This document shows positions 1 through 64,000 of a stretch of 64,000 bases of DNA, piece by piece (positions within the stretch are counted from its first letter, which is position 1; each line of letters begins with the position of its first letter). The translations under genes were made by a program, and so were the position numbers. Below the pieces are notes generated by a model, which saw nothing but the letters and a program-made list of their open reading frames with translations, did no database searches and was not told the origin of the DNA. Origin of the DNA: Desulfococcus multivorans (GTDB lineage: Bacteria > Desulfobacterota > Desulfobacteria > Desulfobacterales > Desulfococcaceae); assembly GCF_001854245.1 (NCBI RefSeq), contig NZ_CP015381.1:2205001-2269000 (forward strand), given 5' to 3'.

Positions 1-859
1 TACCGCCTTTTTAGGCATGCCGCTCTCGGACATCAGGGAAGGGGACGTCATCGATGCCGTGGTGGTCGACGCCTCTAAAATGGGCGGGTGCAAGCCGGGC
101 GACAGGGTCAAACTCTTTTTCATGGGAGAGGATAAGTGGATGGTCAAGCACCTGGACAGCGGCAACGCTGTCGACATTGTCACCGTCCACCAGAACGGAA
201 CCCTGAAGTTAGCCAAAACCGGAACCTACACACCGGCGACATCCGAAACCGCGCCGGCACCGACGACTTCGAATATGGATGACAGTCGGCATTTGACCGC
301 CGTATTCAAGGCCGGTGGCTACTTCCCCAACAACGATCTGGATGATTTTGATACGGGGTTCAACGCCGAACTTGCCTTGAACCGCTATCTTTCGCCTTAT
401 TTCGCCCTGGAAGCGAGCATCGGGTATGCCAACACCGACGACGCCGCAAACGGGAATTTTTACGCTGTCGTAAATAATGATGTTTACACGATTCCGGCCC
501 GAGCGGACGCCGACATTCATATCATCCCCGTAACGGCCAGTGCCAAGGGGGTGTTGCCGTTCAACCAGGGGGAGGTTTACCTGGGCGGGGGCCTGGGGGT
601 ATATTATGTTTATGGGGATTTTGATATCCAGGTTGCCGGTTTTGAAGTTACCGCCGACGACCATGATGCCGTTCTCGGTGCGCATATTGTGGCGGGGTTG
701 AATATCAACATCGATAAAAGGGTGTTCCTCGGTATCGAGGGAAAGCGTATCTTTACGGATGAAGCGGAGTTAAGCGATACCATCGAAGATATTCCCATCG
801 AGGCGGAATTCGACCTGAACGGCTACACATTGACGGGTCAGATCGGATACCGATTTTAA
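1..859 (+). CDS. Outer-membrane beta-barrel protein, 5'-truncated by window edge
   Basis: The frame is open from base 2 with no stop upstream of the first ATG (17), so the gene very likely begins before the window. About 80 residues with a small beta-rich, SH3-like look (GDVIDAVVVDA, GDRVKLFF) come first, then a Pro/Thr/Ala linker near residue 75. The remainder resembles an eight-stranded OmpW/OmpA-type barrel: alternating hydrophobic strands, many Tyr and Gly, and a final strand ending GQIGYRF. That C-terminal Phe is the usual signal for outer-membrane assembly. The role is probably a small-molecule channel or a structural surface protein. The family assignment is inferred from pattern only. 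The gene ends just before a heptamer repeat hairpin. Confidence 0.65.
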   Translation, partial: TAFLGMPLSDIREGDVIDAVVVDASKMGGCKPGDRVKLFFMGEDKWMVKHLDSGNAVDIVTVHQNGTLKLAKTGTYTPATSETAPAPTTSNMDDSRHLTAVFKAGGYFPNNDLDDFDTGFNAELALNRYLSPYFALEASIGYANTDDAANGNFYAVVNNDVYTIPARADADIHIIPVTASAKGVLPFNQGEVYLGGGLGVYYVYGDFDIQVAGFEVTADDHDAVLGAHIVAGLNINIDKRVFLGIEGKRIFTDEAELSDTIEDIPIEAEFDLNGYTLTGQIGYRF

Positions 860-871
860 TCCCGGCCTTGT

Positions 872-981
872 TGAAGGCTGAAGACTGAAGGCTGAAGACT
901 GAAGACTGAAGGCTGAAGGGGATAAAGGCACTGGCTGTGGCCCTCGCATCCCTTCAGTCTTCAGCCTTCAGCCTTCAGCCT
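872..981. repeat. Heptamer-array hairpin (family R7)
   Basis: Degenerate tandem 7-mers GGCTGAA/GACTGAA run forward at 872-919. The same units run in reverse complement (TTCAGYC) at 951-981, separated by about 31 bp. The two arrays can pair as a long imperfect stem. It lies between the beta-barrel gene and the aro promoter. The same family recurs at more than a dozen places in the window. Confidence 0.9.
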
Positions 982-1015
982 CTCGAATTTTTTCCTGGGA
1001 CCCCCAACAAAAAGC

Positions 1016-1044
1016 TTGACACCCTCAAACGGTTCCCGTAAACA
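1016..1044 (+). promoter_or_regulatory. Candidate sigma-70 promoter of the aro operon
   Basis: A perfect -35 hexamer TTGACA (1016-1021) is followed after 17 bp by TAAACA (1039-1044), a weak -10. It lies 55 bp upstream of the leader-peptide ATG and directly after the repeat hairpin. The assignment rests on sequence match and position only. Confidence 0.5.
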
Positions 1045-1098
1045 GAGACAGTATTGCATTTTTTGTAAGTTATCATCAAAAGAGGATTATATACTTAA

Positions 1099-1176
1099 AT
1101 GAACCCCTATGCCGGCAGCGTGTATTATTTCTGGTTTTATTTTTACGGCACCGCACGTCTGCCTGGGGTTCGCTGA
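1099..1176 (+). CDS. Aromatic leader peptide (attenuator control peptide)
   Basis: A 25-codon open frame starts at ATG 1099, with AGAGG about 13 bases upstream, and stops at TGA 1174. Residues 9-16 read YYFWFYFY, eight consecutive aromatic codons covering Tyr, Phe and Trp. Another Tyr is at position 4. Such runs of codons for the pathway's end products are the hallmark of leader peptides that control operons by ribosome stalling. It precedes a competing terminator/antiterminator and the DAHP synthase gene. The peptide itself probably has no function after synthesis. The frame is too short for routine gene finding and is likely unannotated. Confidence 0.75.
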   Translation: MNPYAGSVYYFWFYFYGTARLPGVR

Positions 1177-1239
1177 GGTATACACACACATAACGAAGCG
1201 AAAGAGCCGAGGGCAGACCCGCCCGCGGCTCTTTTTTTT
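1157..1239 (+). promoter_or_regulatory. Transcription attenuator: antiterminator and intrinsic terminator
   Basis: The terminator is AGAGCCG (1203-1209) pairing with CGGCTCT (1226-1232), extended inside by GGGC (1211-1214) with GCCC (1221-1224), and followed by eight T (1232-1239). A competing pairing exists: GTCTGCC (1157-1163) is the exact complement of GGCAGAC (1212-1218), which lies inside the terminator stem. A ribosome stalled on the aromatic codons (1123-1146) would leave 1157-1163 free to form the antiterminator. A ribosome that reaches the leader stop at 1174 would cover it and allow termination. The mechanism is inferred from the classic trp/phe attenuation model. Confidence 0.75.
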
Positions 1240-1243
1240 ACTT

Positions 1244-1285
1244 AAAAAGGCCGCGGGGAGAAAAAAACATCCCGGCGGCCTTTTT
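1244..1285 (+). terminator. Second hairpin with T-run ahead of aroF
   Basis: AAAAAGGCCGC (1244-1254) pairs perfectly with GCGGCCTTTTT (1275-1285), giving an 11-bp stem that ends in a T-run. It lies only about 15 bases upstream of the aroF ribosome-binding site. It could be a second terminator in series with the attenuator, or a stem that affects initiation. No competing antiterminator was found for this one. Confidence 0.55.
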
Positions 1286-1315
1286 CGTTTCCTTAACCCA
1301 AAAGGAGACCCGACT

Positions 1316-2440
1316 ATGAGCCCCGAAATGCAGCGCACCTACGATGTCCGCGTCAAGGAATTCGTCCCCCTGCTGCCGCCCCAGGCACTGAAGGAGGAGA
1401 TTCCCATCAGCTGGACGGCCGGCGACACGGTCATCGCCGGACGGAAGGCGATCGAGCGCATCCTGCACAAGGAGGATCCCCGCCTTCTGGTGATCACCGG
1501 CCCCTGTTCCATCCACAACGAGGAGGAGGCGCTCGAGTATGCCGAACGGCTGAATGCCCTGCGGGAGGCCGTTTCGGAAACCCTGTGCATCGTCATGCGC
1601 GTCTATTTCGAAAAACCCCGCACCAACGTGGGCTGGAAAGGCATGATCAACGATCCTTACATGGACGGTTCCTGCGACATTGTCGAGGGCCTCAGAAGGG
1701 CGCGGCGCCTCCTCCTGAAGATCACCGAGATGGGGATGCCCACGGCAACGGAAATGCTCGATCCCATTTCGCCCCAATACATTGCGGGACTGGTCTGCTG
1801 GTCGGCCATTGGGGCCCGCACCACGGAATCCCAGACCCACCGCGAGATGGCCAGCGGCCTTTCCATGCCTGTCGGGTTCAAGAACTGCACCGACGGCGGC
1901 TTGACAACGGCGGTGAACGCCATGATCGCGGCGGGGAGCCCGCAGAGTTTCCTGGGCATCGATGCCGACGGCAGAAGCGCCGTCGTCAAAACCACCGGGA
2001 ATCAGTACGCCCACATCGTTCTGCGGGGCGGACGTCGACCCAACTACGATTCGGTCAGCATCCGGGAGGCCGTGGACCAGCTCCGGGCGAAAAACCTTCT
2101 GGAGGCCATCATCGTCGACTGTTCCCATGCCAACTCCAGCAAGAAATACCAGAACCAGGCCCGGGTGTGGCAGGACTGCATCAACCAGCGCCTGGACGGC
2201 AACGACGCTATTGTGGGCCTCATGCTGGAAAGCAACCTCCGAGAGGGGAACCAGAAACTGACCGACGACCCGTGCAGGCTGGCCTACGGCGTATCCATCA
2301 CCGATGCGTGCATCTCCTGGGAAACCACCGAGGCTCTCATCCGATCCGCCCACGAACAGCTTCTGCGTTCCCGCCGGGGAAATTCGGGGGACGCGGCCCT
2401 TTCGGGGAACGGACGCTACAAAGTCGCCGTGACGGCCTGA
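1316..2440 (+). CDS. aroF: 3-deoxy-7-phosphoheptulonate (DAHP) synthase, class I
   Basis: Condenses phosphoenolpyruvate and erythrose 4-phosphate in the first, feedback-regulated step of the shikimate pathway. The start ATG 1316 is chosen because AAAGGAGA lies 8 bases upstream; the open frame runs further up through the attenuator. At 374 residues it is the size of the AroF/G/H family. Motifs seen include GPCSIHN, KPRTNVGWKG, GARTTESQTHRE, DCSHANSSK and SNLREGNQ. The usual FKNGTDG loop reads FKNCTDG, a mild variation. aroB follows after 21 bp. The paralogue letter (F, G or H) cannot be decided from sequence, so the symbol is nominal. Regulation is probably by the leader attenuator. Confidence 0.95.
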   Translation: MSPEMQRTYDVRVKEFVPLLPPQALKEEIPISWTAGDTVIAGRKAIERILHKEDPRLLVITGPCSIHNEEEALEYAERLNALREAVSETLCIVMRVYFEKPRTNVGWKGMINDPYMDGSCDIVEGLRRARRLLLKITEMGMPTATEMLDPISPQYIAGLVCWSAIGARTTESQTHREMASGLSMPVGFKNCTDGGLTTAVNAMIAAGSPQSFLGIDADGRSAVVKTTGNQYAHIVLRGGRRPNYDSVSIREAVDQLRAKNLLEAIIVDCSHANSSKKYQNQARVWQDCINQRLDGNDAIVGLMLESNLREGNQKLTDDPCRLAYGVSITDACISWETTEALIRSAHEQLLRSRRGNSGDAALSGNGRYKVAVTA

Positions 2441-2461
2441 CGCCCGGACCAGGAGCATTCC

Positions 2462-3496
2462 ATGAAAACCCTTCACATTCACGGCGGCACCGGCGATTCG
2501 ACCCTCAGGGTGGGAGAGTCTTTCTCTCACCTTGACCAATACGTACCCGTCGATCGAACGGTCATCATCACCGACCCTGCCGTCAGGGCGCTTTACGGCG
2601 ACAGGTTCCCCGACTGCCCGATCATCGAGATCGGCATCGGCGAGCGCAACAAGACCCTCAAGACCGTGGAATTCATATATGAACGCCTGATCAAAATGGC
2701 GGCGGACCGGTCCACCTGGATCGTCGGCATCGGCGGCGGCATTGTCTGCGACGTGGCGGGATTCGTCGCTTCGACATACTTGCGGGGGGTTCAATTCGGC
2801 TTCGCGCCCTCGACCCTGCTGGCCCAGGTGGACGCCGGCGTCGGCGGCAAGAACGGCGTCAACTTCGCCGGGTACAAGAACATGGTGGGAACCTTCAACC
2901 AGCCCGCCTTTGTCATCTGCGACATGGAGATGCTCAAGACCCTGTCCCGGGCGGACCTTCTGTGCGGGTTCGCCGAGATCGTCAAGCACGGCGCCATCGC
3001 CGACCCGGCCCTCTTCCGGTACGTTGAGGACCGCCGGCAGGACGCCCTGGCCCTCGAGCCGGCCGTGGTCGAACGGATGGTTTACGACGCCGTCGTCGTC
3101 AAGGCGAATATCGTCAACCAGGACGAACGGGAGGGCGGCGTTCGGCGAAAGCTCAATTTCGGCCACACCTTCGGCCACGCCGTGGAAAAGGTCACGGGCG
3201 TTCCCCACGGAGAAGCCGTGAGCATCGGCATGGCGGTGGCCGGTCTGCTGTCGGTTCGCCGCGGGTATCTGGGCCAAACGGATCTCCAACGGCTGACGGA
3301 TCTTCTCGAGGCCCTCGAGCTGCCCACCCGCCTTGACGTGGATCCGCAACAGGCACTGGACGCCCTGAAGCGTGACAAGAAGCGGTCGGGGGACCACATC
3401 AAGTTCGTGCTGCTGAAGGCCGTGGGCGAGGCGGTTGTCGAGGATATCCGGATATCGGAGCTGGAGGAGGTGCTGCATGAGCGCTCCCGGGATTGA
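2462..3496 (+). CDS. aroB: 3-dehydroquinate synthase
   Basis: Converts DAHP to 3-dehydroquinate using NAD and a divalent metal, the second shikimate step. The 344 residues show the nucleotide-binding GIGGGIVCDVAGF segment, the STLLAQVDAGVGGKNGVN segment, the metal-ligand region GFAEIVKHG and the paired histidines of NFGHTFGHA. It starts 21 bp after aroF and overlaps the pheA start by 20 bp, so the three genes are probably one transcript with translational coupling. Confidence 0.96.
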   Translation: MKTLHIHGGTGDSTLRVGESFSHLDQYVPVDRTVIITDPAVRALYGDRFPDCPIIEIGIGERNKTLKTVEFIYERLIKMAADRSTWIVGIGGGIVCDVAGFVASTYLRGVQFGFAPSTLLAQVDAGVGGKNGVNFAGYKNMVGTFNQPAFVICDMEMLKTLSRADLLCGFAEIVKHGAIADPALFRYVEDRRQDALALEPAVVERMVYDAVVVKANIVNQDEREGGVRRKLNFGHTFGHAVEKVTGVPHGEAVSIGMAVAGLLSVRRGYLGQTDLQRLTDLLEALELPTRLDVDPQQALDALKRDKKRSGDHIKFVLLKAVGEAVVEDIRISELEEVLHERSRD

Positions 3497-4574
3497 CGTC
3501 GATCCCCGGATCGACGACCGTCGAAAGGCCATCGACGCCATTGACGATCAGCTCCTGGAGTTGATCAACGAACGGCTTCGCCTGGTCATGGACGTCGGCA
3601 GAATCAAGGCCGAACAGGGGCGGCAGGTGCTCGACAGCTCCCGGGAAAGCCGGATCTTCGACCGTCTGCTCAGCCGGAACCGCGGGCCCCTCGATGAAAA
3701 GGTGCTCATCCACCTGTTCACCCAGATCATGGCGGCCTCGCGGCAGCTCCAGCGGCCCCAGCGGGTCTCTTTCCTGGGCCCCGAGGCGACCTTCACCCAC
3801 ATCGCGGCCATGAACCATTTCGGCCCCTCCGTGGAATACGCGCCGCAGCCGAGCATCCGCGACGTGTTCCGGGATGTGGAGAAGGGCGAATCCCACTACG
3901 GGCTGGTGCCGGTGGAGAACTCCATCGAGGGCGCGGTCAACCACACCCTGGACCTGTTTTTCGAGTCCGAACTCAAGATCTGCGCCGAGCGGTACCTTCA
4001 GATCTCCCACGATCTCCTGTCCAGGGCGGGCGGCCTCAAGGCGATCAGGACCGTCTATTCCCACCCCCAGGCCCTGGCCCAGTGCCGGATGTGGCTCCAG
4101 AAATACCTTCCCGACGCCGTGCTGAAGGAATGCAACAGCACCGCCCGAGCCGCCCAGAAGGCCGCGGAGATCGAAGGCGCCGCCGCCGTGGCCTCCAGGG
4201 AGGCGGCCCAGATGTACCAGCTCGCCGTGGTGGCCTCCCGCATCGAGGACGTGGCCCGCAACACCACCCGGTTCCTGGTCATCGGCCGGGACGCGGTGCA
4301 CCGCACCGGACGGGACAAGACATCCATGATGTTCGTCACCTCCCACGTGCCCGGGGCGCTTTACAAGGTTCTCAAGCCCATGTCCGACGCCGGCCTCAAC
4401 ATGGTCAAGCTGGAGTCTCGCCCCACCAGGCACGAGAACTGGAGCTACTTCTTCTTCGTGGACGTGGAGGGGCACATCGAGGATGCGGCGGTGAGCGAAA
4501 CCCTGGAGGGGATGAAGAAGCTTTGCCTGTATTTGAAGCATCTTGGGTCGTATCCGAAGGCGAGTGAGGGGTGA
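3477..4574 (+). CDS. pheA: Chorismate mutase/prephenate dehydratase (P-protein)
   Basis: Bifunctional enzyme that turns chorismate to prephenate and then phenylpyruvate for Phe synthesis. The start ATG 3477 follows GGAGGAGG inside the end of aroB; an upstream in-frame ATG (3435) lacks a site. Of 365 residues, about 1-90 form an AroQ-type chorismate mutase (IDAIDDQLLELINERL). Residues 95-275 are prephenate dehydratase (SFLGPEATFTH, VPVENSIEGAVNHT, NTTRFLVIG). Residues 285-360 are an ACT domain with the Phe-binding ESRP motif, so feedback inhibition by Phe is expected. The last residues (SEG) lie next to the heptamer repeat. Confidence 0.96.
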   Translation: MSAPGIDVDPRIDDRRKAIDAIDDQLLELINERLRLVMDVGRIKAEQGRQVLDSSRESRIFDRLLSRNRGPLDEKVLIHLFTQIMAASRQLQRPQRVSFLGPEATFTHIAAMNHFGPSVEYAPQPSIRDVFRDVEKGESHYGLVPVENSIEGAVNHTLDLFFESELKICAERYLQISHDLLSRAGGLKAIRTVYSHPQALAQCRMWLQKYLPDAVLKECNSTARAAQKAAEIEGAAAVASREAAQMYQLAVVASRIEDVARNTTRFLVIGRDAVHRTGRDKTSMMFVTSHVPGALYKVLKPMSDAGLNMVKLESRPTRHENWSYFFFVDVEGHIEDAAVSETLEGMKKLCLYLKHLGSYPKASEG

Positions 4575-4579
4575 AGAAG

Positions 4580-5081
4580 AAAGGCTGAAGGCTGAAGACT
4601 GAAGGCTGAAGGAGGGGGCGTGCGGGATCATCGGAAGTTGCGGGCATTTGAGTTGGCGGATGAAGTGACGGTATTGGTATATCGGATCACGCGAAAATTT
4701 CCGAAGGAAGAGATGTTCGGGTTGACCTCCCAAATACGTCGGGCTGCGGTTTCAGTTCCATCCAACATCGTGGAGGGTTGTGCTCGTGACAGCCAAACCG
4801 AATATGTGCGATTTCTGAATATCGCTTTTGGATCACTGAGAGAACTGAGTTATCAACTCAATTTGTCAAACCGCCTGGGATATTTGAGTTCCAAAGATTA
4901 TGCCATTCTTGAACCGATCGTTGTGGAAACTGAAAAAGTCCTGAACGGCCTGATCCGTGCATTTCGAAAAACGGGTAATAAAGCAGGCTGACAACTAAAG
5001 GCTGAAGGCTGAAGACTGAAGGCTGAAGGAGGGGGCGTGCGGAATCATCGGAAGCTATGGGCATTTGGATTGACGGATGAC
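4580..5081 (+). repeat. Direct repeat pair (85 bp, offset 417 bp) around the four-helix-bundle gene
   Basis: Bases 4580-4664 recur at 4997-5081 with few mismatches. Each copy has the heptamer array, the AGGAGGGGG ribosome-binding site, the GTG start and the first codons of the four-helix-bundle gene. The 417-bp offset equals one array-plus-gene unit, so this looks like a tandem duplication whose second copy has lost most of the gene. The whole insert splits the aro operon between pheA and aroE. Confidence 0.85.
4620..4991 (+). CDS. Four-helix bundle protein (23S rRNA intervening-sequence/S23 family)
   Basis: A 123-residue, all-helical protein of the S23/IVP family first described in intervening sequences of 23S rRNA genes; Avd of diversity-generating retroelements has a related fold. 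Family marks are the RKLRAFELADEV start, FPKEEMFGLTSQIRRAAVSVPSNIVEG and the FLNIAFGSLRELSYQL helix. Biological function is unknown; the fold forms pentameric rings in known members. Start GTG 4620 has a strong AGGAGGGGG site. Both signals are inside the repeat. It sits on the same strand within the aro operon and is probably co-transcribed. There is no rRNA nearby, so this is a stand-alone copy. Confidence 0.85.
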   Translation: MRDHRKLRAFELADEVTVLVYRITRKFPKEEMFGLTSQIRRAAVSVPSNIVEGCARDSQTEYVRFLNIAFGSLRELSYQLNLSNRLGYLSSKDYAILEPIVVETEKVLNGLIRAFRKTGNKAG

Positions 5082-5093
5082 CCTATTTTGTAA
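5037..5093 (+). pseudogene. Truncated second copy of the four-helix-bundle gene
   Basis: A GTG at 5037, again preceded by AGGAGGGGG, opens a frame starting MRNHRKLWAF, closely matching the MRDHRKLRAF start of the gene 417 bp upstream. Similarity is lost after about 14 codons, and the frame stops at TAA 5091. It is best read as the stump of a duplicated cassette. It could still be translated into an 18-residue peptide. Confidence 0.7.
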
Positions 5094-5122
5094 CGCACGT
5101 TGAAAAATATCAGGCTCAAAAA

Positions 5123-5155
5123 CCTTCAGTCTTCAGCCTCCAGCCTTCAGCCTCA
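5123..5155 (-). repeat. Reverse-oriented R7 heptamer array before aroE
   Basis: CCTTCAGTCTTCAGCC-type units lie just before the aroE start, opposite in orientation to the two arrays at 4580 and 4997. Together they could form long-range hairpins enclosing the four-helix-bundle unit. Confidence 0.8.
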
Positions 5156-5164
5156 GTGAGAGTT

Positions 5165-5989
5165 ATGGATATCGATACCAATACGCGCCTCTACGGCATT
5201 TTTGGACACCCTGTGGCCCACAGTCTCTCGCCGGCCATGCACAATCGGGCCTTTGCGGCGATGGGATATAACGGGGTTTATCTGGCATTCGACGTTGCCG
5301 ACATCGGAGCGGCCGTTGACGGGGGAAGAGCCCTGGGTCTTGGGGGATGGAGCATTACTATTCCCCACAAGGTGGCCGTGATGCCGCTGTTGGACGAGGT
5401 GGACCCGGTTGCCCGGAACATCGGCGCCGTCAATACGGTGGTGAACCAGGGGGGGCGATTGATGGGGTACAATTCGGACGGGTTGGGGGCGGTGGCCGCC
5501 TTGACGGAGAAGTGCGTCGTCGAGGGGCGGTCGGTGGCCGTGATCGGCGCCGGCGGCGCGGCAAGGGCCATCGCCTTCTGTCTCAAGGCGGCAGGCGCGC
5601 GGATCACCATCGTGAACCGGTCGATCGACCGGGGGGAGGCCCTGGCCCGGGACCTGGACGTGCCGTTCCTGCCTCTTGCGGAATTCAGCAAGCCCGTGTA
5701 CCATGTCCTCGTCAACACCACGGCGGTGGGCATGACGCCCCTAACCGACGCCGTGCCGGTGGACGAGCGGATGCTCGTGCCGGAAATGACGGTCATGGAC
5801 ATCGTTTACAATCCCCTGAAGACCCGATTGCTGAAGACGGCCGCCCGGAGAGGCTGCACCGTTGTGGACGGCGTCGCCATGTTCGTCTATCAGGGGGCGT
5901 TTCAGTTCGAATGCTGGACCGGTATGAAGGCGCCCGTCGCCCTCATGCGGGACACCGTGATGAACCTGTTAGGGAAGAGAGATGATTGA
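5165..5989 (+). CDS. aroE: Shikimate 5-dehydrogenase
   Basis: NADPH-dependent reduction of 3-dehydroshikimate to shikimate. The 274-residue protein shows the substrate-binding start GIFGHPVAHSLSPAMHN, the IPHK lysine motif, the dinucleotide-binding GAGGAARAIAF and NRS, and the C-terminal GVAMFVYQGAFQFECW. Start ATG 5165 is preferred; GTG 5156, three codons upstream, is possible and neither has a strong site. It overlaps the aroA start by 8 bp. It was probably continuous with pheA before the cassette entered at 4575-5155. Confidence 0.94.
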   Translation: MDIDTNTRLYGIFGHPVAHSLSPAMHNRAFAAMGYNGVYLAFDVADIGAAVDGGRALGLGGWSITIPHKVAVMPLLDEVDPVARNIGAVNTVVNQGGRLMGYNSDGLGAVAALTEKCVVEGRSVAVIGAGGAARAIAFCLKAAGARITIVNRSIDRGEALARDLDVPFLPLAEFSKPVYHVLVNTTAVGMTPLTDAVPVDERMLVPEMTVMDIVYNPLKTRLLKTAARRGCTVVDGVAMFVYQGAFQFECWTGMKAPVALMRDTVMNLLGKRDD

Positions 5990-7247
5990 AATCACACCGG
6001 TGACATCCGTCACGGCCGAGGTGAACGTGCCCGGCTCCAAGAGCTACACCCATCGCCTGCTTATCGCGGCAGCCCTTGCCGAGGGCCGATCCACTATTGA
6101 AAACATGCTGGAAAGCGAAGACACCCTCCTGACCCTTACGGCCCTGGAGCGGATGGGCGTCGTCACGGCCGTGGAAGGGGGCCGCCGCGTCGTTAACGGC
6201 ACGGGCGGGCGGCTGACGGCCGGAGACACGATCCACCTCGGCAACTCCGGCACCTCGGTGCGGCTCCTCACGGCGGTGGCCGCCCTCACCGACGGCATAA
6301 CCGTCCTCACCGGCACGCCGAGGATGCAGGAACGGCCCGTGGCGGACCTGCTGGACGGACTCCGGCAGATCGGGGTTTCGGCGGTCTCCCTTGCCGGAAA
6401 CGGATGCCCCCCGATCCAGGTGGACGGCGCGCCGCTTGCCGGCGGCGTCGTGAACCTGAAATGCGGGGTGAGCAGCCAGTATCTCTCGGGCATCCTCCTG
6501 ATCGCGCCGCTCTCCGCCGACGGCGTGGAGATCCGCATCTTGGAGGGCCCTGTCTCCAAGCCCTACATCGACATGACCGTGGATGTCATGGCACGCCTGG
6601 GGATTGCAGTGGAGCGGGAAGGGTACGAACGCTTTTTCGTCCCCGGGCGGCAGGCATATCAAGCAGGCGATTACCGGGTGGAGACGGACATCTCCAACGC
6701 GAGCTATTTCTGGGCGGCCGCGGCGGTCACCGGCGGGCGCGTCAAGGTCCGGGGCGTCAGCCGGGACTCCCGACAGGGCGACATCCGGCTCCTGGACTGC
6801 CTGGAGCGCATGGGCTGCGCTGTTCACCCGGACGGCGACGGTATCGCGGTCTCGGGCGGACGGCTTACCGGCATCAGCGTGGACATGTCCGACATTCCCG
6901 ACATGGTGCCGACCCTCGGCGTGGTGGCCGCATTTGCCGACGGCGTGACCGAGATCCAGAACGTGGCCCACCTGAGGGCCAAGGAGTGCGACCGGCTTGC
7001 CGCCGTGGCAACGGAGCTTTCCAAGATGGGGATCGACGCCCGCTGCACCGAGGACGGGCTCCGCATCAAAGGCGGCGTCCCCCAGGCCGCCGTCATCGAC
7101 ACCTACAACGACCACCGCATCGCCATGGCCTTTTCCGTGGCCGGGTTGAAAACCCAGGGAGTCCGGATCCTGGGCGAGGCATGCGTGGAAAAGTCCTTTC
7201 CCACCTACTGGGAGGCCTTCGGGACGCTTTATGTCAATGCGGATTGA
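5982..7247 (+). CDS. aroA: 3-phosphoshikimate 1-carboxyvinyltransferase (EPSP synthase)
   Basis: Transfers the enolpyruvyl group of PEP to shikimate 3-phosphate. The 421-residue protein has the phosphate-binding GSKSYTHR near the N-terminus, GNSGTSVRLL, the central SSQYLSGILLIAP, the DIPDMVPTL segment, LRAKECDRLAA and NDHRIAMAFSVAGL. ATG 5982 follows GAAGAGAG and overlaps the aroE end. aroC follows after 15 bp, so both are in one operon. Confidence 0.96.
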   Translation: MIEITPVTSVTAEVNVPGSKSYTHRLLIAAALAEGRSTIENMLESEDTLLTLTALERMGVVTAVEGGRRVVNGTGGRLTAGDTIHLGNSGTSVRLLTAVAALTDGITVLTGTPRMQERPVADLLDGLRQIGVSAVSLAGNGCPPIQVDGAPLAGGVVNLKCGVSSQYLSGILLIAPLSADGVEIRILEGPVSKPYIDMTVDVMARLGIAVEREGYERFFVPGRQAYQAGDYRVETDISNASYFWAAAAVTGGRVKVRGVSRDSRQGDIRLLDCLERMGCAVHPDGDGIAVSGGRLTGISVDMSDIPDMVPTLGVVAAFADGVTEIQNVAHLRAKECDRLAAVATELSKMGIDARCTEDGLRIKGGVPQAAVIDTYNDHRIAMAFSVAGLKTQGVRILGEACVEKSFPTYWEAFGTLYVNAD

Positions 7248-7262
7248 CGGAAAGGATCGATA

Positions 7263-8357
7263 ATGTCCAGTACCTTCGGCAACGTGTTCAGGGTCGCCAC
7301 GTTCGGGGAATCCCACTGCAAGGGGGTCGGCGCGGTCGTGGACGGCTGCCCGCCGCAGATTCCCCTGAGCGAGGCGGATATCCAGGCCCAGCTCGACCGC
7401 CGGCGCCCCGGTCAGGGGAAGATCACCACCGACCGCCGGGAGAGCGATACGGTCGCCATCCTCTCGGGGGTGGAAAACGGCCTGACCCTGGGCACCCCCA
7501 TCGGGCTCCTGGTGCCCAACCGGGATCAGCGGCCGGGAGACTATGCGGAGATGCGGAACATTCCCCGGCCCTCCCATGCCGATTACACCTACCAGATGAA
7601 ATACGGCATCCGGGCCGCCAGCGGCGGCGGCCGCGCCAGCGCCCGGGAGACCATCGGCCGGGTGGCGGCAGGGGCCGTGGCCGAGAAGTTCCTCTCCCTG
7701 GCCTGGGGTGTCGAGATCGTCGCCTGGGTGAGCGGCGTGGGCGAGCTGTCCGCACCGGCGCCGGATCTCGGGACCATCACCCGGGACATGGTGGATCAGG
7801 CCCTTGTCCGCTGCCCCGACCCCGCCTCCGCCGGGCAGATGACCGAGATCATCCTGGCGGCCCGGGAGGCTGCCGACTCCATCGGCGGGGTGGTCTCCTG
7901 CGTCTGCCGGAACGTCCCCCCGGGCTGGGGCGAGCCCGTCTTCGACAAGCTCGAGGCCCGGCTGGCCCACGCCATGCTCTCCATCCCCGCCGTCAAGGGC
8001 TTCGAGATCGGATCGGGCTTTGCCGGCGCCCGGATGCGCGGATCGGCCCACAACGACCCCTTTGTGTTGAGGGGCGGGCAGCTCCGAACCCGAACCAACT
8101 ACAGCGGCGGGATCCAGGGGGGGATCTCCAACGGCGAGCCTGTCTGGTTCCGGGTGGCCTTCAAGCCCCCGGCCACCATCGGCCGTGCCCAGGAAACGGC
8201 CGACTTTGACGGGAATCCCGCCGTTCTGGCGGCCAAGGGGCGCCATGACCCCTGCGTGGTGCCCCGGGCCGTGCCCATTGTGGAGGCCATGGCGGCCCTG
8301 GTTCTGGCGGACACGGCTCTGATCCAGGCCGGTCGTGCCGCGGGGTTTCCGGGATGA
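7263..8357 (+). CDS. aroC: Chorismate synthase
   Basis: Makes chorismate from EPSP using reduced FMN. The 364 residues carry the family signatures [30 protein letters not shown] and [16 protein letters not shown], and the C-terminal [25 protein letters not shown] precedes ATG 7263. The end overlaps the aminotransferase start by 4 bp (ATGA type), which indicates translational coupling. Confidence 0.97.
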
Positions 8358-9499
8358 GACTTTCCAGACGCATCGAGGCTGTCGAGGCCTCCCGCACCGT
8401 TCGGTTCACCGCCCTGATCGAGCGGCTCCGCAGCGGGGGGCGGGACATCGTCAATTTTGCCGTGGGCGAACCTGAATTCCCCACCCCCGACGCGATCGTC
8501 GCCGCCACCCAGGCGGCCCTGGCCCGGGGAGAGACCCGGTACGGCCCGGTGGCCGGCATGGCCCGCCTCCGGTCGGCCGTCGCCGAATCCTTCGCGGGGT
8601 GGGGTCCCGAGAACATCCTTATCGCCAACGGCTCGAAGCAGATTCTCTACGGCCTCTTCCAGGTGCTTCTGGACCCCGGCGACGAGGTGATTCTGCCCAA
8701 CCCCCACTGGGTGAGCTTCTCCCAGCAGATCCGCCTGGCCGGAGCCTGTCCGGTGATGGTGGATACACACCGCCATCAGCTCGATCGCCGGGCCATTGCC
8801 GCGGCCGTGACGCCCCGAACCCGCGCCATCCTGGTCAACTCTCCCAACAACCCCACGGGCGCGGTATACCCCCCACAGGACCTGGCATGGATCGCCGACC
8901 TGGCCCGTGAGCGGGACCTCTGGATCATCGCGGATGAGGCCTACGCCTTTTTCGTGTATGACAACCTCGATCACCACAGCCTTTTCGCGTATGAAGCCAT
9001 TCGGGACCGCCTCATCGTCGTCCGGAGCTTCTCCAAAAGCTTCAGCATGACCGGATTCCGGGTGGGCTACGGCGCCGGACCCGAACCCCTCATCCGGGCC
9101 CTCGGCAAACTCCAGAGCCACCTCACCGGAAACGTCTGCACCTTTGCCCAGCACGGGGCCCTGGCAGCCATGGATCTGGACCCGACGGTCGTTCAAAAGT
9201 GGCGGGGCGAGCTGGCGGAAAAAAGGGACATCGCCCATGAATACGCCGCAAGGCTGTTCACCTGCGTCCGCCCCCAGGGCGCGTTCTACCTCTTCCCCGA
9301 CATCTCGGCCCGGCTTCAAAAAGGTGAAACCGCCGAGGACTTCGCCGCCGCCCTCCTGGAAAAGACCGGCGTAGCCGTCGTCCCCGGCGAAGCCTTCGGC
9401 GCCCAAAACCACATCCGAATCTCCTACGCCGTGCCGAAAGAGACGCTGGTGGAGGGGTTCGAGAGGATGGAAAAGGCGCTGCTTGAGGCTGAAGGCTGA
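8354..9499 (+). CDS. PLP-dependent class I/II aminotransferase, probably aromatic
   Basis: A 381-residue fold-type I aminotransferase. Motifs are [25 protein letters not shown] and the PLP-lysine segment [15 protein letters not shown]. It overlaps aroC by 4 bp and precedes tyrA. A role in transaminating phenylpyruvate/hydroxyphenylpyruvate, or prephenate directly, is therefore likely. Aspartate specificity cannot be excluded from sequence. The final residues LEAEG and the stop are encoded by a heptamer array, so the original C-terminus may have been altered by repeat insertion. Confidence 0.88.
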
Positions 9500-9702
9500 A
9501 GACTGAAGGGGTGCGTCTGTGACGACCGCGACACTTTAGCCAGCAAGCTTCAATAATAATTATGAATTATGAATTATGAATTTTGAATTGACGGTTACTA
9601 ACCCCATAACCCCATAACCAAATAATCACTTAATCGCTTAATCACATAACCACATAACGACCATAAAACTCTAAAACTCTAAAACTCTAAAACCTTAAAT
9701 CC
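9487..9702. repeat. Composite repeat copy C (inverted orientation)
   Basis: Reading downstream: heptamer array, the GGGGTGCGTCTGTGACGA core, 7-mers of the AATTATG/AATTCAT type, then 8-mers AACCCCAT, AATCACTT-like and AAAACTCT (three identical units near 9665-9690). The same blocks in reverse order and complement occur at 11388-11613 and 16857-17067. No gene was seen in this stretch (9500-9796). Confidence 0.9.
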
Positions 9703-9796
9703 CCCGCGCCCAACATTTCCAATAGACAAACAAACTATTTTTCTATAAGTTATATCCCATCGACATAACCCTTGCCCCAGTTATGGAAGCCCCCTC

Positions 9797-10351
9797 ATGA
9801 ACTGCAAATCCTTTGAAGACTATTACGAGGACCTTCAGATCAGCCCCAACGCTGATTTCGAAACCATCGAGCGCGTTTACCGGCTGCTGGCCAAGCGGTA
9901 TCATCCCGACAACCGAAAAACCGGCAGCATCGAGAAATTCGAAGCGCTGACCCATGCTTACAACGTATTGAAGGATCCGGAAAAACGTGCCGCCTACGAT
10001 GTGTCGTACGAGCAGCGAAAGGCGCACGTGTGGCGAACACTCTCGGAAAGTGCGCCGGCGGAGGATTGGGATGACGACCAGGCCATCCGCAACCGGATTC
10101 TCTCGGTGCTCTATGTCGACCGGCGTGAGAATAACGACCATTCCAACGTGGGCCTGTGGCATCTCGAAAAGCTGACGGGATGGCCGGAAAAGGTTCTGGA
10201 ATTTCACGTCTGGTACTTGAAGGAAAAGGCCTGGATCCAGCGGACCGACAACGGCGGCTTCGCCATCACCGCCGCCGGCGTCGACGTGGTGGACCAGAAG
10301 GGCCTGATGCCCCCCAGAAACCGCCTGCTGACGGACGGGAGGGCAGGCTGA
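9797..10351 (+). CDS. J-domain (DnaJ-type) co-chaperone with C-terminal winged-helix-like domain
   Basis: A 184-residue protein. Residues 5-75 are a J domain (YYEDLQISPNADFETIERVYR, HPD motif in YHPDNRK, FEALTHAYNVLKDPEKRAAYD) that should stimulate an Hsp70 ATPase. Residues 95-170 (RNRILSVLY ... LEKLTGWPEKVLEFHVWYLKEKAWI ... GFAITAAGVDVV) look like a winged helix. The stop codon lies in a heptamer array. It is separated by repeats from both neighbours, so membership in the aro operon is uncertain. The partner Hsp70 and client are unknown. Confidence 0.85.
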   Translation: MNCKSFEDYYEDLQISPNADFETIERVYRLLAKRYHPDNRKTGSIEKFEALTHAYNVLKDPEKRAAYDVSYEQRKAHVWRTLSESAPAEDWDDDQAIRNRILSVLYVDRRENNDHSNVGLWHLEKLTGWPEKVLEFHVWYLKEKAWIQRTDNGGFAITAAGVDVVDQKGLMPPRNRLLTDGRAG

Positions 10352-10638
10352 AGGCAGGAGGACAGACTGAAGGCTGAAGGCTGAAGACTGAAGGCAGGAC
10401 AGGCTGAAGACTAAAGGCTGAAGACTGAAGGCTGAAGACTGAAGGTAGGGCAGGCTAAAGGCTATAACTGAAGGTTGAAGGTAAAATAGACTGGAGAGCA
10501 TAGTCCGAAGCCTGAAATGACAAGGGCTGAGGACTAAAACCAAAGACTAAAGCCTGAAGGTAAACAAGGTGAAGAGCTTCAAATTGAAGAAAGCACAAAA
10601 TGCCTCCCCTTCAGCCTTCAGTCTTCAGCCTTCAGCCT
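10345..10638. repeat. R7 heptamer arrays, forward and reverse
   Basis: A long degenerate run of GGCTGAA, GACTGAA and GACTAAA units (10345-10560) fills the gap after the J-domain gene. A clean reverse array (10609-10638) ends 22 bp before tyrA. No other gene is seen in the 309 bp between the two genes. Confidence 0.88.
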
Positions 10639-10660
10639 AAAACCCCGAAAGCATCAACTC

Positions 10661-11407
10661 ATGATTGGAATTATCGGATTCGGACGGTTCGGCAGGCTTA
10701 TGGCCGGGTATCTGGCCAAGGATTACACGGTATACGTCTACAACAGGAGCGACAAGGCCGAGCAGATCTCGGAGATCGGTGCCGTCCCGGCGGATATGGC
10801 CCAGGCTGCCGGCCAGCGGGTGGTCATCCTGAGCGTCCCCATATCCCGGATGGCGGATTTCCTGAAGGAGATCGCGCCGTTGGTCGTCCCCGACGCCGTG
10901 GTGGTGGATGTCTGCTCGGTCAAGGTCTACCCGGTCCAATGGATGACGACGCTGCTGCCGCCTTCCGTCGACATCCTGGCGACCCACCCCATGTTCGGTC
11001 CGGACAGCGCGGCCACATCCCTCCTGGACCGGAAGATCGTCCTCTGCAAAACCCGGATCTCCGACGCCCGCTACGACAAGATCAAGTCCTATCTCAAGGC
11101 CCGGGGGCTGGTCGTCATCGAGACGACTCCCGAGGAGCACGACCGCCAGATCGCCATGAGCCTCTGCCTGACCCATTTCATCGGCCGGTCCCTGGAGGCC
11201 TCGGGCACGGGCGAGCTCATCATCGACACCGAGGGGTACAAACGGCTCCTCCACATCCTGGAAGTCGTCACCCACGACACCTGGCAGCTGTTCGTCGACA
11301 TGAACCGCTACAATCCCTACGCGGAAAAGAGCCGGCGCGCTTTCATGGATGCGATGAAGACGATCGAGGAACGATTGAAAAAGGACAGGCTGAAGACTGA
11401 AGGCTGA
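10661..11407 (+). CDS. tyrA: Prephenate (or arogenate) dehydrogenase
   Basis: NAD(P)-dependent oxidative decarboxylation towards tyrosine. The 248-residue protein has the Rossmann start IGIIGFGRFGRL, the VDVCSVK segment and the catalytic-histidine motif THPMFGPDSA. It is short, with no chorismate mutase or ACT domain. Prephenate versus arogenate specificity cannot be read from sequence. The last residues, RLKTEG, run into a heptamer array, which supplies the stop. Confidence 0.9.
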   Translation: MIGIIGFGRFGRLMAGYLAKDYTVYVYNRSDKAEQISEIGAVPADMAQAAGQRVVILSVPISRMADFLKEIAPLVVPDAVVVDVCSVKVYPVQWMTTLLPPSVDILATHPMFGPDSAATSLLDRKIVLCKTRISDARYDKIKSYLKARGLVVIETTPEEHDRQIAMSLCLTHFIGRSLEASGTGELIIDTEGYKRLLHILEVVTHDTWQLFVDMNRYNPYAEKSRRAFMDAMKTIEERLKKDRLKTEG

Positions 11408-11613
11408 AGGCTGAAGGGGATAAGGGCATCGGGTGGTGAAGATGGGGGAAAAGTGATTAAGTGATTATGTGATTATGTGATTATGGGGTTGATAACCGTC
11501 AATTCATAATTCAAAATTCATAATTCACAATTATCAATTGAAGCTTACTGGGTAACGTGTCGCGGTCGTCACAACCGCACCCCTTCAGTCTTCAGCCTTC
11601 AGTCTTCAGCCTT
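11388..11613. repeat. Composite repeat copy A (direct repeat left of the giant gene)
   Basis: Heptamer array (11388-11418), then GTGATTAA/GTGATTAT 8-mers (11453-11485), AATTCAT/AATTCAA 7-mers, the TATCAATTGAAGCTTACTGG block, the reverse core ending GCACCCC, and a reverse heptamer array (11580-11612). It is in direct orientation with the copy at 16857-17067 and inverted relative to the copy at 9487-9702. Confidence 0.9.
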
Positions 11614-11841
11614 TGCGTCAGAATATTTTTTTCGAGCGTCCTTGACAAATCCTCCCTCAGTGAAGACCTGTATCTTATGGTCGTTTTTGGCCGAACGGGT
11701 CTGGGTGCTGCGATAATCTACAAATCCCCGTTGCCGCAAATCCTGTAAAAATCGGATGGTTGGTTTCTCCCTTCTGTTCATATCCAGGAATCCTCCTGAT
11801 AGATCACGACAGCTCCGATAGCGCAATTCACTCAAATTCAA
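11599..11841 (-). CDS. Small hypothetical protein or gene remnant
   Basis: An 80-codon frame (M at 11841, or M at 11787, in MNRREKPTIRFLQ) with many charged residues. Its last residues (KAED) and stop come from the reverse heptamer array, as in the glycosylase gene at 17045. No family is recognised and no clear ribosome-binding site is seen. It sits between repeat copy A and the giant gene, on the opposite strand. It may be the stump of a gene cut by repeat insertion, or not a gene at all. Confidence 0.25.
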   Translation of the reverse strand: MNLSELRYRSCRDLSGGFLDMNRREKPTIRFLQDLRQRGFVDYRSTQTRSAKNDHKIQVFTEGGFVKDARKKYSDAKAED

Positions 11842-11934
11842 GCCTCAACCTGCCGGCCGGATACGGGGCTTCCCGAAGGGGATTCCACGATAGGCCCAAC
11901 CCGGGATTGTTCGCTGTAAAAGGAGCGCGGCGTC

Positions 11935-14900
11935 ATGTTGACCCAAATGAAACCCGCTCGCACGGTCCTGTTCTGCCTCTTTATTTTCCTGGCAGCCGGC
12001 CAGGCATACGGGGCCCGGCAGGAGCCCGGCGACCTGCGGGGGTTGTGGCAGGTGCAGGACAGGCCGGAATCGGTGGTCCGGATAACCCAGACGGGCGGCA
12101 GCATCACGGGTGTGTGGGCCAGCGTATCCCCTGAATCCCAGACCGGTTATGGATTCAAACCCGGGGACTGGTTTTTGCGGGCTTCATGGGGAGGCGCAAG
12201 CTGGCAGGGGGAAATCCATACACGATTTCGCCTCCTGTACAAAACGCTCTGTCCCCATACCTGGGACCGTGCAGCGGAGGTGGATCTTAAGCCCGGACCG
12301 GACGGCGACACCTTGGAAGGGCATTATCAAGGCAGCGATATTAAAGGTGATTGTGTCATCCGGAAAGGCGCTTTGAAGCCGGTGACCCTTCGGCGGATTC
12401 GACAAGGCCTCGAGTTGTCGGGCTACTGGAGGGTGACGTCCGGCAAAGCGGCCGGCTGGATGATGTACGGACGAACCTTCGCAGGGGGGCGAGTTGCGCT
12501 GGACACCGCCCCGGGTGTGGTCATCGGAACAACCTGGTCACGGTCAGGCACCGATCTTCTCACAAGCCGATCCGGCCCCGCCCCGTTCAAGGGGGAATTG
12601 GATGGTCGCGTGACGCCGCCCGGCATCCTCACGGCCCTTCGCAACGCAACCGTATCCGTCGATCGACAGGGTCGCATCCTCACGGGGAAACCTTCGCCCG
12701 GAGAACTTGCCGAAGAAGGTGCCTTGCAATTGCGCCGCGAGAACTGGCGTGTCGAAATACTCAAGGACCGGACCCATTACGGGTTCAACCCGGGTTCGCG
12801 CGAGAGACCCGGTTTGAGAAGTCGCGGTCTTGAAGGCGGCCCGACAGCGCGGATCGTCTTCGAGCGCCGGGATACCCCATTCCATATGATCCCCGGGGAG
12901 GTGGTGACCGCGCGTCTGCGCGTCATCGACCCGGCCGGCAATATCCTGCGGGAGACCTTTGCCGACCGGAGACCGACGCCGCGATCCCAGGGTCTCACCC
13001 TTGAAATCGCCAATCGATCGCTCTACGGATTGGGGACATGGAACGGCTTGCAGGATGAAGCGACACAAACATCCTTTCCAGCCGGCGCTTACACGTTGGA
13101 ACTGGTGGTTCGCGACGGTATGGCGGAGCAGACCCTGACCCACCGGGTTTCTCTCGGACAGGGATTACAAATCACCGGGGTTACGGAATACTTTGCGCCT
13201 GAGTATGAGGATGCGGCTATCGATTTCCTCTGGATTCCGAATGACACGGAACCGGAAAAAGTTGTCCTCGAAGTTTACGGGGGCGCGGATGGTGCTGAAC
13301 TGATCCTGTCCCGTGAGGTCTCGCCCCGCCTGATGCTGTCAGCCGGGGGACAGGTACGCCTCCAACCGGTATCGGCGCCCCGCTCCGGCGAAGGCAACTG
13401 GCGGGTATACTGGAATGGAACGGACGACCGGAATGCCCCTGTGAACTGGACCGCTCTCATACCGTTTCGGATCGTGCTGCGGGTTCTGGGAAAAGATGGA
13501 GATTGGCACACCGCCGAGGCCGCCGTTACCGTGAAAATCGTCGATCTGAAGATAATACCCCGGGAATTGCCCAGGCTCTCGGGAGAGGAGGCGGGCTGGT
13601 ATGCCGAACATGAGATGCCGGCCGACGCGAATGTTGGAGACAATCCCGATGAGGTTGGCCTGCTGCCTGTTTATGCAAAATTGATCATCCGTGATGCCGG
13701 TGACAACCGCAGGGCGGCCAAACGCGCAGTGGACGTCGATTGGTCGTATACCTTCAGCCCGGGAGATTCCCGGGATCGACCGCGTTCCCCCGGCTTTTAC
13801 CCACCCGGCCGGGGGATTTCGGAAACCCCGCTGAACCGGGTGACAATTCCGTTGATCTACGACACGGACGCCAAAGAGGGGCGCAGCCGGGTCCGCTATC
13901 AAATGCCGGCCCGCGCCGAGGGTCAAAACGAACTTACCCGTCAACGGATCCCGGCCGATCGCTTCAAGATTCATGCTCACTTGACAAATCTTCCGGAGAT
14001 TCAAAAAGAATCCGCGGAATATGTCATCGGTCCGGGAAAGCCCGCCCGTATCCGGCAGATTTTCCCGGATGAAATCCGGGATCGGTTTCACATTTCCGAA
14101 GACCGGGATCCGGAGGACAGAGATCGGCTGGTATCGAATAATTTCGAGTTCGAATACCTCGACGATGTTTCAGAATACATCGACACGGTGGCGACCTATG
14201 CCGTCCGCTGGGGCACCGTTGGTTTGGATTTGACGCCGCCGATGCCGGTTACCTGGCTGCTTCAGAAGGCGTTGATCGAAATCAGAGATGCCGCCGAGGA
14301 TTGGTCACGAGAAGAACGGAAGTATCCGACACGCTATCTTGGAATTGTAAACGACGTGCCTTTCAGGGGTTTCTGGGGTGAAGAACAGCGGCCTGTTCCG
14401 GTATTTCTGGCCGGTTATGCGGGTGAGGATCATGCCCGGTTGAAGGGCGGCCAGGCGTTTCTGGTGATGTTTGAGGTCAGTGATCGATATGGAAACAAGA
14501 TTCCGGTGACCGGCAAAAAAGCACGCCGGATTCACACGATGGTAAATGACAAAGCCGGGCTGGTGCCGCCTTTCGTCCTGGCCTCGGACAGCGGAGACAA
14601 TCAATTCCGCTACGGTGCCCCGAAAAACTACAGTCCTTTCGGTCCCGCCACAGCCGTCACGCCCCCCGGGGTCCATGCCTTCTATTATGTCGCCGGAATC
14701 CGGGGATTCAGCAAGACCTTAAGCACCGATCTGGAATCCCTGCAGACTGAGCTGCAAAAATACGGGGAGCAATTTCTGAAACCCCCGAGCCTCGGCAACA
14801 CGGATGAAATCGACTCCCGCCTGAATATTTTTGCGGAGATCGACGGCAAGGCGTATGCCCAGAAAAATGATATTCGGCTGATCCGTCCGGGTTCCTTCAG

Positions 14901-16842
14901 TGCCCAACCCGGAGAACTGGAGAAGTGGGTCAAGTGGATGGTCTTTGCCGAAGTCCATGATAAAGAGACCTTCATGCTGGATTTGAAGTTCGGAATGATT
15001 CCATTTGCCGGCGATCTGCGGGAGATACTCGTTTATCACCTGAAATCCTATCTGGATCGCGAACTGGGAATTCTGGACGAAATCGCCTATTACTTATCCG
15101 GCATTGGTTTGCTGGCCGATTTCGGCTATCTGCTGCCGCCGGCGGGATTATCCTTGAATGCCTTTCTGGTGAGCGCCAAGGCCCAGATAAAACTGATCAG
15201 GCCCGGTACCAAAGCGGCCAGGGGATTCGGCGAGTTTCTGGCGCCGCTGAAATCAGCCGTAAAGACAGCATTGAACGATCCAAGGAATGCAGACAACCTC
15301 TCAAAGGTTGTGTCCGAGATCACGCACATATCCAATCTGGTCGGTGTTGCGGAGGATGCCGTCAAAAAAGGCGGTGTATCGCTGCTGCATGAACGGATGC
15401 GGAAACTTGCCCGTTATCTCGACCACCCGGTCTGCAATCCGGACGGCTGCCTGTGGGAATTGAATCGACTGCCGCCCAGGCAGATCGGAAAAACCCTGGA
15501 TGAAATTCCAGATGCATTGGATGAAATCTACGGAATCGCAACCCAGAGTTTCCAAGGCCGCAAGCTGACCGATGATGAATTTGCCGATATCGTCTCCTTC
15601 CTATTGGAAATAAAAACCGACAAGGGCCTGAGTTCGCGGACGGTTGCGAATATTGCGGATCTGCTCTCACTGCTTGAAGATCCGTTAACCACCCTGCAGA
15701 AATTGCATCGCATCCAAGCGGGCCGTCTCAGACGGGCGGCCGCATTTTTTAATGACCGGATTTTTAAAAAAGCCGTTGAAGGCGATCCCAGGGTCTTCCC
15801 CACGTTTGTCGGGGCTCTTGCGGAGCACGGTGATGAAGGCCGGCTTTTTTTCGAGACATGGTCCAGGAATGCCGAGGGCTACCAGGACGTTGCGACCCTG
15901 GTCCGCAACACCGTGAAAACCCGGGACAGCCCCCGGGACATGATGAAAGAACTGATCAAGATATCCGGAATACTGAATGACGCGGTGCCGACGCTCATCA
16001 CGATCGTCAAACACGAACGCTTCGCCGGAAAAGGCGTCAGACAAGGCCTGGGAGGATCGGATGGCCTCAAGGCGCTGTTAAGCGTCATTGCCGGTGTGAC
16101 GCGTGCGGATGTCACCCAATCGGCCGCCGAGGAAACGCTTCGAATTGCCGAGTTGCTGACAAGGGTCGGGCCGCCCGCTTCGGGCCGCTATATTCAACTG
16201 CTTGACATCGGACGGGTATTCGATAACCTGGGGGCGGTTCGATATAATATGTATATGGAAGCCGTTAAATTTTTCCGGCGGAACGGCAGCTATGTCCCTG
16301 GGATTCTGGAGCAGGCGTCCATCGGATCTACCCGCAACATCCTGCTTGTGGCCGGATCGAAACGCAATGCGTTGAACTATGCCCTGGAAATCGTCGGAAC
16401 CCATTGGCTGGTTCGGAAAGGCATCCGGATTCAGATCAGCGCCGGGCAGACCGTCCCCGGCGCGCTCCGCGAATTACCGGCAATCCGGAAAATCGACATC
16501 GAGGCTTTCGGCTGGAAACATCAGCGCAGCATCGATCCTCAAGGGACGCTTGAAGCGGACGTGGAATTGAATATACCGGAGATTGCCGGGAACTTTGTCA
16601 TTGATTGGAAAAACTACGGGTTTTCAGGCAAACCTGAACCATCCGACATTGCCAAGGCCGTCGAGGCGTTAAAAAACAGGGCCGTTGAAAATGTTATTTT
16701 TCTTTCACCCAGAATATGGTCGCCCGACGCCGCAAAACAAATCTCAGACGCCGCAAAAGCCGCCAACCTGAACGGCGGCCTGTTGTTGGGTCAGGTCATT
16801 GGGGAAGGGGAACTTGCACTCTTTTTGAGGGTGGTGGAATGA
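11935..16842 (+). CDS. Giant exported protein with pretoxin-like and nuclease-like C-terminal regions
   Basis: 1635 residues. ATG 11935 follows AAAAGGAG; a second ATG is at 11947. Residues 1-26 are a signal peptide (LFCLFIFLAAGQAYG, cleavage after G). Residues 28-140 and a similar stretch after it read like lipocalin/beta-sandwich repeats (LRGLWQV, GGSITGVW). Residues 300-560 look Ig/FlgD-like. Residues about 1019-1110 (GMIPFAGDLREILVYH, IGLLADFGYLLPPAG) resemble the hydrophobic pretoxin segments of polymorphic toxins. Near the end, GTLEADVELN followed by FVIDWKN gives a possible PD-(D/E)xK site (D1542, D1557, K1559). No immunity-like gene follows. The toxin reading is inference; an exported structural protein is the alternative. 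It is flanked by direct repeats. Confidence 0.6.
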   Translation: MLTQMKPARTVLFCLFIFLAAGQAYGARQEPGDLRGLWQVQDRPESVVRITQTGGSITGVWASVSPESQTGYGFKPGDWFLRASWGGASWQGEIHTRFRLLYKTLCPHTWDRAAEVDLKPGPDGDTLEGHYQGSDIKGDCVIRKGALKPVTLRRIRQGLELSGYWRVTSGKAAGWMMYGRTFAGGRVALDTAPGVVIGTTWSRSGTDLLTSRSGPAPFKGELDGRVTPPGILTALRNATVSVDRQGRILTGKPSPGELAEEGALQLRRENWRVEILKDRTHYGFNPGSRERPGLRSRGLEGGPTARIVFERRDTPFHMIPGEVVTARLRVIDPAGNILRETFADRRPTPRSQGLTLEIANRSLYGLGTWNGLQDEATQTSFPAGAYTLELVVRDGMAEQTLTHRVSLGQGLQITGVTEYFAPEYEDAAIDFLWIPNDTEPEKVVLEVYGGADGAELILSREVSPRLMLSAGGQVRLQPVSAPRSGEGNWRVYWNGTDDRNAPVNWTALIPFRIVLRVLGKDGDWHTAEAAVTVKIVDLKIIPRELPRLSGEEAGWYAEHEMPADANVGDNPDEVGLLPVYAKLIIRDAGDNRRAAKRAVDVDWSYTFSPGDSRDRPRSPGFYPPGRGISETPLNRVTIPLIYDTDAKEGRSRVRYQMPARAEGQNELTRQRIPADRFKIHAHLTNLPEIQKESAEYVIGPGKPARIRQIFPDEIRDRFHISEDRDPEDRDRLVSNNFEFEYLDDVSEYIDTVATYAVRWGTVGLDLTPPMPVTWLLQKALIEIRDAAEDWSREERKYPTRYLGIVNDVPFRGFWGEEQRPVPVFLAGYAGEDHARLKGGQAFLVMFEVSDRYGNKIPVTGKKARRIHTMVNDKAGLVPPFVLASDSGDNQFRYGAPKNYSPFGPATAVTPPGVHAFYYVAGIRGFSKTLSTDLESLQTELQKYGEQFLKPPSLGNTDEIDSRLNIFAEIDGKAYAQKNDIRLIRPGSFSAQPGELEKWVKWMVFAEVHDKETFMLDLKFGMIPFAGDLREILVYHLKSYLDRELGILDEIAYYLSGIGLLADFGYLLPPAGLSLNAFLVSAKAQIKLIRPGTKAARGFGEFLAPLKSAVKTALNDPRNADNLSKVVSEITHISNLVGVAEDAVKKGGVSLLHERMRKLARYLDHPVCNPDGCLWELNRLPPRQIGKTLDEIPDALDEIYGIATQSFQGRKLTDDEFADIVSFLLEIKTDKGLSSRTVANIADLLSLLEDPLTTLQKLHRIQAGRLRRAAAFFNDRIFKKAVEGDPRVFPTFVGALAEHGDEGRLFFETWSRNAEGYQDVATLVRNTVKTRDSPRDMMKELIKISGILNDAVPTLITIVKHERFAGKGVRQGLGGSDGLKALLSVIAGVTRADVTQSAAEETLRIAELLTRVGPPASGRYIQLLDIGRVFDNLGAVRYNMYMEAVKFFRRNGSYVPGILEQASIGSTRNILLVAGSKRNALNYALEIVGTHWLVRKGIRIQISAGQTVPGALRELPAIRKIDIEAFGWKHQRSIDPQGTLEADVELNIPEIAGNFVIDWKNYGFSGKPEPSDIAKAVEALKNRAVENVIFLSPRIWSPDAAKQISDAAKAANLNGGLLLGQVIGEGELALFLRVVE

Positions 16843-16856
16843 AGGGGAAGGTGTTA

Positions 16857-17067
16857 TGGTTTTAAGGTTTTAAGGTTTTAAGGTGTTAAGTGATTATGTG
16901 ATTAAGTGCTTAAGTGATTAAGTGATTATGGGGTTATGGGGTTAGTAACCATCAATTCATAATTCATAATTCAAAATTCATAATTATCAATTGAAGCTCA
17001 CTGGGCAAACTGTCGCGATCGCCACAAACGCACCCCTTCAGCCTTCAGTCTTCAGCCTTCAGCCTCC
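16857..17067. repeat. Composite repeat copy B (direct repeat right of the giant gene)
   Basis: Three GGTTTTAA 8-mers, GTGATTAA/GTGATTAT/GTGCTTAA 8-mers, GGGGTTAT units, AATTCAT/AATTCAA 7-mers, the ATTATCAATTGAAGCTCACT block, the core ending CGCACCCC and a reverse heptamer array (17035-17067). The array overlaps the 3' end of the convergent glycosylase gene. The same block order is seen in copy A, 5.4 kb upstream. Confidence 0.9.
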
Positions 17068-17740
17068 CCACAAACCCCTCCTGCCCTTTCGATACATACA
17101 GATTCACGATTCTGGCGTGGAGGTCGTTGTATCGGGCTGTGTCCGGCGCGATGGCTTGGTGGACGAGGGTTTGCATCTCTTTGTAAGAGGCGTGGGGGAG
17201 ATCGAGGCGGTTAAAGAGCCGGCGGGTGTAGGCGTCCACCACGAAGACTGGGCGGGTGAAGGCGTAGCAGAGGATGGAATCGGCGGTTTCAGGGCCGATG
17301 CCTTTCCAGGAAAGGAGCAGGCGGCGGAGGGCATCGGTGGGATATCCCCGCAACGCCGTGATGCCGCCGCAATCGAGGATGTGCCTTGAAATCGTCCGCA
17401 ATCGGTCGGCCTTCTGGTTGAAGTAGCCCGACGGCCGGACCGCGGATTCCAGGTCCGGGCCGGCATGGGCCACGGCTGCGGGGTCCAGCCCGATCTCCCT
17501 GGCCAGGTTGACCAGGGCTTTTTCCACGTTCCGCCAGGCCGTGTTCTGGGTGAGCACGGCACCCACCACGATCTCGAAGGCGGCCCGATCGTCCACGGCC
17601 GCCCCTTCCTCTCCAACGCGATACTCAGGCGCGTCTCCGCCGGGAGGCGTGACAGGCCACCACCCCTGGGGGCCGTACTCATCCAGGAGGCGCTGATCCA
17701 TCCTGACGATCCGTTTCCGTATTTGCCCGCAAATTGCCAC
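17045..17740 (-). CDS. HhH-GPD DNA glycosylase (endonuclease III/MagIII-like)
   Basis: A 231-residue base-excision-repair glycosylase. AVLTQNTAWRNVEKAL matches the family's substrate-pocket helix. LLSWKGIGPETADSIL is the helix-hairpin-helix. VDAYTRRLFNRL carries the catalytic Asp. The lysine of classical endonuclease III (LPGVGRKTA) is Glu here, and the C-terminal Cys cluster for a 4Fe-4S is absent. A monofunctional, MagIII-like alkyl-base glycosylase is therefore more likely than an AP lyase. Start GTG 17740 has GAGAGG five bases upstream. The C-terminal KAED is encoded by the heptamer repeat. It lies 12 bp after the thioesterase gene, probably in one operon. Confidence 0.85.
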   Translation of the reverse strand: MAICGQIRKRIVRMDQRLLDEYGPQGWWPVTPPGGDAPEYRVGEEGAAVDDRAAFEIVVGAVLTQNTAWRNVEKALVNLAREIGLDPAAVAHAGPDLESAVRPSGYFNQKADRLRTISRHILDCGGITALRGYPTDALRRLLLSWKGIGPETADSILCYAFTRPVFVVDAYTRRLFNRLDLPHASYKEMQTLVHQAIAPDTARYNDLHARIVNLYVSKGQEGFVGRLKAED

Positions 17741-17752
17741 GAAAGCCTCTCG

Positions 17753-18196
17753 TCACCTTGCGGCGTCTGCTGCCGTGTAAGGCGCCAGCTTGGCCCGGAT
17801 CTCGGGGGACGTGGTCATGGTTCGCTGGTTGGCATAGTCGTAGCTGACCTGGACCGTCTTCCCCGTGGCGAACACAATGGAAGGATCCTCCCGGTGGACC
17901 AGGCGGTAGGTCAGGATGAAGCTCTTGCCGCCCATCTCCGATACGTGCATCCGGAGGGAGAGGGGATCGGCGAGCTGGATCGGCCGGCGGTAGTCGCATT
18001 CGGCGCGGGCCAGAATAAACGGAAAATCCGCGGCGCTTTGCGACTGCATGAGATGATAAAAAAAATACTTCCGGCCTTCCTCGAAATAGGTAAAGTAGAC
18101 CGCGTTGTTGACGTGTCCCATGGCGTCGAGGTCGCGGAACCGCACGTCGATGTCCACAGTGAATTCCTGGGCAGTCGATTCTTCGGGATGTTCCAT
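17753..18196 (-). CDS. Acyl-CoA thioesterase, YbgC/4HBT hot-dog family
   Basis: A 147-residue hot-dog-fold protein. The signature VRFRDLDAMGHVNNAVYFTYFEEGR includes the catalytic Asp of the 4-hydroxybenzoyl-CoA thioesterase family. CDYRRPIQLADPL and the LTYRLVHRE strand are also typical. It probably hydrolyses short- or medium-chain acyl-CoA; the substrate is unknown. It is first in a two-gene unit with the glycosylase downstream. Confidence 0.88.
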   Translation of the reverse strand: MEHPEESTAQEFTVDIDVRFRDLDAMGHVNNAVYFTYFEEGRKYFFYHLMQSQSAADFPFILARAECDYRRPIQLADPLSLRMHVSEMGGKSFILTYRLVHREDPSIVFATGKTVQVSYDYANQRTMTTSPEIRAKLAPYTAADAAR

Positions 18197-18288
18197 GTTT
18201 CAGGCACCTTCCATGTTCAGGTTCATGTAACGCTTGTTTCAGGCGACCCGGAGACGTGCTTTCGCTCGAACAGTCCGGGCCTCCCTTG

Positions 18289-18369
18289 AGGCTGAAGACT
18301 AAAGGCTGAAGGCTGAAGGGGTGGGCCTGTGGCGAATGGGGCGTTGATGCCGCTTCGGTCTTCAGTCTC
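18289..18369. repeat. R7 element: arrays around a GGGGTGGGCCTGTGGCGAA-type core
   Basis: A short forward heptamer array (18289-18319), a core similar to the GGGGTGCGTCTGTGACGAA cores elsewhere, and a short reverse array (18356-18369). Fragments of the terminal-inverted-repeat element lie on both sides: AACAGTCCGGGCC near 18270, and ATCCGGTCACCATTACGAAA from 18370. Confidence 0.8.
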
Positions 18370-18476
18370 TATCCGGTCACCATTACGAAAGCCGAAAGTC
18401 GCATTGTAGAAAGAAATTGATGAATAAGTAGGCGTTGTGGTAGGGTTTGTCAACGGTTGATGAGAATTCGATATCT

Positions 18477-18711
18477 CAACTTTCGACTTTCATAGGCCGG
18501 TGCCGGGAGGATACGGCCCGCGCCCCACGCGGTTTCGTTCAAGTGCCGCTAAAGCTTGCTCCGGGCGGCCCGGAAACTCGCTTGCGCTCAAACAGTCCGG
18601 GCCGCTGACCCTCCGCGGCGCTTAAGCGGCACTAAAACTCACCGCTGAAGGGGCCCGGGCCGTATCCTCCCGGCACCTCCATCCGGTTATCATCATGAAA
18701 GTCGAAAGTTG
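18477..18711. mobile_element. 235-bp MITE-like element with 17-bp terminal inverted repeats
   Basis: The left end CAACTTTCGACTTTCAT (18477-18493) is the exact complement of the right end ATGAAAGTCGAAAGTTG (18695-18711). A second inverted pair lies inside: GGTGCCGGGAGGATACGG near 18497 and CCGTATCCTCCCGGCACC near 18660-18677. Internal GTGCCGCT and AGCGGCAC also pair, so the whole can fold as a long branched hairpin. There is no open frame inside. This is the longest copy of a family also found at 26830, 34028 and 53935. Confidence 0.88.
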
Positions 18712-18752
18712 AATCTATATGATAAGAACCCGATATGCGGAGGACATGCGTC

Positions 18753-19028
18753 ATGATCGACGTAAGAGCGGCTGTCAAGATTGCTTTCCAACTCTTTCAG
18801 GAACTGTACGACACGCGCAGGTTCGAAGACGTTCTGCTGGAGGCGGTCGAGTTGTCCCAGGACCGCACCACCTGGCAGGTCACCATCGGCTTCTACCGCC
18901 GCATGCCCTCCGTGAACCTGGTGGAGTCCATCGGCTCCAAAAAATACGTCCGCACCTACAAAACCTTCCACATCGACGCCGCCACCGGCGACATGATCGC
19001 CATGCGGCAGGGCAACGGAGAAGAATAA
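18753..19028 (+). CDS. Conserved-looking small hypothetical protein
   Basis: 91 residues. ATG 18753 has GGAGGA 10 bases upstream, which decides against the upstream ATG at 18735. The sequence alternates strands and one long helix (VKIAFQLFQELYD ... TWQVTIGFYRR ... YKTFHIDAATGDMIAMR). The ending resembles PepSY-like domains, in which a strand closes a beta sheet, but the match is weak. It is cytoplasmic by composition, with no signal peptide. It stands alone between repeats and the Tad-like genes. Function unknown. Confidence 0.6.
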   Translation: MIDVRAAVKIAFQLFQELYDTRRFEDVLLEAVELSQDRTTWQVTIGFYRRMPSVNLVESIGSKKYVRTYKTFHIDAATGDMIAMRQGNGEE

Positions 19029-19409
19029 GCTCCGATAAATCCGTGAAGTATTCCCTGTTTATCTCAAAAAAAAAAAATCGGATTGGGATGTTGGAACACA
19101 ACTGCCGATCCCTTCGACCTCCGGGAAACAATGGCGATCCGTGTCAATTTTTGTCCGACTTCTACTATTTTTGTGCAACGGGCAGGTGATCTCGCAACAA
19201 AACGAACCCCTCTAATGCGTTGAAAAGCATTAAAAGACGGCAGCTTTATGGGTTAACGGCAAAAGTGTGCATGAATATTCGCGCTGGAATTTCGAAATGT
19301 GTATAAATCTTGCAGGTAAGCAGAACAACGCAATGCAAGATCATGATGCCGACAAACTACACCATTTGAATTTGATTGTCGTTTAGCAATGCAAGCAAGG
19401 GATATAAAA
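19029..19409 (+). other. AT-rich intergenic stretch upstream of the TadE genes
   Basis: 380 bp with no convincing gene. It contains a run of twelve A (from 19069) and marks the point where base composition falls from the GC-rich background to the AT-richer Tad-like block. No clear promoter was found. Confidence 0.5.
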
Positions 19410-19901
19410 ATGTTACCCAAAAATCAAAACGGTGCAGCCGTCCTGGAGTTCCTCATTGTCCTGCCGATATTGTTGTTGTTCTTGTTCGGGGGCATTGAAT
19501 TCGGAGCCATCTTTTACAACAAACAGGTCCTTACCAATGCGAGTAGAGAAGGCGCACGTGCCGGCATTACGCGCGAATATACTCTTGATGGTATTAAGCA
19601 TGAATATACCGAGGCAGACATAGAAGGTATTGTAAAAAACTACTGGCTCAACGAAGAGAAGAAAAGTTTTTTGCTGGGTTTTTCGCCTATTGATCCTGAG
19701 GATATTGAAGTCACGGTCATTCCGGAGGAATTCACCGCTACAGGCAATGAGTATTTGACGGTTGGCGTTAAAATCAAAGACTACAATCTTATTTTTGCAT
19801 CTATTATGGGCTTGGACATTTTGTACAAGGTTCCAGATTTGCAAAATATTATCAACATATCCGCGAGTACGACCATGAGAATGGAGCCGAAGCTGAATTA
19901 G
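19410..19901 (+). CDS. TadE-like pseudopilin
   Basis: TadE-family protein of Flp/Tad pilus systems. The start ATG 19410 has AAGGGAT nearby; ATG 19389 lacks a site. Residues 4-35 (NGAAVLEFLIVLPILLLFLFGG, IEFGAIFYNK) are the prepilin-like N-terminus: a short basic tip, the conserved Glu after the processing position, and a 20-residue membrane helix. The next segment TNASREGARAG is the TadE signature. The remaining ~110 residues would be periplasmic. Codon use and AT content differ from the GC-rich flanks, suggesting transfer. It lies 20 bp ahead of a paralogue. Confidence 0.85.
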   Translation: MLPKNQNGAAVLEFLIVLPILLLFLFGGIEFGAIFYNKQVLTNASREGARAGITREYTLDGIKHEYTEADIEGIVKNYWLNEEKKSFLLGFSPIDPEDIEVTVIPEEFTATGNEYLTVGVKIKDYNLIFASIMGLDILYKVPDLQNIINISASTTMRMEPKLN

Positions 19902-19921
19902 CCCACGGCATGGAGGAAGTT

Positions 19922-20395
19922 ATGGCAAAAATCAATCGAACGCATCCTGCATCGGCTGTCGAGCTCTTTTCGGAAAGTGACAGATATCGGAGCGGTATTG
20001 TTGCTGTGGAGTTCGTCCTCATTCTTCCTTTCTTGATGCTGATACTGTTTGGGATCATCGAATTCGGCATATTTTTTATGAACAAACATGTCATCACCAA
20101 CGCGAGCCGGGAAGGGGCGCGGGCGGGGATTGTATCCAGGATACCAAGAGTGCCTGAAGATAAAATCAAAGACCTTGTTGATCAATGGTGCAAGAGTCAT
20201 CTTGTCACCTTCGGCGACAGAGAGGATCCAATCACTGTTCCCAAGGCATTCGATAATAAAAATACCGAAATCTCCATCAACGAAGCGAAATTTGGAGATA
20301 CGCTTATGGTGAAAGTCACTTTCAACTATGACTTTCTTTTCTTGCCAATAGATCAAATTCCGATGGAAGCCATAACGGTAATGAGGTACGAGTGA
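19922..20395 (+). CDS. Second TadE-like pseudopilin
   Basis: A paralogue of the preceding gene: GIVAVEFVLILPFLMLILFG, IEFGIFFMNK, then TNASREGARAGI. It has a longer basic N-terminal tail of about 22 residues before the membrane helix. ATG 19922 follows GGAGGA, which decides against ATG 19910. It is 157 residues long. Together with the next gene it forms a TadE/TadF/TadG-like set; this one may fill the TadF role. Confidence 0.83.
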   Translation: MAKINRTHPASAVELFSESDRYRSGIVAVEFVLILPFLMLILFGIIEFGIFFMNKHVITNASREGARAGIVSRIPRVPEDKIKDLVDQWCKSHLVTFGDREDPITVPKAFDNKNTEISINEAKFGDTLMVKVTFNYDFLFLPIDQIPMEAITVMRYE

Positions 20396-20539
20396 ACATG
20401 ATAAAATCCGGTCAAAATTATCCTGCAACTATCTTTTATTCCTGATAAAAAACGCTATCTCTGAAAATAGATCAACGGCGGCGCGTTACCACCTATGTTG
20501 CATCCAGATAAAAGCGCCGGAAAACCCAAAGGAGAAAAA

Positions 20540-21892
20540 ATGGATGAGAAAAAAAACAAAATGGATGCGCTGCGGAATAACAAGGGGGTTACTGCTGTTT
20601 TTGTGTTGTTTATGCTTGCTGGATTGATTGGCGTTACTGTTTTGGCGATAGATGTCGGTTATATTAAAACGACAAGAAATGAACTACAAAATATTGCCGA
20701 TGCTGGTGCGCTGGCGGGCGCTGGCCATTTGGGTTCAATTTACCTGAACTATCCTGTTTCTGACCAAAGCACTCACACATTTAGCTTGGAAGAGGTGACA
20801 GCAGTGGCAGCAGCAGTTAAAGATGTTGCCAAAAAAAATAGAGCCGGGAATGAAGATAGCATAGCCATACTTGATAGCGATATCATTATTGGAAAATGGG
20901 ATAGTGAGTCAAAACAAGTGAATCCTACTCTGGGATATCCTAATGACCCTCCGGATGCAGTTCAGGTAACGGCTCGACGTAGCAAGGCAGCTAATTCTCA
21001 GCTCACAACATTTTTCGTCAAAGCTTTTAATGCTATTTCTACATTTACTAACAATTTATCCAAAAACTTAGGCATCAACAGCTCTGATATCAACATGATG
21101 GATGACCCGATTGATGTAAGTGCTCATGCAACTGCTGCGCTTACCGGGCCTAACAAAGTTGCTGAAGGTGCATTGACCTTACCGATCGGTATTTCCGAGA
21201 TTTTATTTAAAGAAAAGTGCGACGACATAGATACCATCGATTTTTCTCCGACGCAGGACAGTTGTGCAGGCTGGCACAATTTTTTTGATGGTGTAAATGG
21301 AAATCTATTATACGATAAAATGCTAGGTTTGATAGAAGGACACGAAGATTGTGATATATGTGAGGAAAAGAATTTAACGCTTGGCCACGACTGGCTATTA
21401 GAAAATCATGAAGAATACTACACATCCCCTCCGTTTAAAAGTGTTACTCCGGAAGTTTCCCCGGAGCTGTCTGTTGGGGATACGCTCAACTATACTGGTG
21501 GAGACCTTGGCAAACTTATACCAAAGAAAAATTCATCCGCGCATTTAGATAGTACTTACGACGGAAATGAAGGTGGAATAATTCCCAATGGCGTGGGGAA
21601 AGCACCAGCACCTTTTCCAAATCTTTTCGACTACTTCAGGTATAGAGATGGTGACGGCGACGATTCGGTTTGGACAACCGCTATCCCTGTGTACGAGGAA
21701 GAAGGAGAATGTTCCAATCCAAAATACGGAAAAATTTTAGGTTTTGCAACTATAATTGTTAAGGGTTCCGAAGGACCACCAATTACGAATGTGGAAGCTA
21801 ATGTCTTGTGTAAGTTATCAGTCATTGAAGGCAGAGGCGGTGGTGGCACTTATGGCGGTTTAAAAGGCTCGATTCCAAACCTTGTTGAATAA
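20540..21892 (+). CDS. TadG-like Flp pilus assembly protein
   Basis: 450 residues. The start ATG 20540 has AAAGGAG upstream; ATG 20495 has none. The N-terminus GVTAVFVLFMLAGLIGVTVLAIDVGY and the following TRNELQNIADAGALAGAGHL are the DUF2134/TadG signature. The large C-terminal part is probably periplasmic, with several Cys (for example ECDDIDTIDF-like and CDICEE segments) that could form disulfides. No von Willebrand domain motif is seen. It is the last of three co-oriented AT-rich genes. The secretin, ATPase and platform genes of a full Tad system are not in the window. Confidence 0.8.
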   Translation: MDEKKNKMDALRNNKGVTAVFVLFMLAGLIGVTVLAIDVGYIKTTRNELQNIADAGALAGAGHLGSIYLNYPVSDQSTHTFSLEEVTAVAAAVKDVAKKNRAGNEDSIAILDSDIIIGKWDSESKQVNPTLGYPNDPPDAVQVTARRSKAANSQLTTFFVKAFNAISTFTNNLSKNLGINSSDINMMDDPIDVSAHATAALTGPNKVAEGALTLPIGISEILFKEKCDDIDTIDFSPTQDSCAGWHNFFDGVNGNLLYDKMLGLIEGHEDCDICEEKNLTLGHDWLLENHEEYYTSPPFKSVTPEVSPELSVGDTLNYTGGDLGKLIPKKNSSAHLDSTYDGNEGGIIPNGVGKAPAPFPNLFDYFRYRDGDGDDSVWTTAIPVYEEEGECSNPKYGKILGFATIIVKGSEGPPITNVEANVLCKLSVIEGRGGGGTYGGLKGSIPNLVE

Positions 21893-21900
21893 TCAATTTC

Positions 21901-21986
21901 CAACTTTCGATTTTCGTAATGTTGAGAGGATTGAAGGGGCATAAACGCCCCGTTCGTCGAAGACGTACCCCTTCAGCCTCCAGCCT
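21901..21986. repeat. Solo end of the TIR element plus an R7 core
   Basis: CAACTTTCGATTTTCGT (21901-21917) matches the left end of the TIR element with two changes; no right end follows. Next comes an R7 core in reverse (GGGGCATAAACGCCCCG ... GTACCCCTTCAGCC). It separates the Tad-like genes from the convergent regulator gene. Confidence 0.75.
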
Positions 21987-23304
21987 ATACCCCATGCTTC
22001 TTCATCTTATACCGCAACACCCGCTCACTGATCCCCAATGATTCTGCCGCCCGGGTCTGGACCCCGTCGTGTTTTTCCAGGGCGGTCTGGATCATTTCGC
22101 GCTCCACGGCGTCCAGGCGCTCTGCCAGGGTGCCCTGATGGGCGGCCTGGTGGAAGCGGATCTCGGGGGGGAGGTCGCGCTCCCGGATGCGGTTGCCCCG
22201 GACCAGGGTGACGGCCCGCTGGACGATGTGCTCCAGCTCGCGGATGTTTCCGGGGAAGGCGTAGCGGGAGAGGGTCATCAGGGCCTCGGGGTCGAATCGG
22301 ACGGGACGGTCGGCATAGCGTCGCAGGAAGAAGTCCACCAGGTCGGGGATGTCTTCCTTGCGCTCGCGTAAGGGGGGCAGGGGAATGTCGAAGACGTTGA
22401 GGCGGTAGTAGAGATCCTCCCGGAAGCGCCCTTCGGTCGTGAGCTGCCTGAGGTCCCGGTTGGTGGCGGCCACCACCCGCACATCCGCTTCGATCTCCCG
22501 CTCGCCGCCCACCCGGCAGAAGCGCTTCTCCTGGAGGGCCCGGAGCAGCTTGGGCTGGAGGCTCGGGGGCAGCTCGCCGATTTCGTCGAGGAAGAGGGTG
22601 CCGCCGACGGCCAGTTCGAAGCGCCCGCGTCGGGTGCCGGCGGCGCCGGTGAAGGCGCCTTTTTCGTGGCCGAAGAGCTCGGACTCGAAAAGGTTTTCGG
22701 GGATGGCCCCGCAGTTGACCTCCACAAAGGGGCCGTCCGACGACGGACCCAGGAGGTGCACCAGCCGGGCGATCAGCTCCTTGCCGGTGCCGGTCTCGCC
22801 GCTGATGAGCACGGCCCAGGGCGTGGGGGCCACCCGATGCACCAGGGAGATCACCTCCTGCATGGCAGGGCCGCCGCCCACCAGGTTGATGGGCAGGTCC
22901 TTCCGGTCCACTGTTTCGGCCACGTCCGCGGCGTCTTCGGCAACGGCCAGGCCCTGCTCGATCCGCTGGATCTTTTCCAGAAGCGTCGTCAGGTCCACGG
23001 GCTTCTCCAGGACGTCGTCGGCCCCCAGCTTCATCACTTCCACCGCCGTGGTGACGGTGCCGTAGGCCGTGATCATGACGGCCCGCACCAGGGGCGTCAG
23101 CCGCTTCATCTCGGCCAGGACCGCGTCTCCGTCTAGGCCGGGCATGCGATGGTCCAGGATCACCAGGTCCACCGGCTGCTGGTTGAAATAAGCCAGGGCC
23201 TCCCTGCCGTCGGCGGCGTCCGCGACATCGTACCCTTTTTTTTTCAAAAATCCCGTGAGCAGCCGGCGCTGCAGGGCATCATCGTCGACAACCAGAATCT
23301 TCAT
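21985..23304 (-). CDS. Sigma-54-dependent response regulator (NtrC family)
   Basis: 439 residues. Receiver 1-120 (VVDDDALQ, phospho-Asp in LVILDHRMPG, K in LEKPVD). AAA+ domain about 140-375 with Walker A GETGTGKE, the sigma-54-contact loop GAFTGA, Walker B GGTLFLDEIGEL and the arginine-finger region. C-terminal Fis-type HTH 395-439 (TRAAESLGISERVLRYKMKKHG). It overlaps the upstream kinase by 4 bp, so the pair is translationally coupled. A candidate sigma-54 promoter with a dyad lies nearby at 26211-26319 and is a plausible target. Confidence 0.95.
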   Translation of the reverse strand: MKILVVDDDALQRRLLTGFLKKKGYDVADAADGREALAYFNQQPVDLVILDHRMPGLDGDAVLAEMKRLTPLVRAVMITAYGTVTTAVEVMKLGADDVLEKPVDLTTLLEKIQRIEQGLAVAEDAADVAETVDRKDLPINLVGGGPAMQEVISLVHRVAPTPWAVLISGETGTGKELIARLVHLLGPSSDGPFVEVNCGAIPENLFESELFGHEKGAFTGAAGTRRGRFELAVGGTLFLDEIGELPPSLQPKLLRALQEKRFCRVGGEREIEADVRVVAATNRDLRQLTTEGRFREDLYYRLNVFDIPLPPLRERKEDIPDLVDFFLRRYADRPVRFDPEALMTLSRYAFPGNIRELEHIVQRAVTLVRGNRIRERDLPPEIRFHQAAHQGTLAERLDAVEREMIQTALEKHDGVQTRAAESLGISERVLRYKMKKHGV

Positions 23305-24929
23305 GCATCCGTTTCCGCATTCCGGGGATCGAGGGGCAGCCGAACCGTCACCCGGAGAACGCCCGGTTCCGGAACCGCGAACGCCATGTGCCCGTGGTGG
23401 GCGTTGACGATCTTCCGGACAATGGAGAGCCCCAGGCCGGTTCCCCGGGCCTTGGTGGTAAAATAGGGGGCCGCGATCCGCGCCGCATCCGACGGTGCCA
23501 GATCGAATCCCGGGTTTTCAAAAGTGAAGACGGCATGGCCGTCCTTCCGGCTCAGGGCGACCTTCAGATATCCGCCCAGGGGTTGGGCCTCGACCGCGTT
23601 TTTCACGAGGTTTTCGACCATCTGGGCCGTCAACTGGGGGTCGGCTTTTATCTCGCCCGCGAAGGCCAGGTCCTGGATGATCTCGACGGACTGTCCGGTG
23701 GATTTCCGTCGATAGAGCTGGAGGATCTCGCCGACAAGTGCGGCGGGAACCACGGTTTCGAACGACGGTGCCGGGGGACGGGCATATTTCCCGACGTCCG
23801 AGACGATGGCGTTGGTGCGTTGGACCGCTTGAAGCAGGGTCCCCACCAGATCGCGATACTCGTCGTCGAGGCCGGGCGCCTCGATCCGAAGCCGCTGCAG
23901 CCCCATGCCGATGGCGTTCAGGGGGTTTCGGATCTCATGGGCGATGGCCGCGGCGGCCCTGCCCAGGGCGGCATCCTCGCGGTGATCGGCCATCTCGCGA
24001 TCCACGGCCTGGATATGGGCTGTGTAACGCCCCTGAAACCAGTTGAGGATCCATGAAAAGGAGATGCCCAGCATTGCCAGAACCCCGGCAAAAAAGAAAA
24101 ACTCCAGCCATATCTGTTGGGTTCGGGCCATGAAATGGCTGGTGTCCATTCCGGCCACCAGGATATCATTGCCAAAGGGGATGCGGCTTTCCGCGATGGT
24201 CTCGCCGCCGTCGCGGATGAGGCGGATGTGGGGGTGCTCGTCGGGCGAGGCCCTGCCCGACGCAACCGCCGCAGGATCCCGGCCGGTGTTTTCTTCCACC
24301 CGCACATACCGGATGCCGGCCATGCCGGTGAGGGATCCCAGCAAACGGTTCAATCCGATCTCTTCGTTTATCCGTCCGATCGCAGCCGATTCGAGCCCTG
24401 TCACGACACACCCTTTTCCATTGATCAGCGGAACGGTCGCCGCATAGATATTTTGTTCCGGGAAATGGGCCAACTCTCCGGTGCCGAGGGCGCAATTGAT
24501 GACGGCAGGCAATGCCGCATCCTCCGGCCCCTGAACCTCGGTGTCGTCGGCCCTGATGACGCGAATGCCGATCAGCCCGGATTCGTAGGCAAACTCCGCC
24601 AGTTCGTCGGATGAAAAGGGTTCGACGGCTTCCAGATAGGCGACGAAACGCGCGCTGTTTCCCAGAAAAATATGGACGATCTTCTCGATCGCCCCCTGGG
24701 ACAACACCGCCGTCCGGGCGTTTTGCTCGATGACGTTGGCCAGCAGCCGGGAGTGCTCCAGCGAGTGCATCATGAAGGTCTGTTGCAGGTGCCGGACCTG
24801 CCAGTAAAAATAGCCGAGAACCACGGCGATGAGCAGACCGAACAGCATAAGGCTGACCCGCCACACCGGGAGCATGCGTGGAGATTTTAATGTCAAGCCG
24901 TCGTCAGCGGCCTGGGCAAGGCGTTTCAT
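23301..24929 (-). CDS. Membrane sensor histidine kinase
   Basis: 542 residues. A membrane helix at about 24-45 (VSLMLFGLLIAVVLGYFYW) and another at about 270-292 (LEFFFFAGVLAMLGISFSW) enclose a ~225-residue periplasmic sensor. HisKA follows with the phospho-accepting His in AIAHEIRNPLNAIGMGL. The ATPase domain has NLVKNAVEA, an F-box-like APYFTTKARGTGLGLSIV and a G-rich end. It is overlapped by 4 bp on both sides (Gly-rich gene upstream, NtrC-type regulator downstream). The layout resembles ZraS/AtoS-type kinases. The ligand is unknown. Confidence 0.93.
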   Translation of the reverse strand: MKRLAQAADDGLTLKSPRMLPVWRVSLMLFGLLIAVVLGYFYWQVRHLQQTFMMHSLEHSRLLANVIEQNARTAVLSQGAIEKIVHIFLGNSARFVAYLEAVEPFSSDELAEFAYESGLIGIRVIRADDTEVQGPEDAALPAVINCALGTGELAHFPEQNIYAATVPLINGKGCVVTGLESAAIGRINEEIGLNRLLGSLTGMAGIRYVRVEENTGRDPAAVASGRASPDEHPHIRLIRDGGETIAESRIPFGNDILVAGMDTSHFMARTQQIWLEFFFFAGVLAMLGISFSWILNWFQGRYTAHIQAVDREMADHREDAALGRAAAAIAHEIRNPLNAIGMGLQRLRIEAPGLDDEYRDLVGTLLQAVQRTNAIVSDVGKYARPPAPSFETVVPAALVGEILQLYRRKSTGQSVEIIQDLAFAGEIKADPQLTAQMVENLVKNAVEAQPLGGYLKVALSRKDGHAVFTFENPGFDLAPSDAARIAAPYFTTKARGTGLGLSIVRKIVNAHHGHMAFAVPEPGVLRVTVRLPLDPRNAETDA

Positions 24930-25456
24930 CTGTTGCCGCCCCCACCGCCGCCGCCACCGCCACCGCCGCCGCCACCACCGGAGCCGCCACCGGAGCCGCC
25001 ACCGGAGCCACCGCCATTACCGCTACCGCCTCCGGAACCACCCCCGCCGTGGCCGCCCCCATGGCCCCTGCCGCCGCCATGTCCGTTGCCGCCGTGGCCC
25101 AGTCGGGAGCGCACGCCCGTGGGGTCGCCGTACCCCCGCTGTTGCCGCTTGAGGGTGGTCGCGCCGAACACCGGCGGGTCTGTCTTGAGGCACCTGCCCC
25201 AGACATTGACGGCTGCGCCGGGTCGGATATCATTGGGCAGCTCCTCGGGGAAGAACCGGACCCTCACATGCGCCGTTTTTCGTTCATGAAGGGCGCTTTT
25301 CGCGGACGCTCCCGCCATCCGGAGGCGCATTTCCCCGCTTTCCCTGTCCAGGGAGACGACGGTGCCCCAGATCAATTCCGCCGACGCGGCAGGCCCCGTC
25401 GGCAGCAGGTGTGAAAACAATGTGATAACGATGATGAGAAAAAGGTTGCGGCGCAT
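24926..25456 (-). CDS. Exported protein with Gly/His/Ser-rich tail
   Basis: 176 residues; ATG 25456 is preferred (GGGTGATC seven bases upstream), with GTG 25465 possible. Residues 1-27 are a signal peptide ending in an AASA-type cleavage site. Residues 28-105 form a small OB-like beta domain (LIWGTVVSLDRESGEMRLRM, RPGAAVNVWGRCL), reminiscent of DUF5666-type domains. The rest is a low-complexity GHGGG/GGGS tail ending in an uninterrupted Gly run. The 3' end overlaps the kinase start by 4 bp. It may supply or modulate the signal of the kinase. His-rich stretches could bind metal, which is inference. Confidence 0.75.
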   Translation of the reverse strand: MRRNLFLIIVITLFSHLLPTGPAASAELIWGTVVSLDRESGEMRLRMAGASAKSALHERKTAHVRVRFFPEELPNDIRPGAAVNVWGRCLKTDPPVFGATTLKRQQRGYGDPTGVRSRLGHGGNGHGGGRGHGGGHGGGGSGGGSGNGGGSGGGSGGGSGGGGGGGGGGGGGGGNR

Positions 25457-25481
25457 AATGATCACCCGATAATTATGATGT

Positions 25482-25622
25482 CAGGCTGAAGGCTTGAAAA
25501 AGGCATTCCCGTCGAATTCAAGCCTGGGTTCTGGGATGGCGGCGACAGGAGAATCTCAGTTTAGCCTTGAAAGGTCGGCAGCGTCAAGCGGTGTTTAAGG
25601 CTGAAGACTGAAGGGGGTGGGC
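25482..25622. repeat. Short R7 heptamer fragments
   Basis: AGGCTGAAGGCTTGAA (near 25482) and AAGGCTGAAGACTGAAGGGGG (from 25597, followed by a degenerate core) lie in the 262-bp gap between the two exported-protein genes. Nothing else is recognised there except the terminator at 25666. Confidence 0.65.
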
Positions 25623-25665
25623 GTTGCGAGAGCCGGACGCTGAATGTTGATCTGGAAAAGGGGGG

Positions 25666-25698
25666 TACGGATTTCCGGGTTTCTTTCGGAAATCCGTA
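25666..25698 (-). terminator. Intrinsic terminator of the small exported repeat protein
   Basis: TACGGATTTCCG (25666-25677) and CGGAAATCCGTA (25687-25698) form a perfect 12-bp stem with a 9-nt loop. On the minus strand the stem is followed by CCCCCCTTTTCC, an imperfect U-tract. It starts 20 bp after the stop of the gene at 25719. Confidence 0.6.
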
Positions 25699-25718
25699 AC
25701 AGGCGCCCCCCATTACGA

Positions 25719-26051
25719 TCAGCAGTCTCCGTTGCTGTTTCCGTTTCCGGTGCCGTCGCCAGGACCGTCGCCGCCGTTGCCGGTGCCGTCGCCCGGGCCG
25801 TGGCCGTTACCCGCCAGAATCAGTGCGGCTGCGTCGCTCGCGGAGCAGTCTCCGGGGCCGTTTCCGGTGCCGTCGCCAGGACCGTCGCCGCCGTTGCCGG
25901 TGCCGTCGCCCGGGCCGTGGCCGTTACCCGCCAGTATAATGGAACCGGCGCCTGCGGCATTGTTGCCCGGAACATCCGCTGCCGCGGCCGATATCGTTGT
26001 CGCCATGAAGATTGTCATAACTGCCAATGTCGCTTTTGCCGTCATTTTCAT
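25719..26051 (-). CDS. Small exported protein with two GNGHGPGDGTGNGGDG repeats
   Basis: 110 residues. ATG 26051 has AGGAG five bases upstream. Residues 1-24 are a signal peptide (ATLAVMTIFMATTISAAAA). The mature part holds two near-identical ~25-residue units rich in Gly, Asp and Asn (LAGNGHGPGDGTGNGGDG then PGDGTGNG), joined by CSASDAAAL. A Cys ends the protein and another lies between the units, so a disulfide is possible. The Asp/Asn/Gly pattern suggests metal or calcium binding, but no known repeat is recognised. It has its own terminator and a candidate sigma-54 promoter. Confidence 0.75.
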   Translation of the reverse strand: MKMTAKATLAVMTIFMATTISAAAADVPGNNAAGAGSIILAGNGHGPGDGTGNGGDGPGDGTGNGPGDCSASDAAALILAGNGHGPGDGTGNGGDGPGDGTGNGNSNGDC

Positions 26052-26210
26052 TGTTTACTCCTGAGGTTGTTTCGTGTCCGATGCATGTCGGTTTCAATTG
26101 TCGAGGGCCGGCTTCGGCATCCGTGTGTATTGGCGTTGTCCTGCCGGGATGGCGATTGTCCGTGACCCTCGAGTGTTCCTTTTCCAAACGGCCGTTTGTT
26201 TTAAAATGTT

Positions 26211-26230
26211 ATCAACAATCGTGCCAAACA
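26211..26230 (-). promoter_or_regulatory. Candidate sigma-54 (-24/-12) promoter
   Basis: On the minus strand the sequence TTTGGCACGATTGTTGAT matches TGGCACG-N4-TTGCW except that the -12 GC reads GA. The GG and GA dinucleotides are 10 bp apart as required. It lies about 160 bp upstream of the small exported repeat protein's ATG. A perfect 14-bp palindrome, CAAACGGCCGTTTG (26185-26198), lies just beyond the predicted start of transcription. Confidence 0.5.
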
Positions 26231-26278
26231 TGATCGGTATGAATTACAGGAGGTTGCGAAAATGAGTAGGCCCGCTGT

Positions 26279-26319
26279 GTCGACAAACGGCGCAAGGCGT
26301 CGACAATATTGTCGACGCC
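26279..26319. promoter_or_regulatory. Dyad-symmetric candidate enhancer (upstream activator site)
   Basis: A perfect 24-bp palindrome (26296-26319) is built of GGCGTCGACAAT and its complement. A third copy of the core GTCGACAA (26279) lies exactly 20 bp from the left core (26299), two helical turns. The palindrome centre is about 107 bp upstream of the predicted sigma-54 start, the usual distance for an NtrC-type activator site. The binding protein is unknown; the regulator at 21985 is the obvious candidate. Confidence 0.55.
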
Positions 26320-26371
26320 CGGCCGGACACAGCAGGGTAGGGGACCGGCCGACAGGCCGGATGAGGGGAGG

Positions 26372-26800
26372 TTACATTCCGAAGCGCTTCAACGCGTCGA
26401 TTACGGCTTCTTTTTCCTTTTTTTCGACGATCATGATCTTTTCGGCGTGGGCGTTCTTGATTTTTCGGCTCAGGGTTTCCAGGTCGGCCGGCTTCTCGAT
26501 GAAGTCCGTGGCGCCCAGTTTGATGGCCTCGACACCCTTTTCCACGGTGGCGTGCCCGGTGAGGAGGATGATCTGGGCCTCGGGCTGGATATCCTTGATG
26601 GCCTTCAGGGCTTCGATGCCGTCCATCCCGGGCATCTGTAGATCCAGGATGATGGCGTCGTAGGCGCCTTTCTTGATCATGCCCAGGGCTTCCTCGGCGG
26701 ACATGGAGGTGGAGACCTCAAACCCCCGGGCCTCCATTCTTTCAGTCATGACATCCAGAAAATCCTTTTCGTCGTCGATCAGCAGAATATTTTCCGGCAT
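26372..26800 (-). CDS. Stand-alone receiver-domain response regulator
   Basis: 142 residues. The CheY-like fold is complete: acidic pair in LLIDDEKD, phospho-Asp in AIILDLQMPGMDG, Thr in ILLTGHA and Lys in IEKPAD. The last 25 residues are a charged helix (IMIVEKKEKEAVIDALKRF). There is no output domain, so it probably works in a phosphorelay or by protein contact. ATG 26800 has AAGGAGATATACC upstream. It is separated from the kinase operon upstream by a TIR-type repeat. Confidence 0.9.
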   Translation of the reverse strand: MPENILLIDDEKDFLDVMTERMEARGFEVSTSMSAEEALGMIKKGAYDAIILDLQMPGMDGIEALKAIKDIQPEAQIILLTGHATVEKGVEAIKLGATDFIEKPADLETLSRKIKNAHAEKIMIVEKKEKEAVIDALKRFGM

Positions 26801-26829
26801 GGTATATCTCCTTTGTTGAGGTAAGCATT

Positions 26830-26891
26830 CAACTTTTGGTATTTATGGGTCGGCACTTCTTTCCGGTCACCGTCATGAAAGTCGAAAGTTG
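26830..26891. mobile_element. Short TIR element copy (62 bp)
   Basis: A degenerate left end CAACTTTTGGTATTTAT (26830-26846) and a perfect right end ATGAAAGTCGAAAGTTG (26875-26891), with CCGGTCACCGTC before the right end as in other copies. It lies between the degenerate kinase gene and the receiver gene. Confidence 0.75.
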
Positions 26892-27006
26892 AGCAAAAAT
26901 TTTTGACGGCACCGCGGCACATCCCATATTTTTGTTATGACGCAATTTTCATAATTTGCAAACCCCGATCTTGAACTTTCGGCCGGTTTCCATCTTTCAG
27001 GGCCGT

Positions 27007-27684
27007 TCATCCGGCGGCATCTTCTGAAAAGCGCTTTTCCGGCAGGGTGAGGACCAGGGTCCGTCCGTCAGCCGCCACGGTCACTCCGGCGCCGAGGTAT
27101 GCCGTCAACAGGGCCTCGACGCCGTCGCCGAATTTGTGCGACACCATATCCATGTCCTCGATCTCGGCGAACCGGACCTGGGCGCCGTCGGGGATCTTCC
27201 GGAAGGAAACGCTGAGCTCCGGTGTTTTCGGGGCGGCATCCATGGCGGTTTCCATGCAGCACCAGAGGAGATTCAGCAGCGCGAAAGGGTTTGTGGTGAT
27301 CTGCACCGGCGATGTCGGCGGGCTGATATTGATGTTCTTGCCCCGGTTGGCGGCCAGCCGCCGCGTCAACGCCGCCATGAGGGCCAGGTTTTCCGAAAGG
27401 TCCACGCCGGCGACGGGATCGTCCACCTTGTGGGCGAAGCGGTTCAGGTCTCTGACGACGTCGTCCGCTCTGGCCACCCGCTCCAGCACCTTGTCGGCGA
27501 TGCTGTCGAGTCGCCCCGGATCCAGGGGCCGCCCTTTTTGGGCCATCAGGATCAGGTCCTTCAAGAGGCCGGCGTTTTCGTTGATCACGGCGAGCCCGTT
27601 CTTGATTTCATGGGAGACCGTCGCGGATATCTTTCCGAAAAACCGGGTTCCCGCCTCGCCGATGGTGTTGGGGTCGGTATGCAT
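27007..27684 (-). CDS. Histidine-kinase-like protein with degenerate ATPase domain
   Basis: 225 residues. An intact H-box, ATVSHEIKNGLAVINENAG, is followed by the second HisKA helix. The expected N-box region reads LLNLLWCCMETAMDAAP, without the usual Asn-rich ATP/Mg motif, and no DxGxG or GxGLGL boxes are visible. It probably cannot autophosphorylate. It may act as a histidine phosphotransfer or phosphatase partner for the receivers encoded just upstream, much like Spo0B-type proteins. It lies 9 bp after the receiver gene. There are no membrane segments. Confidence 0.75.
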   Translation of the reverse strand: MHTDPNTIGEAGTRFFGKISATVSHEIKNGLAVINENAGLLKDLILMAQKGRPLDPGRLDSIADKVLERVARADDVVRDLNRFAHKVDDPVAGVDLSENLALMAALTRRLAANRGKNINISPPTSPVQITTNPFALLNLLWCCMETAMDAAPKTPELSVSFRKIPDGAQVRFAEIEDMDMVSHKFGDGVEALLTAYLGAGVTVAADGRTLVLTLPEKRFSEDAAG

Positions 27685-27693
27685 ATCGTCTCC

Positions 27694-28047
27694 TCAGGTC
27701 TTCAGGATCTCGTTCATCCTGGCAATCAACTGGTCGATCTGGATCGGCTTCACGAGGTAAACGGCCCCATCGACGGCGCCCCTGCGGTAATCCTCCTCCG
27801 ATCCGTGTCCGGTCAGGAAAATAAACTTGATGTTGGGATATTTTCGTTTCAGGCGATCCCGCAGCTCGAGGCCGGAGGTTCTGGGCATTTTCACATCGAG
27901 AATCGCCAGGTCGTAGGGCACGGTTTCGGCGGATTTGAGGGCGTCCTTCGCATTGGTGAACCAATGGGCCTCGATCCCACGGATCTCCAGCCGCTCCGCC
28001 AGGGTCGAGACCAGTTCTATTTCGTCGTCAACCAGCAAAATGTTCAC
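27694..28047 (-). CDS. Stand-alone receiver-domain response regulator
   Basis: 117 residues starting at GTG 28047, chosen because AAAGGAGA lies 7 bases upstream and the receiver fold starts at once (NILLVDDEIEL). Phospho-Asp in LAILDVKMPRTSG, Thr in FIFLTGHG, Lys in YLVKPIQID. No output domain. The GTGA overlaps the kinase stop by 4 bp, so kinase and receiver are probably made in equal amounts and form a pair. Confidence 0.9.
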   Translation of the reverse strand: MNILLVDDEIELVSTLAERLEIRGIEAHWFTNAKDALKSAETVPYDLAILDVKMPRTSGLELRDRLKRKYPNIKFIFLTGHGSEEDYRRGAVDGAVYLVKPIQIDQLIARMNEILKT

Positions 28048-29792
28048 TTGGGATTCTCCTTTTTGGGTTGAGCATCCACGGGCAGGCGCACGATGAAACA
28101 CGTCCCCACGCCTTCCTCGCTTTCCACGTCGATCTGCCCGCCGATCTCCTTGACCAGGTTATAGGTGATGGAAAGACCGAGCCCGGTGCCCCCTTTCTGG
28201 GTTTTGGTGGAAAAAAACGGCTCGAACACCCGCCGAAGATCGGCCTCGGAGATGCCGCACCCGTCGTCCTTTACGGAGACCACCACCTCCCGGGCAGCGT
28301 TCAGGACCGCTGAAATCTCGAGATGCCCGCCGTCCTCCATGGCCGCGAAGGAGTTGTTGATAAGGTTCAGGAAGATCTGCTGCAGCTTCCCGCGATCGCT
28401 TTCGATGAGCGGCACCGCGTCCTGCACGGCAACGGTGACGTCGATGGAGCGATACTCGGCCTCCTTCCCGGTAAAACTCAACACCTCCCGGAGCAGCTCC
28501 CCCACGTCGATCTTCTGGAGCATTACGTCGGACTGGCGTGAGAAGCCCAGGAGCCGTTTGGTGATGGTGCCGCAGCGTTCGACGGACGCGATGATCGCGT
28601 CGATGGTCCGGATCAGGCGGGGATCGTCGGCATATTCTTTCTTATAGCAGAAAAGATCTTTGATCAACCCCGCCTTTTCGTTGATGATGGCCAGCGGGTT
28701 GTTGATCTCGTGGGCGATCCCGGCGGCCAGGCGCCCGATGGAGGCCATTTTGCTGCCGTATTCGAGCTGGTGAAGGCTCATGAGACGCTTCTGGTCGGTG
28801 ACGTAGAGATTGTTCACCAGATAGGTGGCCACCCCCAGGATGACGAGGAGGATGATGGTGATGCTGGCCACCAGGAACCCGATCAGCTGAAGCCGCGTCT
28901 GGTGCCAGGATTTCATCATCGCGCGCTTCAGCTTGACGATGACGAGGATGAACGGCGTGTTGGGGATGTAGGCGTAGCCGAAGATGATGGGCTCGCCTTT
29001 GACGTCCTGGATTTCATGCACCTCGGTGCGGTCCGAATACGCCGGCACCGGCAGGGAGAAGGGTTCCAGAACCTTGCCGTGGTACCGGCTCGGCGTCTGG
29101 AGAATGCCGTGGTCGTTGATCATGAAGGCGTCCCCCCGGCCGCTCAACTCCAGTTCGGAGAGGAGCAGGATGAAACGATAGGTGTCCAGGGACGAGCGAA
29201 GGATGTAGAAATCGCCGTCGGGCAGATCGTATTTCACGGCGATGACGAGATGGGGGACGTTCCGGAATCCCAGGAAGACGTCGCTGATGTAAATGCCGCT
29301 TTCAACCACCTTCCGAAACCAGGACTGGTCGCTGTAGTCCTTTCCCTTGAGGTTGTAAGGACCGACATAGGCGCGCTGGAGGCCGGCGGCATCGATGACC
29401 CCCATGTCCTCGAACCCGCCGCCGAATCCCTTCTGAAGGTCTCTCAGAATTCTGGCGAGGTTCGATTCGTCCATGAGGGATTCGAAGGTGTTGTTGTGGA
29501 CCAGGAAATCGAGGGCTGATTTGCGTTCGTCCAGGAAAAAGGAGATGCTGCGCTTGGTGTTGGAGACGCTTCTGGCGGTTGTGAGGAGGATCTCCGACTC
29601 GATGGACGACTGGGTGACGTTGTAGTCGATGAGCGTAATGGCGATGAGGGGCAACAGCGTCACCCCGGCGGTGAGGGCCACGGTCAGCTTCCAGATCCGG
29701 CGGAAGTTGAACATGTGCTTGAACGGGCCCTGGGTGTGGACCGGAAGGTTCCAGAAGGCGGGTTTCCATTTTTCGAACAGGGTTCGCATCAT
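28044..29792 (-). CDS. Cache-domain sensor histidine kinase
   Basis: 582 residues. A first membrane helix at about 35-57 (LTVALTAGVTLLPLIAITLI) and a second at about 312-335 (IGFLVASITIILLVILGVATYLV) enclose a ~250-residue double-Cache sensor (DLQKGFGGGFEDMGVIDAAG, PYNLKGKDYSDQSWFRKVVESG). HisKA has [20 protein letters not shown]. The ATPase domain has the N-box NLINNSFAA, DDGCGI, and FFSTKTQKGGTGLGLSI. Two adjacent ATGs (29792, 29789) are possible. It probably senses a small extracellular ligand and passes phosphate to the overlapping receiver. Confidence 0.94.
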   Translation of the reverse strand: MMRTLFEKWKPAFWNLPVHTQGPFKHMFNFRRIWKLTVALTAGVTLLPLIAITLIDYNVTQSSIESEILLTTARSVSNTKRSISFFLDERKSALDFLVHNNTFESLMDESNLARILRDLQKGFGGGFEDMGVIDAAGLQRAYVGPYNLKGKDYSDQSWFRKVVESGIYISDVFLGFRNVPHLVIAVKYDLPDGDFYILRSSLDTYRFILLLSELELSGRGDAFMINDHGILQTPSRYHGKVLEPFSLPVPAYSDRTEVHEIQDVKGEPIIFGYAYIPNTPFILVIVKLKRAMMKSWHQTRLQLIGFLVASITIILLVILGVATYLVNNLYVTDQKRLMSLHQLEYGSKMASIGRLAAGIAHEINNPLAIINEKAGLIKDLFCYKKEYADDPRLIRTIDAIIASVERCGTITKRLLGFSRQSDVMLQKIDVGELLREVLSFTGKEAEYRSIDVTVAVQDAVPLIESDRGKLQQIFLNLINNSFAAMEDGGHLEISAVLNAAREVVVSVKDDGCGISEADLRRVFEPFFSTKTQKGGTGLGLSITYNLVKEIGGQIDVESEEGVGTCFIVRLPVDAQPKKENPK

Positions 29793-29913
29793 CTCTTTAT
29801 CCTCGCAGGACGTCGGGTCCCGCCGCCCCGCGTCGATACGTCATTGGGGGGCGGGGTCCGGATAATGTCCGCCCCTGACGGGGCGGACGGATGCCTGGGG
29901 CGATCGGGCCGCT

Positions 29914-31146
29914 TCAGGAACGGTCCCTGGATCGGGCCCGCTCCCGCATCTTGGCGTTGGCGGCCTTGAGGGTTTCACTCAGCACATCGATGTTGACGGG
30001 CTTCTGGAGATAGGCGAATGCCCCCAGCTCCATACAGAGCTGTTTGTCCGCGTCGCTGCCGTGGCCCGTCAGGATGATGACCTCGATCTCCGGCCGCGTC
30101 TGCTTGACGCGGCGGAGCACCTCGATGCCGTCGATGCCCGGCATCTTGAGGTCGAGGATCATCACCTCCGGATCGTCCTCCCGCACGATGTCCAGGGCCG
30201 ATTCACCGTCGTAGGCAACGGCCGAGCCCATATCCCGCATCATCAGGCGCTCCGAAAGGGTCTGCACGAACTCCCGCTCGTCGTCCACCAGCAGCACCTT
30301 GGAGGGGACCTCGAAATCGAACCGGCGATAGATGTCCGTCTGGTGGAAGTCCTTTCCCGTCTCGGTCTGCACCTTTTGGACCCCGGGGACCTTCTGTACG
30401 ATGCTCTTGAGTTCCTCCTCGAGCCGGTGCAGCATCAAGACGAACTTGTTGATGGTCAGGACGACCACGCCCTCCCTGGCACGAACCCCCACGCTGTGGC
30501 CCTCCCGGGCCAGGGCCGCCTCGACCTCGGCGGCCAGGCGAAAGTCCGCCACGGCCTTTTGGGAACGCTCCGTCCGCTTCAGCACCTCGCTCCCGACGTT
30601 GTCGACGATGAGGGCCGCCGCGTCGGCGGCGTCGGTCTTGTCCGTGGGCACCAGGATGTCGTAGAGGACGGGATCCCAGGGGTCGTCCTTGTCAAAAAGC
30701 ATCTTGACCCATGCGGCGCAGTCTTCGTCGCTTTTGCGGATGAGGTTCAGGGCCTCCTTCTCGGAGACGGCTTTTGTCTCCCGAAGTCTGGCCACACGGC
30801 TGCGGATGTCCGCAATCAGGCACACCGGCATGACATGATTGATGGATCGGGGGATCAGAAGCCCGGAAAATCCGGTGATCAGAAGATCGTCGTCCGCCAG
30901 GATCTCGGCGAGGGCCATGCGGAGATGGGCCACGGCCCGCTCCTTTTCATGGGTGAACCGATTGAAAAGCGAGGTTTTCGCAGAAAAGGCGCTGCGGATC
31001 TTTCCCTCCGACATGTCGGAAAGACCGGCGGCCCGACCGATGATATCGTTTTCCTCGATTTTCCGATAACCGGTCCGCGTCTCGACCTCGCGGATCACCG
31101 CCGCTTCGTTGCAGTATTCTCCGCTGAACAATGTAATGACAGGCAT
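29914..31146 (-). CDS. Cytidylate-kinase-like domain fused to a BON-like segment and a receiver
   Basis: 410 residues. Residues 1-200 align in pattern with the cytidylate-kinase-like (AAK6-type) family: VITLFSGEYCNEAAV at the P-loop position, LLITGFSGLLIP, and RKSDEDCAAWVKMLF followed by WDPVLYDILVPTDKTD. The Walker A GxxxxGK is missing, so nucleotide kinase activity is doubtful. Residues 205-275 (VEAALAREGHSVGVRAREGVVVLTI, then VPGVQKVQ) look like a BON domain. Residues 285-400 are an intact receiver (LLVDDERE, VMILDLKMPGIDG, LTGHG, LQKPVN). It lies 24 bp after the SulP gene and upstream of the Cache kinase, so it is probably part of that relay. Confidence 0.75.
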   Translation of the reverse strand: MPVITLFSGEYCNEAAVIREVETRTGYRKIEENDIIGRAAGLSDMSEGKIRSAFSAKTSLFNRFTHEKERAVAHLRMALAEILADDDLLITGFSGLLIPRSINHVMPVCLIADIRSRVARLRETKAVSEKEALNLIRKSDEDCAAWVKMLFDKDDPWDPVLYDILVPTDKTDAADAAALIVDNVGSEVLKRTERSQKAVADFRLAAEVEAALAREGHSVGVRAREGVVVLTINKFVLMLHRLEEELKSIVQKVPGVQKVQTETGKDFHQTDIYRRFDFEVPSKVLLVDDEREFVQTLSERLMMRDMGSAVAYDGESALDIVREDDPEVMILDLKMPGIDGIEVLRRVKQTRPEIEVIILTGHGSDADKQLCMELGAFAYLQKPVNIDVLSETLKAANAKMRERARSRDRS

Positions 31147-31170
31147 GGGGTTTCCTCCTTGATTCTCGTA

Positions 31171-33297
31171 TTATGCGATGCGACAGACGGTGGTGAGCGG
31201 ACATGTGGTCTCCATCGCACCCGTGTGGGTTTGGCCGTGGACGGCGCAAATGGCCTTTTCCATGGTGGGATAGACGTGATCCCGCCCGATCTTGTTGATC
31301 AGGTGGGTTCGCTCCAACACCGCCATGACCGATTCGTTCACACCGCTGAGGGAGATGTCCACGCCGCCGCTCCTGACGGTATCCACCAGAATGGACAGGA
31401 TTTCCTCCCCCGAGGCGTCCATGTCGTTGATGCCGTTGGCGACGATGATGATGTGTTTCAAATTCTTCTGTTGCTGCAGCCGATCGTTGATCTTGTCCTC
31501 CAGATAGCTGGCGTTGGCGAAGAAGAGTGGGCCGTCGAACCGCACCAGGTCGACATACTCGCACCGTTGGAGGCCGTGGGCCACCGCGTCCCTGAGCCCT
31601 TCGTCGTCGTGTCGGGAAAGGGAGGTCACGGTAGGCCGCATCATTTTATACAAAAAGACGATGATCGACAAGACCACACCCACCATAATCCCCTTGTCCA
31701 GATGGGGCGCGAAGGCGAGGGTGCAGAGAAAGGACAGGATGGATATGGCGCCGTCGTACCACTGGGCGTGCCAGGCATGGATGAAGCCGGAGACATTGAT
31801 GAGGCCGATGACGGCCATCATGATGACGGCGGCGAGGACCGATTGGGGCAGATGATACAGGAGCGGGGTGAAGAAGAGCAGCACGATGACGACGGCAAAG
31901 CTTGTAAAAAGACTGGAAAGCCCCGTCACGGCCCCGGACTGGAGGTTGACCGCGGACCTCGAGAAGGAGCCCGAGGTGGGATAGCTTTTTCCCACGGCGC
32001 CCAGGATATTGCCGAGGCCCTGCCCGATCAGTTCCTGGTTGGGATCCAGGCGCTGGCCGGTTTTGGCGGCCATGGCCTTGGCGATGGAGATGGCCTCCAT
32101 GAACCCGAGAAGGGAAATGATGGCGGCGAAGGGAAGCATCCGCATCATGACGCCGAAATCGATTCTGGGGACCGAAAGGGAGGGAAGCCCCTTGGGAATG
32201 CTGCCCACCACCGCGCCGCCGCCCATCATCAGAAGCTGTTCGGGGTCGAGAAGACTGTTGCCGATTTTGACCCGCCAGATGCGGCCGTCTCCGGTTTCAC
32301 CTGCCGGAAGGGTGCCTTTGGGATAGAAAAGGAGGGAACCGTCGGGCTGGGGCGCTCCTTCGAAGAGATAGGCGCGTATGCGTTCACGGTATTGATGGGA
32401 CTGGTTGCCGAGGCGTTCCATGTTGAGGTTGACGACGCCCAGATCGTGTTCGACGTCCAGGAGTTTCAGCTCGTCCCGGCTTGCTTTGGCCGCCTCCATC
32501 TCCTGGGTCAGCCGGGTTCGCTCTTCCGCCTTCAGGGGGATCTCGGAAACGATGCTGTTGAATGCCGCGATATCCGTGCGGGCCTCTGGGGACATGAGGG
32601 CGTCCAGCCGCGCATGGGTGTTGTGCTCGAAGCCGATGGCCCAGGCGATGACGGTGGTGAGCGCCACCGCCACCAGAACGTTGGGGACCTTGGGGGCCAG
32701 CTTTTTGAGGCCGTACATGATGACGAAGGCAGCCGCGCCCATGATGAGGGTCGGCCAGTGGGTGTAGTGGGCGGCGGCCTGGGACACCCGGATGATGGTT
32801 TCGTAGTGGTGTTCCGCACTGTCCACGGTGACGCCGAACATCTTGGAGAGCTGCGACGACGCGATGATGATGGCCGCCGCGTTGGTGAAACCGTTCACCA
32901 CCGGATGGGACAGGAAATTGACCACGAGCCCCAGCCGGAGGATGCCCAGAGAGAGCTGGAACAGTCCCACCATGAGCGCCAGAAGAACGGCATAGGCGAT
33001 ATAGGCCTCACTGCCGGCGGTCGCCAGGGGTGCCAGTGACGCCGACGTCATCAAGGAGACCACGGCCACCGGCCCCGTCGCCAGCTGACGGCTGGAGCCG
33101 AAGAGTGCCGCCGTCATCGGCGGCAGGAACGAGGCGTACAGCCCGTAATAGGACGGCAGCCCGGCCAGCTGGGCATAGGCCATGGACTGGGGGATCAGGA
33201 CCAGGGCGACGGTCAATCCCGAGATGACGTCCGCCTTGAAATCCTCCCCGCGATAGGATTTGAACCAACCGATGAAAGGTAAAACCTTTTCGATCAT
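31171..33297 (-). CDS. SulP-family anion permease with large insertion and STAS domain
   Basis: 708 residues. ATG 33297 has GGGAGGAG upstream. The membrane core has the family's opening DVISGLTVALVLIPQSMAYA and YGLYASFLP. A C-terminal STAS domain (about 565-680) is present. Unusually, about 150 hydrophilic residues (225-375, containing a coiled-coil-like KAEERTRLTQEMEAAKAS stretch) interrupt the transporter before the GSIPKGLPSL motif. The substrate could be sulfate, bicarbonate or another anion. It lies between a TetR gene and a signalling operon on the same strand. Confidence 0.88.
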   Translation of the reverse strand: MIEKVLPFIGWFKSYRGEDFKADVISGLTVALVLIPQSMAYAQLAGLPSYYGLYASFLPPMTAALFGSSRQLATGPVAVVSLMTSASLAPLATAGSEAYIAYAVLLALMVGLFQLSLGILRLGLVVNFLSHPVVNGFTNAAAIIIASSQLSKMFGVTVDSAEHHYETIIRVSQAAAHYTHWPTLIMGAAAFVIMYGLKKLAPKVPNVLVAVALTTVIAWAIGFEHNTHARLDALMSPEARTDIAAFNSIVSEIPLKAEERTRLTQEMEAAKASRDELKLLDVEHDLGVVNLNMERLGNQSHQYRERIRAYLFEGAPQPDGSLLFYPKGTLPAGETGDGRIWRVKIGNSLLDPEQLLMMGGGAVVGSIPKGLPSLSVPRIDFGVMMRMLPFAAIISLLGFMEAISIAKAMAAKTGQRLDPNQELIGQGLGNILGAVGKSYPTSGSFSRSAVNLQSGAVTGLSSLFTSFAVVIVLLFFTPLLYHLPQSVLAAVIMMAVIGLINVSGFIHAWHAQWYDGAISILSFLCTLAFAPHLDKGIMVGVVLSIIVFLYKMMRPTVTSLSRHDDEGLRDAVAHGLQRCEYVDLVRFDGPLFFANASYLEDKINDRLQQQKNLKHIIIVANGINDMDASGEEILSILVDTVRSGGVDISLSGVNESVMAVLERTHLINKIGRDHVYPTMEKAICAVHGQTHTGAMETTCPLTTVCRIA

Positions 33298-33315
33298 TAC
33301 TCCTCCCTGCAATTA

Positions 33316-33900
33316 TCATGTTTGTTTTTTCAGCATGTTTCTGCACAATTCGATCAGATTGTTGTACAGAGCCCCTGCGTTATATAATTGGTACGTTTTG
33401 AACCGTACCACTCCGTCGACCATGGCAAGCAGAATGAGGGCGGTCTTGTGCGACGAGACCTCCCGGATGGAGCCGTCGGCCTTGCCTCTTCGAATCGCCC
33501 GTTCAAAAATGTCAACGAAACAGTTGTAGATCACTTCGAGATGCCGGCGGCAGACCGGATTGACTTCGGCCAGACGATAGGGATGATTGCGGTGGAGGAG
33601 CATGAACCACTCTTCCCGCAGTCCCGCCATATAAAGAAAAAACGAAACGACGCCTTCCACCATCTCCAGGCCCGATTCAAAGATCTTTTCGTTGAAATAG
33701 TCGTCGAAGGCCTTGAGCAGACCGTCTTTCGTCTTTTCGAGCACGGCGAGGAACAGCTCTTCCTTGTTGCTGAAATGATAAAAAATCGTGGCGCCGGCAA
33801 TATCCGTCATCTCGGCCAACTCCGCCATGGAGGTGCCGTTGAATCCTTTCCGGGCGAACAGCTTGGTCCCGGCCACGAGGATGGCTTCTTTTTTGGTCAT
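33316..33900 (-). CDS. TetR-family transcriptional regulator
   Basis: 194 residues. ATG 33900 follows GAGGAG; ATG 33939 is less likely. The N-terminal HTH is clear (AILVAGTKLFARKGFNGTSM, then ELAEMTDIAGATIFYHFSNKEELF). The C-terminal ligand-binding half is all helical. It lies 18 bp upstream of the SulP gene on the same strand, so it probably regulates its own operon. Two overlapping inverted repeats just upstream (33942-33968) are candidate operators. Confidence 0.92.
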   Translation of the reverse strand: MTKKEAILVAGTKLFARKGFNGTSMAELAEMTDIAGATIFYHFSNKEELFLAVLEKTKDGLLKAFDDYFNEKIFESGLEMVEGVVSFFLYMAGLREEWFMLLHRNHPYRLAEVNPVCRRHLEVIYNCFVDIFERAIRRGKADGSIREVSSHKTALILLAMVDGVVRFKTYQLYNAGALYNNLIELCRNMLKKQT

Positions 33901-33941
33901 GATCTCCTCTTCGACTGACAACAGGCGTATACTGATCATTC

Positions 33942-33968
33942 AATCAGCCTGACTGATTAAACAGTCAG
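33942..33968. promoter_or_regulatory. Candidate TetR operator
   Basis: Two overlapping dyads: AATCAG-5-CTGATT (33942-33958) and CTGACTG-6-CAGTCAG (33949-33968). Both arms are perfect. They lie 42-68 bp upstream of the TetR start, where autoregulatory operators of this family are usually found. Confidence 0.6.
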
Positions 33969-34027
33969 TTTTTAAACGCACTGTAATTCCCCCCGAGGAT
34001 CTCGTCAAGGAAAAAATAATCTTCACT

Positions 34028-34099
34028 CAACTTTCGACTTTCACAGGCCATATCCTCGCGCCACCGCTTGCCGGTCATCGTCATGAAAGTCGAAAGTTG
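34028..34099. mobile_element. Short TIR element copy (72 bp)
   Basis: Left end CAACTTTCGACTTTCAC (34028-34044), right end ATGAAAGTCGAAAGTTG (34083-34099), with a shortened interior of TATCCTCGCGCC and CCGGTCATCGTC. It lies between the TetR promoter region and the 3' end of the kinase-like gene. Confidence 0.85.
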
Positions 34100-34112
34100 A
34101 AAATCTTCAGTC

Positions 34113-35777
34113 TCAATCCCCGGCGGCGGTCCATAGACCGGTCATCATGGCCGTGCCCTGTTGAAAAAATAGCGTCATGAGATGTTGGGCAAGGATTCGG
34201 AGGTCGAGATTGGAGATCAGGCTTCGATAGTTTTCAGGGCGGTCCATGAACGGAAAGCTCCAGGCGGCCCAGCGTTGAGGGCCCTCCGTCATCATCAGGA
34301 GGGCCATTTCCCCTGCCATGGCCTTGTCGAGATCAAAGGCGGGGCAGAGGTCGAAGAGAACGCCTTCCAGGGTGAAGAAGGCTTTCCGGAACAGCAGCAG
34401 ATCCGAGGGAAAGCGGAACCCTTCGAGGGCGAGGCCGTCCAGAAGCACGAAGGTCTTCCCGGCGATGCCGCCCGTCAAATACCGATTGTCTGCCGTTATG
34501 GTGTCGATCGCCCTGTCGAGCCGTGAGCGGAAAGCGGGCGTATACCGGTCATCATCAACGGAAAGATCCTGGATGCCCTGGGAAATCCTGTCCCGTGCCG
34601 CCATGAGAATCCCCAGCATCGTAAAGATCAGCCGGCTGCGTTTGTCTCGCGGCAGGGTACCGGAAAGGCTCCAGTCGATGAGGCCGAGTCGGAAAGATCC
34701 CGTGATGTCGCGGCACTGAGCGAGAAGGTTCCCGGCGTGGGGGTCGCCGTGGAAGGGCGGCCGGGGGTCCGGGGAAAAGAGGGGCCGCCAGATAAGAATC
34801 CTGAACAGATCCTCCGCCAGGCGCCGCCGGTCCTCCGGCGTCGTGCAGGCCTCCGTGATCTTTTCACCGCCCAAAAACGCCATGGCGGTGATCTCCGGGG
34901 TGGAGAACGGGTAGAGCGTCGGCACCCGGGCCGGTCCTCTGTCGTGATAAAACCGAAAGGCCGCCTTCAATTTTTTCTGTTCACCCGAAAGGTCGGCTTC
35001 CTCCATCAGGGCCGAACGAATGTCCTGGAAAACATCGGCGAAATGAAGATGTTTCAAGGGATATCGATGCCGCCGCGCGTCGAGATACCCGGCCAACTCG
35101 GGAAGGAGATCGAGCTCTTCCCGAAGGCACGATTCAACCCCGGGCCTGAGCATCTTGAAAACCCCCCTGCGGCGCGTCCCGTCTTCCCGGACGAAAGTGA
35201 ACGGCACTGCAAGCCCGACGCTCGCCTCGGCAATGGGCGCGCTGCCGATCCGAATGTCGTACCGGGCGATGTCTTCTCCGAGGGCTGCCTGGATTCGTTC
35301 GATGATGTCGTCCATGGGAACGGTGCATGGGGCGTGCTCCAGAGCGACCAGCCAGTTTTTGAGGGACGGATCCAGGTGACGGTTTCGGGCGATGATCTGC
35401 CCCAGCTTGTGGAGTGTCGGGAGGTGCCGGGCCAGCATCAGGAGACGGGCTCCGGCCGGGGTTTCCGGGCTCAATCGGGCCTGATCCGCCATGAGCCTGG
35501 AGATCCGTTCCACCGGAAGACGGGAGAGGATGAACCGGATGCCGTCGGTAACCACCTGTCGATATCCGCCGTAGACCCGGGGGAGCACGTCCGCCGGCCT
35601 GAGGATCGCCACGATGTCGTCCGCAGCCTGCTTCCGAAACCGGTCATGTCCAACGGCGTCGGCCATTGCCGTCAGCCGCGCCTCAACATCGACGCGGCTC
35701 AGGGTTTCGGACAAGTGCCGGAGAAATTTTTTCCGCCCATCAAGGTCAAAGGGCAGGGACGGCGAGGTCATGTTCAT
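34113..35777 (-). CDS. ABC1/UbiB (AarF)-family kinase-like protein
   Basis: 554 residues. Atypical protein-kinase-like fold associated with quinone synthesis or lipid homeostasis. KLGQIIARN corresponds to the KxGQ motif, ASVGLAVPF to the Ala-rich loop and FKMLRPGVE to the nucleotide-binding Lys strand. HGDPHAGNLL is the catalytic loop and IDWSLSG replaces the DFG segment. No C-terminal membrane helices of the UbiB type are evident. It overlaps the large AsmA-like gene by 4 bp (ATGA), so the two are translationally coupled. That suggests a shared role at the envelope. Confidence 0.88.
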   Translation of the reverse strand: MNMTSPSLPFDLDGRKKFLRHLSETLSRVDVEARLTAMADAVGHDRFRKQAADDIVAILRPADVLPRVYGGYRQVVTDGIRFILSRLPVERISRLMADQARLSPETPAGARLLMLARHLPTLHKLGQIIARNRHLDPSLKNWLVALEHAPCTVPMDDIIERIQAALGEDIARYDIRIGSAPIAEASVGLAVPFTFVREDGTRRRGVFKMLRPGVESCLREELDLLPELAGYLDARRHRYPLKHLHFADVFQDIRSALMEEADLSGEQKKLKAAFRFYHDRGPARVPTLYPFSTPEITAMAFLGGEKITEACTTPEDRRRLAEDLFRILIWRPLFSPDPRPPFHGDPHAGNLLAQCRDITGSFRLGLIDWSLSGTLPRDKRSRLIFTMLGILMAARDRISQGIQDLSVDDDRYTPAFRSRLDRAIDTITADNRYLTGGIAGKTFVLLDGLALEGFRFPSDLLLFRKAFFTLEGVLFDLCPAFDLDKAMAGEMALLMMTEGPQRWAAWSFPFMDRPENYRSLISNLDLRILAQHLMTLFFQQGTAMMTGLWTAAGD

Positions 35778-38700
35778 CGATTTCCTTTCGGTGCCCCCGC
35801 CGCCCCGGGGCTTTTGGCTTCCAGCGCCAGTCCCGCGGACGCGGCGTTTTTTCCGGATTTCGCCTCGGGCGGTCCCGCGGAGACACGTTCCCCAGGTATG
35901 CCGTTCTCGCCGGTGAGGACTTTGACCACGGCTGTCGCCCGTTCCGCGGCGAGGTTTTCCAGGGCTTTCGGTTCCAGGGGCTCTGCTTCAACCAGGCGCT
36001 CGAAAATCGTCTTGGCCGCCCTGCCCGGATCCGGGGACTGTGTTTTCTCGGCGGCGTCGATCTCCTCTTCCAGTTGATCCGCGGCCTCACCGCCGAACCG
36101 TTCCTCAAACCATTTCTCGAGAGTCTTCCGTACCCGTCGGTTGCTGAAATCGACGGGACCCGGATCCTCGCCGGGCTTCAAGGGAGTCTGCCGTTTTTCA
36201 GCCAGAGTCCTTCGAACCCGGCGTTCCCGCAATACCCGACCATCCGCCTGTGCATCATAGCGGCCCGTCACGACGACCTGAAGCTGAGGCCGTTGCTTCA
36301 GCGCCTCACGCAGTTTGTCGAGCTTCTCCCGTTCCGGGGGGGAGGGTGTTGCGCTTCCCGGCTCGAAAGCCACTGCCTCCAAATCCTTGCCTTCGATGCC
36401 CAGGAGGGCTCCCAGGGCACGGAAGGGGGCGGTGGCGATTTTGGTGATCAGGTTGGTGAAGGCTTTCCAGATGATACCCCCGAAACTGAATTGAGGGTCG
36501 TTGAGGTTCCCGCGGACCGGCAGCCCGATGTCGATGACGCCGTCGGCATCCTGAAGCAGGGCCACGGCCAGGTCCAGGGGCAGGTTGGCGGCATCGGGGC
36601 TCTCCACCTTCTCCCCCAGGATCAGCCGATCGACGATGATCTGGTTGTCGCCCAGCATCTGGCCGTTGTCGATCTTGTACTCGAGATCCAGGGATATCTT
36701 TCCCGAACGGATGCGGCGTCCCGCGAACTTGCCCGAGTAGGGCGACAGCCGGGTCATCTCCAGATTCTGGAAGATCATGGCGATATCCATGAATGCCTTG
36801 GGATCGAAGGTGTTGATTTCCCCTTCGATCCTGGCGGAGCCGTATTCGTTGACGCGCCCCTCGAGCTTGATCTGAGCCCGTGTGTTTTTTTCGGACGACA
36901 TGCCGATGACGACCCCGGCGAGCTCCCCGATCTCGGTGCCGAAGGGGGGCGTAAGGCTGAGATCGGTGAAATCGAGGCTGCCGTCCGCCAGGCGAACCTT
37001 CGAAATCCGAATGGGGAATTCGTTGGACGGCGCTTCAGGCGCCGATTTTGCGACGGTTTTGTCCTTCGGGGGCGTCTTGATGATCTTGACGACGTTGACG
37101 GTCCCGTCCTGGTCGATAAACAGCTTGCCGGCGGGCTTCGAGAGAACGATCTCGTCGATGGCCAGCCGGTTGGGCGACAGGTGGAGGCGAAGCTGGCCGG
37201 TTTGGAGAGACGACCAGCCCACAAGGGTTTCCTTGGATCCGGTTTCCACCACCCGGAAATCGTCGACCTGAATCTTCCCGGCATAGACGGTTTTGGCCCG
37301 CGCCTTTTCGGCGCCGTGACGGAGCGTCCCCTTTGTGGAAAACCGGCCGGAGAGCATCTCCACGTCCACATACGGCGTGATGTAGGGCTGGACAGGGGTC
37401 AGATCGAGGTCCGCCACGTCAAGGTTCACCTCGGCCGCCGGCCCCGCGGGATCGACGGTGCCCCCGGCCGACAGCCGCCCCCCCTGAACCGCCGTCATCG
37501 CCAGCGTGAACGTCGACGGAGATCGGCCGTCAACGTCCAGGAGTTCGAGGGAGACGCCTTCGATCCCGAAGACCGGTTTTTCGGGATTCACGGCGGCGTC
37601 GATAAAGGACGACCGGAAATCCGAAATCCCGATCTTCCGCACCATGAATTGCCAGGGATCCTGGGCGTCGGACGGCGGGTCCGGTTTTTTTTCGGTGACG
37701 TCGGCTTTTGCCGGAGGGATGAGCTTCACGGCGTCGATCCCGCCGGCGGCGTCCCGGGCCACGGCGATCTTCCCGCCGCTCATCTCGACGGCATCTATGG
37801 TGATGGACCGATCGGCCAGGTCGACGGCTCCCGACGTGACCGCGATCACGGGGATGTCGATGATCGGCCGGGAAGCCCCCTCGAGCGCCGCCGTGGTGCC
37901 CTGGATGCGGGATTCGATCCCGGTGAGCTTGACGCTCACCGGTCCCGGGCCGGTTTCAACGGCGGCCTTGAGGGCGAGGTCAACCGGTCCGGCATGGATC
38001 GCCGCCGAAGGCTTTCGGCTTGCATCGGTGAAGGCGAGGTTGACGTCGTCCACGGTGAACCGGTCGACCTTCAGGCGCCAGGGGGCTCCCGGGGGGGACG
38101 GCGGTTTCGATGGGGATGTCGTCGGGTTCGATCGCAGGATGTTCTGGAGATTCACTCGTCCGTCTGCGCCGATGCCGGCACCGAGGCGGCCCCCCCGAAT
38201 CGATAACGCGCCGATCCCGACCGTTCGGCCGACCGGGTCGACGCGGCCGCCCTTCAAGGCAATTTCGGTCAGTGCGAGGAAGGGTTCGGGCTCTTTTTCC
38301 ATCTGCAGGGCCAGATCCGAAAGTCGAATCTCGAGGTCGTCCACCACGGCTTTCGTGCTCCCCTCCGTCATGGCGAGGTCATACCCCAGTTTGACCCCCA
38401 GGGCGCCCCGGGGTTGGCTCAGGTTCAGGGCGTCCCGGGCAAAGGGCCAGAGCGTGGCCGCCTTGAGGGATTCAATGGACAGTTTTCCCGAGGAGGCGAT
38501 GGGTGCAAGGGACACCCGGCCTTCCCATCGAAAGGTTCCCCCGTCGGGAAATTTGGCGCCGAGGGTGTAAGCCCCCTCCCGGTCGGCCAGGGTGGAGATA
38601 TTGTTGAGGGCGACGTCGACGGGGTGAATCGCCAGGGCGGCGGGTCGGGATTGTCGGAGGTCCGCGATGTCGATTTTTCCGTCCTCGATGGCCACGGCGT

Positions 38701-39217
38701 GGACGAGCAGCCTGACGGGACCGCTCTTTTCGGAATCGGCGTCGGTGTCGTCAGGACTGTCCGGCCCGGGGGCAGGGGGGTCCGGCACGGCAGGACCCAG
38801 CTTCGCCCAGTTGAGGGCCCCGTCTTTTTCGATCACGATGCGGGCCGACGGCGAATCGAGCCGGATGTCCCTGAAGGTCCACGCCCAGCGGAAAAGGCTG
38901 CTGAGCTGGAAATTCACGAACAACCGGTGAAATCCCGCCAGGGTGCGGTCGTTTTTTTCCCGGAGGCTGAAGTCGGTGACCTCCGCGGTGAGGAGGAACG
39001 GGTTCATGCGAACGCTTCCGATGGTTGCAGGGGTTCCGAGGGCGCTTTCGAGGCCTCTCGGCACATACCGTTTGACCAGGTACGGCGCCAGAAAAAAGCC
39101 GACCAGGGTATAGAAGGCCAGCGCCGCCGCTGCGATGACGACCGGCCTGGATAAGAGGACGCGCTTGATGCGGGATTTCATGTCCGCCCGGGGTTCGGGT
39201 TGATGGGACGGGTTCAT
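35774..39217 (-). CDS. DUF748/AsmA-like envelope protein
   Basis: 1147 residues. ATG 39217 has AAGGAGG seven bases upstream; an in-frame ATG at 39280 is less likely. One N-terminal membrane helix (VVIAAAALAFYTLVGFFLAPYLV) is followed by the DUF748 opening (PRGLESALGTPATIGSVRMNPF, TDFSLREKN). A very long series of beta-rich repeats follows, with proline/glycine linkers, as in AsmA/TamB-type lipid-transfer bridges. The end (KLREALKQRPQLQVVVTGRYD) recalls an OmpA-like tail, but the peptidoglycan-binding motif is incomplete. It probably spans the periplasm. It is coupled to the ABC1-type kinase gene. Confidence 0.85.
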   Translation of the reverse strand: MNPSHQPEPRADMKSRIKRVLLSRPVVIAAAALAFYTLVGFFLAPYLVKRYVPRGLESALGTPATIGSVRMNPFLLTAEVTDFSLREKNDRTLAGFHRLFVNFQLSSLFRWAWTFRDIRLDSPSARIVIEKDGALNWAKLGPAVPDPPAPGPDSPDDTDADSEKSGPVRLLVHAVAIEDGKIDIADLRQSRPAALAIHPVDVALNNISTLADREGAYTLGAKFPDGGTFRWEGRVSLAPIASSGKLSIESLKAATLWPFARDALNLSQPRGALGVKLGYDLAMTEGSTKAVVDDLEIRLSDLALQMEKEPEPFLALTEIALKGGRVDPVGRTVGIGALSIRGGRLGAGIGADGRVNLQNILRSNPTTSPSKPPSPPGAPWRLKVDRFTVDDVNLAFTDASRKPSAAIHAGPVDLALKAAVETGPGPVSVKLTGIESRIQGTTAALEGASRPIIDIPVIAVTSGAVDLADRSITIDAVEMSGGKIAVARDAAGGIDAVKLIPPAKADVTEKKPDPPSDAQDPWQFMVRKIGISDFRSSFIDAAVNPEKPVFGIEGVSLELLDVDGRSPSTFTLAMTAVQGGRLSAGGTVDPAGPAAEVNLDVADLDLTPVQPYITPYVDVEMLSGRFSTKGTLRHGAEKARAKTVYAGKIQVDDFRVVETGSKETLVGWSSLQTGQLRLHLSPNRLAIDEIVLSKPAGKLFIDQDGTVNVVKIIKTPPKDKTVAKSAPEAPSNEFPIRISKVRLADGSLDFTDLSLTPPFGTEIGELAGVVIGMSSEKNTRAQIKLEGRVNEYGSARIEGEINTFDPKAFMDIAMIFQNLEMTRLSPYSGKFAGRRIRSGKISLDLEYKIDNGQMLGDNQIIVDRLILGEKVESPDAANLPLDLAVALLQDADGVIDIGLPVRGNLNDPQFSFGGIIWKAFTNLITKIATAPFRALGALLGIEGKDLEAVAFEPGSATPSPPEREKLDKLREALKQRPQLQVVVTGRYDAQADGRVLRERRVRRTLAEKRQTPLKPGEDPGPVDFSNRRVRKTLEKWFEERFGGEAADQLEEEIDAAEKTQSPDPGRAAKTIFERLVEAEPLEPKALENLAAERATAVVKVLTGENGIPGERVSAGPPEAKSGKNAASAGLALEAKSPGAAGAPKGNR

Positions 39218-39447
39218 GGAGACCTCCTTGGCTGTTTTAAATGCGGCTGCCGGAATGCGATGGGTGTCGGGGAGCGACACGCGATACGGTCTTCGATCTT
39301 TCTATACCCGATGACGGCCCGATGTAAATAAGAGAAAGGGCTTTTACCGCTGGGGCGCGGGTTGAAATCCTGAATGCACCCGAAAAGCGGGTCGGGATCG
39401 GAAGTGGGAAGTCAGATTGATTTCATCGATACGCGGCGCAATTTTCA

Positions 39448-39475
39448 TTGACCTGTTCAATCCATATGGTATACA
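39448..39475 (+). promoter_or_regulatory. Candidate promoter of the selenoprotein gene
   Basis: TTGACC (39448-39453), a 16-bp spacer and TATACA (39470-39475). An alternative extended -10, TGGTATAAT (39483-39491), lies closer to the gene. Both are upstream of the first ribosome-binding site (AAAAGGAGGG near 39501). Confidence 0.5.
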
Positions 39476-39515
39476 TCGTTATTGGTATAATTCGCATAAT
39501 TAAAAGGAGGGCGTG

Positions 39516-40235
39516 ATGAGTGACGAAGTGCCGGTCGGCTGCGCCAGACCCACCGGAGGCCCCGTCGGCGAAACCGTCGATGAGAGCCCCGAAACAAAAC
39601 CCACCATCGTCAAGGAGGTTTCACCTATGATTCAAGTCGGCAAAAAAGCGCCGGATTTTGTCGCCCCGGCCTATCAGCAGGGCAAGTTCGTTTCCGTAAA
39701 ACTCTCGGATTACCTGGGCAAGTGGGTGGTGCTGTGTTTCTATCCCGGGGATTTCACCTTCGTCTGAGCGACGGAGATTTCGGCAGTTGCCGAAAAATAT
39801 CCCACCTTTCAGGAACTGGGCGTTGAAATCCTCTCCATGAGCATCGACAGCGTCTTCGTCCACAAGATGTGGAACGACGAGGAACTTTCGAAGATGGTCG
39901 AGGGCGGCGTGCCGTTTCCCATGCTTTCGGATGCCGGCGGCAGGGTGGGAAAGACCTTCGGTGTCTTCGACGAGGCAGCCGGCGTCGAAACCCGGGGACG
40001 GTTCATCATCGACCCCGACGGGGTGATCCAGGGATTCGAGGTGCTCAATCCACCGGTGGGGCGGAACATCAGCGAGTCCATCCGCCAGCTCCAGGCCTTT
40101 CAGCATGTTCGGAACACCAAGGGCGCCGAAGTAGCGCCGTCTGGCTGGCGTCCGGGGAAAGTGACGCTCAAGCCGGGTCCCGATCTCGTCGGCAAGGTAT
40201 GGACGGTATGGAAAACCGAGATGGCCTTTGATTGA
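39516..40235 (+). CDS. prxU: Selenocysteine-containing peroxiredoxin (PrxU type)
   Basis: 239 residues with TGA 39765 read as selenocysteine. The frame is continuous and conserved on both sides: [22 protein letters not shown], where ordinary peroxiredoxins have FTFVCPTE. A hairpin suited to SECIS function follows. Reduces peroxides in the cytoplasm. The usual C-terminal resolving-Cys motif VCPA is VAPS here, so no C-terminal resolver exists. A 37-residue N-terminal extension carries the only Cys (VGCARPTGG). ATG 39516 has AAGGAGGG; a second AAGGAGG precedes an in-frame ATG at 39627, so a shorter form is possible. Conventional annotation would split this gene at the TGA. Confidence 0.92.
39765..39795 (+). 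promoter_or_regulatory. UGA(Sec) codon and bacterial SECIS-like hairpin
   Basis: TGA 39765-39767 is followed, 10 bases later, by TTTCGGC (39778-39784), loop AGTT, and GCCGAAA (39789-39795): a perfect 7-bp stem. The apical loop starts 18 bases after the TGA, and a G is in its first two positions. Both match known bacterial SECIS geometry for SelB. Confidence 0.85.
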
Positions 40236-40355
40236 TCCGCCTGACGCGCATCGGATTCGAGAAACATCCGGTTCGTCCGAAAAATGATCTGCCGCGAATG
40301 CATCACCCCTGATGCATTCGCCGGTCTTCCTCTCCACCCCTTCCGTTCATCCCCC

Positions 40356-40397
40356 GGCTCCTCCATCCGGTCACCATCATGAAATCGAAAGTTGAGA
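40356..40397. repeat. Solo right end of the TIR element
   Basis: GGCTCCTCCATCCGGTCACC then ATCATGAAATCGAAAGTTGAG matches the right ends of full copies, with one base lost in GAAAGTCGAAAG. No left end is nearby. It lies in the 337-bp gap between the peroxiredoxin and the hybrid kinase. Confidence 0.75.
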
Positions 40398-40496
40398 TTG
40401 CTGTTTTGATACGCTTTTGGGTTGCCTGCGCGGAAAAGATCTGATACCTTTTTTTATAGGTAATTTGTGTCTGTGTTGTCTTGAATTCGGAAATTG

Positions 40497-40526
40497 ACGG
40501 ATGATGCGATTCTGGTCATCATCCGT
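40497..40526. promoter_or_regulatory. 10-bp inverted repeat upstream of the hybrid kinase
   Basis: ACGGATGATG (40497-40506) and CATCATCCGT (40517-40526) are perfect complements separated by 10 bp. They lie 47 bp before the hybrid-kinase ATG. It could be an operator or an mRNA stem; there is no T-run, so a terminator is unlikely. Confidence 0.45.
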
Positions 40527-40572
40527 GACAAACGCTCTAATTTCAGCCCACTGAATCGATCTAACGCCGTTT

Positions 40573-43500
40573 ATGAACCTCCTTTCCAAAAACCGCCTGC
40601 TCGCGCTGACGTTTTCCGGCATCATCACGATCTCGATGATCGTGCACGCCGGTCCTGTCGCGGAAGCCCGGAAGGAAGCCGCACCTATCGCCGCCGGCGC
40701 CGAAGTCGATTATCCGCCCTTTTCCTTTGTCGACGCGGAGGGGCGGGCCACCGGTTTTTCGGTCGAATTGATGCAGGCCGCTCTCACCGCCATGGGGCGG
40801 AATGTCGCTTTTCAGGCCGGGATATGGTCGGATGTCCGGAGCCGGCTGGAAAAAGGCGAGATCGACGCGCTGCCTTTGGTGGGGCGGACCCCGGAACGGG
40901 AGCGCATTTTCGACTTTACCTTCCCCTACATGACGCTCCACGGCGCCGTCGTCGTCCGGAACGACACCACCGGCATTCGGACGTTGGACGACCTTAGAGG
41001 GCGGAGGGTGGCCGTCATGAAGGGCGACAATGCCGAGGAGTTCCTGCGACGGCAGGAACGCGGCATCGACATCCGTACCACGCAAAGCTTCGAGGTCGCC
41101 CTCACCGGCCTTTCAGCAGGCCGATACGATGCCGTCGTCATTCAGCGCCTGGTAGCCCTGCGTCTGATTCAGGAAACCGGTCTCGCCAATCTCAGGATCG
41201 TCAACCGTCCCATCGAAGACTTCCGTCAGGATTTCTGCTTTGCCGTCCGTGAAGGCGATCGTGAAACCCTGGCATTGCTCAACGAAGGACTGGCCCTGGT
41301 CATGGCGGACGGGACCTACCGCCATCTTCACGCCGGATGGTTCGCCGCCCTGGAGCTTCCCTTGAATCGCCGCATCGTGATCGGCGGAGACAACAATTAT
41401 CCCCCTTATGAATATCTGGATGAAAACGGCAGGCCGGCCGGCTACAACGTCGATCTCACCCGGGCCATCGCCCGGGAGCTGAGCCTCGACATCGAGATCC
41501 GACTTGCGCCGTGGGCCGACATCCGCAATGCCCTCGCCCGGGGTGAGATCGACGCCCTTCAGGGGATGTTCTACTCGCCCCGGCGGGACCTGGCCTTCGA
41601 TTTCAGCCCGCCCCATATGGTCAATCACTGCGTCGCGGTGGTTCGTACTGCCGCGGCGCCGCCCCCGACAGCCGTGACGGACCTCGTTGGAAAACAGATC
41701 GTGGTGCAGGAAGGCGACATTATGCATGACTTTGTGATTGAAAACGGGCTGGAGGAGCAGGTCACCACCGTTCCGACCCAGGAGGACGCGCTCCGGGAGC
41801 TGGCGGATGGGCGCCACGACTGCGCCCTGGTCTCCCGGATGACGGCCCTCTACTGGATCAAGAAGTACGGCTGGCGTTATTTGAGCGTCGGCCGGCGCCC
41901 GCTGTTTTCCGCCGGATACGCTTATGCCGTGCCCCACAACCACAAGCCTCTTCTGGCGGAGTTGAGCGAGGGCTTGAAAATGATTGAGGACAGCGGAGAG
42001 TACCGCCGCATCTATACCCGCTGGATGGGCGTATATGAAGCGCCTGAACCCGGATTCAGAGCCTTCATCCGGTATGCCGCTATGGTCATTGCTCCGTTGG
42101 TCCTGCTGCTGTTGTTTTTTTTCCTCTGGACCTGGTCCCTCCGAAAGCAGGTGGCATTGAAGACCATGCACCTCGAAAAGAGCGAGAAACGGTTCCGACG
42201 CGCCATCGAGGAGGCCCCGTTTCCCATCATGATTCACGCCGAGGACGGCGAAGTGATGACCCTCAGCCGCACATGGAAAGAAATTTCCGGGTATACCGGC
42301 GAAGCGGCGGGCACCATCGACGAATGGACGTCATTGGCCCACGGGGACCGGAAAGTGGAAGCCCGCGCGGTTTTCAGCAGGATTTACCGCCCGAACGACC
42401 CTCACGACGACATCTCGTTCGAGATCGTCTGCCGCGACGGTTCCGTCCGGATATGGAATTTCAGTTCGACGTCCCTGGGAAAACTTCCCGACGGTCGCGG
42501 AATCGCCATCACCATGGCCGCCGACATCACCGATCTCAAAGGCGCCCATGAGCGCATCCAGCATCTCAATCATGTGCTCAGGGCGATCCGGGACGTTAAC
42601 CAACTCATCATCAGGGAACGGGATCCCGATGCACTGATCCGCGAAGGCTGCCGGCTTCTGGTGGACCATCGCGGCTATGATTCCGCCCTGATCGTTCTCG
42701 GCGACGAGAACGGCCGTCCCGTCTCCTGGTCCGGAAACGGCACGGCATTTACATCGGAGACGTTGACCCAAATGCTCGAAAGCGGTCAACTGCCCAACTG
42801 CTGCGCCGTCGCCCGTTTTACGGACAACGTCCTGGTGATCGACGACCGGGAAGCGGTGTGTGAGGGGTGTCCCATATATGACGCCCAGAACGGCTCGGAA
42901 TTCCAGTCCCTTTGCGCGCAACTGCGTTACGAGGAGCGTGTTTTCGGGTATATCGTCGTCGCCGTAAGGCAGGGCCTGATCGTGGATGATGAAGAGCTGG
43001 GCCTGTTTACGGAAATCGCCGGCGATCTGGCCTACGCCCTTCACGGCCTGCACACGAACGACGCTCACAAAAAGGCCAACACCGAGCGCATGTCATTGGA
43101 AAAACAACTGATCCAAGCCCAGAAGATGGAATCCATCGGTCGGTTGGCCGGCGGTGTGGCCCACGATTACAACAACATGCTGAGCGTCATTATGGGCTAC
43201 ACGGAGATGGCGATCGAAAAGACCTCGCCGTCCGCGCCGATCAGACACGATCTCAACGAAATTCTGGCGGCGGCGCACCGTTCGGCGAACATTACCCGGC
43301 AGCTGCTGACCTTTGCCCGCCGAGAAACCATAGCTCCCAGAGTGCTTGATTTGAACGCCGCCGTAAAAAACACCCTCAACATGCTTCGCCGCCTCATCGG
43401 TGAGGATGTGGCGTTGATCTGGCGTCCGAGGACCCGGCTGTGGCCGGTCAAAATCGATCCGACCCAGTTCGACCAGATCCTGGCCAATCTCTGCATCAAC

Positions 43501-44250
43501 GCCCGGGATGCCATTACCGATGTGGGCAGGATCATCATCGAAACGGACTGCGTGACCCTCGGCGAGACATACGTCGGTCGCCATCTGGACGATCCCCCCG
43601 GCGAATATGTGGTGCTGTCGGTGACGGACACGGGGTGCGGTATGGATCGGGAGACCGCGGCGCGCATTTTCGAGCCGTTTTTCACGACCAAGAATCCGGG
43701 GACGGGCACCGGTCTGGGATTGGCCACCGTCTACGGCATCGTCAAGCAGAATAGAGGGATCGTGAACGTCTACAGCGAACCGGGCCGAGGGTCCGTCTTC
43801 AGGATCTATCTGCCCCGATTCGAAAAGCCCAAGGCTGAGAGGGTCGCGGCCGTCGCCGAAGAGATTCAAAAAGGGCGTGGCGAATGGGTCCTGCTTGTGG
43901 AGGACGAAGCGTCGATCCTGAAGCTGATGGAAACAATGCTGCATGACCTCGATTACAAGGTATTGCCGGCCAAAAGTCCTGCCGAGGCCCTGGATCTCGC
44001 GGCCACGACATCGCATCCCATCACCCTCCTGATCACCGACGTGGTCATGCCCGAAATGAACGGACGGGAGTTGGCCGAAAAACTCCGGCGCCGCCGTCCC
44101 ACCCTCCGCTGCCTTTTCATGTCGGGCTATACAGACACCGCCATCGCCCACCACGGCGTGTTGATGCCGGGCGTGAACTTCATTCAGAAACCCTTCTCCA
44201 TCAAAGATCTCTCCAACAAGATTCGGACTGTTCTGGAGGCTGAAGGCTGA
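40573..44250 (+). CDS. Hybrid histidine kinase with two periplasmic solute-binding domains
   Basis: 1225 residues. Signal/anchor 1-32; two consecutive SBP_bac_3-type domains at about 35-265 and 267-500 ([45 protein letters not shown]); a membrane helix at about 508-530. Then PAS (540-660), GAF (690-820), HisKA with His864 in [13 protein letters not shown], the ATPase ([24 protein letters not shown]), and a C-terminal receiver with Asp1156 in [11 protein letters not shown]. BvgS-like in plan. The paired domains suggest sensing of amino acids or similar solutes. The last residues, LEAEG, run into a heptamer array. It is first in a long plus-strand signalling island. Confidence 0.94.
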
Positions 44251-44517
44251 AGACTGAAAGCTGAAGGGGTGCGTCTGTGACGAACGGGGCTCTTATTCCG
44301 CTTCAGCAGTTGAGGGATACATACAGGCTGAAGACTGAAGGCTGAAGGCTGAAGGGGTGCGTCTGTGACGAACTGGGCTCTTATTCCGCTTCAGCAGTCG
44401 AAGGTTATAGACTACAGCCGGTAGTCTAAAGGGGTGTGCCTACGGTGAACAGAACATGTAACCCTCCTTCAGCCTTCAGCCTTCAGTCTTCAGCCTCTCT
44501 TCTCAGTCTTCAGCCCC
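44237..44517. repeat. Cluster of R7 elements
   Basis: Two successive forward units (44237 and 44324), each a heptamer array followed by GGGGTGCGTCTGTGACGAAC and CTTATTCCGCTTCAGCAG. Then a diverged third core (near 44430) and a reverse array (44464-44517). The first two units are nearly identical over about 80 bp, a local tandem duplication. Confidence 0.9.
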
Positions 44518-44628
44518 CGCAACATTTTATAATTTTTTCTATAAGTTTTAACTCGCTTCATATCTTTTGATTACAAATAGTTAATTCAATTTCCGGGCTC
44601 TGCGGCGCTAAAAACCCCGTGTTTTTGT

Positions 44629-44669
44629 TTGACAGGGGTGATGTGCGGGGCTATACGTCTCAAACGTAT
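44629..44669 (+). promoter_or_regulatory. Sigma-70 promoter with operator-like dyad over the -10
   Basis: TTGACA (44629-44634), a 17-bp spacer, TATACG (44652-44657). A perfect inverted repeat, ATACGT-5-ACGTAT (44653-44669), covers the -10 and the start region. It lies 86 bp upstream of the HTH-receiver gene, whose product could be the autoregulator. Confidence 0.65.
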
Positions 44670-44754
44670 CATTGGTTGAAATTGTATCAGGGCGCGTTCA
44701 TCCCGCTCCGTCTTCAGGAACGGAGGAGATGTTACAGAGAAGGAACGGTTTTCC

Positions 44755-45321
44755 ATGGCGCTTGAAAAAGATATCCTCACCGTCTCGGAAGCGGCAAGGA
44801 TGTGCAGTGTAACCCGGGCGACGGTCTGGCGGTGGATCAAGGCGGGCAGGCTGCGGTCGGCCGCAACCGCGGGTGGACACCACAGGATCCATCTGGATGA
44901 TCTGCAGGATCTCAGAAGAAAAAACGACATGGAGATCCGAATCCGTTACGGCCGGGCTGAAAGGCGGATTCTCATCGTGGATGACGATCCCGGTGTCCGA
45001 AAGGTTCTGACAAGGACGCTCTCCAGGGAGGGTTACACCGTTGCATGGGCTTCGGACGGTTTCGAGGCGGGCCTCCAGACCATCAGATTCAAACCGGATC
45101 TCATCATCCTCGATCTATTCATGCCGCGCGTCGACGGCTTCGAAGTCTGCCGTCGCATCAAGAGCGACAAGGAGACCGCCCATATCAGGATCATCGCCGT
45201 GTCGGGTTTCGCCGACCGGGAGAATCGGCAACGGATTCTCGACTACGGTGCGGATCGCTTCATGCCAAAACCCATCGATATCAGATCGATCCGAAAAGGA
45301 ATTTCAGATCTTTTGAAATAA
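44755..45321 (+). CDS. Excisionase-type HTH protein fused to a receiver domain
   Basis: 188 residues. Residues 5-55 are a MerR/excisionase-type winged HTH (LTVSEAARMCSVTRATVWRWI, GRLRSAATAGGHHRIHLDDL). Residues 70-188 are a receiver with LIVDDDPG, phospho-Asp in LIILDLFMPRVDG, Ser in VSGFA and Lys in MPKPID. The order DNA-binding then receiver is reversed relative to most response regulators. It probably controls transcription of this island, perhaps through the dyad at 44653. Two kinase genes follow on the same strand. Confidence 0.88.
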   Translation: MALEKDILTVSEAARMCSVTRATVWRWIKAGRLRSAATAGGHHRIHLDDLQDLRRKNDMEIRIRYGRAERRILIVDDDPGVRKVLTRTLSREGYTVAWASDGFEAGLQTIRFKPDLIILDLFMPRVDGFEVCRRIKSDKETAHIRIIAVSGFADRENRQRILDYGADRFMPKPIDIRSIRKGISDLLK

Positions 45322-45358
45322 CGTGAAGCCCACACGAAATATTTTCCGGGAAAGCATC

Positions 45359-47059
45359 ATGACAGAACAGCAGGATTCCACACACACAAACATTCTCCTG
45401 ATTCGGAACGGCCTCGACATCCCAGACCGGGAAACGGTTCGCACCGGAAGTCGCGAACGGCTGCTGAGCGCGACGCTGGATGCATTGACCGCCCATGTCG
45501 CCGTTCTCGATGAAACCGGCATGATTCTTACGGTCAACAAAGCGTGGCGGGATTTCGCCGCTGCCGCCGATGCCAAACCCGAAGCCGTGTCTGAAGGGGT
45601 CGACTACCTCGGCGTATGCGATTCGGCAACAGGCGATGACGCCCCTCTGGCCAGGGCTTTCGGTGCGGCCGTCAGAGACGTCATCCACGGTCGAAGCGAC
45701 TATTTCGAGGTGCAATACCCCTGCCACGACGATCGGGAAAAACGCTGGTTTGTAGGCCGGGTGACGCCGTTGCCGGGGTATTCTCCCCCGCGAAAGGTCG
45801 TCACCTCTCACCTGAACATCACGGATCGGGTGGTGATGGAAAAGGAAAGGGATCGGCTCGAGGAACAGCTCAGGAACGCCCAGAAGCTGGAGGCCGTCGG
45901 CACCCTGGCCGGCGGGATCGCTCATGACTTCAACAACATCCTCTCCGCCGTCATCGGGTATACCGATCTCCTCCTCGAGGAGGCCGACGCCTATCCGGCG
46001 ATCCGGGACGACCTGGAAGAAATCGCCAGGGCCGGGATGCGCGCGAGGGACCTCGTGGCCCAACTGTTGTCGTTCAGTCGTCAGGCCAGAACCGAGACCG
46101 GTCCGGTGCAGATATATCTGCTGGTCAAGGAGGCCCTCAAGATGTTGCGCTCGGCCCTGCCCAGCAACATCGAGATCGTACAGGAGATCCAATCCTTCGC
46201 CGAGATAACGGCCGATCCGGGACAGATCCATCAACTCCTCATGAATCTTTGCACCAACGCCTACCAGGCCATGCGCGAGGACGGCGGCGTCCTGACCGTC
46301 CGGCTGGAGGATGTCGAGGTGGATGCGTCCCACACGTTGGCCTTTCCGGATCCGGCGCCGGGTCCTTATCAACGCCTGACGGTATCGGATACGGGTGTCG
46401 GCATGGACGAGGCGACCCGACGCCGCATCTTCGATCCTTATTTCACCACGAGGGAAAAAGGGGAAGGCTCGGGGCTGGGCCTTTCCGTGGTTCACGGAAT
46501 CGTCAGGACCTATGGGGGCGGCATTACGGTTGACAGCCGACCCGGGAAAGGCAGCACATTCACGATTCTGCTACCCGCGATAAAAGCCCGGGAAACAGCC
46601 GTTGACCCGGTGGCCGAAACAGTGCCGTTTCCGGTAAATGAACGGATTCTGTTTGTGGACGACGAACCCCAGATGCTGCGAATGGCCCGACAGATGCTTC
46701 AGAAGACCGGATACCGGATCGACACGTTGGACAGCAGCCTGAAGGCCCTCGAACAATTCAAAGCCGATCCGGACGGGTACGACATCGTGATCTCCGACAT
46801 GACCATGCCCGGCCTCACCGGAGACCGGCTGGCCGTTGAAATTCTCAAAATCCGGCCGGATCTGCCGATGATCCTCTGCACCGGATTCAGCGAACGCATC
46901 GACGAGGACCGGGCCGCGGCCATCGGGGTGCGGAAACTGGTGATGAAGCCCTTTGTCCGCGCCGAACTGGTTCGCGCCGTCCAGGACGCCCTGGCCGGGT
47001 CGAAGGGCACCGACGGTCCGGTTTCAGGGGCATCGACACGATCGGCAGGCGAGCCGTGA
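45359..47059 (+). CDS. Soluble PAS-hybrid histidine kinase
   Basis: 566 residues from ATG 45359 (GGGAAAG upstream); GTG 45323 is possible. No membrane helix. A PAS domain at about 30-150 (LDALTAHVAVLDETGMILTV); HisKA with His189 in AGGIAHDFNNILSAV; an ATPase with NLCTNAYQAM, DTGVGM and GSGLGLSVVHGI; and a C-terminal receiver (FVDDEPQM, ISDMTMPGLTG, LCTGFS). The HDFNN H-box and C-terminal receiver are typical of this hybrid class. Its stop overlaps a possible GTG start of the next gene. Confidence 0.92.
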   Translation: MTEQQDSTHTNILLIRNGLDIPDRETVRTGSRERLLSATLDALTAHVAVLDETGMILTVNKAWRDFAAAADAKPEAVSEGVDYLGVCDSATGDDAPLARAFGAAVRDVIHGRSDYFEVQYPCHDDREKRWFVGRVTPLPGYSPPRKVVTSHLNITDRVVMEKERDRLEEQLRNAQKLEAVGTLAGGIAHDFNNILSAVIGYTDLLLEEADAYPAIRDDLEEIARAGMRARDLVAQLLSFSRQARTETGPVQIYLLVKEALKMLRSALPSNIEIVQEIQSFAEITADPGQIHQLLMNLCTNAYQAMREDGGVLTVRLEDVEVDASHTLAFPDPAPGPYQRLTVSDTGVGMDEATRRRIFDPYFTTREKGEGSGLGLSVVHGIVRTYGGGITVDSRPGKGSTFTILLPAIKARETAVDPVAETVPFPVNERILFVDDEPQMLRMARQMLQKTGYRIDTLDSSLKALEQFKADPDGYDIVISDMTMPGLTGDRLAVEILKIRPDLPMILCTGFSERIDEDRAAAIGVRKLVMKPFVRAELVRAVQDALAGSKGTDGPVSGASTRSAGEP

Positions 47060-47106
47060 TCGCACATGTCGATCCGGCCGGCGGCGTTGCCCGATGGGGC
47101 GATACC

Positions 47107-48774
47107 ATGGAAACGGTTCAGCGGATATTGGTGGTGGACGACGATCCCGTGGTTCTGAAGCTGATCTCGAGCATTCTGGGGAAATCCTACGATACGGACG
47201 TCGCGGAGAGCGCCGCGGCGGCAAAGGACCTTCTTGCGGCCTGCGCCTACAGCCTCATGCTCACCGACATTCAGATGCCCGGCGAGACCGGAGAGGCGCT
47301 GATCCGGTTTGTCAGGACCGCATTTCCCCAAACCGCCGTCGTAGTGGTCTCCTGCGTGAGTGAAACCCGGGAGGCGAAGCACCTGATCGAGCTCGGGGTC
47401 TACGGCTATATCGTCAAACCCTTCACGACCCATCAGATCCTCATCGCCACGGAGAACGCCCTTAAGCGACGAGAGCTGGAGATGCGGCGGGAGCTGGACC
47501 GAAAGACGCTGGAGACGGCCGTCAACGCCAAGACGGCGGCATTGGCAACCGCGCTGAACGACCTGAAGCAGGCCAACCAGGAAATGGTCGAGCTGGTATC
47601 GGGCATTACCTCCATCTTCATCGGTCTTTCACCCGCCATGACCGTCATGCAATGGAACAAGACCGCCGAAAAGGTCTTCAATATCCCGGCCGCCAGGGTC
47701 CTGAACAGGTCGTTCTGGGATGCGCCGATTTCATGGGATTGGGATCCGCTCCGGCAAGCGGTGGAGCGGTGCACGACGTCCCGCCTTCCCGTCGATCTGA
47801 ACGATCTGGTCATCCGGCGGCCGGACGGCGGGAACGGTTTCGTGGGACTTCGGATGACGGCCATTGAATCCGACCCAGAAAAGCCGACAGGAATTCTGGT
47901 GATGGGGGCGGACATCACCGAGCGGAAGATTCTGGAAGCGCAGCTGACCCAGGCGCAAAAAATGGAAGGCATCGGTCAGCTCGCCGCGGGCATCGCCCAT
48001 GAAATCAACACCCCCATTCAGTATGTGGGAGACAATGTCCGGTTCATGAAGGATGCCTTCGAAATTTTTCTCGATGTCATTCAGGCATACGAAAAACACA
48101 ACGCTTCGGATATGAGAGCCAACCGGTTCGACGCCGCCTCGGCCGGCGCGGGGCGGGTGACCGCGGCGTCGGAGCTCGAATATCTGGTCGAGGAGGTGCC
48201 CAGGGCGATCGAACAGACCCTGGAAGGCATCAGCCGCATCAGCAGGATCGTGCGATCCATGAAGGCGTTTTCTCATCCGGGTGCCGAGGAAAAAATCGCC
48301 GTGGACATCAACAGGGCCCTCGAGAGCACCGTCTCCGTCTCCAGGAACGAATGGAAATACGTGGCGGAAATAGAAACGGACTTCGATCCGACGCTGCCTC
48401 TGGTGTCCTGTTTTCCCGGTGAACTCAACCAGGTCTTCCTGAACATCATCGTCAATGCGGCTCACGCCGTCGAAGCGTTCCGCGGCACCTCGAATGACGA
48501 AAAAGGATGCATCCGGATCACCACCCTCAACCAGGGCGACGCGGTCGAAATCCGCATCGGCGATACGGGCGGCGGTGTTCCCGAAGCGATACGGGATCGC
48601 ATTTTCGAGCCCTTTTTCACCACCAAGGAGGTGGGCAAGGGGACGGGGCAGGGGTTGGCCATCGCCTATCGCATCGTGACGAAAAAGCATCAGGGCACGA
48701 TCCGGCTCGAAACGGAAAACGGCAAAGGATCGGTTTTCGTCATCCGGATTCCCTATGGGAACCAGAGCCGGTGA
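47107..48774 (+). CDS. Receiver-PAS-histidine kinase
   Basis: 555 residues from ATG 47107, where the receiver fold begins; GTG 47056, overlapping the previous stop, is an alternative. Order: receiver ([32 protein letters not shown]), a coiled coil about 120-155 ([17 protein letters not shown]), PAS 160-280, HisKA ([15 protein letters not shown]), and an ATPase with [16 protein letters not shown] and [12 protein letters not shown]. Having an input receiver, it is probably phosphorylated by another kinase and passes the signal on. No membrane helix. Confidence 0.92.
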
Positions 48775-48839
48775 AAGATCGCTCATGGATCGGAAAATGC
48801 GAATCCTCTTCAGAATGACGGAAAGACCGTTCCCGAGGG

Positions 48840-48899
48840 TTTCCGGCGCAGGCCGTATCCTCCCGGCACCGGCCCATGAAAGTCGAAATCGAGTTATTC
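48840..48899. repeat. TIR element fragment
   Basis: GGCCGTATCCTCCCGGCACC (48851-48870) followed by GGCCCATGAAAGTCGAAAT. This is the inner and terminal right arm of the TIR element with a small deletion. It lies just upstream of the tandem receiver genes and creates an in-frame ATG at 48876, which should not be taken as the start. Confidence 0.75.
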
Positions 48900-48917
48900 A
48901 ATCGTGGGAGATACCAT

Positions 48918-49646
48918 ATGAATCCTTTTACCATCGGACACCTGTCGTCACAGCGCCTCCCGGACGCCGTCCGAAATGTCGTCCGGAACCTTAAGGGGCT
49001 TCCGCTCGACGTGGCGGCGAAGCCCATTCCCCTCGAAATCGAAAACGAGGATTTATCCCAATATGACTGCCTGTTTTTCCGGGGGGACACCCCCCAATGG
49101 GAATGGATCGAGACACTGATGCGGCTGAAACGGATCGTTCCCCGGATCCCGGTCATCGTCCAGGTGCCGCAGGGGAGCATTCAGGAGGGTTGGGCGGTGA
49201 TGCGGACGGTGCCTGCCGTCATTCTCATGGACAGTCCCGATGCACTCGGCGGCATTCTTGGCAGGGTCGTCGCATCCAGTCGAAAACTCCGCAAGCAGGT
49301 GCTTTTCGTCGATGACGACGATCTTTTTCTGCAGCTCTACAGTCATGCCTTCGCGAAAACCCCCTGGCGGATTTTCACGGCTGCCGATGCGGCGTCCGCG
49401 TTGGAGGTGTTATCCGGCAAAGCCGTTGATCTCGTGGTTACCGACATCAAAATGCCCGGTATTCACGGCCTCAAGCTGATCGAAGAGATCCGGAAAATCG
49501 ATCGCTGGATTCCCGTCATCGTCTGCTCCGCATACAAGGGCTTGAAGGCGGAGTCGGACATGTATTTTTATCATGTATCCGCTTTCCTGAGCAAACCTTT
49601 CGATATCAAGGTGCTGAAGGAAAAAATCATGGAATTGATCGGTTGA
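48918..49646 (+). CDS. Pseudo-receiver/receiver protein 1
   Basis: 242 residues from ATG 48918 (GGGAGAT upstream). Residues 1-115 (TIGHLSSQRLPDAVRNVVRNL; SQYDCLFFRGDTPQWEWIETL; IPVIVQVP) look like a Rossmann-type, receiver-like fold without the phospho-Asp. Residues 125-242 are an intact receiver (VLFVDDDDLFL, LVVTDIKMPGIHG, VIVCSAYKG, LSKPFD). A paralogue follows at 49694. No DNA-binding or enzymatic output is seen. The N-terminal domain is not one I can name. Confidence 0.8.
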   Translation: MNPFTIGHLSSQRLPDAVRNVVRNLKGLPLDVAAKPIPLEIENEDLSQYDCLFFRGDTPQWEWIETLMRLKRIVPRIPVIVQVPQGSIQEGWAVMRTVPAVILMDSPDALGGILGRVVASSRKLRKQVLFVDDDDLFLQLYSHAFAKTPWRIFTAADAASALEVLSGKAVDLVVTDIKMPGIHGLKLIEEIRKIDRWIPVIVCSAYKGLKAESDMYFYHVSAFLSKPFDIKVLKEKIMELIG

Positions 49647-49693
49647 AGGAACAAGGCCGCCTGTCGTTCCCTATATCCAAAGAGGAGTCTTTC

Positions 49694-50422
49694 ATGAAAT
49701 CCGTGACGATCGGTTACCTGGCGTTTCAGGACCTTCCGGATGCCGTCCGACGCTTCAACCGGAACGCAGCCGAAACAACCTTTGAAGTCCGCTTTAAACC
49801 CCTGTCGAAACTCATGGAGGCGAACGAACTGGTTCAATATGACGTCGTATTCGTCCGCATGCAGACCCATCGGTGGGAATGGCTGGAAGTGTTGTTGTTT
49901 CTGAATCGAACGGCCGCCCACATTCCGGTGATCGTCATGACCCCGTCGGGGAGTCTCGGACACAGGCGTCGGATTCTGCAGACGGTTCCCGGCGTCTTTT
50001 TCATCGACACCCCCGACGCTTTTGACGAGACCCTGACGGGGGTGATCGACTCACCACTGAAAAGGATCAAACAGGTTCTTTTCGTCGACGACGACGAAAA
50101 CGTGCTGAACGGGTATAAGCATGCGCTCTTCAGGTCGCCCTGGAAGATCCACACCGCATCCAGCGCCCGAAAGGCATTGGAAATCCTCTCCACCGAATCG
50201 ATCAGCCTCATCGTCACCGATATCAAGATGCCGGAAATGCATGGTTTCGAACTGATCGAGGAGATTCGGAAAATCGACACGTCCCTGCCCGTCATCGTCT
50301 GCTCCGGCTATCACGGACTCAAGTCCGAAGCGGATCTCTACTTCCACAATATTGCGGGTTTCGTGGAAAAACCGGTGGAGATGCCGGTGCTGGCGGCAAA
50401 GATCAAGGAGATGCTCAAGTGA
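49694..50422 (+). CDS. Pseudo-receiver/receiver protein 2
   Basis: 242 residues, the same length as the paralogue upstream. ATG 49694 has AGAGGAG; the upstream ATG 49643 has none. The N-terminal domain is alike (TIGYLAFQDLPDAVRRFNRN; VQYDVVFVRMQTHRWEWLEVL; IPVIVMTPSGS), with the conserved QYD and WEWLE. The receiver is intact (VLFVDDDENVL, LIVTDIKMPEMHG, VIVCSGYHG, VEKPVE). The two genes are a tandem duplication that has diverged strongly in the N-terminal half. The end overlaps the next frame by 4 bp. Confidence 0.8.
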   Translation: MKSVTIGYLAFQDLPDAVRRFNRNAAETTFEVRFKPLSKLMEANELVQYDVVFVRMQTHRWEWLEVLLFLNRTAAHIPVIVMTPSGSLGHRRRILQTVPGVFFIDTPDAFDETLTGVIDSPLKRIKQVLFVDDDENVLNGYKHALFRSPWKIHTASSARKALEILSTESISLIVTDIKMPEMHGFELIEEIRKIDTSLPVIVCSGYHGLKSEADLYFHNIAGFVEKPVEMPVLAAKIKEMLK

Positions 50423-51228
50423 GGATGATGCGACACACTCAGACACCGTCGGACGTCCGATGCGGATATCGGTGGAAGCCGTCCAGGTCCGACCAGGGGT
50501 TTCCGCCGGATACGGCGCCGGACACCCGAATCGACATTGGAAAATCGGTTCTGAACCGAATTTTCGAACCGTACTTCACCACAAAAGGCAAAACCAGGGG
50601 AACAGGGTTTGGACTATCGGTGGTTCACGTCATCGTCAACGCCGGCGGAAGAAATATCCGGATGGACAGCACCCAGGACCGGGACACGACGCCTTACATC
50701 CATCTTACCGCAGGGGATCCCGAAAGTCCGGAAGCGGGAAATACCGACAATAGGCCGCGCTCTCAAAAGAACACGAAACAGATTCTCATCGTCGACGATG
50801 AAACGGCTGTTGTTCGCGTGATGCGCATCATGCTGGAGCGGTTGGGCTACCGCGTCACCTCCCGAACCGACAGCACCGAAGCACTGAAAGTTTTTGCCGA
50901 AACGCCGGATGCCTTCGATCTCGTCATTACCGACATGACCATGCCGAACATGACCGGTGACCAGTTGTCCCGGAAGATCATAAAAATCCGTCCGGACATC
51001 CCCATTATCATCAACACCGGCTACAGCAATCTCATAGACGCGGAAAAGGCCGAAAAAATAGGAATCAAGGGCTTTCTGACAAAACCGGTCGTCAAGAGCA
51101 CGCTGGCGACCGCGGTCAGGCAGGCGATTGCCCAGAGGAAGCGAACCAAACCCATCGAATCGAAACCCTCGGATCCCAATCTCGCGACACCCTCGAAATC
51201 CGATCCCGCAGCGGATCATGACGCGTAA
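50419..51228 (+). CDS. Remnant kinase ATPase segment fused to a receiver
   Basis: 269 residues. Residues 1-110 carry only the end of a kinase ATPase domain (VLNRIFEPYFTTKGK, RGTGFGLSVVHVIVNAGG). H-box and N-box are absent, and the DTGxG box reads DTRID. An adjacent frame holds more of the domain's upstream strand (RISVEAVQV), which points to a frameshift. The receiver at 115-240 is intact (LIVDDETAVV, LVITDMTMPNMTG, INTGYS, LTKPVV). It is probably the product of decay of a hybrid kinase like that at 45359, with the receiver still usable. ATG 50419 overlaps the previous stop. Confidence 0.7.
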   Translation: MRMMRHTQTPSDVRCGYRWKPSRSDQGFPPDTAPDTRIDIGKSVLNRIFEPYFTTKGKTRGTGFGLSVVHVIVNAGGRNIRMDSTQDRDTTPYIHLTAGDPESPEAGNTDNRPRSQKNTKQILIVDDETAVVRVMRIMLERLGYRVTSRTDSTEALKVFAETPDAFDLVITDMTMPNMTGDQLSRKIIKIRPDIPIIINTGYSNLIDAEKAEKIGIKGFLTKPVVKSTLATAVRQAIAQRKRTKPIESKPSDPNLATPSKSDPAADHDA

Positions 51229-51392
51229 TATCCGATGACGGTTTCCAGGAACGCCGACAATGACAACCCGGCAAAACAAAAACAGATCCGGAGCGACGGA
51301 AACGGAATTTCAACGGAAGTTCAGGATTACGGCGGAAGATCGCCATTGGCCTTCATCGCCTGGATCATCCTGCGGAGAGTTAATCTAAAGAC

Positions 51393-52487
51393 ATGCAAAA
51401 TCTATCAAACTGCACCATACTGGTGGTCGACGACATCAAAACCAACATCGACATTCTGGTGAGGACCCTCGGCAAGGAATATCGTATACAGGCGGCCATG
51501 GACGGCGAAAGTGCGCTCAAGTCCGTGGAGAAAGCGCCGCCGGACTTGATTCTTCTGGATATCATGATGACGGGAATGGACGGCTATGAGGTGTGTCGGC
51601 GACTGAAGTCACAGGAAGAAACCCGGTACATCCCCGTGATTTTCCTGACGGGACTGAACAACGCGGAGTGCGAGGCCAAAGGACTTCGACTCGGCGCGGT
51701 GGACTTCATCACCAAACCCTTCAGCCGTGATCTCGTAAAGGCCCGCGTTCACAATCACCTGGCGCTCAAGCTTCACCAGGACCGTCTGGAGGACATCGTC
51801 AAGGAAAGAACGACAGCGCTGCAGTCGACCCTGGACAAACTGACTAACGCATCCCTCGATACGATCTTTCGGCTCTCAAAAGCGGCTGAATACAAGGATG
51901 AGAACACCTGCTTCCACATCAAGCGGGTAAGCGATTTCGCGGCGGCGGTAGGCGCCAGGTTGGGATTGAGCCGTGATTTCGTGGAAAATTTGCGGTATGC
52001 GGCGCCTATGCACGATATCGGAAAGATCGGCATACCGGACCGGATTCTTCTTAAACCCGGGAAATTGGATGCCGAGGAATGGGACATCATGAAACAGCAT
52101 ACCGTCATCGGTGGAAAGATTCTGCAGGGAGCGGACAACGACTTTCTGAAAATGGGGGAAAAAATCGCACTGAGCCATCATGAGAAATGGGACGGCAGCG
52201 GATATCCCAACGGTCTTGAAAAGGATGAGATTCCCATGGAGGGGCGTATCGTAGCGGTGGTGGACGTTTTTGATGCACTGACCTCGAAAAGGCCCTATAA
52301 AGATCCCTTTCCAACTGAAAAATCATTTGAAATCATCGAGGAGGGGCGAGGCGGCCATTTTGATCCCGATGTCGTGGACGCTTTCTTTGACATACGCAAT
52401 GAAATCCTCGACATCAAAGCCAGGTACCGGAACGAAGAAGCCATGTCGATGCCGTGTAATGCCGCAGCAGTGAAGCAGCACCGCTGA
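51393..52487 (+). CDS. Response regulator with HD-GYP phosphodiesterase domain
   Basis: 364 residues. Receiver 1-125 (LVVDDIKTN, LILLDIMMTGMDG, FLTGLN, ITKPFS), a coiled coil 130-160, then HD-GYP 165-345 with MHDIGKIGIPDRIL and HHEKWDGSGYP. All expected metal and GYP residues are present, so it should hydrolyse cyclic di-GMP when phosphorylated. RpfG-like. Its partner in the same cluster is the GGDEF protein downstream, giving opposite activities side by side. Confidence 0.95.
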   Translation: MQNLSNCTILVVDDIKTNIDILVRTLGKEYRIQAAMDGESALKSVEKAPPDLILLDIMMTGMDGYEVCRRLKSQEETRYIPVIFLTGLNNAECEAKGLRLGAVDFITKPFSRDLVKARVHNHLALKLHQDRLEDIVKERTTALQSTLDKLTNASLDTIFRLSKAAEYKDENTCFHIKRVSDFAAAVGARLGLSRDFVENLRYAAPMHDIGKIGIPDRILLKPGKLDAEEWDIMKQHTVIGGKILQGADNDFLKMGEKIALSHHEKWDGSGYPNGLEKDEIPMEGRIVAVVDVFDALTSKRPYKDPFPTEKSFEIIEEGRGGHFDPDVVDAFFDIRNEILDIKARYRNEEAMSMPCNAAAVKQHR

Positions 52488-52687
52488 AGCGGCGCCGAGA
52501 CCGCCGCGGTCGGGGCAGGGACGGCTTTTACTCCAACGGCGCGGGCTTTTTCCACGAACAATCCATACGATTCGAATTCGCTGTTGACAAGGAAAGTTTT
52601 TCATGGAAATAGCCGATCTATCGTTGAGGCGGAATCGAAATAATGAACATAAAGCCGACATGAACGCTGCCTTAGGGGGCATGGCTG

Positions 52688-53611
52688 ATGAAAATTCTGA
52701 TTGTCGAGGATGAGCCGATATCGAAGCGCGTCCTGGAGGCAAATCTCCTGGACTGGGGCTATGATGTCGTCACCGCGTCCGACGGTCGGGAGGCGTTGGA
52801 GATCCTTCAATCTCCGGAGGCCCCGAGCCTGGTGATTTCGGACTGGGTAATGCCCAGAATGGATGGGCTGACCCTTTGCCGTAAAATCCGAAAGATGACG
52901 ATCAACGGGTACACCTACGTAATTCTATTGACGGCGAAGGAGGCGAAAGCCGACGAGATCAAGGGGCTCGAGGCCGGTGCGGACGACTTTCTCACCAAGC
53001 CCTTCAATCGGCAGGAGCTGAAATACCGAACCCGGATCGGGGAGCGGATCATCAACCTGGAGCGTCGCATATTGAAGCTCGCCAACACCGACGCCTTGAC
53101 GGGTGTTCTGAATCGGCGGGCGTTCATGGAAAAGATGCATGTCGAAATGGCCCGGTCCCGCCGAGAGATGACCCCTTTTTCCCTTGTCCTGTGCGATATC
53201 GATCATTTCAAGGAGATCAACGATACCCACGGCCACCAGATCGGCGACGCCGTACTCCAGGCGTTCACAAAACGGTTGTCGGCCGCCGTCAGGCCTTACG
53301 ACTTCATCGGACGGTACGGCGGAGAGGAATTCCTGATCGGCCTCCCGGGAACCGACCTCGCTGAAGCCGCATCCGCTGCCCAGCGGATGCGGAAAAGCAC
53401 GGAGAATACCGACTCCCCCCTCATCGATGCGCCGGAAGGATACGATGCGATCTGCATCACCGCCAGCTTCGGAGCGGCCGTTTATACCGGAGACGCCGAA
53501 GACACCTCGGACCACCTCATCAAACGGGTTGACGACGCCCTCTACCGGGCCAAGCGAGAGGGGCGCAACCTTGTCTGCGTCACCCCCGGGAGAAACAAGG
53601 CTGAAGGCTGA
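52688..53611 (+). CDS. Response regulator with GGDEF diguanylate cyclase domain
   Basis: 307 residues. Receiver 1-120 (LIVEDEPIS, LVISDWVMPRMDG, LLTAKE, LTKPFN) then GGDEF 130-300 with TDALTGVLNRRAF and active site RYGGEEF. Inhibition-site residues (RxxD) are not obvious just before the active site. It should make cyclic di-GMP. It is PleD/WspR-like in plan. The C-terminal NKAEG and stop lie in a heptamer array. The 200 bp upstream contain no recognised gene. Confidence 0.95.
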   Translation: MKILIVEDEPISKRVLEANLLDWGYDVVTASDGREALEILQSPEAPSLVISDWVMPRMDGLTLCRKIRKMTINGYTYVILLTAKEAKADEIKGLEAGADDFLTKPFNRQELKYRTRIGERIINLERRILKLANTDALTGVLNRRAFMEKMHVEMARSRREMTPFSLVLCDIDHFKEINDTHGHQIGDAVLQAFTKRLSAAVRPYDFIGRYGGEEFLIGLPGTDLAEAASAAQRMRKSTENTDSPLIDAPEGYDAICITASFGAAVYTGDAEDTSDHLIKRVDDALYRAKREGRNLVCVTPGRNKAEG

Positions 53612-53753
53612 AGGCTGAAGACTGAAGGGGTGCGTCAGCGATGGACGGGGCAATTATAGCCTTCAGCTTCTAAAGGCTATAATCCGACGGCGTGTGTCTG
53701 TTGTGATTGGGGCGTTTTTGCCCCTTCAGCCTTCAGTCTTCAGTCTTCAGCCT
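53598..53753. repeat. R7 hairpin element
   Basis: A forward array (53598-53628), core GGGGTGCGTCAGCGATGGAC, degenerate middle units, GGGGCGTTTTTGCCCC (53709-53724) as an inner stem, and a reverse array (53721-53753). This is the most complete hairpin copy of the family. Confidence 0.9.
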
Positions 53754-53934
53754 CTCAAAAGCCTTTTGCCTTGATTCCCGCCCTTCCTTGAGATCCCCAA
53801 AATCATGAATTACATTAAGGGCGTCAACGATTCGTCGGTTTTCGTCGGGAAGAGACCGCTCCCGGAGATCGATGTCCGGGATCACGCCGACGACCTCGAG
53901 TACCGGAGTCGGCGGGCGGAATGTTTTTTAACCT

Positions 53935-54039
53935 CAACTTTTGACTTTCACAGCCCGGTGCCGGGAGGATACGGCCCGCGCCCCGCGCGGTTTTGTTCAA
54001 GTGCCGCTATCCGGTCACCATCATGAAAGTCAAAAGTTG
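53935..54039. mobile_element. TIR element copy with compensatory end change (105 bp)
   Basis: Left end CAACTTTTGACTTTCAC (53935-53951), right end ATGAAAGTCAAAAGTTG (54023-54039). Relative to the 18477 copy both ends changed at the paired position (C to T left, G to A right), so the ends remain complementary. Interior: GGTGCCGGGAGGATACGG and GTTCAAGTGCCGCT, as in the long copy. Confidence 0.88.
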
Positions 54040-54070
54040 AAATTTAACCTCATCAATTGGGAGAAGGCCA

Positions 54071-54262
54071 ATGAAATCTTCACAAACGGACACACAAAAG
54101 GACAATGACGCGAAGCAGAAAAACAGGGTCCCTGAGGATACGGAGACGCCGGCGTCGGAACCCATGGGCGACGTCTGTGAAAAGGCGCCGGAATGGGCCG
54201 AACACTACCGCCTTTATGACCCGGACGATCCGTGCGACGACGGGCGGCGGGGGGATGTTTAG
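54071..54262 (+). CDS. Small acidic hypothetical protein
   Basis: 63 residues. ATG 54071 has GGGAGAAGG six bases upstream, right after the TIR element. The sequence is hydrophilic and low in hydrophobic residues (SSQTDTQKDNDAKQKN, AEHYRLYDPDDPCDD), so it is probably disordered and cytoplasmic. No family is recognised. The good ribosome-binding site is the main support. Confidence 0.45.
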   Translation: MKSSQTDTQKDNDAKQKNRVPEDTETPASEPMGDVCEKAPEWAEHYRLYDPDDPCDDGRRGDV

Positions 54263-54345
54263 GACCGCATGCCGCCGCCGCCCGGATGGGGGAAAGGTTC
54301 GGAATGCGGACACAATCCCATTGACACCGGCGCCGGGATCTGGTC

Positions 54346-54410
54346 AAAGGCTGAAGGGCGGCGGCATGCGTCTGTGAGGAACGGGCGCTTGCTCCTCTTC
54401 AGTCTCAGGC
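54346..54410. repeat. Degenerate R7 element
   Basis: AAAGGCTGAAGGGCGGCGGC, a GCGTCTGTGAGGAACGGGC core and CTCTTCAGTCTCAGG. It lies in the 263 bp between the small hypothetical gene and the MBL-fold gene. Confidence 0.7.
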
Positions 54411-54525
54411 ACGAGCCGGACATCCGGGAGCATATATCCCACAGGCGGAGGACCTTGTAAAAAAGATTTGCAGAAAGAATCTCCGGGTCCTGAACGTGAA
54501 AATTGAAATGATGATTGGAAAACAA

Positions 54526-55494
54526 ATGGTTGAAGAAATAGCGTCGAATCTGTTCCGTCTTCGCATCCCCCTGCCCGAAACCCCCTTGAAATACCTGAAT
54601 GCCTATCTTGTCCGCTCACCGGAAAGAAATCTGCTGATCGATACCGGCCTGAACCATGAGGCGTGCCTCACGGCCATGGAGGACGGATTGCGCCGTATCG
54701 GGGCGGATTTGAACCGGACGGATATCTTCATCACCCATCTGCATGCAGACCATTTCGCCCTGGTGTCGAAATTGGCCGCTGAAAACACCCGGGTTTTGTT
54801 CAATCGTCCGGATACGGAAATCATCGAATCATGGAAAGGGTTCGATGCGATGATTGCCTACGGCGGCAGGCAGGGCTTTCCGAAGGATCTCCTGAAAAAA
54901 GCCTTGGATGCCCATCCGGGCAGTAAGTTTGGAACCGATTGGGTGCCGGGCATCAACATTCTCGATGACGGTCAGGAGCTTACCTGTGGCGACTATCGCT
55001 TTGCCTGCCTTGAAACGCCGGGGCACACCCCCGGGCACATGTGCCTGTACGAGGCCGACAAAAAAATTCTCGTGGCCGGCGATCATATTCTCATTGATAT
55101 CACGCCGAATATTCAATGCTGGTCGGACCAGGGCAATCCCTTGAAAAGCTACCTCGCCAGTTTGAAGAAGGTTTACACGCTGGATGTCGATCTGGTTTTG
55201 CCCGGGCATCGACGCCTTTTCAGCGACCATCGACGTCGCATTGACGAACTGACGGCGCATCATGAAGAGCGACTGTCCGAAGTGACAAAAATTCTTGACG
55301 GAAGCCCTTTGAGCGCCTTTGAAACCGCATCGAGAATGACATGGGATATCAAAGCCGACACCTGGGCGGAATACCCGGTAGCCCAGCAGTGGTTTGCCAC
55401 GGGTGAGGCAATATCCCACCTCAGATATCTGGAGGCCGACGGACGGATTAAACGCATCGTTGACGACGGCCTCACACGATATGCTCTTGTTTGA
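54526..55494 (+). CDS. MBL-fold metallo-hydrolase
   Basis: 322 residues from ATG 54526 (GGAAAA upstream); starts at 54496, 54508 and 54511 are also open. The metal-binding THLHADH, ETPGHTPGHMC and VAGDH motifs, and LVLPGHRR at the last ligand position, define the metallo-beta-lactamase fold. The C-terminal part (HHEERLSEVTKIL, then a winged-helix-like end) is typical of the lactamase_B_4 or BLACT-type group, which acts on thioesters or similar compounds. The substrate is unknown. Confidence 0.88.
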   Translation: MVEEIASNLFRLRIPLPETPLKYLNAYLVRSPERNLLIDTGLNHEACLTAMEDGLRRIGADLNRTDIFITHLHADHFALVSKLAAENTRVLFNRPDTEIIESWKGFDAMIAYGGRQGFPKDLLKKALDAHPGSKFGTDWVPGINILDDGQELTCGDYRFACLETPGHTPGHMCLYEADKKILVAGDHILIDITPNIQCWSDQGNPLKSYLASLKKVYTLDVDLVLPGHRRLFSDHRRRIDELTAHHEERLSEVTKILDGSPLSAFETASRMTWDIKADTWAEYPVAQQWFATGEAISHLRYLEADGRIKRIVDDGLTRYALV

Positions 55495-55502
55495 ACACCT
55501 TC

Positions 55503-55590
55503 TCTATCCGGTTGCCGTCATGAAGGCGATAGACTATAGAAATGCGGCGGTGATGAAGGGGGTGCTTATCCGCCTTCAGCCGGTTTTCAT
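55503..55590. repeat. TIR/R7 repeat fragments between convergent genes
   Basis: TCTATCCGGTTGCCGTCATGAAGGCGA resembles the TIR right end. It runs into a degenerate R7 core (GAAGGGGGTGCTTATCCGCC, then TTCAGCC). The 124-bp gap holds no gene. Confidence 0.55.
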
Positions 55591-55618
55591 CACTGAAATC
55601 CTCAAGTCGGAATAATCC

Positions 55619-57457
55619 TTAAAAATCGATAATTATACTGTCTTTTGCAAGATTGACCTTCAGTTTCCAGTCAATTTTTTTGAGGACGTTGATGATTTTT
55701 TTGTTATCGGGTAGAATATCGCCTTTAAATCCTTTCAGTTTTCTCTTTTTAGCCTGTTGCATCAGCATCGTCAGAATGTATGTGGCAATACCTGAATTCT
55801 GATAATGTTCATCAACCACAATGGCAATTTCAGGATGCGTTTCGTGTATTTCAAGACTTGCAAATCTGGCTTCGGCAATCAGTTTTCCGTTCTTTAACTC
55901 AGCCACAATCGACAGCGTCTTTTTGTAGTCGATATTGACATATTCCTGCATCGTTGCATGTGGCATGGCTTTTATCCGGGAAAAGTACCGGTAATAAACG
56001 GATTCATCCGAAAAACGGTAAAAAAGCCGTCGCATGTTTTCTTCATCGGAAGGTTTGATCGCCCTGAAGCACACCTCCAGACCATTGCTGAAAGTTTTTT
56101 TCGTCTTGATTCCAGATGGGTATAAGTGGGCGCTTTCTTTGATATAAATTTGGTCCGGATAAATGATTCTCTGATTTCTGGCGTCCTCGACCAGTTTCGG
56201 ACGGTCATCGGGATGAGCGATATCGATGAGTGCCTGTGCCCGTTCACGCACCGTCCGGCCGCGGACATCGGCGATGCCGTATTCCGTTACGATGGTGCTG
56301 ACCGATTCCCACAAACTGAACTGGTTGGGGTACTGGACGGCAGACAGGACGATGTTGGATTCACCCTGTCGATTGCGGCTCGGCAATGCGAAGATTGCAG
56401 CGCCGCCTTCGGAAAGCAATGCGCCGTTGAAGAAATCAACCACCTCCCCGGGACCTGATCCGACATTGCCCCTGCCGGTGTGGAGGGCGATCCTGCCGTA
56501 TAAATCCACTTTGCGGGCCGCCAGCACCGCCGTGAATTTCGGATTGGCACTGATGTGAACAGGGTTGAACACCTTGTCAACGGATTGAAATTCCAGCAGG
56601 GGATTATTGTCCAGCCATGCCATGAGTTCGGGGGTACCGATGGCATAGGATGTCAAGGATTTTCCCTGATAGTTGATTTTATATTGATTGGTGACGGCAC
56701 CGCTTTTAACCAGATCCATCATATTGTCGAAAAAGAACGGTGTGTGGATTCCCAGATCCTTTTTATGTACCAGATGCTTTGACAATGCTTCGTAGAGAGG
56801 ACCGATTGAAAAGCCGATGCAGCTTTGGTCTTCAATCATCGAGCTTACATTTTCCGCAATTTTATCGTATACGGCATCAAATTTCCATCTCTCAAAATAA
56901 ATCGGGGGCTCCTGAGCTTCCACCAACAGATCGAAATCGGAAATATGGACAAATGTATCACCGAACGTTCGCGGCATCCATGGATTGATCTCACCGACGA
57001 CAAACGATGCCTGCTGCATCGCCAGACGGCCCACATCCACACATACCCCCAGACTGCAAAATCCGGCCTCGTTCGGAGGGGTGATCTGAATAAACACCGC
57101 ATCGACAGTGATCTGTTTCGATCTGAAGAGTTCTGGGATCTGACGATACCTGCTGGGAATGAAGTCTGCCAATCCCTTGGTGATGGCCTCATCGGCATCC
57201 CAGCCGGAGAAAAATGTTTTCAGGCGGTATATGGAAGAATGATTTTCCTGCACGGAGATGGCATGCCCGAGGCTGACCAGCTGAAACACCTCCAGGTCGA
57301 TATTGGCGTAATGGGATTCTTTCAGATGCCTGAAGAGCGTCAGCGGTTCCGAAACACCCGTTCCGATAAAGATCGTCATTCCCGGCGCTAACCGTTTAAT
57401 CACTTCATCAGGTTCGACAAGTCTCTTTTTCCATTCGTTGCCGTGAAATGTTTTCAT
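55619..57457 (-). CDS. Acetyl-CoA hydrolase/CoA-transferase with C-terminal GNAT domain
   Basis: 612 residues. Residues 1-430 match the acetyl-CoA hydrolase/transferase (4-hydroxybutyrate CoA-transferase-like) family: PGMTIFIGTGVSEP, TPPNEAGFCSLGVCVD, GSGPGEVVDFFNGA and the conserved Glu region VTEYGIADVRG. Residues 455-612 are a GNAT acetyltransferase (RRLFYRFSDESVYYRYF, IAIVVDEHYQNSGIATYIL). The fusion is known in anaerobic proteobacteria. It may couple CoA transfer with acylation or allosteric sensing of acetyl-CoA. The AT content of the GNAT part is visibly higher. Confidence 0.88.
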   Translation of the reverse strand: MKTFHGNEWKKRLVEPDEVIKRLAPGMTIFIGTGVSEPLTLFRHLKESHYANIDLEVFQLVSLGHAISVQENHSSIYRLKTFFSGWDADEAITKGLADFIPSRYRQIPELFRSKQITVDAVFIQITPPNEAGFCSLGVCVDVGRLAMQQASFVVGEINPWMPRTFGDTFVHISDFDLLVEAQEPPIYFERWKFDAVYDKIAENVSSMIEDQSCIGFSIGPLYEALSKHLVHKKDLGIHTPFFFDNMMDLVKSGAVTNQYKINYQGKSLTSYAIGTPELMAWLDNNPLLEFQSVDKVFNPVHISANPKFTAVLAARKVDLYGRIALHTGRGNVGSGPGEVVDFFNGALLSEGGAAIFALPSRNRQGESNIVLSAVQYPNQFSLWESVSTIVTEYGIADVRGRTVRERAQALIDIAHPDDRPKLVEDARNQRIIYPDQIYIKESAHLYPSGIKTKKTFSNGLEVCFRAIKPSDEENMRRLFYRFSDESVYYRYFSRIKAMPHATMQEYVNIDYKKTLSIVAELKNGKLIAEARFASLEIHETHPEIAIVVDEHYQNSGIATYILTMLMQQAKKRKLKGFKGDILPDNKKIINVLKKIDWKLKVNLAKDSIIIDF

Positions 57458-57506
57458 ATGCTTTTTTGATCACAGGTTAACGTTCGGTTTCTTTGGAGCA
57501 GGGGGT

Positions 57507-57664
57507 CAGGCTGAAGGCTGAAGACTGAAGGGGCACAAATGCTCCATTCGCCACAGACATACCTTTTCAGTCCATAGCCTTCAGATGCTGAAGATTCAAA
57601 GCGGATAAACGCCCCGTTCATCGCAGACGCACCCCTTCAGTCTATAGCCTATAGCTTATAGCCT
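57507..57664. repeat. R7 elements with CTATAGC variant heptamers
   Basis: A forward array (57507-57532), two reverse cores (GGGGCACAAATGCTCC-like and GCGGATAAACGCCCCG), then TTCAGTC merging into TATAGCC/TATAGCT 7-mers (57640-57664). This shows that the 7-bp period is kept while the unit changes. Confidence 0.85.
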
Positions 57665-57858
57665 ACCACTACAATCAACAATTATCCAGCCCTCTCGATG
57701 CTTTTTGCCGCGGATCCCCCATAACGCGAAAATGGGAACGGCTCGGAAATGCGCATGCCGATACGAGCATCATCCGATTTTACGGTGTACGGAATAACGG
57801 AATAGCGGTATATATAGAGCTATATGCCTCAGGGGAGACGCCGGTGCGCATGCCCATG

Positions 57859-57886
57859 GTAGGGGCACGGCGCGCCGTGCCCCTAC
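57859..57886. repeat. REP palindrome (28 bp)
   Basis: GTAGGGGCACGGCG (57859-57872) followed directly by its exact complement CGCCGTGCCCCTAC. The same arms occur inside the downstream RAYT gene. This is the likely target of that transposase-like protein. Confidence 0.85.
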
Positions 57887-57970
57887 GCGAAATTGTGGCA
57901 ACGCAATTATTGGGAACACATCATCCGCGATGAAACGGAATTGATGGGACAGAACGGTTTATTGTCATGA
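57884..57970 (+). pseudogene. 3' remnant of a RAYT gene
   Basis: Read from 57884, the 28 codons before TGA 57968 encode YAKLWQRNYWEHIIRDE and a short tail. This is the C-terminal end expected for a REP-associated tyrosine transposase and is missing from the adjacent gene. It begins exactly at the REP palindrome. The TGA overlaps the ATG of the next RAYT. Confidence 0.75.
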
Positions 57971-58452
57971 AATACAACCCCGAAATCCACCATCGGCGCA
58001 CCATCCGCCTGAAGGGATACGATTATTCCCGGGCAGGCGCATATTTCGTGACCATTTGTGCCCGGAACCGGGAATGTCTGTTCGGGAATATCGTAGACGG
58101 GGAAACGACCCTGAATGATGCGGGCCTGGTCATTGCCGACGAATGGGCGAAAACCGCCGCAATCCGCAATGAAATCGAATTGGACGAATGGGTGGTTATG
58201 CCCAATCATGTTCACGGAATATTGGTTGTTGGCGATGGTGGGGGCACGGCGCGTGGTAGGGGCACGGCGCGTGGTAGGGGCACGGCGCGCCGTGCCCCTA
58301 CGATCGAACAATTCGGTCGCCCGGTGCCCGGTTCCCTCCCGACGATTGTTCGATCGTTCAAATCCGCCGCCACCAAACGCATCAACGAAATGCGCAAAAC
58401 CCCCTACGCGAAATTATGGCAACGCAAATATAGTTTGCATGATAACTATTAG
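57967..58452 (+). CDS. REP-associated tyrosine transposase (RAYT), C-terminally truncated
   Basis: 161 residues of the Y1/IS200-like HUH family. IHHRRTIRLKGYDYSRAGAY is the family start. The HUH pair is H81/H83 in MPNHVHGIL. Residues about 91-112 are an Arg/Gly/Ala-rich insert encoded by REP arms. The end, LWQRKYSLHDNY, loses the usual EHIIRDE helix, though the Tyr after QR is still present. Activity is doubtful. RAYTs are thought to spread REP elements in the genome. It is flanked by a 27-bp direct repeat (57880-57906 and 58401-58427). Confidence 0.85.
   Translation: MKYNPEIHHRRTIRLKGYDYSRAGAYFVTICARNRECLFGNIVDGETTLNDAGLVIADEWAKTAAIRNEIELDEWVVMPNHVHGILVVGDGGGTARGRGTARGRGTARRAPTIEQFGRPVPGSLPTIVRSFKSAATKRINEMRKTPYAKLWQRKYSLHDNY
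58237..58301. repeat. REP arms inside the RAYT coding sequence
   Basis: Three left arms of GTAGGGGCACGGCG type begin at 58238, 58256 and 58274, spaced exactly 18 bp. One right arm CGCCGTGCCCCTAC (58288-58301) completes a perfect 28-bp palindrome. The 18-bp spacing keeps the frame and yields repeated GRGTAR units. Confidence 0.88.
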
Positions 58453-58499
58453 CGTGTTAATGAGAAGCCAATGTCCACACCAATACGAAGGACAATTCA

Positions 58500-58910
58500 A
58501 TGCCGTTTCAGGATTGCATCTGTTTCAGATTGGGCAAGGCCGCGCGGAAAGTCACCAAGGCATATCGTGATGAAATTGGCGAATACGGGCTGACGCACGG
58601 TCAGTTTTTTTTAATTGTCGCGATCATGGAAGATGAAGGGCTGCTCCCCAGCGAGCTTGCCGAGAAAACCGCCCAGGACCGGCCGACGATCACCGGTCTT
58701 CTCGATCGCATGGAAAAAGTCGGATGGGTCGAACGGAAAGCGGATCCGAAGGACCGCCGCTCGTTGCGGATCTATCTGGGTCCTCGCGGGAACGAATTGA
58801 GACAACCGCTGTTGAAGCTCTTCGAGGAAACCAATCAAAAATTCATTGATCGCTTCTCTGAAAAGGAATGGCGTCTGATGCAGTCTTTCCTGGTCAGGCT
58901 GGAACAATAA
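58500..58910 (+). CDS. MarR-family transcriptional regulator
   Basis: 136 residues. Winged HTH: LTHGQFFLIVAIMEDEGLLP, PSELAEKTAQDRPTITGLLDRM and the wing ERKADPKDRRSLRIYL (the DxRS/R signature). It lies 51 bp upstream of an MBL-fold hydrolase on the same strand, which it probably controls. ACAATTCA precedes ATG 58500 and no strong ribosome-binding site is seen. Confidence 0.9.
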   Translation: MPFQDCICFRLGKAARKVTKAYRDEIGEYGLTHGQFFLIVAIMEDEGLLPSELAEKTAQDRPTITGLLDRMEKVGWVERKADPKDRRSLRIYLGPRGNELRQPLLKLFEETNQKFIDRFSEKEWRLMQSFLVRLEQ

Positions 58911-58961
58911 ACCTGATCGGCGATGCACCCTGCGACAGACCGGGATGAAAGGAGAATTATC

Positions 58962-59846
58962 ATGAACAGGTCTTGGCCGATACAACTGACCGACCATGTG
59001 ACCGTTTTCGGAAACGAGGATTTTCGACATTATCTGGTCGGTGAATATCAGGATATGCTGATCGAGTGCGGCGTTACGGCCAGTGCTGCCCGGTTTGCAG
59101 AGCAGTTGTCGGACGCCGGCCGGGATGCGCCTGACAAGCTGCTGGTGATGCATGCCCACTTCGATCACGTCTGCGGCATTCCCGAGTTGAAGCGCCGTTT
59201 TCCCAATGCCGAAGTCCTGGCTTCGTCTGCGGCCGCCAGGGTTCTGGACAACCCGAAAGTGATCGCCGGCTTTTTCGATCAGGACCGGAAGGTCGCGGGG
59301 TATCCGGAAACCGGGGCTTCCGGAGCGAATGCCGGCTGCTCGGAGCGGATTGCGGTGGATCGCATCGTCAACGGCGGTGATCGCATCACGCTGAAAGGCG
59401 GCGAACATCTGGAACTGATCGCCGCACCGGGCCACAGCCCCTGCGGCCTGGCCGCCTGGTTCGAAAAGGACCGCGTGCTTTTCGTCTCGGATGCGCTCGG
59501 GTTTCAGATTTCCGACGACATGATCTTTCCGGTTTTTTTTCACGCTTACCAGGCATATATCGAGACCATCGAACGGCTGGCGAAATACCCGGCCGAGGTC
59601 CTGGCATTTCCCCACGAGCGGATCTGGCGCGGAAAAGACGTGAAAGCCGTTTTTGAACGGGCGTTGTCCGCAGCCCGAAATGTCCGCGAGGAGATCGTGT
59701 CGGCGGCGGATGAGGGGCGGGACCTCTCCGGGCTCAAGGCGGTGCTCTTCGACCGGTTCTACCGCGGAAAGCTGCAAATCTACACCCCGGAGAACATTCG
59801 GCTCTGCGTGGATCTGCTGGTCCGGAGAAGCCTTCAAGACCGGTGA
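58962..59846 (+). CDS. MBL-fold metallo-hydrolase, MarR-linked
   Basis: 294 residues. ATG 58962 has GAAAGGAG ten bases upstream, deciding against 58923. Metal ligands: HAHFDH (about residues 64-69), APGHSPCG and VSDALGFQ. The final ligand His may be that of AFPHERIW. The LLVMHAHFDHVCGIPELK layout is that of small thioesterase- or glyoxalase-II-like hydrolases. Residues 210-294 are helical. The MarR neighbour suggests induction by a small, possibly aromatic or toxic, substrate. Confidence 0.86.
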   Translation: MNRSWPIQLTDHVTVFGNEDFRHYLVGEYQDMLIECGVTASAARFAEQLSDAGRDAPDKLLVMHAHFDHVCGIPELKRRFPNAEVLASSAAARVLDNPKVIAGFFDQDRKVAGYPETGASGANAGCSERIAVDRIVNGGDRITLKGGEHLELIAAPGHSPCGLAAWFEKDRVLFVSDALGFQISDDMIFPVFFHAYQAYIETIERLAKYPAEVLAFPHERIWRGKDVKAVFERALSAARNVREEIVSAADEGRDLSGLKAVLFDRFYRGKLQIYTPENIRLCVDLLVRRSLQDR

Positions 59847-59855
59847 GGTGTCCGT

Positions 59856-59926
59856 GCAGTCCGGGCCGCTGATCCGCCGCGGCGCTTGAGCGGCACTGAA
59901 ACTCATTGCTGAAGGGGCGCGGGCGG
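59856..59926. repeat. Interior fragment of the long TIR element
   Basis: CAGTCCGGGCCGCTGA, CGGCGCTTGAGCGGCACT and GCTGAAGGGGCGCGGG match the interior of the 18477-18711 element closely, without terminal repeats. It begins about 10 bp after the MBL gene's stop. Confidence 0.75.
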
Positions 59927-60126
59927 TTTTTTCCCTTCAGGATTTTCAGGTTCTCCTGTTTTCGCACACCTTGATTATTATATCGGATAGTTATATAGAT
60001 TCTTCCAGGCTGGCATTTTTCTTGCTGGAGTCATGCTCTGGGTTTTCGTCAAAGACGGGGCAATACGGCACGGACTCGCCGTGCGAACTTTAATACAACT
60101 GCTTAGCTCAAGGTGGCAGATGGATA

Positions 60127-60197
60127 AGACTGAAGACTGAAAGGGCTCAAACACGCCATTCACCACAGACGCAACTCTTCAGTCGTCAGCCTTTCAG
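60127..60197. repeat. Short R7 hairpin
   Basis: AAGACTGAAGACTGAAAGGG, a reverse-type core with CGCCATTCACCACAGACGC, then TCTTCAGTCGTCAGCCTTTCAG. It ends 15 bp before the next gene. The rest of the 59927-60126 gap shows nothing recognisable. Confidence 0.75.
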
Positions 60198-60211
60198 AGA
60201 AGGATTCAAAA

Positions 60212-60778
60212 ATGATGTTCGATCCACATATTCTCCTGACAGGGGTCGTTGTTTTTCTGGCCAGGATCTGTGATGTTTCCATCGGTACCGTGCGAACCAT
60301 CGTCACGGTTCAGGGGCGGACGGGTATCGCTTTTACCCTGGCGATTTTTGAAATCACCATATGGGTGACCGTCGCCGGCACGGTGATCAACCAGATCGGG
60401 GACAAGCCGCTCCTGGTAATCTTTTACGCCTTCGGATACGCCACCGGCAACGTCGTCGGCATCATTGTGGAGCGTAAACTGGCCTTCGGAACGACGATTC
60501 TCAGAATCATCACTCCCAACGCGGGGATGGCCATTGCGTCGCATCTGAGGGATAAAGGCCAACCCGTCACCCTGTTCAAAGGTGAAGGCATGTACGGGCC
60601 GGTCGATGTGCTTTATATTGCCTGCCGGCGCCAGGATCTGAAGTGGATCCTGCCCGAGGTGCAGCGCATGGACCCTGAATTGTTCTATGTCATCGAGAAA
60701 GTCCGCGACATCAGCAAGGTGCTGAGGCCGGCATCTTCCTTGGTTGGGGGATGGCGGTCGGTCGGCAAGCGCAAATAG
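60212..60778 (+). CDS. DUF5698/DUF2179 (UPF0316-type) membrane protein
   Basis: 188 residues; AGAGAAGG is upstream. Three membrane segments: about 8-27 (LTGVVVFLARICDVSIGTVR), 36-58 and 64-88 (LLVIFYAFGYATGNVVGIIVE). A soluble DUF2179-like C-terminal half follows (IITPNAGMAIASHLRDKGQP, DVLYIACRRQDL, FYVIEKVRD). The DVSIGTVRTI motif is characteristic of the family. The function is unknown; a sensor or transport accessory is possible. Confidence 0.87.
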   Translation: MMFDPHILLTGVVVFLARICDVSIGTVRTIVTVQGRTGIAFTLAIFEITIWVTVAGTVINQIGDKPLLVIFYAFGYATGNVVGIIVERKLAFGTTILRIITPNAGMAIASHLRDKGQPVTLFKGEGMYGPVDVLYIACRRQDLKWILPEVQRMDPELFYVIEKVRDISKVLRPASSLVGGWRSVGKRK

Positions 60779-61095
60779 ACATATCAAAAAACGGCACCGG
60801 CTGGGTTTTCGCCGGACAACGCCATGATTAGTATATAGTTTATGCAAGCGGATGACAGCCTGATACGCGTCCTGGCGGCGGCCTTCCGGGAACCGGGTGA
60901 AACATTCTTCGCCGTTATAGGTCGATTCAGATTCCATCCACCTGGTAGCGCAGCTTCCTTTCAGAGTTCCTGTCTTCGGGCACACATCCTGCTTCTGTAT
61001 GTCTCACAACCAGCCGATGCTGAAATCAGCGTTGGATACGACGGCCTTTCATGCCTGCTCCGGCATCGGTTGGACAAGGATAAAGGAGGTACCCC
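60779..61095. other. Intergenic region, no gene supported
   Basis: 317 bp. GGCACCGGCTGGGTTTTCGC then CGG may be a weak terminator for the upstream gene. Short open frames on both strands (for example 60842-61099 plus) lack ribosome-binding sites and family resemblance. AAAGGAGG at 61084 serves the methyltransferase. Confidence 0.5.
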
Positions 61096-62205
61096 ATGAA
61101 CAGAGCCATCCGGATCAACGAACAACGTCATGCCCGCCGGCGCGACGCCTTCATAGAGGCGCTGGTGGGCGCGGCTAACGGATATTTTAAAATCTACTCC
61201 ATCTATCTGGGCCACCGTTTAGGACTGTACAGGGGGCTGGCGGACCTCGAGGCCCTGACCTCCGGTGAACTGGCGGCCCGCACCGGCACCCACGAGCGGT
61301 ATGTCCGCGAATGGCTGGAACAGCAGGCCGTGGCCGGCATCCTGGAAGTGGCGGACGAAACGGCGCCCACCCTTGAGCGACGGTATCGGCTGCCTTCCGG
61401 CCACGCCGAGGTCCTCATCGACCGCGAGAGCGTCAACTACCTGGCCCCGCTGGCCCAGGCCGCCGTGGGGGTGGCGCGTCCTCTCGAGGCCCTCGAGGCT
61501 GCTTTTCGAAGCGGTGGCGGCGTACCCTTTGCCGAATACGGTGAAGAGCTCCGCCGGGGCGTGGGCGAGCTGAACCGTCCCCTGTTTCTGTACCAGCTGG
61601 GCAGGGAATACCTCCCGTCCATCCCCGACATCCACCGGCGGCTCCTGGCTGATCCGCCTGCGCGGGTGGCGGATATGGGCTGCGGCACCGGCTGGTCCGC
61701 CATCGGCATGGCGCAATCCTACCCCGGGATCCACGTGGACGGCTTCGACGTGGATGCGGCGTCCATCACCGACGCCCGCGACAACGCCCGAAATGCCGGC
61801 CTGGACCACCGGGTGCGCTTCGAGGTGCGCGACGCCGGCGATCCTGACCTGACCGGTGCGTACGACCTGGTGACGGCATTCGAATGCGTCCACGACATGT
61901 CCGACCCCGTGGCCGGCCTGACCACCATGCGCCGGTTGGCCGGCTCTCGCGGCAGCGTCATCGTCATGGACGAGCGCACCGGCGAGCGATTTACCACGGC
62001 CGACAACCCGATCGAGCAGTTTTTGTACGGATTCAGCGTTATGGGATGCCTGCCGTCGGCAATGGCGGAGCAGCCCTCGGCCGCCACGGGAACGCTCATG
62101 CGGCCCGATACCTTGCGGCAGTACGCCCGTCAGGCCGGCTTCCGGGACATCGAAATTCTCCCCGTCGAAAACGACTTTTTCCGCTTCTATCGACTGAATG
62201 TGTGA
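61096..62205 (+). CDS. SAM-dependent methyltransferase with N-terminal winged-helix domain
   Basis: 369 residues. ATG 61096 has AAAGGAGG. Residues 20-100 form a winged helix of the Rv2258c/O-methyltransferase type (ALVGAANGYFKIYSIYLGHR, LTSGELAARTGTHERYVREWL). Residues 175-300 are the Rossmann fold: motif I VADMGCGTGWSAI, then DGFDVDAAS and FECVHDMSDP (the active-site region). The substrate is unknown. It stands alone on the strand. Its high GC matches the background. Confidence 0.9.
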   Translation: MNRAIRINEQRHARRRDAFIEALVGAANGYFKIYSIYLGHRLGLYRGLADLEALTSGELAARTGTHERYVREWLEQQAVAGILEVADETAPTLERRYRLPSGHAEVLIDRESVNYLAPLAQAAVGVARPLEALEAAFRSGGGVPFAEYGEELRRGVGELNRPLFLYQLGREYLPSIPDIHRRLLADPPARVADMGCGTGWSAIGMAQSYPGIHVDGFDVDAASITDARDNARNAGLDHRVRFEVRDAGDPDLTGAYDLVTAFECVHDMSDPVAGLTTMRRLAGSRGSVIVMDERTGERFTTADNPIEQFLYGFSVMGCLPSAMAEQPSAATGTLMRPDTLRQYARQAGFRDIEILPVENDFFRFYRLNV

Positions 62206-62714
62206 GAAGCCGATTGACATCGACACTGTGCATCCGATCGGAGACCGGAGCATAGACCTTGATGCGCTTATCCGTGCCGCCGGAGTTGCAGCAGCTGCCG
62301 GCGGCCGCCTGATGATCCCTGTTTTTGTGTCTTGACTTTGGTGTCAGGCATAATTATGGATATTCATAATAAGGGGTTGTTAAGCTATGCCGGTTCGTAT
62401 GTTCATCCGCCGGTGTAACATGAGCGGAATACAACAGCCCCGGAAAAGCGCGGCAACGCTTCCCGCAAGCTGACCACCGGCGGCCCCGGTTTGAATCCGG
62501 TTTCTATTCTTAATTACGCCGCAACTGTTCTGATCGCAGCCTCAAACGCCTGCTCGCGTGTCTTTTCAATTCCCTTTAACAGCCAGCAGAAGGACGGTGA
62601 GGGGATTGGCTTTCATTCCAAACCATAACCAATATAAAAAACGTAACCCGGAAATGGAATCGGCGTCAATCAGAAGGCGGCGTTGAGTGGAATCTGTCTC
62701 AAAGGGGGTGCGAC
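62206..62714. other. Intergenic region upstream of the edge hydrolase
   Basis: 509 bp without a convincing gene. TTGACT (62332) with TATGGA 17 bp further may be a weak promoter. On the minus strand, around 62585-62515, an open stretch ends GIEKTREQAFEAAIRTVAA before a stop. It could be the tail of a decayed gene; no start is seen. The end (AAAGGGGG, 62701) is the next gene's ribosome-binding site. Confidence 0.4.
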
Positions 62715-64000
62715 ATGGCGAACGGTCACGATCACATTATTCATCTGGCCAATGGGCAACTGGGCGGAGAAAACACCAGCCGCCGCGACGACGTCACTCG
62801 TATCGTCGAAGAGATGATCGGAACCAACCCACCGAAAGGACTGGTCATCCATTTTCACGGGGGTCTGGTGAACGAAAAGGCGGGGCGTAACATTGCCGCC
62901 CGACTGCAGTCTGTTTACGATGCGGCCGGCACATGGCCGCTGTTTTTTGTGTGGGAATCCGGGCTGATCGAGACTGTGAGAAACAATCTGCGCGACATCG
63001 GGCAGGAAAAGATTTTTCGCGAGTTCGTCAAAAAGGTCGCGGAGTGGGTCTTGAAAAAACTGCCGGCCGGCATCGGTTTCAAGGGAGGCACAGGCGTTGC
63101 CGTTGACGAAATCAAGCTGAGGGAGCAGTTCGATGCCTGGTTCCGGGGCGAGCGCGACACCCCGCCTGATCCCCTTGAAGTCCCGCCCGGCATGGATGAT
63201 GCCGCCATTTCGACCACGTTGAAAGGCGTCCCTGTCGATCAGGAAAGTCTTGAAGCCGAAATTCAGATGAGCATCGAGGCGGATTTTGACTTTCAGGATG
63301 CCGTGCAGGAGGTGTTCAACGGTCTTGTTCCCGGCGGAAAACCCGTTTCCACCAAGGGTGCGGGCGGCAGCACGGTAGCGACCACATCGCTGATCAGTCC
63401 CGAGGCGGCCGATCAGCTTTTTGACCGCAGTCCTGCAACCACCAAGGGGTTTTCCCTTATCGGCTGGTTCAAGGCCGCACGCATGGCGGCGGGAATCGTC
63501 ATGGCGGTGTTGCGGCGCCTGGGTGCCGGGCGCGGGCACGGCCTCTACGTCACCATCGTGGAAGAAGTTCTGCGCGCCCTGTACGTGGATAAACTCGGCA
63601 CCCTGATCTGGAATCAGATGAAAAAAGATACGGCCGATGCTTTTCTCCCCGGTGAGCATCACGGCGGAACGGCTCTGCTGAGTGAACTGCGCAAGCGTTT
63701 CCCGGCTGGGAAGGACCTGCCGCGCATCACGCTGATCGGTCACAGCACCGGGGCCGTCTATATCTGTCATTTTCTGGCGGCGGCAGCCGAGATGTTGCCG
63801 GAGGCCGGGTTCGACGTGATTTTTCTCGCGCCGGCGGTTAGTTACGATCAGTTTGATGCGATGCTGGCCAACCATCGCGATCGAATTGCGAATTTCCGTT
63901 CATTCGGCATGAACGATGACCGGGAGATTGACGATCGCCTGGTGCCAGTCATTTATCCGCGCTCCTTGCTGTATTTTGTTTCCGGACTGCTGGAAGATAC
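62715..64000 (+). CDS. Serine alpha/beta-hydrolase-like protein, 3'-truncated by window edge
   Basis: At least 428 codons, open to the end of the window. ATG 62715 has AAAGGGGG. The start reads HIIHLANGQLGGEN; GLVIHFHGGLVNEKAGRN supplies a lipase-like oxyanion strand (HFHGG) and PLFFVWESGL follows. The nucleophile elbow is LIGHSTGAVYICHFL (GHSTG) near residue 343, with the acid region IFLAPAVSYDQFD after it. About 200 residues between the HFHGG strand and the elbow are an unusual insertion. It may be a lipase/esterase, or the effector of a conflict system; the neighbours needed to decide lie outside. Confidence 0.7.
   Translation, partial: MANGHDHIIHLANGQLGGENTSRRDDVTRIVEEMIGTNPPKGLVIHFHGGLVNEKAGRNIAARLQSVYDAAGTWPLFFVWESGLIETVRNNLRDIGQEKIFREFVKKVAEWVLKKLPAGIGFKGGTGVAVDEIKLREQFDAWFRGERDTPPDPLEVPPGMDDAAISTTLKGVPVDQESLEAEIQMSIEADFDFQDAVQEVFNGLVPGGKPVSTKGAGGSTVATTSLISPEAADQLFDRSPATTKGFSLIGWFKAARMAAGIVMAVLRRLGAGRGHGLYVTIVEEVLRALYVDKLGTLIWNQMKKDTADAFLPGEHHGGTALLSELRKRFPAGKDLPRITLIGHSTGAVYICHFLAAAAEMLPEAGFDVIFLAPAVSYDQFDAMLANHRDRIANFRSFGMNDDREIDDRLVPVIYPRSLLYFVSGLLED

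Follow-up and report, generated by a model that had tools for sequence, protein, structure and literature searches.

The leader RNA of aroF in Desulfococcus multivorans is likely a trp-type ribosome-mediated transcription attenuator, which would gauge the charging of tRNA-Tyr and tRNA-Phe (the run also has a single Trp codon) and act as a single switch for two tandem intrinsic terminators. This reading is preferred because leader and terminator are conserved and because the antiterminator strands of one locus pair better with each other than with strands swapped in from other loci. The hallmarks of a trp-type attenuator, namely an upstream short open reading frame with codons for products of the pathway, an intermediate intrinsic terminator and a mutually exclusive antiterminator that is conserved or covaries, are all present, and the coupled second terminator is a more unusual feature of the locus than the mixed aromatic run. 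The window, i.e., the whole 64,000-nucleotide stretch that was analysed (contig NZ_CP015381.1, positions 2,205,001 to 2,269,000), contains the following features, numbered from its first letter:

1016-1044, plus strand: putative sigma-70 promoter, predicted from sequence (TTGACA 1016-1021, spacer of 17 nt, TAAACA 1039-1044)
1081-1086, plus strand: predicted leader Shine-Dalgarno AGAGGA, 12 nt 5' of the leader ATG
1099-1176, plus strand: leader peptide reading frame, putative translation MNPYAGSVYYFWFYFYGTARLPGVR (ATG 1099, TGA 1174-1176)
1101-1123, plus strand: strand 1 (GAACCCC 1101-1107 and GGCAGCGUGU 1114-1123), pairs with strand 2 and so encloses the stall codons
1153-1171, plus strand: strand 2, with the 5' strand of the antiterminator at 1157-1163; alternatively pairs with strand 1
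1200-1239, plus strand: terminator 1 (3:4 hairpin and U-tract); strand 3 includes GGCAGAC 1212-1218 and strand 4 includes CCCGCGGC 1222-1229
1222-1257, plus strand: alternative 4:5 hairpin, CCCGCGGC 1222-1229 with GCCGCGGG 1250-1257 and CUUUUU 1231-1236 with AAAAAG 1244-1249, -23.1 kcal/mol
1244-1290, plus strand: terminator 2 (5:6 hairpin 1244-1285 and U-tract), 3' of terminator 1 and 5' of the aroF ribosome-binding site, -26.6 kcal/mol
1302-1307, plus strand: aroF Shine-Dalgarno AAGGAG
1316-2440, plus strand: aroF, class I DAHP synthase (Pfam PF00793, TIGR00034 aroFGH)
2462-3496, plus strand: aroB
3435-4574, plus strand: pheA (chorismate mutase-prephenate dehydratase-ACT)
4620-4991, plus strand: 23S-IVP-family gene, four-helix (PF05635), between pheA and aroE
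5156-5989, plus strand: aroE
5982-7247, plus strand: aroA
7263-8357, plus strand: aroC
8354-9499, plus strand: aminotransferase gene
10661-11407, plus strand: tyrA, further downstream than the gene series 2462-9499

An earlier note on this DNA had placed an attenuator ahead of a DAHP synthase and the common aromatic pathway, which is borne out by the conserved leader and terminator and by the gene order aroF-aroB-pheA-aroE-aroA-aroC; judging from their spacing, the genes behind aroF (2462-9499) are probably co-transcribed. The closest named record for aroF belongs to a Desulfococcus MAG (84 percent). The putative promoter was absent from a strict promoter scan owing to its weak -10 element, and the motif TTGAC-N16-18-TAnnnT occurs at the corresponding upstream place in 18 of 104 leaders, among them the sister locus L005, where mononucleotide shuffles would give 0.8. 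The alignment of AroF homologues begins near position 1316, and an open frame at 1109-2440, which extends aroF in frame through the leader RNA, was dismissed as an artefact of ORF calling; the same frame could make gene callers add a false 69-residue N-terminal extension to AroF. Among further observations in the region, a gene for a protein of the 23S rRNA-intervening-sequence type (PF05635) is embedded within the aromatic gene cluster, and the gene at 9797-10351, located 3' of the aminotransferase gene and 5' of tyrA, has a beginning like that of a J-domain protein (assigned by eye). Units of the GGCTGAAGACTGAAG type form intergenic arrays at 872-985, where they make up a long inverted repeat as they often do, and at about ten other places; the window holds 11 such clusters and a 2.06-Mb portion of the genome 61, so that they constitute a dispersed low-complexity intergenic repeat.

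The earlier note had proposed aligning the upstream regions of aroF orthologues and folding the leader. AroF orthologues were collected from named contigs and by order, class and phylum searches, and once near-duplicates had been dropped 153 upstream regions remained, 128 from Desulfobacterota and 25 from other phyla. An aromatic-run leader was found at the same place in 108 of the 128 distinct Desulfobacterota loci, and it is this recurrence of the same kind of run at the same place that lifts it above chance. A bare composition filter was passed by 3/25 loci of other phyla, none of them with the Desulfobacterota layout. The leaderless Desulfobacterota loci include diverged aroF paralogues (e.g., L008-L010 and L189-L193); in same-family genomes (L008, L009), a second, diverged aroF without an aromatic leader lies about 2 kb from the first. 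A terminator follows 3' of the leader stop codon in at least 106 of the 108 leaders, nearly always about 20-28 nt past the stop.

The regulatory run YYFWFYFY of the window occupies leader codons 9-16 (1123-1146), with UGG at 1132 as the only Trp codon. Over the 108 leaders, the core comprises 461 Tyr, 333 Phe and 47 Trp among 962 residues, and Phe and Tyr are mixed in all but two (106/108); as such mixed runs are nearly universal, shortage of either amino acid should derepress. The earlier note had gone further and suggested that the leader could sense all three aromatic amino acids, of which the Phe/Tyr part stands, while the Trp part fares less well. A true OR sensor, in which the Trp codon would count on equal terms, is conceivable but doubtful: aroF belongs to the common pathway to all three amino acids, one UGG lies inside the window run and Trp occurs in 46/108 leaders, yet it is absent from the other 62, its slot is often taken by another NGG codon (Arg CGG or AGG, Gly GGG), and the genome has separate WWW attenuators for trpE and a second DAHP synthase. 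Nor was Trp content associated with whether a DAHP synthase under Trp control is present (Fisher p 0.46), and the idea that Trp in the aroF leader compensates for a missing isozyme of this kind was rejected for that reason. The single Trp codon of the window leader may add some sensitivity to Trp. The two Trp-only leaders of the genome precede trpE and the second, B. subtilis-type DAHP synthase:

L002 1037-1129 and L198 1166-1285, minus strand: WWW leader peptides and tandem terminators, ahead of the second DAHP synthase and of trpE

The first part of the aroF switch had been recognized correctly: the leader frame at 1099, the YYFWFYFY run, the terminator and the pairing of 1157-1163 with 1212-1218 were all found in place. 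The leader region folds far better than its shuffles (z -7.2, 0/200 equally good), and the hairpin of terminator 1 (1200-1235, U-tract 1230-1239) reaches -24.6 kcal/mol. GTCTGCC at 1157-1163 is the exact 7-bp complement of GGCAGAC at 1212-1218, and this 2:3 pairing and terminator 1 are mutually exclusive, as the earlier note had suggested in proposing that the pairing breaks the terminator. Own 2:3 partners yield -21.1 kcal/mol versus -18.3 kcal/mol for permuted ones (p 2e-4, with kinship between loci ignored), and the duplexes have a mean z of -3.0 against shuffles. Fold counts discriminate weakly (2:3 in 105/105 folds observed versus 80 expected), and minimum free energy folds were rejected as proof on their own, since shuffles yield 2:3 in about 80/105. 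A long 1:2 hairpin (1101-1123 with 1153-1171), which had been missed, has exactly the aromatic codons as its loop, and strand 1 also matches its own strand 2 (own-versus-swapped permutation p 2e-4). With the usual footprint, a ribosome whose A site is at codons 9-15 sits on strand 1 while strand 2 (from 1157) stays accessible, and one that has reached the stop codon (1174) occludes strand 2, which fits the proposed geometry of a stop codon, though not the stall codons, lying over the antiterminator strand.

Terminator 2 had been overlooked, and there is exact complementarity between its 5' arm and the 3' arm of terminator 1. The resulting 4:5 hairpin joins this 3' arm and its U-tract to the 5' arm of terminator 2 and its A-tract, and it is not itself a terminator because no U-tract follows. 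Of the 108 aroF leaders, 48 have a second hairpin, always placed alike, about 60-72 nt past the leader stop; since no second terminator was detected in the other 60, it is dispensable. Own strands 4 and 5 of the aroF leaders pair at -19.3 kcal/mol versus -17.5 kcal/mol when permuted (p 5e-5, inflated by relatedness), and loci were therefore also paired along edge-disjoint paths of gene trees, giving 36 phylogenetically independent pairs; own partners come out ahead in 25 of them (sign test p 0.014, Wilcoxon p 0.008), and no gene set taken singly reaches significance in the sign test on such pairs (aroF p 0.08). At the first variable position, an A in strand 4 is matched by U in strand 5 in 9/9 loci, and a G in strand 4 almost always by C or U. 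In the window, L006, L012, L152, L153 and L140/L141/L148, it is strand 5 and not strand 3 that keeps in step with strand 4: strand 3 of the window carries a mismatched A and strand 5 the matching C, the sister loci L152 and L153 have CCCACGGC/GCCGTGGG and CCCTGCGGC/GCCGCAGGG, and L140, L141 and L148 have in common a G-C pair missing from strand 3. Pairing is poor in a few loci (L014, L050, L184), one clade has a common mismatch (L037/L042/L047), and fold counts again discriminate weakly (4:5 in 42/48 versus 24 expected). The covariation of strands 4 and 5 is moderate but consistent. Both WWW leaders of the genome likewise have two terminators each and 4:5 complementarity, and the Trp attenuators as a set favour own partners (-16.8 versus -14.5 kcal/mol permuted, p 5e-5). 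In relatives, two hairpins were seen in the W-rich leaders found ahead of trpE and in most W-rich leaders ahead of the second DAHP synthase, and the two-terminator plan reaches TrpE sequences just 50-55 percent identical elsewhere in the phylum.

The second hairpin could instead be an uncoupled fail-safe terminator that cuts leakage constantly, with 4:5 merely reflecting a GCCG...CGGC motif common to all these GC-rich terminators. We consider this unlikely, even though terminator 2 resembles terminator 1 in sequence, is absent from most aroF leaders and also pairs well across species (the -17.5 kcal/mol of swapped partners), because a strong uncoupled terminator would block the operon in starvation as well, strands 4 and 5 of one locus fit each other better than strands from different loci do, independent pairs included, and random hairpin arms of the genome rarely pair equally well with strand 4 (median 1 percent, aroF). 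Tandem terminators as a general habit of the genome were rejected too, as a heuristic search of 2.07 Mb (46% of the 4,455,399-base genome), in which a few pairs may be missed, found no strong tandem pair (each hairpin below -19 kcal/mol, short spacer) beyond the three aromatic attenuators.

For the coupled attenuator, we infer from the leader, the two hairpins, their conservation and the covarying 2:3 and 4:5 complementarity how ribosome stalling, the kinetic order of folding and the efficiencies of termination would act together. In fed cells, the ribosome would reach the stop codon at 1174 and cover strand 2, so that 3:4 makes terminator 1, and polymerases that escape would face terminator 2 (5:6), which could form since 3:4 locks strand 4. 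In starved cells, a ribosome stalled in the aromatic run would cover strand 1 and leave strand 2 free, 2:3 would pair before strand 4 is synthesized, and the unpaired strand 4 would capture strand 5 (4:5) before synthesis of strand 6, so that both terminators would fail to form and transcription would run on into aroF and the genes behind it. Terminator 2 would thus reduce leakage in fed cells, and under starvation the stall that disarms terminator 1 would remove it too. Folds of the window with a stalled ribosome give 2:3 once strand 3 is made and, for transcripts that end at 1258-1262, 2:3 with 4:5; placing the ribosome on the stop codon yields 3:4 and then, at full length, 3:4 with 5:6. The full-length equilibrium fold prefers 3:4 with 5:6 even when the ribosome is stalled, hence the order of synthesis, i.e., folding kinetics, must decide, as in known attenuators. 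It is highly improbable that the leader controls translation or mRNA stability of aroF rather than transcription termination, since each hairpin carries the kind of U-tract that is characteristic of intrinsic terminators and, in the strongest folds, the aroF ribosome-binding site is paired with neither of them, although the second hairpin ends 17 nt 5' of the aroF Shine-Dalgarno.

With somewhat less assurance, we lean towards the view that across much of Desulfobacterota the aromatic attenuators form a six-strand relay, in which one stall would disarm two consecutive terminators and repression in fed cells would be multiplied without a cost to induction. If coupled, the terminators would give a tight off state, as read-through fractions multiply, yet one stall would open both. 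This would show how entry to aromatic amino-acid synthesis is controlled in a phylum whose regulation is little studied, with a mixed Tyr/Phe attenuator for one DAHP synthase and Trp attenuators for another and for trpE, all of them with coupled double terminators. The coupled pair would also represent a design principle that is portable and open to testing, as well as a candidate for an RNA family that Rfam lacks.

No Rfam leader family (such as Trp_leader) matched at E up to 1 in window positions 1-6000, L198, L200, L011 or L028, where the only Rfam matches were to microRNA, snoRNA and sRNA families and were set aside as chance, and the T-box covariance model had no match in window positions 1-6000. 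In the open-access literature, nothing was found on attenuators of Desulfobacterota or on coupled tandem terminators in amino-acid leaders, and coupled double terminators of amino-acid attenuators have apparently not been described before. The WWW leaders of trpE and the second DAHP synthase share two terminators, six strands and 4:5 complementarity with the aroF leader, while their codons are Trp-specific and their operons different. Leader-peptide attenuation itself is textbook knowledge, and enterobacterial attenuators of the trp and pheA type have in common with the aroF leader a leader peptide with regulatory codons, the 1:2, 2:3 and 3:4 pairings and a stop codon over strand 2; the aroF leader differs from them in its mixed Phe and Tyr (and Trp) run before a common-pathway DAHP synthase, in its second terminator with 4:5 and 5:6 and in matching no Rfam leader family. 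Multivalent leaders are known from ilvGMEDA, where one leader carries codons for several related amino acids of the pathway, so that the earlier statement that classic leaders sense one amino acid was too strong; like the aroF leader, it has codons for several related amino acids, whereas these are branched-chain and it has one terminator. The nearest double-terminator precedent is erm(K) of Bacillus, for which a leader peptide and two adjacent Rho-independent terminators are described (Kwak et al., 1991, cited in PMC4335068). As far as that description goes, the likeness is one of layout: both have two adjacent intrinsic terminators after a leader reading frame, whereas erm(K) is induced by macrolide stalling, encodes a resistance (ribosomal RNA) methylase and is unrelated in sequence and phylum. 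The aroF leader is hence erm(K)-like in layout but not a member, as it controls aroF and not a methylase.
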